Shown piece by piece: positions 1 to 35,360 of a DNA stretch of 35,360 nt. Source of the stretch: Clostridiales bacterium. Its GTDB lineage: Bacteria; Bacillota; Clostridia; Oscillospirales; Acutalibacteraceae. Location: positions 1 through 35,360 of the forward strand of contig DUMT01000010.1 in assembly GCA_012839705.1 (NCBI GenBank), read 5' to 3'. Position 1 is the first letter of the stretch; each line of letters opens with the position of its first letter. The position numbers and the translations under genes are program-made. The notes under the pieces were generated by a model that saw only the letters and a list, made by a program, of their open reading frames with translations, was not told the DNA's origin and did not search any database.

Positions 1-329
1 ATAATGCACATTTCAGCAGCGTCGCCGCGGCGGGGACCGGTTTTGATAATGCGGGTATATCCGCCATTGCGCTCAGCGTACTTCGGAGCAATTTCGTCGA
101 ACAGCTTTTTGCAAACGCTTTCTTTGGTTACAAAAGAAAGTACAAGGCGTTTATTTGCAAGGGTTGGATTTTTCGCTATAGTAATCATTTTTTCCGTCAT
201 GGAACGCACTTCTTTTGCGCGGGTGACGGTTGTTTCAATGCGCCCCTTCTCCAGTAAGAAGGTAACCATCGCGCGGAGCATGGCAATACGGTGAGCCGTA
301 GGCCGGCCGAGCTTTCTGGTTCCGGGCAT
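1..329 (-). CDS. rplQ: 50S ribosomal protein L17 (3' end cut off by window edge)
   Basis: L17 is a large-subunit ribosomal protein near the peptide exit tunnel. The minus-strand reading from an ATG at 327-329 gives [20 protein letters not shown] and continues with the typical L17 segments ([32 protein letters not shown]). About 109 residues are visible; the family usually has 110-130, so only a few C-terminal residues and the stop are missing. A GGAAAAGGAG ribosome binding site precedes the start. It is the last gene of the alpha cluster, directly after rpoA, as in most bacteria. The identification is from conserved sequence and synteny. Confidence 0.96.
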
Positions 330-379
330 ATCTATTCACTCCTTTTCCTTAGGTTAAACCAAGTTAATCCCTGTAGGAT

Positions 380-410
380 TGCAGGTTAAAGCCGGTGGGG
401 CTTGCCTGCA
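380..410 (-). other. Hairpin in rpoA-rplQ spacer
   Basis: An outer stem TGCAGG (380-385) / CCTGCA (405-410) encloses an inner stem AAGCC (389-393) / GGCTT (399-403) with a 5-base loop. No U-run follows on the minus strand, so it is not a plain terminator. It could be an RNA stability or processing element between the last two genes of the operon. Confidence 0.5.
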
Positions 411-416
411 GCCGGA

Positions 417-1376
417 TTATAGCTTATCATCATTAGACCGCAGACTGAGTCCGAGAGAAGCCAACTTGTTCACAACTTCTTCAAGCGATTTGCGTCCAAG
501 GTTGCGTACCTTCATCATGTCTTCCTCGGTCTTGTTTATAAGGTCCTCAACGGTATTGATTCCGGCACGCTTCAGGCAGTTGAAGGAACGCACTGACAAA
601 TCGAGTTCCTCGATTGTCATCTCCAGTACCTTCTCCTTGCCCTTGTCATCTTTTTCGACCATAATCGAATCACTGGCGTAGGTTTCTCCGGAAAGGTCAA
701 CAAACAGGTTAAGGTGCTCGGTCAAGACTTTGGCGCCAAGGGAGATTCCTTCCTTTGCCTGTATGGTCCCGTTTGTCCAGACCTCGATTGTCAGCTTGTC
801 GTAGTCTGTAATCTGTCCGACACGGGTATTCTCGACCGTATAGTTAACTTTATGAACCGGAGTATAGATGGAGTCGACCGGAATAACGCCGATTACCGGA
901 TTCATATTCTGTTTGTTGCGCTCTGCAGGAACATAACCGCGGCCCTTGTTGAGAGTAATCTCCATATTAAGGCGTGCGCCTTCGCTGAGGGTGGCAATAT
1001 ACATATCAGGGTTGAGGATTTCAACCTCGCTGTCACACTTAATCGAACCAGCAGTAACCACTCCAGGGCCGTCTGCTTCGATATATACAACCTTCGGGCC
1101 ATCTCCGTTAATCTTAGCAGTCAGTCCTTTTATATTGAGGATTATCTCGGTGACATCCTCCTTGACGCCCTCAATGGTGGAGAACTCATGAAGAACGCCG
1201 TCGATTTTCACGGAGGTTACTGCCACACCGGGTAGCGAAGATAGCAAAACTCGGCGCAGGCTGTTGCCAAGCGTAGTTCCGAAACCTCTTTCAAGAGGCT
1301 CAACAACGAATTTGCCATACGTTCCGTCCGGTGAAATTTCCACCGCTTCAATTCTGGGCTTTTCAATTTCAATCAT
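417..1376 (-). CDS. rpoA: DNA-directed RNA polymerase subunit alpha
   Basis: The alpha subunit nucleates RNA polymerase assembly as a dimer and contacts UP elements and activators through its C-terminal domain. The 319-residue product has the usual length. The N-terminal domain carries the dimerisation signature ([20 protein letters not shown], about residues 28-47). After a short linker, the helix-hairpin-helix C-terminal domain (from about residue 250: [26 protein letters not shown]) holds the DNA-contacting Arg region. It lies between rpsD and rplQ, in the standard alpha-operon position, and starts at ATG with an AGGAGGG site upstream. Nothing unusual is seen in the protein. Confidence 0.99.
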
Positions 1377-1400
1377 GCAAAACCCTCCTAATTAAGAACG

Positions 1401-1486
1401 GGAACCGCTGCCGGGGAACAGGCAGCGTTTCCACATTTATTTGGCCTAAGCAATCGCAGCAGAAGGCTGCAGAAAAATAACAGCAG
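1401..1486 (-). other. Structured spacer between rpsD and rpoA
   Basis: A strong hairpin GGAACCGCTGCC (1401-1412) / GGCAGCGTTTCC (1421-1432) has a single C/T mismatch and an 8-base loop. Beside it, GCTGC (1466-1470) can pair with GCAGC at 1456-1460 or at 1482-1486, so two alternative helices are possible. No U-run follows. The strong hairpin sits shortly upstream of the rpoA ribosome binding site. A role in differential expression of rpoA or RNA processing is inference. Confidence 0.5.
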
Positions 1487-1505
1487 CTTTCCTGGCATCC
1501 CAGCC

Positions 1506-2132
1506 TTATTTCGAGTACAACTCGACGATGAGGGTCTCCTCGATCGAAAGATCGATGTCCTCACGGCTAGGTACGGCTACGATTTTAGCCTCAAGAGTAT
1601 CGCGGTTCATATCCAGCCACTTCGGAACTGGGCGGGATGAATTTGCCTCAAAAATAGCCTTGAGGCCCTCATTCTGGCGGCTGCTTTCTTTTACTGAAAT
1701 CACTTGTCCGACCTTGGTCAGGTAGGAGGGAATATTTACCTTGCGGCCATTAACAGTAAAGTGTCCATGCAGCACCAGCTGACGCGCCTGAGCGCGGGAG
1801 CTTGCAAGTCCCAAGCGGTAAATGACGTTGTCCAGACGGGATTCAAGCAAAGCGAGAAGGTTTTCGCCTGTAACGCCCGGCATTTTCTCAGCCAGTTCGA
1901 AGTAATGGCGGAACTGGCCCTCCAAAACGCCATAGTAACGGCGTGCAATCTGCTTTGTACGCAACTGCTTGCCGTACTCTGATAACTTTTTGCGGCCCTG
2001 GCCATGCTGGCCCGGAGCATATGAGCGGCGATCGATTGAGCATTTTTTAGTATAGCAGCGGTCGCCTTTTAAAAAGAGTTTCTGTCCTTCGCGGCGGCAA
2101 AGTCTGCACACCGGCCCGGTATATCTAGCCAT
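1506..2132 (-). CDS. rpsD: 30S ribosomal protein S4 (zinc-binding C+ form)
   Basis: S4 nucleates assembly of the 16S rRNA 5' domain, and in several bacteria it represses its own operon. The 208-residue product begins [16 protein letters not shown] and holds four N-terminal cysteines (residues 9, 12, 26, 31), the zinc-ribbon form. The S4 RNA-binding domain follows at about 98-160 ([36 protein letters not shown]). Unlike Bacillus, where rpsD stands alone, it is inside the alpha cluster between rpsK and rpoA, which is the usual clostridial arrangement. Start is ATG at 2132 after a GGAGG site. Confidence 0.98.
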
Positions 2133-2156
2133 AGTGGTTGCACCTCCTGTAATTGA

Positions 2157-2567
2157 TCAGACACGTCTTCTTTTGGGAGGACGGCATCCGTTGTGCGGGA
2201 CTGGGGTAACGTCCTTAATCATGCTGACCTCAAGCCCGGCAGCCTGCAGGGCACGGATTGCGGCTTCACGTCCTGCACCAGGTCCCTTTACATATACTTC
2301 AACATATTTCATACCGTGCTCCATCGCGGCCTTTGCAGCGGTTTCGGCTGCAGACTGGGCAGCAAACGGAGTGGATTTACGCGAACCACGGAAACCAAGC
2401 TCACCTGCACTGGCCCATGAAATAGCATTGCCCTGCGGGTCGGTGATAGTGACGATGGTATTGTTAAACGTGGACTGGATATGGGCTACGCCACGTTCAA
2501 TATTTTTGCGTTCCTTGCGGCGACGGGAAGTAGCTCCCTTACGCGCAGCAGTTTTAGCAGCGGCCAT
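2157..2567 (-). CDS. rpsK: 30S ribosomal protein S11
   Basis: S11 forms part of the platform of the small subunit and helps shape the mRNA exit channel. The 136-residue sequence carries an Ala/Lys/Arg-rich start, then [19 protein letters not shown] and the C-terminal RNA-binding block ([17 protein letters not shown]). Length and motifs are normal. It sits 24 bases before rpsD and 15 bases after rpsM, inside the alpha cluster. The start ATG at 2567 has AGGAGG upstream. Confidence 0.98.
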
Positions 2568-2582
2568 TCTTCTATCTCCTCC

Positions 2583-2951
2583 TTATTTCTTCTTGTTGGC
2601 AATGGTCTTTTTGGGACCCTTGCGGGTGCGGGCATTGGTTTTTGTACGCTGACCGCGCACAGGCAGACCTTTGCGGTGGCGAACGCCGCGGTAGCATCCG
2701 ATTTCAATCAGGCGCTTGATATCAAATGCGATATCCCTGCGAAGGTCGCCCTCTACCTTATAGTTGTGGTCGATAACATCCTTAAGCCTGGCCACTTCAT
2801 CTTCGGTAAGATCGCGCACACGGGTATCCGGATTGACGCCGGCCGCCTTTAAGATATCGTTAGCGGATTTGCGCCCAATGCCGAAGATATAGGTAAGGCC
2901 GATTTCAATGCGTTTGTCTCTGGGTAAATCTACACCAGCTATACGCGCCAT
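2583..2951 (-). CDS. rpsM: 30S ribosomal protein S13
   Basis: S13 lies in the head of the small subunit and contacts the P-site tRNA and the large subunit through bridge B1. The 122-residue product begins [20 protein letters not shown], has the helix-two-turn-helix region (ASAND-type: [20 protein letters not shown]) and ends with the basic tail ([18 protein letters not shown]) that reaches the tRNA. Length is typical. It follows rpmJ, as in other Firmicutes. Confidence 0.98.
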
Positions 2952-3003
2952 AACAAATTCCTTCCTTTCTGTCCTGCCTCAAACGGCGGGGCAATGAGTA
3001 TGA

Positions 3004-3029
3004 AGTCCTTTTAAGTGTATTTCAGGACT
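3004..3029 (-). other. Hairpin in rpmJ-rpsM spacer
   Basis: An inverted repeat AGTCCT / AGGACT with a 14-base AT-rich loop lies just after the rpmJ stop in the direction of transcription. There is no U-run. It is weak alone and is listed because similar hairpins occur in most long spacers of this operon. Confidence 0.35.
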
Positions 3030-3030
3030 A

Positions 3031-3144
3031 TTAGCCCTGACGCTGTTTATGCTTCGGGTTATCGCAGATCACCATGATGCGGCCTTTGCGCTTGATGATC
3101 TTGCATTTCTCGCATATTTTCTTTACAGATGGTCTTACTTTCAT
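3031..3144 (-). CDS. rpmJ: 50S ribosomal protein L36 (zinc-binding form)
   Basis: L36 is a very small zinc protein of the large subunit that helps organise 23S rRNA. Reading the minus strand from ATG at 3142-3144 gives 37 residues, [20 protein letters not shown] and onward to KHKQRQG, then a stop at 3031. The zinc ligands Cys11, Cys14, Cys27 and His32 are all present, so this is the C+ paralogue. GGAGGATATCC precedes the start. It lies between infA and rpsM, its standard place. Confidence 0.97.
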
Positions 3145-3161
3145 GGATATCCTCCATTCTG

Positions 3162-3184
3162 CCGGAAACGGTCCCCCGTTCCGG
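3162..3184 (-). other. GC-rich hairpin upstream of rpmJ
   Basis: CCGGAA-A-CGG / CCGTTCCGG with a short loop forms a 9-bp stem with one bulged A, ending about 10 bases before the rpmJ ribosome binding site. There is no U-run. It may affect rpmJ translation or RNA processing; this is inference. Confidence 0.45.
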
Positions 3185-3224
3185 TCTTTAAGTTAGTATA
3201 CCTATATTCGAACAGGCCAGTTGA

Positions 3225-3443
3225 TTATTTTGCTCTCCAGGTAATACGGCCTCTAGTCAGGTCATAGGGAGACATCTCGACCGTGACCTTGTCACCCGGC
3301 AAAATGCGGATAAAATTCATTCGCAACTTACCGGATATGTGAGCTAAGATTACATGTCCGTTTTCCAGCTGTACCTGGAAAGTTGCGTTGGGCAGAGCCT
3401 CGATAACAGTACCTTCCACTTCGATTACATCCGCTTTTGACAT
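3225..3443 (-). CDS. infA: Translation initiation factor IF-1
   Basis: IF-1 binds the A site of the 30S subunit during initiation and supports IF-2 and IF-3. The 72-residue product is a single S1-like OB fold beginning [20 protein letters not shown], with the conserved segments [19 protein letters not shown] and [11 protein letters not shown]. Length is exactly typical. It lies between the KOW gene and rpmJ. Start is ATG at 3443, with AGGAGGG about 8 bases upstream. Confidence 0.99.
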
Positions 3444-3466
3444 GGAATAACCCTCCTATTGTGATT

Positions 3467-3715
3467 TCACTGCTGCTGCGGCCGGTCTAACTGGGAAAGG
3501 GCTCGCCGCAATTCACGGTTGGACGCCATTGAAGACTCATCCACTGTGGCACCTGTCAATTTCAGGTGCCGCGGATTCTTGCGTTTTGGCTTTTCGATCG
3601 GGCGTAACCGTCCGTCAGCCACCAATACCCGGTCATCTTGAACATCGAGGACCGCCATTAATCGCTTACCGTCCCGCCCGCGCAGTGATAATACAACACT
3701 GCCTCGTTTAAACAA
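3467..3715 (-). CDS. KOW-domain RNA-binding protein (L14e/L6e/L27e-like)
   Basis: This small basic protein has a KOW-type start (FKRGSVVLSLRGRDGKRLMA) followed by a beta strand VLDVQDDRVLVADG and a Lys/Arg-rich segment (RPIEKPKRKNPRHL). Clostridia often carry such a gene between map and infA, resembling archaeal/eukaryotic L14e, L6e or L27e; its role is not settled. I chose the TTG at 3713-3715 because GGGAGG (3724-3729) lies 8 bases before it, while the longer GTG start at 3724 overlaps that site. This gives 82 residues. The C-terminal 25 residues are polar and low in structure. A function in ribosome assembly is inference from context. Confidence 0.85.
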   Translation of the reverse strand: MFKRGSVVLSLRGRDGKRLMAVLDVQDDRVLVADGRLRPIEKPKRKNPRHLKLTGATVDESSMASNRELRRALSQLDRPQQQ

Positions 3716-3733
3716 CAGTCCCACCTCCCGAAA

Positions 3734-4492
3734 TTATGGAAGAGTCAGAATGACAGGTCCGTCGGGAGTAATCGCAATTGTGTGTTCGAAATGGGCGGAC
3801 AGCTTTCCATCCGCTGTCACGATGGTCCAGCCGTCCTCCAGGACTTCCACGTCCGGAGTACCGGCATTCACCATAGGTTCAATGGCTAAGGTCATTCCCG
3901 GTAGCAGCCGGGGACCACGGCCTGGAGTACCGTAATTTGGAACACTGGGATCTTCATGCAGGTTCGCGCCTACTCCGTGGCCGACGAACTGCCGTACCAC
4001 CGAGTAACCGCGAGCCTCGACATACCGTTGAACGGCTGAACTTATATCCCCTATCCGGTTACCCGCCTGTGCTGCGTTAATACCCTCATACAGGCTTTCC
4101 CTGGTGGTATCAATCAGCCTCTGGGCTTCGGGAGAAATCTTGCCTGCGGGGAAGGTGGCGGCGTTATCGCCGTGGAAACCGTTCAAATATGCACCGACAT
4201 CTATGCTTACGATGTCGCCTTCTTTTATAACTAAACTGCCCGGTATGCCGTGGATAACCGTACCGTTAACCGATATGCATGCACTGCTGGGAAACCCGCC
4301 GTATCCAAGGAACGAAGGCTTTGCGCCCTGGCTTTCGATATACTTGCGTACCTCCCGGTCTATCTCGGCGGTGGTAACGCCCGGGGCAACAGCCTTTCCG
4401 GCCACTTCCAAAGCCCTCGCAGAGATGACGCAGGCTTCCTTCATCAGCTTCAGCTCTCGGCTGTTCTTGATGCAGATTATTTTAATCACCAT
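3734..4492 (-). CDS. map: Methionine aminopeptidase, type I
   Basis: This enzyme removes the initiator methionine from new proteins, using two divalent metal ions. All five metal ligands are visible: two Asp (DVGAYLNGFHGD), His (FVGHGVGANLHEDP), Glu (LAIEPMVNAG) and Glu (HFEHTIAITPDG). The start is set at ATG 4490-4492 (MVIKIICIKNSRELKLMKEA), preceded by AGGGAAAGG, giving 252 residues, normal for type I. An in-frame TTG at 4549 would add 19 residues unlike the family, so it is less likely. It follows adk, the usual Firmicute order. Confidence 0.97.
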   Translation of the reverse strand: MVIKIICIKNSRELKLMKEACVISARALEVAGKAVAPGVTTAEIDREVRKYIESQGAKPSFLGYGGFPSSACISVNGTVIHGIPGSLVIKEGDIVSIDVGAYLNGFHGDNAATFPAGKISPEAQRLIDTTRESLYEGINAAQAGNRIGDISSAVQRYVEARGYSVVRQFVGHGVGANLHEDPSVPNYGTPGRGPRLLPGMTLAIEPMVNAGTPDVEVLEDGWTIVTADGKLSAHFEHTIAITPDGPVILTLP

Positions 4493-4570
4493 GCCTTTCC
4501 CTAAGCAAGGTGGGAGTTTGCAGTTTCCGCTAAAAAGCGAAAACCGCAAAATCCTTTATCCTTAATTGAC

Positions 4571-5203
4571 TTACGCCTCTAATGCTTCAAGAGTCAGCCT
4601 GGTTGTGTCTGCAACCTCTTCCTGACCCTCCACCACAAACAGCTTGCCCTTAGCCGCATAATAGCTCTTAAGGGGCGCGGTCTGCTCGTGGTACACTTTC
4701 AGGCGCTCGCGAACGGTTTCCGGTTGGTCATCCTGGCGCTGAACAAGGGTGTCGCCGCAGTTGTCGCATACGCCTTCTTTTTTAGGAGCCTTATACTCCA
4801 GGTGATAAGATGCGCCGCAACCTGGGCAGACACGGCGACCTGACATACGGCGGGTGATGACCTCGTCATCAACATAAATCTCGATGACCTTGTCAATCTC
4901 CACGCCCATACGTTCCAGGGCCTCGGCCTGAGGGATGGTGCGGGGAAAGCCGTCGAGTATGAATCCATTCTGGCAATCTTGCTGCGCAAGGCGTTCCCGG
5001 ATAATGCCTATAACCAGTTCATCCGGAACCAGCTTGCCCGCCTCCATATACTCTTTGGCTTTAAGCCCCAGCTCAGTACCGCTTTTCAGCGCTTCACGGA
5101 TAATATTACCCGTTGAAATAGTGGGTATATTCTTTACCCTGCTGATTACTTCCGCTTGTGTGCCTTTACCGGCACCAGGGGCACCTAACAAAATAATCTT
5201 CAT
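4571..5203 (-). CDS. adk: Adenylate kinase (zinc-LID form)
   Basis: Adenylate kinase interconverts AMP and ATP with two ADP and sets the energy charge. The 210-residue product has the P-loop GAPGAGKGT near residue 7, the AMP-binding DGFPRT motif, and a long LID domain with CPGCG and CDNCG cysteine pairs, which bind structural zinc in Gram-positive enzymes. Length is typical of the long bacterial form. It lies between secY and map in the spc region. Start is ATG at 5203 with GGGAG upstream. Confidence 0.99.
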
Positions 5204-5231
5204 AACTAATCTCCCAGAATTTAATGGGTTT

Positions 5232-6572
5232 TTATTCTAAGAATCCCTTGTAGTGGCGCATCATCATCTGGCTTTCGAGCTGCTGAGTGGTTTCAAGGGC
5301 AACACCAACAATAATCATGATTGACGTACCGCCGAGAGCCAGTCCGGATATTCCGGTAACACCACTGAACAGAATCGGGAATATCGCTATAATGCCAAGG
5401 CACAAAGCGCCCACAAGGGTAATCTTGTTCAGAACCCTCTTGATATAATCGACAGTGGGTTTTCCGGGCCTGTAACCGGGGATTGCGCCGGAATTCTTAC
5501 GAAGATTATTGGAAATCTCCACCGGATTATACTGGATTGTTACATAGAAGAATGAAAAACCTATAATCAGGAGGAAATATAATACTGCGTAAACTGGATG
5601 TGTAGGCTGGAAAACAGTGTAGATAAACTTCGCTATTTTCCCAAAGAAGCCTTTGCCCTCAGGGGCGCCTACAAACCTGAATATAACGCTGGGCACTGAT
5701 ACCATCGAAACCGCAAGGATTATGGGCATAACGCCTGACATATTAACCTTAATCGGAATGTAGGTATTCTGCCCGCCATACATTTTGCGGCCGACTACAC
5801 GCTTTGCGTACTGTACCGGAATCCTGCGCTCGGCTTCGGTTATCAGAACGATGAAAGCGATAACCAGCAGCATCAGGACAAGGATAACCGGAACGAGGAT
5901 TACATACCTCAACCCTCCGCCGGAATCAAGCATTTTGATACCGGAATCATAGAAGATTTTCCACAGATAAGTGGCAGCAGAGGGTACCCTGGAGATAATA
6001 CCGGCAAAAAGCAGGATTGAAATGCCGTTGCCGATACCGCGCTCGTTAATCTGCTCGCCAAGCCACATCATAATGGCTGAGCCTGCGGTAAAGCAGAGCA
6101 CAATGGTGATGGCGGCAAACCAGAGCCCAAAGCCTTTTTTGGCTTCGCTGACCAGGGCGCCGTAGTTATTCTTAACCATGAAGAAATACGCAATTCCAAG
6201 GATAAGGCCAAGCACAACTGTTGTATAGCGTGTGATCTTGCCAAGCTTTTTTCGTCCCGCCTCTCCCTCTTTGGCAAGCCTTTCGAGGGGAGGAAGGGCA
6301 ACTGTCAAAAGCTGAATGACAATGCTGGCGTTAATGTAGGGCGTGATTGAAAGGGCGAAAATACTCGCGTCCGAAAAACCGCCGCCCGAAAGCATTGTCA
6401 GGTAATCCATCAGTCCGCCTGAGTTTTTAACCGCATCCGCGATAACATCAACGTCAACGAACGGAACAGAGATGGCAGAACCAATGCGGAAAATCAAAAT
6501 AATGAACAATGTATAGAGAATTTTGCGTCTGAGATCTGTTATCTTCCAGGCATTGCGAAGAGTCTGAAACAT
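5232..6572 (-). CDS. secY: Preprotein translocase subunit SecY
   Basis: SecY is the pore of the Sec translocon and moves secreted and membrane proteins through or into the cytoplasmic membrane. The 446-residue product begins [20 protein letters not shown] and shows ten hydrophobic segments. Conserved landmarks include the plug/TM2 region ([23 protein letters not shown]), [16 protein letters not shown] and the cytoplasmic loop [20 protein letters not shown]. The length is normal. It starts 2 bases after the rplO stop, so translation is likely coupled. Confidence 0.99.
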
Positions 6573-6573
6573 T

Positions 6574-7014
6574 TCAGATCACCTCTGCCTTCCCGCCTGC
6601 CGCCTCAATCTTGGCCTTGGCTGTTTCAGAGAAAGCAGCCGCTTTTACGGTCAAGCTTTTATTTAATTCTCCATTGCCCAGGACCTTTACTCCATCATAA
6701 AGTTTATTGATAAGCCCGGCATCAATCAGTGCCTGCGCATCAACTACTGCATTGTTGTCAAATGCGTTCAGGTCAGAAATGTTGATAATTGCATACCGGG
6801 TCTTATAGATATTGGTAAATCCTCTTTTTGGGATACGCCTGTACAGAGGCATCTGTCCGCCTTCAAATCCTCTGCGGACTCCGCCGCCTGACCTGGCCTT
6901 CTGGCCTTTGTGTCCCTTGCCGGACGTTTTGCCGTGTCCGGAACCATGTCCTCTCCCAACTCTCTTTCTCTCCCGGACTGAACCAGGGGCGGGAGAAAGC
7001 TCATGCAGCTTCAT
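6574..7014 (-). CDS. rplO: 50S ribosomal protein L15
   Basis: L15 is a late-assembling large-subunit protein that ties 23S rRNA domains together. The 146-residue product has the very basic glycine-rich start ([40 protein letters not shown]) and the globular C-terminal part ([19 protein letters not shown]). The length matches the family. It lies between rpmD and secY in standard spc order, with AGGAGG before its ATG. Confidence 0.98.
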
Positions 7015-7043
7015 GTTGTTTGCACCTCCTTACACTCGAATGC

Positions 7044-7241
7044 TTACGCTTCGGTTACCTCGATGAGGTGGATTATTTTGGCTACCTTTCCCTTCGTAGC
7101 GTCATTGTCAGGCTGTATTGTAACATCGCCGATTTTACGCAATCCTAAAGATTCGGCAGTTGCAATCTGCTCCTTATTAGAGCCAATCAGACTTCTAACC
7201 AGCTTGATCTGAAGGGTGTTGGTCTTTGTCTTTTTAGCCAT
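7044..7241 (-). CDS. rpmD: 50S ribosomal protein L30
   Basis: L30 is a small large-subunit protein with a ferredoxin-like fold. The 65-residue product contains the family core LQIKLVRSLIGSNKEQIATA and SLGLRKIGDVTIQPDNDATK. The length is slightly above the usual 58-61 because of a short Lys/Thr-rich N-terminus (MAKKTKTN). It lies between rpsE and rplO. The spacer before it, toward rpsE, is 105 bases and carries two hairpins. Confidence 0.96.
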   Translation of the reverse strand: MAKKTKTNTLQIKLVRSLIGSNKEQIATAESLGLRKIGDVTIQPDNDATKGKVAKIIHLIEVTEA

Positions 7242-7271
7242 CTAAAATCATTCCTTTCTAGCAGTAAGCCG

Positions 7272-7334
7272 GGGATTTGTGCAGACAGCCTACATTGGCT
7301 GGTTGCACAAACCCAGTTTGACTGTTTATCAAAC
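7272..7334 (-). other. Two tandem hairpins between rpsE and rpmD
   Basis: Hairpin 1 (7272-7314) pairs GGG-A-TTTGTGCA with TGCACAAA-CCC, then CAGCC (7286-7290) with GGCTG (7297-7301) around a 6-base loop, about 16 base pairs in all. Hairpin 2 (7316-7334) pairs GTTTGA with TCAAAC. No U-run follows on the minus strand, so termination is unlikely. This is the strongest internal structure of the spc part. A role in RNA processing, r-protein binding or as a palindromic repeat is inference. Confidence 0.6.
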
Positions 7335-7346
7335 TCGCCTCTCCGA

Positions 7347-7847
7347 TTACCCTATGATTTCTGCCGGGGTCTTTCCTCTGATAACAGACACCTGCTCGAC
7401 AGTGCGAAGCTTTGAAAGACCATCAACTGTTGCGCGCACGACATTAATGGGGTTATTAGAGCGGAGAGCCTTGGTACGAATATCCCTGATTCCCGCAGCT
7501 TCAACTACAGCGCGGACAGCACCACCGGCAATAACACCAGTACCAGGAGCAGCTGGCTTTAACAGAACCCTTCCGGCTCCAAACTTACCGATAACCTCAT
7601 GGGGGATTGTGGTTCCCTTGAGGGATACTTCAATCATGTTCTTCTTGGCATCTTCGATACCCTTGCGGATAGCGTCCGGTACCTCGCTGGCTTTACCCAA
7701 TCCGAAGCCTACTTTACCGTTGCCGTCTCCGACAACAACCAGCGCCGAGAACTTGATTACACGGCCGCCCTTGACCGTTTTGCTTACACGGTTAATAGCG
7801 ACAACACGTTCTTTCAATTCGTGAGTATTAGCGTCAACTCTAGCCAA
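7347..7847 (-). CDS. rpsE: 30S ribosomal protein S5
   Basis: S5 acts in decoding accuracy and mRNA unwinding on the small subunit. The 166-residue product has the double-stranded RNA-binding-like N-terminal domain ([40 protein letters not shown]) and the C-terminal ribosomal fold ([20 protein letters not shown]). Length is typical. It follows rplR by 17 bases. It is the last gene before the hairpin-bearing spacer leading to rpmD. Confidence 0.99.
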
Positions 7848-7864
7848 AGTATTTCCTCCTTTTC

Positions 7865-8224
7865 CTAGAATTTGAGGCCGCCCTCACGGGCGCCTTCGGC
7901 CAGCTCCTTGACGCGGCCGTGATACAGATAACCGCCGCGGTCGAAAACTACCTCGGTGATACCCTTTTCGGCGGCACGTTTTGCGATGAGTTGACCGACC
8001 TTGCGGGCGGCTTCCTTATTGCCCCCAGGGGCGCCAAAATCTTTTTCAGCGCTGGAAGCAGCAACCAAAGTTACTCCCGCAACATCATCAATAATCTGGG
8101 CATAGATGTGGTTCAGGGAGCGAAATACATTAAGACGGGGACGCTCAGCCGTTCCGCTGATCTTGCTGCGAACACGCACATGCCGATGCAGGCGGGCTTC
8201 ATTTCTGCTAGGCTTTTTTACCAT
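7865..8224 (-). CDS. rplR: 50S ribosomal protein L18
   Basis: L18 binds 5S rRNA together with L5 and brings it into the large subunit. The 119-residue product starts with a basic tail ([20 protein letters not shown]), followed by [19 protein letters not shown] and the terminal block [20 protein letters not shown]. These are L18 signatures and the length is normal. It lies between rplF and rpsE. Confidence 0.98.
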
Positions 8225-8239
8225 GTTTTTTCACTCTCC

Positions 8240-8788
8240 TTATTTCTTGCCCTTGCCGCCGGCCTTGCCTTCCTTACGGCGGATTACTTCGTTAACATAC
8301 TTGATGCCCTTGCCCTTGTATGGCTCAGGCGGACGTTTCTCGCGGATTTGAGCCGCAAACTGTCCAACTAACTGCTTGTCGGGGCCGGATACGATAATCT
8401 TGTTCGGTGCGGGAACTTCGATTGTGATTCCCGGAATCTCGCTGACAATGACCTGATGGCTGTAACCCAGGGTCATAACCAGGTCCTTGCCCTGCTTCTG
8501 AACACGGTATCCAACGCCGTTTACTTCAAGCTCTTTTGTAAAGCCTTTGGTCACGCCCTCAATCATGTTTGAGATAAGGGTGCGGGTCAGGCCATGAAGC
8601 GCACGGTTTTCTTTCTCGTCATTGGGACGGGTTACAAGGACTTCGCCGTCCTTGACTTCAACATTCATGTTCGGGTGTATCTTCTGGGTCAGGGTTCCCT
8701 TGGTGCCCTTAACAGTGACAACACCGTCTTCGATTTTAACATCGACACTCGCAGGGATGGGTATCGGTTTACGTCCAATTCTAGACAT
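8240..8788 (-). CDS. rplF: 50S ribosomal protein L6
   Basis: L6 lies at the base of the L7/L12 stalk near the factor-binding site. The 182-residue product begins [20 protein letters not shown] and contains two repeated L6 folds, with the signature [20 protein letters not shown] near the C-terminus. Length is typical. It lies between rpsH and rplR, with AGGAGG before the ATG. Confidence 0.99.
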
Positions 8789-8803
8789 TTTCTACGCCTC
8801 CTC

Positions 8804-9205
8804 TTACCATACAAAAGCCAGGACTTCGCCGCCCACATTCTCTTTGCGTGCCTGTTTGTCAGTCATAACGCCTTTAGATGTGGAAACAATGGCAGTGCCG
8901 ATGCCTTTCATGACCTTCGGCATGTCCTCGCATTTGGAATAGATGCGCAGGCCTGGCTTTGAAACGCGACGCAGACCCATAATAACCGGTGTCTTGTTCG
9001 GGCCCTGGTACTTAAGGAAAATTCGAATTATACCCTGCTTGTTGTCGTCAATAATCTGATAGCTCTTAATATATCCCTCGTCAACAAGAATCTGGGCAAT
9101 AGCCTTCTTCATGTTGGAAGCAGGGATATCCACCGAATCATGCTTAGCCGAGTTGGCATTGCGGATCCTCGTCAGCATATCGGCGATTGTATCGGTGATT
9201 TGCAT
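8804..9205 (-). CDS. rpsH: 30S ribosomal protein S8
   Basis: S8 binds the central domain of 16S rRNA. In Escherichia coli it also represses the spc operon by binding a 16S-like site near rplE. The 133-residue product begins [20 protein letters not shown] and ends with the S8 signature [20 protein letters not shown]. It lies between rpsN and rplF. I saw no clear S8-binding mimic in the short spacers here. Confidence 0.99.
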
Positions 9206-9230
9206 TCCGTCAACCTCCTTTAGCTATTGC

Positions 9231-9416
9231 TTACCAGCTTGCTTTGCGTATGCCGGGAATCTGGCCCTTGTAGGCAAGTTCCCTGAAGCATATACGGCAA
9301 ATACCGTATTTGCGAAGATATGCGTGGGGACGTCCGCAGATCTTGCAGCGGTTGTATCTCCGTGTGGAGAACTTGGGCTCGCGTTGCTGTTTGATTTTCA
9401 TTGCTTTTTTTGCCAC
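9231..9416 (-). CDS. rpsN: 30S ribosomal protein S14, zinc-binding type Z
   Basis: S14 is needed for assembly of the 30S head. This is the short 61-residue zinc form, with CKIC (Cys24, Cys27) and CRIC (Cys40, Cys43) and the conserved flanks [20 protein letters not shown] and [11 protein letters not shown]. It lies between rplE and rpsH, as in other Firmicutes. A longer in-frame start is out of phase with the family; the ATG at 9416 fits. Confidence 0.98.
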
Positions 9417-9430
9417 GGTAATCCCCTCCT

Positions 9431-9970
9431 TTAATTGCTGAACGGAGCGCCGAGCATTGCCAGCAGCTCACGCGCTTCTTCGTCGGTTTTGGCGGTAGTG
9501 GTAATGCAGATATCCATACCGCGGATCTTGTCGATCTTGTCGTAATCTATCTCAGGGAAAATCAGCTGTTCTCTGATACCCATGTTGTAGTTGCCGCGCC
9601 CGTCAAAAGCATTCGGGTTAATGCCGCGGAAGTCACGTACACGGGGCAGGGCGACGTTGAAAAGGCGGTCGAGGAACTCATACATCCTCTTGCCCCTGAG
9701 GGTCACCTTTGCGCCGAGCTTCATGCCTTCGCGGATTTTGAAGTTAGCAACTGATTTCTTAGCCACGACCACCGCAGGGCGCTGACCGGTTATGGCGGCC
9801 AGGTCGGCCATGATGGATTCGACAACCTTTGAGTTGTCGCGGGCCTCGCCAGTGCTGCAGTTGATGACTATCTTCTCAAGCTTCGGAATCTGCATTACGC
9901 TCTTGTAGCCAAATTTCTTCATGAGCGCAGGAGCAACTTCCTTTTTATAATAGTCCAACAATCTGGCCAT
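9431..9970 (-). CDS. rplE: 50S ribosomal protein L5
   Basis: L5 binds 5S rRNA and contacts the P-site tRNA and S13. The 179-residue product begins [20 protein letters not shown] and has the conserved blocks [38 protein letters not shown] and [20 protein letters not shown]. Length is typical. It lies 17 bases after rplX and 15 before rpsN. Confidence 0.99.
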
Positions 9971-9986
9971 TCGCTATCTATCCTCC

Positions 9987-10307
9987 TTACATGGTTTCGC
10001 CGCAGCGTTTGCAAATGCGCGACTTGGTTCCATCGGCGAATTTTTTGTAACCGACGCGTGTCGGTTTATCGCAATGAGGGCAGATGACCATAACCTTGGA
10101 GGCGTACAGAGCGCCGGCAGATTCGATAATTCCGCCGGGGTCACCCATTCTGCGGGGTTTAACATGTTTTTTAACCATGTTTCGGCCTTCAACTATAACC
10201 TTGCCCTCTTTCGGGCTTACTTCCAGTACCTTGCCCTTTTTGCCGCGGTCATCACCGCTGATTATAAGGACCATGTCGTCCTTCTTGACGTGTAATTTAT
10301 TGCTCAT
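9987..10307 (-). CDS. rplX: 50S ribosomal protein L24 with C-terminal Cys pairs
   Basis: L24 is an early assembly protein near the exit tunnel. It has the KOW domain at the N-terminus ([20 protein letters not shown]) and the segment [20 protein letters not shown]. The C-terminus carries CPHC (Cys76, Cys79) and CKRC (Cys99, Cys102), a zinc-ribbon-like end found in many Gram-positive L24 proteins. I set the start at ATG 10307 (106 residues) because GGGAGG (10315-10320) is placed correctly; the longer ATG at 10325 would overlap rplN and lacks its own site. Confidence 0.97.
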
Positions 10308-10321
10308 TTCGGTTCCTCCCA

Positions 10322-10690
10322 TCAAAGCACTTCAGGTGCGAGGCTTAGGATTTTTAGATATTCTTTTTCGCGAAGCTCTCTAGCCACCGGACCAAAAATA
10401 CGTGTGCCTCTGGGGTTTTTGTCTTCTCTTATAATAACTGCTGCATTTTCGTCAAAACGAATGTAGGTTCCATCATCACGGCGGACACCACTTTTGGAAC
10501 GAACGATAACCGCTTTTACGACATCGCCTTTTTTAACAACGCCGCCGGGTGCTGCTTTTTTAACTGAAGCTACCACAACGTCGCCGATATTTGCATACCT
10601 TTTGCCAGAACCACCTAAAACGCGGATGCACATAAGCTCCTTGGCTCCGGTATTGTCGGCAACATTAAGGTAGGTTTGCTGTTGAATCAC
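10322..10690 (-). CDS. rplN: 50S ribosomal protein L14
   Basis: L14 sits at the subunit interface and forms bridge B8; it also binds the silencing factor RsfS. The 122-residue product begins [20 protein letters not shown] and carries the signature block [20 protein letters not shown]. Length is exactly typical. It lies between rpsQ and rplX, with GGAGGAAC before its ATG. Confidence 0.99.
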
Positions 10691-10719
10691 AGGTTGTTCC
10701 TCCTTTCAGTAAAGCCGAC

Positions 10720-10977
10720 TTATTTGGCCTTCTCGATTATTCTGGTTACACGCCATCTCTTATCCTTAGACAGAGGGCGGGTTTCCATCAGTTCAACGCG
10801 ATCACCGACTCTGCACTCATTGTTTTCGTCATGAGCCTTGAGCTTAACAGTGCGCTTAACGATCTTTTTGTAAAGCGGGTGGCGGACATTGTCCTCGATG
10901 GCGACTACAATGGTTTTGTCCATTTTGTCGCTGACCACCGTGCCTACCTGAGTCTTTCTTAATTTACGATCACTCAC
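10720..10977 (-). CDS. rpsQ: 30S ribosomal protein S17
   Basis: S17 is an OB-fold protein that binds the 5' domain of 16S rRNA early in assembly. The 85-residue product contains [40 protein letters not shown] and [20 protein letters not shown], all S17 hallmarks. It lies between rpmC and rplN. Start is ATG at 10977, with AGGAGGG upstream. Confidence 0.99.
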
Positions 10978-10994
10978 TGTATACCCTCCTTCCG

Positions 10995-11210
10995 TTACGC
11001 CTTAGCGCCGTTTTTAAGTTCGTTCTCGCGCATTATTGTCTTAACAATCGCGATTTCCCTCTTAACGGCCTTCAGACGCATCGGGTTGTCAAGCTGATTG
11101 ATCGCGTGCTGGAACCGCAGGTTGAACAGCTCTTCTTTGAGGTCCTTTAGTTTTGCCTGGAGTTCTTCTGGCTTCATTTCGCGAATTTTTTCGAGTTCAG
11201 TTGCTTTCAT
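10995..11210 (-). CDS. rpmC: 50S ribosomal protein L29
   Basis: L29 is a small helical-hairpin protein at the tunnel exit, part of the docking site for trigger factor and SRP. The 71-residue product has the pattern [40 protein letters not shown] and [14 protein letters not shown]. Its ATG overlaps the rplP stop by 4 bases (ATGA), so translation is likely coupled. Confidence 0.98.
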
Positions 11211-11662
11211 ACCTGCTCACCATCCGTTTCTTCAGTGCCGGCAGGGGTTGAAGCTGCGGCCTTGGTGACAAATTTGCATTTGATAGGCAATTTGTTGGCT
11301 GCAAGCCTCATGGCCTCGCGTGCGGTTTCTTCCGCTACCCCGCCAATTTCAAACATAACACGGCCAGGTTTTACAACAGCTACCCAGTATTCAGGTGAGC
11401 CTTTACCAGAACCCATTCGTGTCTCGGCCGGCTTTTGAGTAATCGGCTTATCAGGGAAAATCTTAATCCAAACCTTGCCGCCGCGCTTGATATAGCGGGT
11501 CATGGCGATACGAGCGGCTTCAATCTGGTTTGATGTAATCCAGGCCGGCTCCATGGCAACAAGGCCGAAATCTCCGTAGACAACCGCTGTTCCGCGGGTT
11601 GCTTTGCCCTTAAGGCGTCCACGCTGAACTCTGCGGTATTTAACTCTCTTGGGTAACAGCAT
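11207..11662 (-). CDS. rplP: 50S ribosomal protein L16
   Basis: L16 helps position the A-site tRNA and is essential for late subunit assembly. The 151-residue product has the L16 start [20 protein letters not shown], the block [20 protein letters not shown] and [20 protein letters not shown]. It is somewhat longer than the usual 137-147 because of an acidic tail ([15 protein letters not shown]). Its start overlaps the rpsC stop by one base (TAATG). Confidence 0.98.
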
Positions 11663-12327
11663 TACTTGCTGCCTCCTTCCCTTTTGGGCTTAGCGGGAGC
11701 TCCCAGAACCTCTCCACGGTAAATCCAGACTTTAACGCCGATTCTGCCGTAAGTGGTGTGGGCCTCAGCAAAGCCGTAGTCTATATCTGCTCTGAGGGTC
11801 TGAAGCGGAATTGTGCCCTCGTGATAGTGCTCGGTACGGGCAATTTCAGCGCCACCCAGACGTCCTGATACCTGAGTCTTGATACCCTTTACACCGCTCT
11901 TCATGGCGCGGGCGATTGCCTGCTTCATTGCACGCCTGAAGGATGCGCGCTTTTCAAGCTGGGCTGCGATGTTCTCTGCCACGAGCTGGGCGTTTGTATC
12001 GGGGTTCTTAACTTCGATAATATTGATATAAGTGGGCTTGCCAAGCCTTTTTTGGCATTCAGCACGCAGCTTTTCAATCTCAGCGCCGCCTTTGCCGATA
12101 ACCAATCCGGGCTTTGCACAGTGGATATTGATGCGTACGCGGGAAGCGTCGCGCTCAATCTCTATAGTTGGTACGCCGGCAGCATAAAGTGTCTTCTTGA
12201 GAAACTTGCGGATCTCAACATCAGACACCAGGGTATCTGCAAACTCGCTCTTCTTTACGAACCAGCGGGAGTCCCAATCCTTAATGATGCCGACTCTCAT
12301 TCCATGGGGATTGACTTTCTGTCCCAT
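11662..12327 (-). CDS. rpsC: 30S ribosomal protein S3
   Basis: S3 forms part of the mRNA entry channel and helicase region of the 30S subunit. The 221-residue product begins [20 protein letters not shown], has a KH domain with the loop [12 protein letters not shown] near residue 77, and the C-terminal S3 signature ([20 protein letters not shown]). Length is typical. It lies between rplV and rplP. Confidence 0.99.
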
Positions 12328-12345
12328 AATCTTCCTCCTCCTCGC

Positions 12346-12681
12346 TTATTCCATTTCCTTGAGCACAAGGGTAATGTGTGATGTCCTTTTATTAATGCGG
12401 AACGCACGACCCTGGGCTCTCGGACGGATACGCTTGAGTATGGGGCCGGGGCAGGTATAACACTCAGCAACATAGAGGTTTTTGGCATCCATGTTGTGAT
12501 TATTCTCTGCATTTGCAACGGCCGACTTCAGCAATTTTTCAAGGTATTCACTGGCGGCCTTGGGTGTGTTTCGTACGATTGCCAAAGCGACATCAACCGG
12601 TTTATTGCGGATGAGGTCGAGAACAATCTGTACTTTCCTGGGGGAAATACGGGCGTATCTAAGTTCTGCCCTTGCTTCCAT
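12346..12681 (-). CDS. rplV: 50S ribosomal protein L22
   Basis: L22 extends a beta hairpin into the peptide exit tunnel and is a site of macrolide resistance changes. The 111-residue product has [20 protein letters not shown] and the C-terminal hairpin region [20 protein letters not shown], as expected. It lies between rpsS and rpsC. Start is ATG at 12681. Confidence 0.99.
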
Positions 12682-12704
12682 TTGTTTTCTCTCCTTTCAG
12701 CCGC

Positions 12705-12977
12705 TTATTTGGATGTCTTGGAGCCAGCGTGACCCTTGAAGGTACGTGTGGGCGCGAACTCGCCCAGTTTGTGGCCTACCATATCTTCTGTAACATAGAC
12801 AGGTACATGCTTGCGTCCGTCATGAACTGCAATGGTGTGTCCTACGAAATCGGGGAAGATAGTAGATGCACGGCTCCATGTCTTGATTATCCGTTTTTCG
12901 CCTTTTTTATTCATTTCCTGAATCCTTTTCAGCAACACAGGCTGTACGAAAGGACCCTTCTTTACGCTTCTGCCCAT
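12705..12977 (-). CDS. rpsS: 30S ribosomal protein S19
   Basis: S19 lies in the 30S head and forms a bridge with the large subunit together with S13. The 90-residue product begins [20 protein letters not shown] and contains the signature block [20 protein letters not shown] and [18 protein letters not shown]. Length is typical. It lies between rplB and rplV, with AGGAG upstream. Confidence 0.99.
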
Positions 12978-13001
12978 AAATGACGAATCTCCTTTCGTTT
13001 A

Positions 13002-13832
13002 CTAGCTGCCACGACGTTTGACAATGAACTTGTCAGAACGGTTATGAAGCGCGCGAGTCTTGTAACCGAGGGTGGGTTTGCCCCAGGGGGTAACAGGTGA
13101 CGGGCGTCCAATCGGAGATCTGCCTTCACCACCACCATGCGGGTGATCCACAGGGTTCATAACAGAACCGCGGACCGTGGGCCTCCAACCCATGTGGCGC
13201 TTGCGACCGGCTTTACCGATCTTTACGTTCTCATGTTCAACATTGCCAACCTGACCTACAGTCGCCATGCAGTTTAACGGTACATAGCGCATTTCGCCGG
13301 AGGGCAGGCGAACCAGTGCCATTCCGCCTTCCTTGCCCATAAGCTGGGCCATGGTTCCGGCGCTTCTGGCGAGCTGTGCACCCTTGCCGGGATGAAGCTC
13401 TACATTGTGGATAAAGGTACCTGCGGGGATGCTTGAAAGGGGCAGCGCATTTCCGGGTTTGATGTCAGCGCTGGTGCCGGAAACGATTGTATCGCCAACT
13501 TTCAGGCCCTGAGGTGCGATGATGTAGCGCTTCTCTCCGTCCTCATACTGGACAAGTGCGATATGAGCGCTGCGGTTCGGATCGTATTCCAGGGTCAATA
13601 CCTTTGCTGGAATATCGAACTTATTGCGCTTAAAGTCAATAATGCGGTATTTACGACGGTTTCCGCCGCCGCGATGGCGGACGGTAATCCGGCCATAGCT
13701 GTTTCTACCGGACTTTTTCTTAAGGGGAGCCAGGAGGCTCTTTTCCGGTTTAACCTTGGACAGGACGCTGTAGTCAATTACTGACATTCCACGCCGTCCG
13801 GCAGTGGTCGGCTTATATACTTTAATAGCCAT
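13002..13832 (-). CDS. rplB: 50S ribosomal protein L2
   Basis: L2 is a core large-subunit protein needed for subunit joining and peptidyl transfer. The 276-residue product has the basic start ([19 protein letters not shown]), the core [20 protein letters not shown], and the conserved C-terminal loop [20 protein letters not shown] with its functionally important His. Length is typical. The 100-base spacer toward rplW carries a possible pseudoknot. Confidence 0.99.
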
Positions 13833-13857
13833 TTCCTATTCACTCTCCTAATTTAGT

Positions 13858-13912
13858 GGCTTTGCGGGATTGCTTTAAGTTTAGGCACTCAAAGCCCCCA
13901 TACCTTGCCTAA
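13858..13912 (-). other. Possible H-type pseudoknot upstream of rplB
   Basis: Two interlocked 7-bp pairings lie in the rplW-rplB spacer: GGCTTTG (13858-13864) with CAAAGCC (13890-13896), and TTAGGCA (13881-13887) with TGCCTAA (13906-13912). One arm of each lies inside the other, so they form either a pseudoknot or two exclusive helices. The distal stem ends 26 bases before the rplB start codon. This is seen directly as pairing; any function is inference. Confidence 0.45.
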
Positions 13913-13932
13913 TTTGTTCCTGGATTTAATCC

Positions 13933-14232
13933 TTAGAACAGACCGTCAAAGAATTCGATAGTCTTTGAATCCTCAGTCAGGGTAACAACAGCCTTTTTCC
14001 AGGATGGTGTGTACCCTTCGCTGCGGCCCATCCGGCGAAGGCGTCCTCTCATTTTGATTGTGTTGACCTTTTTAACCTTAACGCCGAAGATTTCTTCGAC
14101 CGCTTTTGCAATCTGAATCTTATTGGCGTCCTTTGCAACACGGAAGGTGTACTTCTTTTCACCAATCTGGCCAACTGACTTTTCTGTGACTACAGGAGCC
14201 AGGATTATGTCACGGGCAGTTAACGGGCTCAT
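13933..14232 (-). CDS. rplW: 50S ribosomal protein L23
   Basis: L23 sits at the exit tunnel and is the main docking site for trigger factor and SRP. The 99-residue product begins [20 protein letters not shown] and contains [20 protein letters not shown] and the internal block [20 protein letters not shown]. Its ATG overlaps the rplD stop by one base (TAATG), so translation is probably coupled. Confidence 0.99.
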
Positions 14233-14855
14233 TATTTGTACACCTCCTCAATTTTTTCAACAGCGTCTTTGACAATGATGAACTTGTCAGCGTTGAGTAT
14301 GTCGTAGACATTCAGCGTGTTGACCAGGGCAGTCTTTACGCCGGGGATATTCCTTGAAGACTTAATGACCTTTTCGTCCTTTTCGTTCATAACCACGAGG
14401 GCCTTCCTGTCTGCGCCAAGGGCGTTCAGGACCTGAACCATTGCCTTTGTCTTAATTCCTTCAAGCTCAAGGTTTTCAAGGACGATAAAGTCGTTGGAAG
14501 CAACCTTTGCGGAGAAGGCAGACTTCATAGCCAGGCGGCGCACCTTCTTGGGCAGCTCATAACGGTAGCTGCGGGGCTTGGGGCCGAGAGCAATACCGCC
14601 GTGTGTCCACTGGGGAGCACGGATGGAGCCTTGACGGGCACGGCCGGTTCCCTTCTGCCTCCAGGGCTTCCTTCCGCCACCGCTGACCTCTGCGCGGGTC
14701 AGTGTGGACTGTGTGCCCTGACGCTGGTTTGCAAGATAATTAACAACGGCGCTGTGCAGAACCGCTTTATTCGGCTCAATGCCGAAGATTTCATCGCTAA
14801 GCTGTATTTTACCGGTTTCTTTGCCGGTCATATCATAAACTGATACAATGGGCAT
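14232..14855 (-). CDS. rplD: 50S ribosomal protein L4
   Basis: L4 lines the exit tunnel; in Escherichia coli it also represses the S10 operon by attenuation and translational control. The 207-residue product has the tunnel loop region [20 protein letters not shown] and [20 protein letters not shown]. Length is typical. Given the structured leader and attenuator-like hairpin ahead of rpsJ, L4 is a natural but untested candidate regulator here. Confidence 0.99.
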
Positions 14856-14873
14856 TTCGATTTCCTCCTTCCC

Positions 14874-15509
14874 TTACGCCTTCTTCACGGTATCGGAGAG
14901 AATTACCAAACCACCCCGGGGGCCCGGGACAGCTCCCCGTACGGCAATAAGGTTGTTCTCTACGTCAACCTTGACGACGTCAAGGTTCTGAACGGTTACC
15001 CGTTCTGCGCCAAGATGACCGGCGGCTTTAGACCCTTTAAATACCTTTGACGGTGACGAGTTTGCACCCCTTGAACCGCCTTTGCGGACAACAGGGCCGG
15101 TACCGTGGGATTCCTTCAAGCGGTGAAAGCCCCAACGCTTGATAACGCCGGCATAGCCCTTACCTTTGCTTGTTCCAACAACGTCAACGCGGTCGCCGGG
15201 CTGGAACACGTCTGCTTTAAGAACGTCGCCGACATTGTACTTGCTGCAGTCGTCAAAGCGGAACTCTCGCAGAGTCTTTTTCGGCGCGACGTCAGCCTTG
15301 TCGAAGTGTCCCTTGAGGGGCTTGCTTACTCTCTTGGGAGAGACATCGCCAAAACCCAGCTGAACGGCTTCGTATCCGTCATTCTCGACAGTCTTTTTCT
15401 GGACGACTGTGCAAGGGCCGGCTTCGATTACGGTTACCGGAACAAACTTGCCATTTTCGTCAAAAATCTGGGTCATTCCGATCTTTTTGCCGATTATGCC
15501 TTTTTGCAT
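14874..15509 (-). CDS. rplC: 50S ribosomal protein L3
   Basis: L3 is an early assembly protein whose long loop reaches the peptidyl transferase centre. The 211-residue product begins MQKGIIGKKIGMTQIFDENG and has the signature GWGFHRLKE-type segment (KRWGFHRLKESHGTGPVVRK) and AAGHLGAERVTVQNLDVVKV. Length is typical. It follows rpsJ after an 81-base spacer holding a hairpin. Confidence 0.99.
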   Translation of the reverse strand: MQKGIIGKKIGMTQIFDENGKFVPVTVIEAGPCTVVQKKTVENDGYEAVQLGFGDVSPKRVSKPLKGHFDKADVAPKKTLREFRFDDCSKYNVGDVLKADVFQPGDRVDVVGTSKGKGYAGVIKRWGFHRLKESHGTGPVVRKGGSRGANSSPSKVFKGSKAAGHLGAERVTVQNLDVVKVDVENNLIAVRGAVPGPRGGLVILSDTVKKA

Positions 15510-15532
15510 TTTCTATACCTCCTTGGTTATTG

Positions 15533-15558
15533 GTTGATTTCCCTTTTGGAAAATCAAC
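15533..15558 (-). other. Hairpin between rpsJ and rplC
   Basis: GTTGATTT (15533-15540) pairs perfectly with AAATCAAC (15551-15558). CC/GG can extend the stem inside the loop. It lies just upstream of the rplC ribosome binding site and has no U-run, so it is not a terminator. A processing or translational role is inference. Confidence 0.4.
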
Positions 15559-15590
15559 TTGACCTCGCCGCGGAATCTTCCAAACCCGTT

Positions 15591-15902
15591 TTAGAGTTTG
15601 ATTTCGATATCGACGCCGGCGGGGAGTTCAAGGCCCATAAGAGCCTCTACTGTCTTGTTTGAGGGGCGGAGAATGTCAACCAGACGCTTGTGGGTGCGCA
15701 TTTCGAACTGTTCACGGGAATCCTTGTACTTATGAACAGCGCGAAGAATGGTGACAACTTCCTTCTCTGTCGGCAGCGGTACAGGGCCTGAAACGCGTGC
15801 GCCGGTACGGCGTGCAGTTTCGACAATTTTCTCTGCCGACTGATCAACCAGCTGGTGATCATACCCTTTGATGCGAATGCGAATTTTCTCCTTGACTGCC
15901 AC
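15591..15902 (-). CDS. rpsJ: 30S ribosomal protein S10 (NusE)
   Basis: S10 is a 30S head protein and, as NusE, a transcription antitermination factor. The 103-residue product contains [40 protein letters not shown] and [20 protein letters not shown], all S10 blocks. It starts at GTG (15900-15902), with AAAGGAGG (15911-15918) 8 bases upstream. It is the first gene of the superoperon, after a long structured leader. Confidence 0.99.
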
Positions 15903-16240
15903 TAAAAACGCCTCCTTTAATTATAGTTGGCGGGCGACGCTAAATCTTCACACTCCGCCGGGTGTTTCATCCGCAGCGGTTAAAAAAACCGGAAACCCGC
16001 CCGCAAAAGGCATGGAATCCGGGTGCAATTCAGCGCCCTGGTGACAGCACACAAAACCCCTTGCAACCGCAGGGATTTCACAGTGGCCACACAGTATTGA
16101 TTGTCGCCCGGTTTCAAGAACGGACATACTCAGCGGAAATTCACCGGCCTTAAAGCCGCAACCTCCCGCGTCATCGCATATCGTGCAGTCTGCGAAAACA
16201 GCGAATCCGGAAACTTGGCTCCCACTTCGCAGTCACGCCC
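15903..16240 (-). promoter_or_regulatory. Long structured 5' leader of the S10 superoperon
   Basis: About 335 bases lie between the predicted transcription start (about 16238-16240) and rpsJ, without a credible gene. Several helices can form in the RNA: CTGCGAA / TTCGCAG (16226-16232 with 16190-16196), CGGC / GCCG around a TTTAAG loop, and a hairpin followed by seven U residues (15982-16022). In gammaproteobacteria the S10 leader mediates L4 autoregulation. I do not recall an established equivalent for this group, so regulation by L4 or another r-protein is inference. Confidence 0.6.
15982..16022 (-). terminator. Attenuator-like hairpin with U7 in the S10 leader
   Basis: On the minus strand CCGGA (16018-16022) pairs with TCCGG (15989-15993). 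An AA/AA internal loop, a CC/GG step and a GCC/GGC step extend the stem, and seven U residues follow at once (15982-15988). It lies downstream of the only good promoter and upstream of rpsJ, so premature termination there would control the whole operon. The stem is only moderately stable. Confidence 0.45.
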
Positions 16241-16244
16241 AATT

Positions 16245-16273
16245 ATATTACAATAAAAACGCTGAAAATGCAA
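16245..16273 (-). promoter_or_regulatory. Sigma-A promoter of the S10 superoperon
   Basis: TTGCAT (16268-16273) and TAATAT (16245-16250) are spaced by 17 bases on the minus strand. A shifted TATAAT (16242-16247) overlaps the -10. The region upstream (about 16274-16440) is very AT-rich with A/T runs, like an UP element. The GGGC at 16237-16240 is a likely start. No genes occupy 16274-16463. Confidence 0.65.
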
Positions 16274-16463
16274 GGGTTTTTTTAAATTTAATCAAAAAAA
16301 TTTTTCCGGTTTTGCTTATGGTTTTGGTCTGTGAAAAACCAGCTTGGCAAAAAGCAAATTATTACCATTATAATAACCCAAAAAACGCCAGAATATAATC
16401 CTGCTCCCCAAAATCATAAAATCATTGAAAATTTTCCCGCTCCCTGTTCGGGGGACTGGAAAG

Positions 16464-16492
16464 AAAAATCCGGCAGGGCGCCCAGCCGGATT
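16464..16492 (-). terminator. Intrinsic terminator of queT
   Basis: On the minus strand AATCCGGC / GCCGGATT (8 bp, 10-base loop) is followed by TTTTTC. It begins 7 bases after the queT stop and separates queT from the S10 promoter. Confidence 0.85.
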
Positions 16493-16498
16493 AATACA

Positions 16499-17035
16499 TT
16501 AATAATTATTATTGAACAAAACCTTGCGCACTCCTGAGCGCTCAAGGGCTGTATATAATACCAGCCCGCATATTGTGCAGGCGGCTAACTGTCCCAATCC
16601 TACATACAGAAAAGCTGTAAGAAAGTTCATCCATGTAAATCCGAGGAGAACCAGGGCAAGTTCCAATCCCACCACCACGGCATTTGTGATAACAGGCGGT
16701 ATGGTGGCGAGCACCGGCAGCCCCTTAAACTTGACATTCCTCAGCCAGTAGGTCATCCACGCAGCGGCAAAGGTAGCAAGGGAACCAAACAGTATATCCC
16801 ACGCCCCCGCCAGGTTAACGCCCATGGCAAGCCCCACGATATTTGATACCATGCACCCCACCGCAAGCCCCGGAATGGCGGATACGGTAAAGACGGGCAG
16901 GATTGTGAGGGCTTCGGCTACCCTAAACTGGGCAAGCCCATAGGAAGCGGTAGGAATCGCCAGGGTGAGAGCGGTATACATGGCTGCAATAATGGCGCTC
17001 TCAGCTATTTTCCTTAAGATGTTTTTTTCTTTCAT
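16499..17035 (-). CDS. queT: QueT-type queuosine precursor transporter (ECF S component)
   Basis: QueT is the substrate-binding membrane subunit of an energy-coupling-factor transporter thought to import queuosine precursors such as preQ0 or preQ1. The 178-residue product has about five to six hydrophobic segments and the family hallmarks SYGLAQFRVAEALTILPVFT, AIPGLAVGCMVSNIVG, WDILFGSLATFAAAWMTYWL and LYVGLGQLAACTICGLVLY. The gene has its own promoter and terminator, and a preQ1-I-type riboswitch covers its ribosome binding site, which independently supports the substrate. The shared EcfAA'T module is not in this window. Confidence 0.94.
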   Translation of the reverse strand: MKEKNILRKIAESAIIAAMYTALTLAIPTASYGLAQFRVAEALTILPVFTVSAIPGLAVGCMVSNIVGLAMGVNLAGAWDILFGSLATFAAAWMTYWLRNVKFKGLPVLATIPPVITNAVVVGLELALVLLGFTWMNFLTAFLYVGLGQLAACTICGLVLYTALERSGVRKVLFNNNY

Positions 17036-17044
17036 TGACTACAA

Positions 17045-17087
17045 CTCCCTTAGTTTTGTTTTAGGTCAGGATGGTTTCGAACTGACC
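17045..17087 (-). promoter_or_regulatory. preQ1-I-type riboswitch controlling queT
   Basis: On the minus strand stem P1 is GGTCAG (17082-17087) / CTGACC (17064-17069) around the 12-base loop TTCGAAACCATC. It is followed by the A-rich tail TAAAACAAAACTAAGGGAG. This matches the known preQ1 class I layout (short stem, loop, A-rich tail forming a pseudoknot), closely resembling the small translational aptamer of Thermoanaerobacter. The tail ends in the GGGAG ribosome binding site, 9 bases before the queT ATG, so ligand binding should hide the site and lower translation. The pseudoknot pairs were not modelled. Confidence 0.85.
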
Positions 17088-17141
17088 GCCTTAACACGTT
17101 TTATCCCGAAAACCGGCTAAAAAACGTTTTAAGACCAGATT

Positions 17142-17170
17142 AATATACTCCCATTTTGTTTTTTAGTCAA
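17142..17170 (-). promoter_or_regulatory. Sigma-A promoter of queT
   Basis: TTGACT (17165-17170) and TATATT (17142-17147) are spaced by 17 bases on the minus strand. Transcription would start near 17135, giving a leader of about 100 bases that contains the riboswitch. The divergent spacer 17171-17308 toward rpsU is AT-rich and shows no gene. Confidence 0.75.
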
Positions 17171-17308
17171 ATAGAAATTTTGGGAAACCCGGTTTTTCCT
17201 GAATATTATTTATGCTTTAAATAAAAAAAATCTCTTGCCCTGACAGCAGGTAATAAATATTGTATTTAATACATTTTATACTTTTTGAATTATGTAAAAA
17301 TATAATGC

Positions 17309-17337
17309 TTGACGAAAACTAACTGCTGCTGTATAAT
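17309..17337 (+). promoter_or_regulatory. Sigma-A promoter of rpsU
   Basis: TTGACG (17309-17314) and a perfect TATAAT (17332-17337) are spaced by exactly 17 bases, about 60 bases before the rpsU start. This is one of the best promoters in the window. Confidence 0.85.
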
Positions 17338-17396
17338 TGGTGCTGATAATTTGTGAAATTTACCCCTGCGTGTCGGGCGGAGGGAGGGAATATAGG

Positions 17397-17573
17397 ATGT
17401 CAGAAGTACGTGTAAAAGAAAACGAGAGTCTGGACAGCGCGCTCCGCAGATGGAAAAAGTCTTGCCAACGCGATGGTGTTCTTGCCGAAGTTCGTAAGAG
17501 AGAGCATTATGTAAAGCCCTCTGTTCGACGCAAGAAGAAGTCTGAAGCAGCTCGTAAACGCAAGTACAAATAA
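17397..17573 (+). CDS. rpsU: 30S ribosomal protein S21
   Basis: S21 binds the platform near the anti-Shine-Dalgarno sequence and helps mRNA recruitment. The 58-residue product starts [20 protein letters not shown] and ends with the basic tail [15 protein letters not shown], both typical. I chose ATG 17397 because GGAGGGAGG lies just upstream; an in-frame extension to 17337 would start inside the -10 box. It is monocistronic, with its own promoter and terminator. Confidence 0.98.
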
Positions 17574-17579
17574 GATTAC

Positions 17580-17608
17580 AAAAAGCGGGCATTAGCTGCC
17601 CGCTTTTT
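17580..17608 (+). terminator. Intrinsic terminator of rpsU
   Basis: AGCGGGCA (17584-17591) / TGCCCGCT (17597-17604) has a 5-base loop and is flanked by A5 before and T5 after. It lies 7 bases after the rpsU stop. Confidence 0.9.
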
Positions 17609-17731
17609 AATTAACCTGAATTAATCTGGGGGATTCTGGAATTTTGAGGAACCCGGGCTTATACATACATATATATAGTAATGAGTACCTCACAGGTATT
17701 CTGATAAATACGCAATGTTAGGAGTTTCCCG

Positions 17732-18250
17732 ATGTGCCTGTTTTATCCCGATTTGTTAAAAGACAGAATCACCGATATTACATTGAGCGACCTTGAGAAA
17801 CTCGGGGTGCAGGGTTTGCTCCTTGATGTGGACAATACCCTGACCAAACACAACAGCCAGCATCTGGACAAGGGAGTGTCTGACTGGCTTGAAATGATGA
17901 AGAGGCTTGGGATAGAGCTTACCATAGTTTCCAACGCATCCGCCAAAAGGCTGGAACCCTTTGCAAACAGGATCGGGCTTAAATACGTTTCCCGTGCCTG
18001 CAAACCCCTGCCTTTCGGGTTTTTAAGGGGGGCTAAAAGGCTTGGCCTGCCCCGGAAAAAATGCGCTGTGGTGGGCGACCAGGTTTTCACCGATATTCTT
18101 GGTGCGAATCTTGCTGGAATCCCTTGCATTCAGGTTTTGCCAATAGAGCTTGAAAAAGACCATCCCTTCATGATGTTCAAAAGGCGGATTGAGCGGTATA
18201 TTTTAAACTCTTACAGGAAAAAACAACAAAGGACAAAACCCGGCAGTTGA
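17732..18250 (+). CDS. yqeG: YqeG-family HAD-IIIA phosphatase
   Basis: The product is a small HAD-superfamily phosphatase of the YqeG type, common in Firmicutes, with unknown physiological substrate. The four HAD motifs are visible: DVDNTL (the nucleophile Asp, about residues 32-37), VSN, the Lys in CKPLPFGF, and the acidic GDQVFTDILGAN. Length 172 is typical, with no cap domain and a basic C-terminus. The ATG at 17732 has TTAGGAG upstream. It leads a plus-strand run with the endonuclease-like gene, aroQ and the peptidase gene. Confidence 0.92.
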   Translation: MCLFYPDLLKDRITDITLSDLEKLGVQGLLLDVDNTLTKHNSQHLDKGVSDWLEMMKRLGIELTIVSNASAKRLEPFANRIGLKYVSRACKPLPFGFLRGAKRLGLPRKKCAVVGDQVFTDILGANLAGIPCIQVLPIELEKDHPFMMFKRRIERYILNSYRKKQQRTKPGS

Positions 18251-18284
18251 ATTGCCGTGTAAAACACGGCGATTTCTTGCCGTA
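18241..18284 (+). other. Overlapping alternative hairpins between yqeG and the next gene
   Basis: The central stem GCCGTGT (18254-18260) / ACACGGC (18264-18270) is perfect, with a 3-base loop. Its arms can also pair outward: CGGCA (18241-18245) with TGCCG (18253-18257), and ACGGC (18266-18270) with GCCGT (18279-18283). Such mutually exclusive helices resemble small switches, but no clear U-run follows. Confidence 0.4.
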
Positions 18285-18315
18285 ACATTGATTTACTGGG
18301 AAGGAAGATTGCCAA

Positions 18316-19200
18316 ATGAATATCGCCCGGTTTGGCCCTGCCGGAAACAGTGACCTCTTTTTTGAAAGGGGCCACAAATCGGTGGCAGAAGCTCCCGAAT
18401 GGGTTGCCGGCATGGGGCTGAACGCCTATGAATACCAGGGCGGCCACGGGATCAGAATCAGCGAGAAGGACGCCCGCAAAATAGCCGGCGAGGCGGCAAG
18501 GCACGGAGTTGAAATATCCGTCCATGCCCCTTATTATATTTCCCTTGCCTCAAAGGACCCTGAAAAAAGGGATAACAGCCTGAGGTATATACTCCAAAGC
18601 GCGAAGGCTGCCGCCTGGATGGGTGGAAACCGCATTGTAGTCCACCCGGGCGGGCTTGGCGGGCTGCCACGCAAGGAGGCTGTGAAGCTCGCAGGCGAAA
18701 CCCTCCTTAAAGCCCAGCAGCTCCTTGACGACGAGGAGCTTTATGACATCCACATCTGCCCGGAAACCATGGGGAAAATAAACCAGCTGGGGGACCTTGA
18801 GGAAATAATTGAGCTGTGCAAGCTTGAGGAGCGCTTTATCCCCTGCATCGACTTCGGGCATTTGAATTCCAGAACCGGAGGGGAAGTCAACAACCGGGGT
18901 GCCTTCGCCGCCGTGCTGGACGCCATTGCTTCGGAATTGGGCGTTGAGCGGGCATCCAGAATGCATATCCATTTTTCCAAAATCGAATACGGGGAATCCG
19001 GCGAAAAGCGGCATCTGACTTTTGAAGACAGCTTTTACGGCCCGGAGCCTGAACCTCTGATGCAGCTTATCGCCGAGCGGGGCTGGACGCCCACGGTAAT
19101 ATGCGAATCCCGGGGCACCCAGGACAGCGACGCCCGGATACTCAAGCTTTTGTATGACGGCTACAATCTTCTGGACAAGCACCGAAAGCTGGATTTTTAA
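18316..19200 (+). CDS. Endonuclease IV-like (Nfo family) TIM-barrel protein
   Basis: The 294-residue product aligns with AP endonuclease family 2, which cuts DNA at abasic sites using three zinc ions. Likely ligands are His70 (ISVHAPYYISLAS), His110 (VVHPGG), Glu150 (CPETMG), Asp179 and His182 (IDFGH), His217/219 (MHIHFSK), His233 (EKRHLTFED) and Glu264 (CESRGT). The Escherichia coli Zn3 ligand pair Asp229-x-His231 reads Lys231-x-His233 here, so one metal site may differ. Start is ATG 18316 after GGGAAGGAAG. DNA repair is likely but the family also holds sugar isomerases. Confidence 0.85.
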   Translation: MNIARFGPAGNSDLFFERGHKSVAEAPEWVAGMGLNAYEYQGGHGIRISEKDARKIAGEAARHGVEISVHAPYYISLASKDPEKRDNSLRYILQSAKAAAWMGGNRIVVHPGGLGGLPRKEAVKLAGETLLKAQQLLDDEELYDIHICPETMGKINQLGDLEEIIELCKLEERFIPCIDFGHLNSRTGGEVNNRGAFAAVLDAIASELGVERASRMHIHFSKIEYGESGEKRHLTFEDSFYGPEPEPLMQLIAERGWTPTVICESRGTQDSDARILKLLYDGYNLLDKHRKLDF

Positions 19201-19222
19201 TTAAGAAAGGCAGGAGGTTTAT

Positions 19223-19666
19223 ATGAAAAGGATACTTGTTTTAAACGGCCCTAATTTAAACCTTTTGGGATTAAGGGAACCGGGGGTTTACGGAACTGAC
19301 ACTCTGGATGAAATCTGCAATCGCATCAAAACAAGGGCGGACGAGCTTGAAATCGAGGTGGAGTTTTTCCAATCCAACTGCGAAGGCGCGCTGATTGACA
19401 AGCTTCATGAATGTATCGGCAGGTTTGACGGGGTTGTTTTTAACGCCGGAGCCTATACCCATACAAGCTACGCCCTGCGGGATGCCATTGCCGCCATTAA
19501 AATCCCTGTTGTGGAAGTCCATATGTCAAACATACACGCCCGGGAGGAATTCCGCCACAAATCCGTTATCGCCCCCGTATGCTGTGGTCAGATTTCAGGG
19601 TTCGGGGCAATGAGCTACCTTTTAGCCCTTGACGCGCTGGCTGCGACATTGAAGGTGAAAAATTGA
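19223..19666 (+). CDS. aroQ: 3-dehydroquinate dehydratase, type II
   Basis: This enzyme turns 3-dehydroquinate into 3-dehydroshikimate in the shikimate pathway. The 147-residue product has the type II signatures [18 protein letters not shown] (with the catalytic Tyr), [16 protein letters not shown] and [19 protein letters not shown] (with the catalytic His region). Length is typical of the small dodecameric enzyme. AGGAGG lies before the ATG. Its TGA overlaps the next gene's ATG by one base. Confidence 0.97.
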
Positions 19667-20736
19667 TGGGCAAGGCAAAAAAACTCTCTGAAATGCTGCC
19701 CCAGGGCATTGACGGGGCTTTAATCACAAGCCCCCAGAACAGAAGGTATATAACCGGCTTTAAATCCTCTGCAGGCGCTGTTCTGGTCACCCGGGATAAA
19801 TCTTATTTTCTCACCGATTTCAGGTATATCGAAGCCGCAAGGCGCGCCATCCGGGATATTGACTGCGTTGAATACAAAAAGATGGCAGACACCCTGAAAG
19901 AGATTGCAAACAGGCACAGCCTTAAAACCCTTGCGGTGGAGGGCAGCGAAATAACCTGTTCTGATTTAAACTCCCTTAAGGAATCTCTTAATGGCATCGA
20001 GCTTGAAACCACCGTGCTGGATGATTGCCTGACTGAACTCAGGCTATCCAAAACAAAAGAGGAGCTTGAGAAAATAAAACAGGCCCAGGCGCTTACCGAT
20101 TACGGGTTTGAATACATCCTTCCCCGGATTAAGGCGGGACGCACCGAACGGGAAATAGCCCTTGATTTGGAATTTGAAATACGCCGGCAGGGTGCGGAGG
20201 CCGCCGCCTTTGATTTTATTGTGGTTTCCGGCGCTAATTCATCCCTTCCCCATGGTGTGCCCTCGGACAAGCAGGTTGAAAAGGGGGATTTTGTAACCCT
20301 TGATTTTGGCGCAGTGGTGGACGGCTGGCGTTCGGACATGACCCGCACCGTGGCGGTAGGTTCCTGCTCAGAAGAGCAAAGGGAAATATACAATATCGTG
20401 CTGAAAGCCCAGCTTGCGGCGTTAAGCCGGATTAAAAGCGGGCTTTCCTGCCGGGAAGGGGACGCCGCCGCCCGGGATATAATAAAAGGTGCGGGATACG
20501 GCGAATATTTCGGGCACGGCACCGGTCACGGCGTGGGGATGGAAATACACGAAGCCCCAAGGCTTTCCCCCAGCGCCGAAAAAGATGAAATCCTGAAAGA
20601 AGGTACGGTTGTCACAGTTGAACCGGGAATATACATTCCCGGCAGGTTCGGGGTCAGGATTGAGGACATGGTTTATATAACCGCCAATGGCTGCGAGAAC
20701 CTGACCAAATCATCAAAAAAATTAATTATAGTATAA
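19666..20736 (+). CDS. Xaa-Pro aminopeptidase/dipeptidase (M24B family)
   Basis: This cytoplasmic metallopeptidase cleaves peptides with proline in the second position. The 356-residue product has an N-terminal creatinase-like domain (to about residue 120) and the pita-bread catalytic domain. The five metal ligands are present: two Asp (DFGAVVDGWRSDMTRT), His (GHGTGHGVGMEIHE), Glu (VEPGIYIPG) and Glu (RIEDMVYIT). I chose ATG 19666, which overlaps the aroQ TGA; a TTG codon directly before it is in frame. The order aroQ, M24 peptidase, efp is common in Clostridia. Confidence 0.95.
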   Translation: MGKAKKLSEMLPQGIDGALITSPQNRRYITGFKSSAGAVLVTRDKSYFLTDFRYIEAARRAIRDIDCVEYKKMADTLKEIANRHSLKTLAVEGSEITCSDLNSLKESLNGIELETTVLDDCLTELRLSKTKEELEKIKQAQALTDYGFEYILPRIKAGRTEREIALDLEFEIRRQGAEAAAFDFIVVSGANSSLPHGVPSDKQVEKGDFVTLDFGAVVDGWRSDMTRTVAVGSCSEEQREIYNIVLKAQLAALSRIKSGLSCREGDAAARDIIKGAGYGEYFGHGTGHGVGMEIHEAPRLSPSAEKDEILKEGTVVTVEPGIYIPGRFGVRIEDMVYITANGCENLTKSSKKLIIV

Positions 20737-20795
20737 GAATGGGTTTATAATTACAGAGTTTTTGAATAAGAATAATAGCAAATAGAAAAATTTAC

Positions 20796-20824
20796 TTGAA
20801 AATCATCCCTGTATACGTTAGAAT
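20796..20824 (+). promoter_or_regulatory. Sigma-A promoter of efp
   Basis: TTGAAA (20796-20801) and TAGAAT (20819-20824) are spaced by 17 bases. The start would be near 20831, giving a leader of about 50 bases. This supports the downstream start codon for efp, since the in-frame extension begins in this promoter. Confidence 0.65.
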
Positions 20825-20882
20825 TATACCAAAGTTTTTAAATCTAGATTTATGTGGAATCAAGAAAGGATTGGTCTTTAGA

Positions 20883-21440
20883 ATGATTTCTGCCGGAGAT
20901 TTCCGCAACGGTGTAACCTTTGAAATGGACGGAAACGTGTATCAAATTATCGAGTTCCAGCATGTTAAGCCTGGAAAGGGCGCCGCTTTCGTCCGTACCA
21001 AAATCCGCAATGTAATCAGTGGAGCGGTTACCGAGCGCACATTCAGCCCTACTGAAAAGTTCCCGACAGCTTTTGTTGAGAGAAAAGAAATGGAATATTC
21101 ATATAATGATGGCGACCTCTATTACTTCATGGACCTTGAGACCTACGAGCTTGTCCCGATTGACAAGAGCATCTTGTCCGACAACTTCAAGTTCGTCAAG
21201 GAAAACATGGTCTGCAAGGTAATGTCATACAAAGGAAACGTATTCGGTGTTGAACCGCCCACCTTTGTGGAGCTGAAGGTTGTACACACCGAGCCCGGTG
21301 TTCGCGGCGACACAGCCACCAACGTTACCAAACCCGGCACGCTGGAAACCGGTGCGGAAATCCGTATTCCCCTCTTTGTCAACGAAGGCGATATTGTCAG
21401 GGTTGACACCCGTACCGGGGAGTATATGGAGCGCGTATAA
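20883..21440 (+). CDS. efp: Translation elongation factor P
   Basis: EF-P rescues ribosomes stalled at proline runs. The 185-residue product begins [20 protein letters not shown] and has three beta-barrel domains. The tip loop [14 protein letters not shown] carries the lysine that is modified in many bacteria, and the C-terminal signature [20 protein letters not shown] is present. I chose ATG 20883 because it gives the normal length and lies after the promoter; AAGAAAGGA is upstream. Confidence 0.98.
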
Positions 21441-21467
21441 AACGCATATTCCTGTTAAAATTTTTTT

Positions 21468-21522
21468 AAAACCGTGAAATGACTGCCTTGTTTAGAGGCA
21501 TACTATTCATGATTGCGGTTTT
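21468..21522 (+). other. Nested three-stem hairpin between efp and the CD1247-type gene
   Basis: Three coaxial inverted repeats are nested: AAAACCG (21468-21474) / CGGTTTT (21516-21522), ATGA (21479-21482) / TCAT (21507-21510), and TGCCT (21484-21488) / AGGCA (21496-21500) with the loop TGTTTAG. Only four U residues end the outer stem, so termination is weak. It may be a structured RNA element; CATACTA at 21499-21505 also resembles a forespore sigma (F/G) -10 box. Confidence 0.5.
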
Positions 21523-21548
21523 CCCAATCTGCTTTTCATGTATTACAT

Positions 21549-21579
21549 TAAGGCGGCGGAATGTTTTTTCGCCGTCTTA
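21549..21579 (+). other. Hairpin shortly upstream of the CD1247-type gene
   Basis: AAGGCGGCG pairs with CGCCGTCTT (one G-U pair) around an 11-base loop that contains TTTTTT. It ends about 10 bases before the AAAGGAG ribosome binding site of the next gene. No U-run follows the stem, so it is not a standard terminator. Confidence 0.4.
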
Positions 21580-21600
21580 TTTAAAAAAAGGAGTGGCGAT

Positions 21601-22041
21601 ATGATGTCAGTATCAGAAAAAGTGGCTTATCTCAAAGGGCTTGTTGAGGGCCTTGGCCTTGACGATACCACTAAAGAGGGCAAAATCCTGAAAGCAATTG
21701 TAGACGTCCTTGGAGATATTTCCGAGGATATAGACAGCCTTGAAGAGTATACAACCGAGCTTAGCGAGCAAATCGACGCCATAGACGAGGACCTGGACGC
21801 CCTTGAATCCGAGTTCTACGGCTATGACGATGAAGAAGATGTTGACGATGACTACGACGATTTTGACCAGGATTATTACGATATCGTCTGCCCGAATTGC
21901 GACAATGAATTCAGCGTCGATGAGGAAGTTCTCATGCAGGGCAGCATAAAATGCCCCGTGTGCGGCGAAACACTTGAATTTGACATTGAAGATTGTGACT
22001 GCTGCGACGATGACGAGTGCGGCTGCTCTGACGAAGAATAA
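21601..22041 (+). CDS. CD1247-type acidic protein with C-terminal zinc ribbon
   Basis: The product is a 146-residue acidic protein. The N-terminal helical domain (MMSVSEKVAYLKGLVEGLGL onward) matches the CD1247 N-terminal domain of Clostridia, which also sits after efp. The middle is coiled-coil-like (EEYTTELSEQIDAIDEDLDA) and then very rich in Asp/Glu. The C-terminus has CPNC and CPVC pairs about 20 residues apart, followed by a CDCC/CGC-rich tail, likely zinc binding. Start is ATG 21601 after AAAGGAG; ATG 21604 is also possible. Function is unknown. Confidence 0.85.
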   Translation: MMSVSEKVAYLKGLVEGLGLDDTTKEGKILKAIVDVLGDISEDIDSLEEYTTELSEQIDAIDEDLDALESEFYGYDDEEDVDDDYDDFDQDYYDIVCPNCDNEFSVDEEVLMQGSIKCPVCGETLEFDIEDCDCCDDDECGCSDEE

Positions 22042-22183
22042 CCTGATAAAACGACGGCAGACTGGCTGGCAATCCCGTCCCTTACAATACTTTATGCGCC
22101 CTGAACTAGGCACTTCCTTTTCCGGCATTGCCATAGCAGAAAACCGGACGCAAAACTAAATCTTTGCGCATTCTCACAAACTT

Positions 22184-22209
22184 AAAGGCGGGGTAAATGC
22201 CCCGCCTTT
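22184..22209. terminator. Bidirectional terminator between convergent genes
   Basis: AAAGGCGGGG (22184-22193) pairs with CCCCGCCTTT (22200-22209) around a 6-base loop. It lies between the plus-strand CD1247-type gene and the minus-strand putative anti-sigma gene and can serve both. The spacer 22042-22183 shows only a small CGCAAA/TTTGCG hairpin. Confidence 0.75.
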
Positions 22210-22216
22210 GATTATT

Positions 22217-22993
22217 CTATCGGTTTTGTCCGGACAATTCCTGCAGAATATTTTGAAATACCGAAAGGAACTCATCCTTTTCTTCAGTGCCCTCCAATAA
22301 CCTGGTATAGTACTTATCCACCTTTTCCTTCAACTGCCCGTAAGTTATTCCTTCCCGTCTATAATCCTTTGCCGTATGGTTTACAAGCCATTCCGGCGTA
22401 AATATTTTGCCATTGGCGTAAATACTGTATTCAGAGACAAAGGTCTTGTTGATTTGCTTTATATCGCCGCTGTAAATGACGTTGATTTCTTCCTCGGTCA
22501 GGTGTATGGGGGGATTAAGGCCGGTCATTTCCTCGTTTATCCTCATCTGCTCCATGACTTTGACACAGGTCTCCTTTGTAATATTGCATTCCTTAATGAA
22601 TTTTACCAGCGGAGGATAGGTTGTATCCAGTCTGCCTGATTTTTTCTCCCTGTCATATTTCTCACACCAGTCCGAAACGGTCTCACCCAGTTCATCAAAC
22701 CATTCTCCCGAAATCGTACTTGATTTCAAATTGAACTTTTCATAGAACCAACTGTTTGAATCCCCTCCGGTGGGCGGGAGCCGGTACAGATAGGAAGACG
22801 GGTCGTCACCAGAAGAAACATCTCCCTGGATTAAACCGTAAACAACAGCCGACAGAACTGCAATACATAAACATGCGGCAGCTGCTATCCAAATCAGCGT
22901 TTTTTTTCTGCGGGGCGCCTTCTTCTCCTTTAAGCACCTGTCAATCAGCCCGTCATCTATTTCCCCTATAACTTCAAACACTTCATACGTCAT
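22217..22993 (-). CDS. Membrane-anchored putative anti-sigma factor
   Basis: The 258-residue product starts with a short cytoplasmic part (MTYEVFEVIGEIDDGLIDRC, then a Lys/Arg-rich KEKKAPRRKK). One membrane segment follows at about residues 33-55 (LIWIAAAACLCIAVLSAVVY), then an extracellular region of about 200 polar residues. Its start overlaps the end of the sigma factor gene by 11 bases, the usual layout of a sigma/anti-sigma pair. I do not recognise the outer domain. The anti-sigma role is inferred from context and topology. Confidence 0.7.
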   Translation of the reverse strand: MTYEVFEVIGEIDDGLIDRCLKEKKAPRRKKTLIWIAAAACLCIAVLSAVVYGLIQGDVSSGDDPSSYLYRLPPTGGDSNSWFYEKFNLKSSTISGEWFDELGETVSDWCEKYDREKKSGRLDTTYPPLVKFIKECNITKETCVKVMEQMRINEEMTGLNPPIHLTEEEINVIYSGDIKQINKTFVSEYSIYANGKIFTPEWLVNHTAKDYRREGITYGQLKEKVDKYYTRLLEGTEEKDEFLSVFQNILQELSGQNR

Positions 22994-23549
22994 AGAAATA
23001 CTCCTTTTGCAAATAAAGATAAAGCTCTTTGCGGATTCTCGACAATATTACCGAAACATGGTTTTCCTTTAACTGATATTGTCTGGCGATTTCCTTGACC
23101 GGCTGCACAAAAAAATACCTGCGTATAAAGATATTGCAGTGCTGAACGGGAAGCATATACAGAAACTGATTGATAAGATTCAGCAGCTCCATTTTCTGAT
23201 ACTCAGCTTCCACATCAAAGCTTGAGGGAAGGCATTCCCACAGTTCTTCCACGGCAATATCAACGTCAGTTCCCCCGCGCTTTGCTGCCTTTCTTGACTT
23301 GAGCTTATTCAGGGATAGATTACGAGTGATTTTGGCAAAATATGCGGAAAGTTTATTGGGGCGCTGAGGGGGTATTGAGTTCCACGCCTTCATCCATGTG
23401 CTGTTTACACATTCCTCCGAATCTTGGCGGTTCAAAAGGATGTTGTATGCAATGGAATAGCAAAGCGGCCCATATTTCAAGCTGGATTCCCTGATTGCCT
23501 GTTCATTCCTGTTCCAGAAGTATTCAACTATTACATGGTCCTCCAACAT
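22983..23549 (-). CDS. ECF-type RNA polymerase sigma factor
   Basis: The product is a small sigma-70 family factor with region 2 (EQAIRESSLKYGPLCYSIAY, SEECVNSTWMKAWNSIPPQR, LSAYFAKITRNLSLNKLKSR) and a region 4 helix-turn-helix (KEIARQYQLKENHVSVILSR). I set the start at ATG 23549 (188 residues), because GGTGGAGGG lies just upstream; the ATG at 23585 lacks a good site. It is translated into the overlapping putative anti-sigma gene. It likely responds to an envelope or external signal; the regulon is not visible here. Confidence 0.9.
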   Translation of the reverse strand: MLEDHVIVEYFWNRNEQAIRESSLKYGPLCYSIAYNILLNRQDSEECVNSTWMKAWNSIPPQRPNKLSAYFAKITRNLSLNKLKSRKAAKRGGTDVDIAVEELWECLPSSFDVEAEYQKMELLNLINQFLYMLPVQHCNIFIRRYFFVQPVKEIARQYQLKENHVSVILSRIRKELYLYLQKEYFYDV

Positions 23550-23623
23550 TTGTCCCTCCACCTTAAATTTTAAAAAGCCTTTCACTTATCCTGACAACAA
23601 AAAAACAAAAATCTTACAGTCTT

Positions 23624-23651
23624 TTTATATTAATTATAATAGGTTTGACAA
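23624..23651 (-). promoter_or_regulatory. Possible promoter of the ECF sigma gene
   Basis: TTGTCA (23646-23651) and TATAAA (23624-23629) are spaced by 16 bases on the minus strand, about 75 bases before the sigma start. No clear ECF-type AAC/CGTC pair was seen. Confidence 0.45.
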
Positions 23652-23672
23652 TTTCTTGCCATATCAGGGCAT

Positions 23673-23704
23673 AAAAAAGGCGGGGATGCTCTCCCCGCTT
23701 TTTT
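23673..23704 (-). terminator. Intrinsic terminator of lysC
   Basis: GCGGGGA (23680-23686) / TCCCCGC (23692-23698) has a 5-base loop and is flanked by A and T runs on both sides. On the minus strand it ends in T6, about 20 bases after the lysC stop. It also insulates the sigma gene. Confidence 0.85.
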
Positions 23705-23725
23705 AAATATTCCTGTTAATTTAGG

Positions 23726-24943
23726 TTAAAAAGAATTCGGAATATCAAAGAATGCTGAATGTACCACCTGAACTGCACGGTCGGCATCTGCAGCGTCAAT
23801 AAGCACCGAAATCTTGATTTCGCTGGTGGAAATCATCTGTATGTTAATGCCTGCATCGCCCAGAGCCTCGAACATGCGGGCGGCAACCCCTTCATGGGTT
23901 TCCATGCCTGCGCCGACAATGGAAATCTTCGCTACATTGGAGTCATATGACAAACTCTTAGCCCCGACTTTTTCAGCATATTCCCTGATGGCGGCGACAG
24001 CTTCCTCGCCCTTGTCGGACGCAACGGTGAAGGTGATGTCCTTGGTGTTGTCCCTTCCCACGGACTGCAGGATAATGTCCACATTGATATGTGCTTTCGC
24101 AAGCCTGGAGAAAATCTGGAACGCTACCCCAGGTACGTCCGGGATACCCACAAGCATAACCCTTGCTACATTGGTGTCTTTTGCAACGCCTTTAATCAAC
24201 ATTTTTTCCATCTTAGTGGCCTCCTTGACTTTAGTGCCTGGCACCTTAGTAAAACTTGATAATACTTCTAATTCAATATTGTATTTTTTTGCCAATTCAA
24301 CAGACCTGTTGTTTAGAACCTGAGCCCCAAGGGTAGCAAGTTCCAACATTTCGTCATAGGTGATTTCGTCCAGCTTGAACGCATTTTTTACTAAACGGGG
24401 GTCGGCAGTATAAACGCCGTCCACATCGGTATAAATCTGGCACAAATCAGCGTGCATGGCGGCGGCAATGGCAACCGCGCTTGTATCAGAGCCGCCCCTG
24501 CCGAGGGTAGTGATATCCCCGAAACGGTTGATACCCTGGAATCCGGCGACTATGACAATCTTCTTTTTATCCAGCTCGGCCTTGATTCTCTCTGTGTCAA
24601 TGCGCTTAATTCTGGCGGAACCGTATGTGGAATTGGTGTTAAACCCTGCCTGCCATCCGAGCAGGGACACAACCGGATACCCCAGCTTTTCGATAGCCAT
24701 GGCAAGCAATGCAATGGAAATCTGCTCGCCGGCGGCAAGAAGCATATCCATCTCGCGGCGGCTGGCCTTGGGGTTGATTTCCTTTGCCTTTTCAATCAGG
24801 TCATCCGTTGTATCGCCCTGGGCGGATACTACAACTACAACGTCATTCCCTTCCTTGTATTTCTCGGTTATAATTCCCGCAACGTTAAATACGCGCTCGG
24901 CGTTCGCAACCGAACTCCCGCCGAATTTCTGGACTATTAACAT
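23726..24943 (-). CDS. lysC: Aspartate kinase (monofunctional, tandem ACT)
   Basis: Aspartate kinase phosphorylates L-aspartate, the first step toward lysine, threonine and methionine. The 405-residue product has the kinase start (MLIVQKFGGSSVANAERVFN), the TTLGRGGSDTSAVAIAAAM motif and two C-terminal ACT domains (about residues 265-405), the usual site of feedback inhibition. I chose ATG 24943; a TTG codon directly before it is in frame. It is the last gene of the hom-thrB-lysC cluster, suggesting a threonine-directed isozyme. Confidence 0.97.
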   Translation of the reverse strand: MLIVQKFGGSSVANAERVFNVAGIITEKYKEGNDVVVVVSAQGDTTDDLIEKAKEINPKASRREMDMLLAAGEQISIALLAMAIEKLGYPVVSLLGWQAGFNTNSTYGSARIKRIDTERIKAELDKKKIVIVAGFQGINRFGDITTLGRGGSDTSAVAIAAAMHADLCQIYTDVDGVYTADPRLVKNAFKLDEITYDEMLELATLGAQVLNNRSVELAKKYNIELEVLSSFTKVPGTKVKEATKMEKMLIKGVAKDTNVARVMLVGIPDVPGVAFQIFSRLAKAHINVDIILQSVGRDNTKDITFTVASDKGEEAVAAIREYAEKVGAKSLSYDSNVAKISIVGAGMETHEGVAARMFEALGDAGINIQMISTSEIKISVLIDAADADRAVQVVHSAFFDIPNSF

Positions 24944-25021
24944 CAACTACCAAACCTTTCTTAAATTAAGACTTGTAAGTTTTTATTATTATTTTTTCAT
25001 TACACTATATTATTAATTAAA

Positions 25022-25933
25022 TTATTGAAAGGAAACAGAAACGCCATTCATATCGCAGGAAAGCAGTGTAACCTGCCAGCCTTCAAGCTCTGAATTTTGC
25101 AGTTCCTTTTTCGCCTTTTCAATAAAATCCTTATTGTCTATATCGATTATTGCCAGTATCGACGGGCCTGCACCGCTAATCGCCACGGCATAGGCGCCAA
25201 GCTCATACGCAGTATAAAAAACCTTATCCGCGTCGGCAATCAGCTGGAACCGGTAGGGCTGGTGCAGCCTATCCTGCACCGCCACCCTTAAGTTTTCAAG
25301 GCGGCCTGAAAAGAGGGAAGCAGTCATCAAAGCCGCCCTGGAAAGGTTATAAACCGCGTCTTCCCGCAGCACCTGTTTTGGGAGAATCCCTCTGGCGACT
25401 TCGGTTTTAAGCTCGAAATCGGGGATAAAAACGGCGAAACGTATGCGGTCGGACACCGGCACGCTGACACTGTGCACCCTTCCGCCGTCCATCACCGAGG
25501 CAACCAACCCTCCGTACAGCGCCGGGGCGGTGTTGTCGGGGTGCCCTTCCAGGGACGCCGCCAGGTCTGATATGTCCGACATGGACAGCGGGCTGCCCAG
25601 AAGGGTGTTTGCCCCCACCAGCCCCGCAATCAGGCAGGCGGAAGAGCTTCCAAGCCCCCTGGTCATGGGGATATTGTTTTCCTGTTTTATATGGAGCCCC
25701 TTAAAGGGGTGTCCGCACCTCTCATACAGCAGCTTTGCCGACTGGTAAATCATGTTTGTTTCATCCGTGGGGATTGGCGTACCGTCAACAGATTCTATGA
25801 TGCACAGCGGCTTTTCTACTGTGCCGTCCGCCTCCTCAATCCAAACACGGTTATACAGCGTCAAAGCAATGCCCAGTGCGTCAAATCCAGCCCCCAGGTT
25901 GGCGCTGGAGGCAGGAACGGTAATCTGAATCAT
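25022..25933 (-). CDS. thrB: Homoserine kinase
   Basis: Homoserine kinase makes O-phosphohomoserine for threonine synthase. The 303-residue GHMP kinase starts MIQITVPASSANLGAGFDAL and has the ATP-binding motif PMTRGLGSSSACLIAG and the C-terminal GAYAVAISGAGPSILAI. Length is typical. It follows hom by 37 bases. No threonine synthase gene is in this window. Confidence 0.97.
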   Translation of the reverse strand: MIQITVPASSANLGAGFDALGIALTLYNRVWIEEADGTVEKPLCIIESVDGTPIPTDETNMIYQSAKLLYERCGHPFKGLHIKQENNIPMTRGLGSSSACLIAGLVGANTLLGSPLSMSDISDLAASLEGHPDNTAPALYGGLVASVMDGGRVHSVSVPVSDRIRFAVFIPDFELKTEVARGILPKQVLREDAVYNLSRAALMTASLFSGRLENLRVAVQDRLHQPYRFQLIADADKVFYTAYELGAYAVAISGAGPSILAIIDIDNKDFIEKAKKELQNSELEGWQVTLLSCDMNGVSVSFQ

Positions 25934-25970
25934 TGCGGGCCTTCTTTCAAACTAATCTTGCAATTTGCTG

Positions 25971-27209
25971 TTATAATTCTGCAATCCTGATAAAGCTTAC
26001 AAGCTTTGCGCCGGCTAAAAGCCCCACAGCCTGGTGGATTTTATATTCCTCAACCGTCGGGGTTACCAGTGCCAGCTCATCCTGGGGAGCATTTTTCACC
26101 ACAACCCTTTCGCATTTTCCAAGCTGCCCTTCTACAAGGCTTTGGACAGCGCTTGCATCGCTGCATTTAAACCTTAACATTACAGATACCGGGTTTTGCA
26201 GGTAATCTGCAACGTAACCCTCCTCACCGGGTTCCCAGTTCAAAATTTTCGGCCTTGATATGTGCTTGGCCTCGTCAATGATATCGGCTACAACAGCGCT
26301 GGCTGTGGGGAGCTTTCCGGCGCCCTGCCCATAAAACACCACGTCACCTATAGCATCCCCTCGGACAAGTATTCCGTTGAACACATCGTTGACATCCGCT
26401 AGCTGGCTTGTTTCCGGGATAATCATGGGAGCAACAATGCAGTCAAGCCTGCCGTCCTCACGCTTTGATGCCCTGCCGATAAGCTTGATAACCCCGCCTA
26501 TTGCGGAGGCATATTTTACATCGTCAAGGGTAATGTTTTGAATCCCTTCGGTATGCACCTGCCTTGGATAAACATGCTTCCCAAAGGCAAGGGATGCCAG
26601 TATGCAAATTTTGCGGCAAACGTCATGGCCCTGTATATCCGCAGATGGGTCCCGCTCGGCATACCCGTTTTTCTGTGCCAGTTCCAGCGCGTCCTCAAAG
26701 GGTACGCCGTCCCTTATCATCTTGGTAAGCACAAAATTGGTAGTACCATTAAGTATGCCTGCAATTTCATACACCTGGTTTGCCGCCAGGCACTGGTCCA
26801 GCGGGCGGAGAATCGGGATACCGCCGCCAACACTTGCTTCAAACAGGAAGTTGAGGTTCTTTTCCCGGGCAATCTTAAGCAGCTCGTCACCCTTTTCCGC
26901 CACCAGCTCCTTGTTTGAAGTAACAACGCTTTTGCCGGCAAGCAGGCATCGCTTCACAAAATCGTATGCAGGTTTAAGACCGCCGATGGTTTCAACCACG
27001 ATTTCAATCTCGGAATCGTTTACAATGTCCTCAAAATTATCTGTAAACCGCTCAGCCAGCGGGCTGTCGGGGAATTTCCTTATATCAAGTATTTTCTTGA
27101 TTTCAACAGGCTGGCCGGCCTTTTGGGCAATTTTGCTGCCGTTTTTGAGCAATACCTCAACAACGCCGGAGCCTACTACTCCATGGCCCATAACCGCAAT
27201 TTTTATCAT
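25971..27209 (-). CDS. hom: Homoserine dehydrogenase
   Basis: This enzyme reduces aspartate semialdehyde to homoserine. The product has the nucleotide-binding start (MIKIAVMGHGVVGSGVVEVL), the catalytic region (EIAGILNGTTNFVLTKM, YAERDPSADIQGHDVCRK) and a C-terminal ACT domain (from about residue 335). I chose ATG 27209 (412 residues), because GAAGAAGGAT is 7 bases upstream; the ATG at 27236 adds an unlikely basic 9-residue tail. Confidence 0.97.
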   Translation of the reverse strand: MIKIAVMGHGVVGSGVVEVLLKNGSKIAQKAGQPVEIKKILDIRKFPDSPLAERFTDNFEDIVNDSEIEIVVETIGGLKPAYDFVKRCLLAGKSVVTSNKELVAEKGDELLKIAREKNLNFLFEASVGGGIPILRPLDQCLAANQVYEIAGILNGTTNFVLTKMIRDGVPFEDALELAQKNGYAERDPSADIQGHDVCRKICILASLAFGKHVYPRQVHTEGIQNITLDDVKYASAIGGVIKLIGRASKREDGRLDCIVAPMIIPETSQLADVNDVFNGILVRGDAIGDVVFYGQGAGKLPTASAVVADIIDEAKHISRPKILNWEPGEEGYVADYLQNPVSVMLRFKCSDASAVQSLVEGQLGKCERVVVKNAPQDELALVTPTVEEYKIHQAVGLLAGAKLVSFIRIAEL

Positions 27210-27246
27210 AACACTATCCTTCTTCCTCTTTGCCATTTAATGATTT

Positions 27247-27275
27247 GATATATACATAATATGATTATTTTTCAA
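27247..27275 (-). promoter_or_regulatory. Weak possible promoter of hom
   Basis: TTGAAA (27270-27275) and TATATC (27247-27252) are spaced by 17 bases in the 85-base AT-rich spacer before hom. The -10 is poor, so read-through from the upstream ACT gene may be the main source. Confidence 0.3.
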
Positions 27276-27294
27276 AATAAAATATAACACAAAA

Positions 27295-27753
27295 CTAATT
27301 TTCCTCGCGGGTAACCCGGGTTACCTGCACAACCCCTTCTGCCCCCAGCAGCCTTTTTATAAACTCTTCCGCCGGGATGTTGAGATTGTCAATCCTCGCC
27401 GAAATCGAAACAAACGCCTTACCGTCAGAGGGGATATTCTGGTTTACGGTAAGGATGTTCGCCCCCGCCCCCGCAAAGGCGGAAAGCACGCCCGAAAGTA
27501 CACCCGGCTGGTCCTGCAGCTCCAGGTGGACAGTTAGAATCTTCCCCATATTCTTAGATTCATAAGGATAAACAGCGTCTTTGTATTTGTAAAAAGCGCT
27601 TCGTGAGATCCCTGCAATCCTTGCCGCCTCTGCCGCCGTTGCAGCCTTGCCTGAGGCCAGCAATTCCTTCGCCTCCACTACCTTTATAAATACATCGGGC
27701 AAAACCGCGGAATCCACCAGCATCAGCCTGGGCTGATTATCATTCACCCTCAC
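27295..27753 (-). CDS. ACT-domain protein with helix-turn-helix (PheB/UPF0735 type)
   Basis: The product has an N-terminal helix-turn-helix-like part (KELLASGKAATAAEAARIAG, SRSAFYKYKDAVYPY) and a C-terminal ACT domain (about residues 73-150: ILTVHLELQDQPGVLSGVLS, GANILTVNQNIP). This layout is the UPF0735/PheB family, often next to hom and thrB. An amino-acid-sensing regulator is likely but unproven. I chose GTG 27753 (152 residues) because GGGAGG lies 8 bases before it; GTG 27762 overlaps that site. Confidence 0.88.
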   Translation of the reverse strand: MRVNDNQPRLMLVDSAVLPDVFIKVVEAKELLASGKAATAAEAARIAGISRSAFYKYKDAVYPYESKNMGKILTVHLELQDQPGVLSGVLSAFAGAGANILTVNQNIPSDGKAFVSISARIDNLNIPAEEFIKRLLGAEGVVQVTRVTREEN

Positions 27754-27794
27754 ACCGTCCACCTCCCGTGTACTTGTGTGTTCGTGTGAAATAC

Positions 27795-27823
27795 ACTATA
27801 CCATTCTGGCGGGGATAGTTCAA
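27795..27823 (-). promoter_or_regulatory. Sigma-A promoter of the ACT-hom-thrB-lysC cluster
   Basis: TTGAAC (27818-27823) and TATAGT (27795-27800) are spaced by 17 bases on the minus strand, about 45 bases before the ACT gene. Between 27824 and 27979 I see no gene and no T-box. Confidence 0.7.
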
Positions 27824-27979
27824 GAAAAACGCCAATCGAATACTGCCGATATTTAAAAATACATCGCGTTTTCTCTGTTTTTCTCTTAAATCCTTCGGTT
27901 TACTCCGCATTATTAACTTTTACGTTTTGCACGGGTTTTCCGGTAAATATAATGGATATTAGTTTATCTTGCCGAGCAG

Positions 27980-28009
27980 ATATTAGCAAAAAATTTTGAT
28001 TGCTAATAT
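27980..28009 (+). promoter_or_regulatory. 10-bp palindrome overlapping the ytvI -35 box
   Basis: ATATTAGCAA (27980-27989) is a perfect inverted repeat of TTGCTAATAT (28000-28009), with a 10-base spacer. The right arm contains the -35 box TTGCTA. This position fits an operator for a dimeric regulator; the site could alternatively be a hairpin in a longer transcript. Confidence 0.5.
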
Positions 28010-28028
28010 TTTCATTATTTTATATAAT
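28000..28028 (+). promoter_or_regulatory. Promoter of ytvI
   Basis: TTGCTA (28000-28005) and TATAAT (28023-28028) are spaced by 17 bases, about 28 bases before the TTG start. This is a sigma-A type; no sigma-E consensus is clear. Confidence 0.65.
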
Positions 28029-28056
28029 TGTTTAAAAAGAACAGGAGGGGCAGCCG

Positions 28057-29169
28057 TTGGAAGAAAAAGACAAATTTCTGACATATAAAGTAACCACCGA
28101 AAGGCGGCTATGCTTTTTAATAAACCTTCTTTATTTCGGCGTAATCATAGCAATTGGCGTTTTAGTGGTAAGATACCTTTTCCTTTGGATGCTTCCCTTT
28201 GTGATGGCGTTTCTTGTGGCGGCGGGGCTGCAACGTCCCGTGGGCTGGCTTGTCAAAAAAACAAAAATAAGCAAAAAAGTGTTTTCGGTAATCCTGGTTG
28301 TCTTTCTGGTCCTGCTCCTTGCCAGCGCGGTGGCGATTATCAGCTGGCAGCTGGTTTTGAGCATCGCCAACTTTGTAAGGGATACCGATAACATACAGAT
28401 GATTGAAAAATACATATACAGGCTTTCGGAATCCGCGAACAATTTTGTCCAGAGCATCTCAAACATCATCTCCGAATCTGCGGCAACCACGCTGCAGGAA
28501 GCGGTTGACAACATCTCCTCCAACATGATTAAATTCCTCACCGGCTTTTTTGCGGACATAGCCGCATCAGCCGCCGCAGCAACAACAAAGCTTCCAATGC
28601 TGCTTGTAAGCTTTGTCATCTGGATTATCGCCTCTATTTTCCTCACAATTGACTACCACTCAGTCAAGTCTTTTATTTACAGGCAAATCCCGGAACGTTA
28701 TGCCGAGACCGCTCGGATTATCAAAAACCTTTGCACCAACACAATCTTCAAGCTAATTCAGGCATACCTGCTAATGATGATAATTACCTTAGCCGAACTG
28801 AGCATTTGCTTTTCTGTGCTTAAAATCCCCTATGCTTTGCTTATTGCCGCTGCAATTGCGGTGGTGGACATACTGCCCGTGCTGGGTACAGGGACAGTCC
28901 TGATTCCCTGGGCTTTGCTGAACCTCTTGATGGGCAACCCCAAAATGTTTATAGGGCTGGGGATAACATATATCATCGTCACAGTCATCAGGAATATAAT
29001 CGAACCGAGGATTGTCAGCCAGCAAATCGGGCTTAATCCCCTTGTTACCCTGTTCTTTATGTTCCTGGGGCTTAAGGCCATCGGCATTGTGGGAATGCTG
29101 CTCTTCCCCGTCATTGTAATGATTATAATCCAGCTGCACGACAGCGGCAGGATTAAGCTTTGGAAATAG
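28057..29169 (+). CDS. ytvI: Sporulation integral membrane protein YtvI (AI-2E transporter superfamily)
   Basis: The 370-residue polytopic protein belongs to the AI-2E/PerM superfamily. Hydrophobic segments occur near residues 18-60, 70-95, 178-200 and in several C-terminal helices. The conserved C-terminal region includes PVLGTGTVLIPWALLNLL, RNIIEPRIVSQQIGLNPLVT and FMFLGLKAIGIVGMLLFPV. In Bacillus the YtvI branch is made during sporulation; its role is not settled. The start is TTG 28057 with AGGAGGGG upstream. Confidence 0.92.
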   Translation: MEEKDKFLTYKVTTERRLCFLINLLYFGVIIAIGVLVVRYLFLWMLPFVMAFLVAAGLQRPVGWLVKKTKISKKVFSVILVVFLVLLLASAVAIISWQLVLSIANFVRDTDNIQMIEKYIYRLSESANNFVQSISNIISESAATTLQEAVDNISSNMIKFLTGFFADIAASAAAATTKLPMLLVSFVIWIIASIFLTIDYHSVKSFIYRQIPERYAETARIIKNLCTNTIFKLIQAYLLMMIITLAELSICFSVLKIPYALLIAAAIAVVDILPVLGTGTVLIPWALLNLLMGNPKMFIGLGITYIIVTVIRNIIEPRIVSQQIGLNPLVTLFFMFLGLKAIGIVGMLLFPVIVMIIIQLHDSGRIKLWK

Positions 29170-29193
29170 CATTCAATTTCCGAAACCATTTTC

Positions 29194-29218
29194 AGGCTCC
29201 CGTTTTTGGGAGCCTTTT
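29194..29218 (+). terminator. Intrinsic terminator of ytvI
   Basis: AGGCTCCC (29194-29201) pairs with GGGAGCCT (29208-29215) around a T-rich loop and is followed by TTT. It begins 24 bases after the ytvI stop. Confidence 0.85.
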
Positions 29219-29295
29219 AATGTATTTTTTATAATTTGAGAGGAATAGTAAATATATTGTTGATAAATAAAAGTAACTTTACTATGTAAATATAC

Positions 29296-29324
29296 TTGAC
29301 TTAATAAACCCTATGTGCTATAAT
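29296..29324 (+). promoter_or_regulatory. Sigma-A promoter of the hxlR-trxR-trxA module
   Basis: TTGACT (29296-29301) and a perfect TATAAT (29319-29324) are spaced by 17 bases. The AAAGGAGGG site begins only 7 bases after the -10, so the leader is very short. This rules out the in-frame ATG at 29313 as the start of the regulator. Confidence 0.8.
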
Positions 29325-29345
29325 CACATTAAAGGAGGGATAGAG

Positions 29346-29777
29346 TTGAACGCCACCTATTCCATCCCCTGCAATATAGCCCAAACCCTGAACCTGATTG
29401 GGGACCGCTGGTCGCTGTTGATACTGCACCGGCTGCTTATCGGCAAAGGTACCTATTCGGAGCTGCAGCAAAGCCTTGAGGGGATACCAAGCAATTTGTT
29501 GTCCAAGCGGCTGAAAACCCTTGAAGAATACGGGCTTATAACCAGCGAGCTATACCAGGCGCACCCTCCCCGTTACCAGTACACCCTCACCCAGAGCGGG
29601 CGGGAACTGGAGGATATCTTCAACGCCATTATCCTGTGGGGGGAGAAAAACCTTAAAACCTGCTACAAACATCTTGTTCACAGGGATTGCGGGCATGGGA
29701 TTGAGATAAAATATTTTTGCAAAAACTGCGGCAGAATTATTTCTGCCGACGAACTGGATGTATGCGGGGAAGACTGA
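29346..29777 (+). CDS. HxlR-family winged-helix regulator
   Basis: HxlR proteins are small dimeric repressors or activators that sense redox state or reactive electrophiles. The 143-residue product has the winged-helix core (IAQTLNLIGDRWSLLILHRL, LEGIPSNLLSKRLKTLEEYG, YTLTQSGRELEDIFNAI) and a conserved N-terminal Cys (SIPCNIA, residue 9), the type used as redox sensor in YodB and HypR. The C-terminus has DCGHG and CKNCG, a possible zinc site. The start is TTG 29346 with AAAGGAGGG 6 bases upstream. It is followed by the flavoprotein gene after 38 bases. Confidence 0.92.
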   Translation: MNATYSIPCNIAQTLNLIGDRWSLLILHRLLIGKGTYSELQQSLEGIPSNLLSKRLKTLEEYGLITSELYQAHPPRYQYTLTQSGRELEDIFNAIILWGEKNLKTCYKHLVHRDCGHGIEIKYFCKNCGRIISADELDVCGED

Positions 29778-29815
29778 CCCGCCCAATTCTCCAGACTGGA
29801 AAGGCATGTGTTGAT

Positions 29816-30670
29816 ATGAGTGACAGGATTGATATAGCCGTAATCGGCGGCGGGCCGGCGGGATTATCCGCAGCAATAAACGCCGTAGCCCGGGGCAAGA
29901 CGGTCAGGGTGTTGTCGGCTAGCGAAACACCTTTGAAGCGTGCCGAAACTGTGGATAACTACCTGGGGTTTTACAATATAACCGGGGGCGACCTGATGAA
30001 AAAGTTTGAGGAGCACGCCCTCGCCCTTGGGATTGCCACCGAACACGGCAGGGCAGCGAATATAATGCCCCTGGGGAATTATTTTATGATTAACTTCTCG
30101 GGCAATATTATCGAGGCAACCACGGTAATCCTTGCAATCGGCGTCGCAAGAATCAGGGAAATCCCGGGGGAAGCTGAGTTTTTAGGCAAAGGGGTTAGCT
30201 ACTGCGCCACCTGCGACGGCATGCTTTTCCGCGGGAAAAAGGCGGTTGTATGGGGCCTTGCCTCTGACGCTGTGGAAGAAGCTAACTTCCTTCACGGCAT
30301 CGGTGTTGATGTCACATTTGCCGCTAAAGGCGGGCGGCCTGAGGAACTCAATGCTGATATACCCTTCATATCCGGCGCTGTCAGCGAAATCATCGGCGAA
30401 AAATCCGTTACAGCGGTAAAAATCAACAAGGATATTGTGGATACGGAAGGGGTTTTCATCCTGCGGCAGGCAATTGCGCCCACCAATCTGGTGCCGGGGT
30501 TAGAAACCGAAAACGGTTATATTAAGGTTAACAACAAAATGGAAACCAACATACCCGGGCTTTTTGCCGCGGGTGACTGCACCGGGGTGCCCCTGCAGCT
30601 TTCAAAAGCTGTAGGCGAAGGGCTGGTTGCAGCGCAGATGGCGGCAAAGTATATAGATTCGCTCAAATAA
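29816..30670 (+). CDS. Thioredoxin reductase-like flavoprotein lacking NADPH-binding motifs
   Basis: The 284-residue product has the FAD-binding GGGPAGLSA (residues 11-19), the redox CATC (Cys130, Cys133) of thioredoxin reductases, and the second FAD motif LFAAGDCTGVP (about residues 249-259). The usual NADPH signatures are absent: GGGDSA reads WGLASDA (146-152) and no HRR..R motif follows, making it about 25 residues shorter than the common enzyme. It resembles the ferredoxin- or otherwise-linked thioredoxin reductases of Clostridia. trxA follows directly. The start is ATG 29816 after GGAAAGG; longer in-frame starts overlap the hxlR gene. Confidence 0.88.
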   Translation: MSDRIDIAVIGGGPAGLSAAINAVARGKTVRVLSASETPLKRAETVDNYLGFYNITGGDLMKKFEEHALALGIATEHGRAANIMPLGNYFMINFSGNIIEATTVILAIGVARIREIPGEAEFLGKGVSYCATCDGMLFRGKKAVVWGLASDAVEEANFLHGIGVDVTFAAKGGRPEELNADIPFISGAVSEIIGEKSVTAVKINKDIVDTEGVFILRQAIAPTNLVPGLETENGYIKVNNKMETNIPGLFAAGDCTGVPLQLSKAVGEGLVAAQMAAKYIDSLK

Positions 30671-30729
30671 TCATAAAACGTTATCAATTAGCTATAATAT
30701 ATATTAGTTTAAGGAAAGAGGTAAAACGT

Positions 30730-31059
30730 ATGGCAGCATCAGTTATTTATCCGAATGTTGAGGAATTTGACCAGCTTATTTCCGGAGGTACTCCCGTACT
30801 TGTGGATTTCTGGGCTGAATGGTGCATGCCCTGCAAAATGCTGGGCCCGGTGATTGAGCAGCTTGGCGAGCAGTACCAGGGCAGGGTCACTGTTGCAAAG
30901 GTGGATGTGGATGAGCACTCGGAACTTGCAGCCCGCTACGGGATCCAGTCAATCCCCACCGTCATTATCTTCAACAAAGGCGAGATTGTAGATACCATTG
31001 TGGGGCTCCGCAACCCCGACGCCTACACAAAGGTGCTTGACGGATTGCTTAACGGATAA
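30730..31059 (+). CDS. trxA: Thioredoxin
   Basis: Thioredoxin reduces protein disulfides in the cytoplasm. The 109-residue product has the standard fold, with active site WCMPC (residues 31-35, instead of the common WCGPC), the cis-Pro region QSIPTVIIF and GLRNPDAYTKVLDG at the end. It is next to the reductase-like gene, its likely partner. AAGGAAAGAGG precedes the ATG. A TATAAT (30693-30698) lies in the spacer but lacks a convincing -35 box. Confidence 0.97.
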   Translation: MAASVIYPNVEEFDQLISGGTPVLVDFWAEWCMPCKMLGPVIEQLGEQYQGRVTVAKVDVDEHSELAARYGIQSIPTVIIFNKGEIVDTIVGLRNPDAYTKVLDGLLNG

Positions 31060-31071
31060 ATTCCGGCATAA

Positions 31072-31103
31072 AAAACCCCGGCATGTTAAAATGCCGGGGT
31101 TTT
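31072..31103. terminator. Bidirectional terminator between trxA and argS
   Basis: AAAACCCCGGCAT (31072-31084) pairs perfectly with ATGCCGGGGTTTT (31091-31103) around a 6-base loop. It lies between convergent genes and ends both transcripts. Confidence 0.92.
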
Positions 31104-31127
31104 GCGTTATCTTATGGTTATCCTTGG

Positions 31128-32825
31128 TTACATGGAATCAGGCGCTTCGATTTTAAGCATGGACAGCGCGTTTTTCAGGGTTACGCGTGCCGCCTCGCAA
31201 AGGGCAAGCCTTGCTTTCATCAATTTTTCGTCCTCGCATTTTACGCGGCAGGCATTGTAAAATTTATGGAACAATGACGCAAGGTCAAGGCAGTAGCGGG
31301 TAATCCGGGCAGGCTCAAAGGTTATAGCCGCCTCCACAATCTCCCCTGTATAGCCTGCGAGATGGCGGATAAGCTCCTTTTCCTCATGCTGGGCCAGCAC
31401 CAGAAGGTCATCCTCCGTTACCTCCCCAAGGGTAATCCCTTCCGCCTGCAAATTCCTGAAAATGGAGCATATCCTTGCATGGGCATACTGGACGTAATAA
31501 ACCGGGTTTTGGGAGGATTTTTCAACCGCCAGCTCCAAATCGAAATCCATCTGGGTGTTGGCTTCCCTCTGATTGAAGAAGAAACGCGCGGCATCCACAG
31601 GAATCTCCTCCAGAAGGTCAGCAAGCTGAATCGCCTTGCCCGTCCGCTTGGACATCCTTACAACCTCGCCGCCCCTCATAAGGCGTACCAGCTGGATAAG
31701 CACAACCTTGAGCTTATCGCCATCAAGCCCGATGGCGTCCATTGCCCCCTTCATGCGGGCGACATGCCCGTGGTGGTCCGCTCCCCAGACATCAATGCAC
31801 AGGTCAAACCCACGGGCAAACTTATTCCTGTGATAGGCTATATCTGCCGCGAAATATGTGGGATTCCCGTTAGCGCGGACCAATACCTCGTCCTTTTCGC
31901 CGCCGTATTCCGACGCGCGGTACCAGAGGGCACCGTCTTTTTCGTAGGTAAGCCCCCTGTCCTTCAAAAGCTGGATGGTTTCGGCAAGCTCTCCGTTTTG
32001 ATGGAGGGTGGACTCCCTGAACCAGCAGTCGTATTTAATCCGGTATTTTTCAAGATCCCGGTGCATTTTTTCAATATTAAGCGGAAGGGCATAATCTATT
32101 AAAGCCTGCCGGCGTGTTTCAGGGTCGGCATCCACATATTTGTCGCCGTAAATGGCGGCAAAATTCCTGGCATGCTCTATGATATCCTCGCCGTGGTACG
32201 CGTCCTCGGGAAACTCCACTGCGTCCTCCCCTTTAAACAGCTGGAGGTACCTCGCTTCCAGGGAAATACCGAACTTTTCAATCTGGTTTCCGGCGTCGTT
32301 TACATAGAATTCCCGCCATACATCATATCCCGCCGCCTCAAGGACAGAGGCAAGGCAGTCCCCCAGGGCGCCGCCCCTGGCATTGCCCATGTGCATGGGG
32401 CCGGTAGGGTTGGCGGAAACAAACTCCACCATCACTTTTTTGCCGTTTCCATAATCAGAACGGCCGTATTTGTCCCCCAGCTCGAGGATATCCTTCACAA
32501 CACCCGCATAAAAGGCTTGTGACATTGTGAAATTCAAAAATCCCGGGCCTGCCACATCCGCCGATTCAAAAAATGTACCGTCCAATACGATGTGGTTTTT
32601 TATTATTTCGGCAATCTTCCTCGGCGGGAGCCTGAAGGCCTTGGCGGAAACCAAAGCCGCGTTTGAAGATAAATCCCCGTGGGACCTGTCCGCCGGGATT
32701 TCAATGCTGAAAGCTGGAATCGGCTCGGCGGGCAGCTCTCCCGCTGAAACTGCCAAACCTATCGCGGATAAAATCACTTCCCTAAGCTGGTTTTCTGCCA
32801 GCGCCACAAGCTTTGACATATCCAA
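31128..32825 (-). CDS. argS: Arginyl-tRNA synthetase
   Basis: This class I synthetase charges tRNA-Arg. The 565-residue product has the N-terminal Add-1 domain, the HIGH-type motif (NPTGPMHMGNARGGALGD, about residue 140), the KMSKS-type motif (VVRMSKRTGKAIQL) and the DALR anticodon-binding domain with the C-terminal tail LFHKFYNACRVKCEDEK. Length is typical. The start is TTG 32825 or ATG 32819; AAAGGA is 6 bases before the TTG, so that is slightly favoured. It follows the DUF1934 gene by 29 bases. Confidence 0.97.
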   Translation of the reverse strand: MDMSKLVALAENQLREVILSAIGLAVSAGELPAEPIPAFSIEIPADRSHGDLSSNAALVSAKAFRLPPRKIAEIIKNHIVLDGTFFESADVAGPGFLNFTMSQAFYAGVVKDILELGDKYGRSDYGNGKKVMVEFVSANPTGPMHMGNARGGALGDCLASVLEAAGYDVWREFYVNDAGNQIEKFGISLEARYLQLFKGEDAVEFPEDAYHGEDIIEHARNFAAIYGDKYVDADPETRRQALIDYALPLNIEKMHRDLEKYRIKYDCWFRESTLHQNGELAETIQLLKDRGLTYEKDGALWYRASEYGGEKDEVLVRANGNPTYFAADIAYHRNKFARGFDLCIDVWGADHHGHVARMKGAMDAIGLDGDKLKVVLIQLVRLMRGGEVVRMSKRTGKAIQLADLLEEIPVDAARFFFNQREANTQMDFDLELAVEKSSQNPVYYVQYAHARICSIFRNLQAEGITLGEVTEDDLLVLAQHEEKELIRHLAGYTGEIVEAAITFEPARITRYCLDLASLFHKFYNACRVKCEDEKLMKARLALCEAARVTLKNALSMLKIEAPDSM

Positions 32826-32854
32826 AAAACGTCCTTTCTCCTGATTGGTTTTAA

Positions 32855-33331
32855 TTAATGAAGCCCGGTTGGACCCTTTACCTCCAAGTGGTTTTTATTG
32901 ACTTCAGAATTCTCGTTTTCCAGTGCCCTGACGGAGATAAAAATATCATGAGCCGACGCCATATCCGAATTTATGTCAAGGGTGTAATGGAAATAAATCT
33001 CGCCGCCCTTTTCAGAAAGCTGGCTGTCTATCTCGCTGGTGTAAACCCCCATCATAATATTTCCGTATCCTGTGTCGTAATTGCAGACGGTGCGACGCCC
33101 TTTCTCCAAAATCATCAGGGAATTCATGGAGCCTACCCGTTCAAGGGTAATCGAATTGGGGTTCACCACCATGGAGGTCGTAACCCCCTCCATGCCTGTT
33201 GCCTCGCTTTCGGCATAGGTCAGGCGGTAACCCTCCGCCGTATCCTCCATAGTCCCCTCGGTACTGAATTCCACCGCCTGGCTGTCTCCGTCAACATATT
33301 GTATGCCTTTTATAGAAATCCACACGTTCAT
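32855..33331 (-). CDS. DUF1934 (YwiB-like) beta-barrel protein
   Basis: The 158-residue product is rich in beta strands and lacks a signal peptide or membrane segment. It contains the DUF1934 pattern: MNVWISIKGIQYVDGDSQAV, EGYRLTYAESEATGMEGVTT, the strand SITLERVGSMNSLMILEKGR, and GGEIYFHYTLDINSDMASAH. In Bacillus the relative YwiB also precedes argS. The function is unknown. GAGGG lies before the ATG. Confidence 0.88.
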   Translation of the reverse strand: MNVWISIKGIQYVDGDSQAVEFSTEGTMEDTAEGYRLTYAESEATGMEGVTTSMVVNPNSITLERVGSMNSLMILEKGRRTVCNYDTGYGNIMMGVYTSEIDSQLSEKGGEIYFHYTLDINSDMASAHDIFISVRALENENSEVNKNHLEVKGPTGLH

Positions 33332-33368
33332 TTACAAACCCTCTGTGCCAGTTAAAGTAGTTTTATAT

Positions 33369-34202
33369 TCAGCAAATAGAGCCGGTTATCTGCTCTATAT
33401 CCACTTTGCAGACCGAATCGTCAATCTCCTGCCCCAAAAACATGCTGGCGACTTTTGAAAAATCGCCGGGGCGGTCGCTGACATAAAACTTCAGCTCTCC
33501 CTTTTTCCCGCCCGGGGCCAGCATATCCCGTGACTTTAAATACTCGGCGCAGTATGATGCGGTAGCCTGCCCCGAATCTATCAAAGCCACATTTGGGCCA
33601 AGAATCCCGCCAATTACAGGCGCCAGCAAAGGATAATGTGTGCAGCCAAGAAGCAGGGTGTCTATGCCCTCCTCTTTCATCGGCTGCAGATACCTTTCCG
33701 CTGTAAGCCTTGTGATTTCATCATCGGTATCTATCCAGCCGTTTTCCACAAGGGGCACAAAAAGGGGGCAAGCCTGCTGAAACACCTTCGCCCCAGGCTC
33801 CAGCTTTTCAATAGCAGCTTTAAAGGAGCCGGAATTTATAGTGGCAGAGGTTCCCGCAACGCCAATCCTTTTGGAACCGGAAGCCTTTACCGCAGCCAGT
33901 GCGGCAGGCTCCACAACCCCCACCGCAGGTACGGGCAGGCAGCTTAACACATGGGCCGCCACCGAGCTTACCGTTCCGCAGGCGGCGATAATGAATTTTA
34001 CTCCCTTGCCTATCAGGAACCGGCAGTCCTGTGCCGCGTATTTTTCAATGGTTTCGGGGCTTCTCGTGCCATAAGGCACCCTGCCTGTATCCCCGAAATA
34101 TATTATATCCTCGCAGGGAAGCTGACGCATCAGTTGCCTTACTACGGTCAATCCCCCAAGGCCGGAATCAAATACTCCAATTGGCCTGTCATCCACCGTC
34201 AT
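33369..34202 (-). CDS. murI: Glutamate racemase
   Basis: Glutamate racemase makes D-glutamate for peptidoglycan. The 277-residue product has IGVFDSGLGGLTVVRQL with the catalytic-site Asp, the first catalytic Cys75 in AACGTVSS and the second, Cys186, in LLGCTHYPLL. The usual first motif is ACNTAS; here Asn is replaced by Gly76, a variant I associate with some clostridial relatives. Length is typical. The start is ATG 34202 with GGGGAGG immediately upstream. Confidence 0.95.
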   Translation of the reverse strand: MTVDDRPIGVFDSGLGGLTVVRQLMRQLPCEDIIYFGDTGRVPYGTRSPETIEKYAAQDCRFLIGKGVKFIIAACGTVSSVAAHVLSCLPVPAVGVVEPAALAAVKASGSKRIGVAGTSATINSGSFKAAIEKLEPGAKVFQQACPLFVPLVENGWIDTDDEITRLTAERYLQPMKEEGIDTLLLGCTHYPLLAPVIGGILGPNVALIDSGQATASYCAEYLKSRDMLAPGGKKGELKFYVSDRPGDFSKVASMFLGQEIDDSVCKVDIEQITGSIC

Positions 34203-34267
34203 TACCTCCCCTGCAAGCTGTTTACTGAATTATTGCCAGTTTGCCGGCTTAAATCCGGCAGTAAATA

Positions 34268-34296
34268 ATATTACCATATTAATACCATGATAGCAA
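34268..34296 (-). promoter_or_regulatory. Possible promoter of murI-DUF1934-argS
   Basis: TTGCTA (34291-34296) and TAATAT (34268-34273) are spaced by 17 bases on the minus strand. A small hairpin TGCCGG / CCGGCA (34242-34260) would lie at the start of the leader. Confidence 0.45.
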
Positions 34297-34385
34297 TACA
34301 AGTTTCACAATTGGAATCCTATTTGTCTGTTTGCAATAATAACTGGTTGAAGTAATTCAAAATTAGGGTTATATTAGTTAATAGG

Positions 34386-34781
34386 CTATACCAGCCGGGA
34401 ATAGGCTTTATTAAGAAGGCTGTTTTTGTTTACGGCAAACCTTTCATGGGTGCCTTCACCGATAAGCCCCGCCTGGTCCCAGGCGGTAACCTTGAATAAA
34501 AACCTCCTGCCGTCGGTTTCAAGGACTTCAGCCTCAGCCCTGACAACTGCCCCCTGGGGGCTCGGGTTAACATGCTTTATATTGACAGCGGTGCCCACGG
34601 TAGTAAACCCCTCCTCCAGGTACTGCTGCACCAGCAGCATGGCGGTGTTCTCCATCAGTGCAATCATGGAAGGGGTCGCGAACACGTCCAGCGTGCCGCT
34701 CCTGACTGTGCTGGCAAGAAGGTCCGGGGTTACCGTCCAATACTGTTCAAATTTTTTCCCTATAAGTTTTTGAAAATCCAT
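34386..34781 (-). CDS. FlK-like hotdog thioesterase
   Basis: The 131-residue product is a hotdog-fold protein of the family that includes fluoroacetyl-CoA thioesterase FlK. Residues matching its catalytic triad are visible: Thr36 (FATPSM), Glu44 (ALMENTAM) and His70 (IKHVNPSPQG). The rest (VRAEAEVLETDGRRFLFKVT, GTHERFAV) also fits. Most members act on other acyl-CoAs or are uncharacterised; no fluoroacetate pathway is suggested. It reads divergently from the gene at 34839 and lies upstream of murI. Confidence 0.88.
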   Translation of the reverse strand: MDFQKLIGKKFEQYWTVTPDLLASTVRSGTLDVFATPSMIALMENTAMLLVQQYLEEGFTTVGTAVNIKHVNPSPQGAVVRAEAEVLETDGRRFLFKVTAWDQAGLIGEGTHERFAVNKNSLLNKAYSRLV

Positions 34782-34838
34782 TTTGTGTCAATCCTTTATA
34801 TATAGTTTTTTTAACATGTTTAACAAGGGTGTGAAAGC

Positions 34839-35360
34839 TTGAGAAAAGACATCCGCCGGATTCACTTTATCGACGAGGTACGGGGTTTTGATATAATACT
34901 GATGGTTTTCTTTCATATGTTTTATACCGCTGGTTATATTTTTGGGCTTGAATGGGGCAAAATCCTGTTCTGGTTTTTCCAGCCTGTGGAGCCCTTTTTC
35001 GCCGGCATATTCATATTTATATGCGGGATATCCTGCCGCCTTTCCAGAAACAACTTAAAGCGGGGCGGGATACTCCTGGCTATTGCCCTGTTGCTCACGC
35101 TGGGTTTATGGATTTTCATGCGGGACGAGATAGTAACCTTCGGTATACTGCATTTCCTTGCGGTGGCAATACTTTTGTTTGCGCTGCTGCGCCCCGCCCT
35201 TGACAGAGTCCCCCCCATTGCCGGAATTGTCGCCTGCGCTGTGTTAATGCTTTTTACCTGGTGGGTGCCTTATTACAACGGGAGTATAATCGGGATAAAA
35301 GGGGTTTTAAGTTGGGAAATACCGGTGCAGTTTAAAAAGTGGTGGCTGTTCCCCCTGGGG
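34839..35360 (+). CDS. DUF1624/heparan-alpha-glucosaminide N-acetyltransferase-like membrane protein (3' end cut off)
   Basis: An open frame runs from TTG 34839 to the window end without a stop (174 codons). It begins LRKDIRRIHFIDEVRGFDII, then MVFFHMFYTAGYIFG, FFAGIFIFICGISCRLSRNN and several membrane segments. The RGF-type start and the His in the first membrane helix match the DUF1624/HGSNAT-like acyltransferase family, which moves acyl groups across membranes onto sugars. AAGGGTG lies 8 bases before the TTG. The family assignment is fair; the substrate is unknown. Confidence 0.75.
   Translation, partial: MRKDIRRIHFIDEVRGFDIILMVFFHMFYTAGYIFGLEWGKILFWFFQPVEPFFAGIFIFICGISCRLSRNNLKRGGILLAIALLLTLGLWIFMRDEIVTFGILHFLAVAILLFALLRPALDRVPPIAGIVACAVLMLFTWWVPYYNGSIIGIKGVLSWEIPVQFKKWWLFPLG

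Follow-up and report, generated by a model that had tools for sequence, protein, structure and literature searches.

Class I preQ1 riboswitches were reportedly divided into types I to III by McCown in 2014, and later papers restate that consensus. A type I loop opens with UU and has UC ahead of the 3' strand of P1, and its tail contains CUA; type II has AC ahead of that strand, and the B. subtilis and T. tengcongensis switches both belong to type II (PMC11625349, PMC8752633). In the Carnobacterium structure two stacked ligands are contacted by U6, U7, C17, A30 and C31, with C8-A12-U32 as the ceiling (PMC8752633). C31 is the beta-site specificity base, U32 a ceiling base and A33 the first Shine-Dalgarno base (PMC8752633, PMC10622847). 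In type I switches the Shine-Dalgarno core lies mostly outside P2, and in the case studied only the first Shine-Dalgarno bases contact P2, while pairing of G34 can be dispensed with. Published type I switches mostly leave the Shine-Dalgarno sequence unburied when they repress translation, a mode called indirect occlusion. Experiments on a type 1 preQ1-I switch of Listeria queT showed binding of two preQ1 and translational repression (PMC12519234).

A comparable element is found on the minus strand before queT in the stretch of DNA analysed here, called the window (35,360 nucleotides of a Clostridiales bacterium contig, DUMT01000010.1). It is very likely a class I, type I preQ1 riboswitch controlling translation of the queT importer. 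The element is real and ordinary: it belongs to a riboswitch type that is well characterised, and was itself previously uncatalogued and below the database threshold.

Anatomy of the element and of the queT leader

Read directly, the minus strand from 17087 to 17045 is GGUCAG-UUCGAAACCAUC-CUGACC-UAAAACAAAA-CUAAGGGAG, with the queT ATG at 17035. The P1 5' strand GGUCAG (DNA GGTCAG, 17087-17082) and 3' strand CUGACC (DNA CTGACC, 17069-17064), located by sequence reading, descriptor search and P1 covariation, form 6 Watson-Crick pairs around the 12-base loop UUCGAAACCAUC (DNA TTCGAAACCATC, 17081-17070). Sequence reading then gives a 10-nt A-rich L3 linker UAAAACAAAA (DNA TAAAACAAAA, 17063-17054), followed by CUA (DNA CTA, 17053-17051), that is C31, U32 and A33 with roles taken from PMC8752633 and PMC10622847, and by AGGGAG (17050-17045), which comprises A34 and the Shine-Dalgarno core GGGAG. 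Nine bases, TTGTAGTCA, separate this core from the ATG (17035-17033). The layout given in the original prediction (6-bp stem, 12-base loop, A-rich tail, ATG 9 bases on) matches the window to the base, and, with both strands searched, a stem/loop/tail descriptor hits this site alone in the window. The single-sequence folding energy of the element is no better than that of shuffles (z +0.93), an uninformative score which is expected of a 6-bp hairpin joined to a pseudoknot that is invisible to the folding program.

Two features place the element in class I, namely a P1 hairpin whose loop ends in the specificity base C and is followed by an A-rich L3, and linkage to a queuosine synthesis/import gene (queT). 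The loop supplies U6, U7, C8, G9, A12, U16 and C17 (Carnobacterium numbering, base roles from PMC8752633), the type I alpha- and beta-site bases. Indeed, U6, U7, C17, A30 and C31, the ceiling C8-A12-U32 and G9/A33 are all present at equivalent window positions. The loop opens with UU, UC precedes the 3' P1 strand and the tail carries CUA, and the element is therefore assigned to type I. The loop had been thought nearer the Thermoanaerobacter type, which is wrong since Thermoanaerobacter, like B. subtilis, is type II; the sub-type is corrected to the two-ligand Carnobacterium/Listeria kind.

The gene downstream encodes 178 aa (ORF at 16499-17035, minus strand) and matches Pfam PF06177 QueT with 133 bits (E 9.8e-39), which bears out its naming as queT, the substrate-binding subunit of an ECF-type importer of preQ1, a precursor used in tRNA modification. 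A consensus scan finds a promoter-like TTGACT-17-TATATT at 17142-17170 (-) with 10/12 matches, function not being implied by the match alone; if it is used, transcription would start at ~17135. A similar TTGACA...TATAGT site lies upstream of the aptamer in riboswitch-bearing same-genus loci. The MFE fold of the leader predicts a hairpin, P0 (17088-17135, minus strand), flush against P1, and in five same-genus riboswitch loci a predicted hairpin also ends within ~1 base of P1. Across 114 upstream regions such a hairpin is not enriched, being found in 26% of copies vs 31% of control stretches, and outside the genus it was rejected as a regular component of the element. On the 3' side of queT, an intrinsic-terminator-like hairpin with a T run is found by folding at 16467-16492 (-), suggesting that queT may be its own transcription unit. 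Between queT and the S10 operon, the window also contains an S10-Clostridia ribosomal protein leader (RF03136, 48.8 bits, 16101-16182, minus strand), and the queT / S10-leader neighbourhood is seen in L010, L012, L013, L015, L016 and L019 as well.

Conservation, covariation and the Rfam gathering score

A QueT protein scan of the contig database (genome_contigs) returned no relatives, and a DNA pattern was used instead. The pattern fixed only the loop bases with the closing G-C and the tail AAAACTANGG, and it drew at least 120 stretches from genome_contigs. Among the matches listed the hosts are all Bacillota (Oscillospiraceae, Lachnospiraceae, Clostridium, Bacillales, Listeria and Paenibacillus) and the distinct copies number 106, the window and same-genus copies being included. 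In these 106 copies among the matches listed no mismatch occurs within the five inner P1 pairs; the closing pair is fixed by the pattern, and the other four inner pairs show 3 or 4 pair types each. For 42 aligned long-L3 copies among the matches listed, the P1 covariation score is 0.517, while shuffled alignments give 0.117 and slid ones no more than 0.093. Among the same matches, the loop is identical to the window's in 38 of the 106 distinct copies (window included), 10 nt is the commonest L3 length and the exact linker UAAAACAAAA occurs in 13 distinct copies. A QueT-like ORF is led by 85 of the 117 listed copies with enough downstream sequence.

P2 is thin in the window, A facing A at positions 10 and 34. 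Covariation between 10 and 34 is not significant in the copies among the matches listed (Watson-Crick in 35/106, 28.7 expected), and of the two other placements checked, 11-34 and 15-34, the former is only marginal. P2 pairing therefore carries no claim. The A12-U32 pair is invariant across the group, hence uninformative for covariation.

Scanned as a whole against Rfam at gathering scores, the window gave no preQ1 match. In a permissive regional scan RF00522 PreQ1 ranks first, at 17091-17044(-) with 26.6 bits and E 0.0017, for a gathering score of 39, while preQ1-II and preQ1-III gave zero matches at E up to 10 within 16950-17300. The Rfam search that had been proposed as a check thus returned the expected family at the exact place, but below its gathering score. 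Over the 1.9-Mb genome the element is the best RF00522 place (E 0.0022; runner-up E 0.77). Furthermore, a model named R1, built from those 42 aligned long-L3 Bacillota copies, which include none from this genome or its genus, gives the element 65.8 bits (E 1.4e-18), its next-best sites being at E 0.42 in the window and E 1.34 in the genome, and it also matches 140 of the 295 genomes sampled from the order. Together with P1 covariation, these matches support the preQ1-I class originally proposed.

The RF00522 alignment to the window contains a 3-base insertion after P1. All four scanned Bacillales copies with a 7-base L3 are above the RF00522 gathering score (51-56 bits), whereas it is reached by none of the 22 scanned copies whose L3 is 10 bases long or contains a hairpin (L040, L044, L048, L060, L072, L098, L050, L064, L043, L057, L096, L013, L015, L017, L019, L021, L016, L023, L029, L030, L037 and L102). 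The Rfam miss of long-L3 forms looks systematic, and the combined length of P1 and L3 is its likely cause. As none of the scanned long-L3 forms is above the PreQ1 gathering score, preQ1 switches in Clostridia are probably under-counted by genome annotation. It appears doubtful that the clostridial long-L3 type I forms would make up a large sub-architecture missed by the Rfam cut-off, with a tail-holding and initiation-control mode of their own and defined by a 6-bp P1, an L3 that is 10 bases long or bears an added hairpin, an optional 10-34 pair and sometimes a leader hairpin flush on P1.

Distribution in the genus and variant architectures

With R1 at E < 1e-3, the element is found in 5 of 11 other same-genus genomes. 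A compact form like the window's is present in G005, and a form in which an additional hairpin separates P1 from the A-rich tail in G004, G007, G008 and G010. Descriptor and model searches did not find the element near queT in five same-genus loci (L010, L011, L012, L014 and L018). This mixed presence and form implies that the switch was gained, lost or remodelled among close relatives.

In three same-genus loci (L015 1230-1480, L019 1313-1470 and L016 2189-2040 on the minus strand) the aptamer lies ~150-250 bases before queT, and a pairing is predicted between its tail GGGGAAAAGG and CCTTTTCC, which lies immediately ahead of the start region GTGAAAGGATG. According to this predicted pairing, the arrangement looks like a relay expression platform (anti-anti-Shine-Dalgarno), in contrast to the direct one in the window. 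Type I preQ1-I aptamers also carry inserted L3 hairpins of unrelated sequence, placed between P1 and the A-rich tail, in L013, L015, L016, L019, L021, L029, L030, L043, L057, L086, L096, L097 and others, and the final bases of the tail are retained. Of 21 long L3 segments, 12 form at least 5 pairs when folded, vs 35% of shuffles. A Lachnospiraceae MAG (L102 5388-5471, minus strand) carries two complete type I preQ1-I aptamers in direct tandem (56.7 and 54.0 bits). In Paenibacillus (L051, L095 and L111), type I aptamers lead a membrane-protein-like ORF starting MFN(L/F)xWG, which is not QueT by profile and may be another queuosine-precursor transporter.

Probable control of queT and comparison with described switches

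The genome is 98% complete and has QueA and TGT adjacent to each other, with a weak match for QueG; QueF and QueH were not found in it. Its sole QueC match, a weak one, is an MnmA-like protein and was rejected, the MnmA identity coming from reading its sequence and not from a family scan. Since QueA and TGT are present and QueC, QueF and QueH were not found, imported preQ1 is probably needed. The organism probably relies on preQ1 from outside, with QueT as the route one would expect, and the switch would mean feedback control on what looks like the genome's only preQ1 source.

Because the ATG lies 9 bases past GGGAG and the leader contains no terminator, the switch is best read as controlling translation initiation, as the translational layout first described also had it. 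At low preQ1 the P1 hairpin alone would form, leaving the A-rich tail and AAGGGAG free for the ribosome to initiate. As imported preQ1 accumulates, two stacked preQ1 molecules would probably bind, the alpha site being read by C17/U6/A30 and the beta site by U7/C31. The bound ligands would lock the tail against P1 and form a short P2, with A12-U32 under the C8 ceiling and A33 against G9/A11, and the compact pseudoknot beside the Shine-Dalgarno core would lower initiation and hence import. From published type I members we infer that the ligand would be preQ1, bound at two sites, and that repression would proceed by indirect occlusion, import by QueT being very probably turned down once preQ1 is plentiful. 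The A10/A34 of the window and the non-significant 10-34 covariation of the group fit a dispensable G34 pairing. In the original prediction the switch seals the ribosome binding site; the Shine-Dalgarno is in the aptamer tail as stated, but its burial was overstated given the indirect occlusion of type I.

That a real aptamer would act on transcription here, through termination or pausing, is very improbable. B. subtilis type II does terminate transcription, and several database copies are followed by hairpins with U runs rather than by an immediate start codon, but a terminator hairpin would not fit in the window leader, where the ATG comes so soon after the Shine-Dalgarno, and the tested Listeria queT (PMC12519234) and Carnobacterium type I switches are translational. 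A type II switch of the Thermoanaerobacter/B. subtilis kind, binding one preQ1 with two Shine-Dalgarno bases buried, is even less probable: the H-type layout and the A-rich tail are alike and AAGG follows as in T. tengcongensis, yet UC and not AC precedes the 3' P1 strand, and the UU and CUA are type I marks. The least probable reading is that of a degenerate remnant or chance hairpin which binds no ligand. It would agree with the sub-threshold Rfam score and with the lack of the element in some same-genus queT leaders, but every base reported for both type I ligand sites is present, and 19 of the 106 distinct copies among the matches listed, window included, share the loop and the base after CUA, as well as R1 giving so high a score. 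A type I switch acting on queT translation is thus the reading we retain.

Compared with known systems, the window shares the H-type pseudoknot and the alpha site with the T. tengcongensis/B. subtilis type II switches, which differ from it in having AC ahead of the 3' P1 strand, where the window has UC, and in binding a single ligand. RF00522 is its best family match, although P1 and L3 together are longer than in the Rfam model; likewise, its 6 P1 pairs and 10 L3 bases differ from the collected Bacillales copies, which mostly have a 5-bp P1 and a 7-8-base L3. The Carnobacterium antarcticum Can switch (PDB 8fb3, PMC8752633) is alike in the UU loop start, C8, G9, A12, UC and the CUA tail, in the loop through C17 and in the Shine-Dalgarno located in the tail, but it has C10-G34 where the window has A at 10 and A at 34. 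Listeria goaensis L114, compared base by base, has the same loop TTCGAAACCATC with a 7-base L3. Finally, the Listeria monocytogenes queT switch (PMC12519234), which has been tested and is translational, differs in host group and is alike in class, type, gene and placement at the ribosome binding site.
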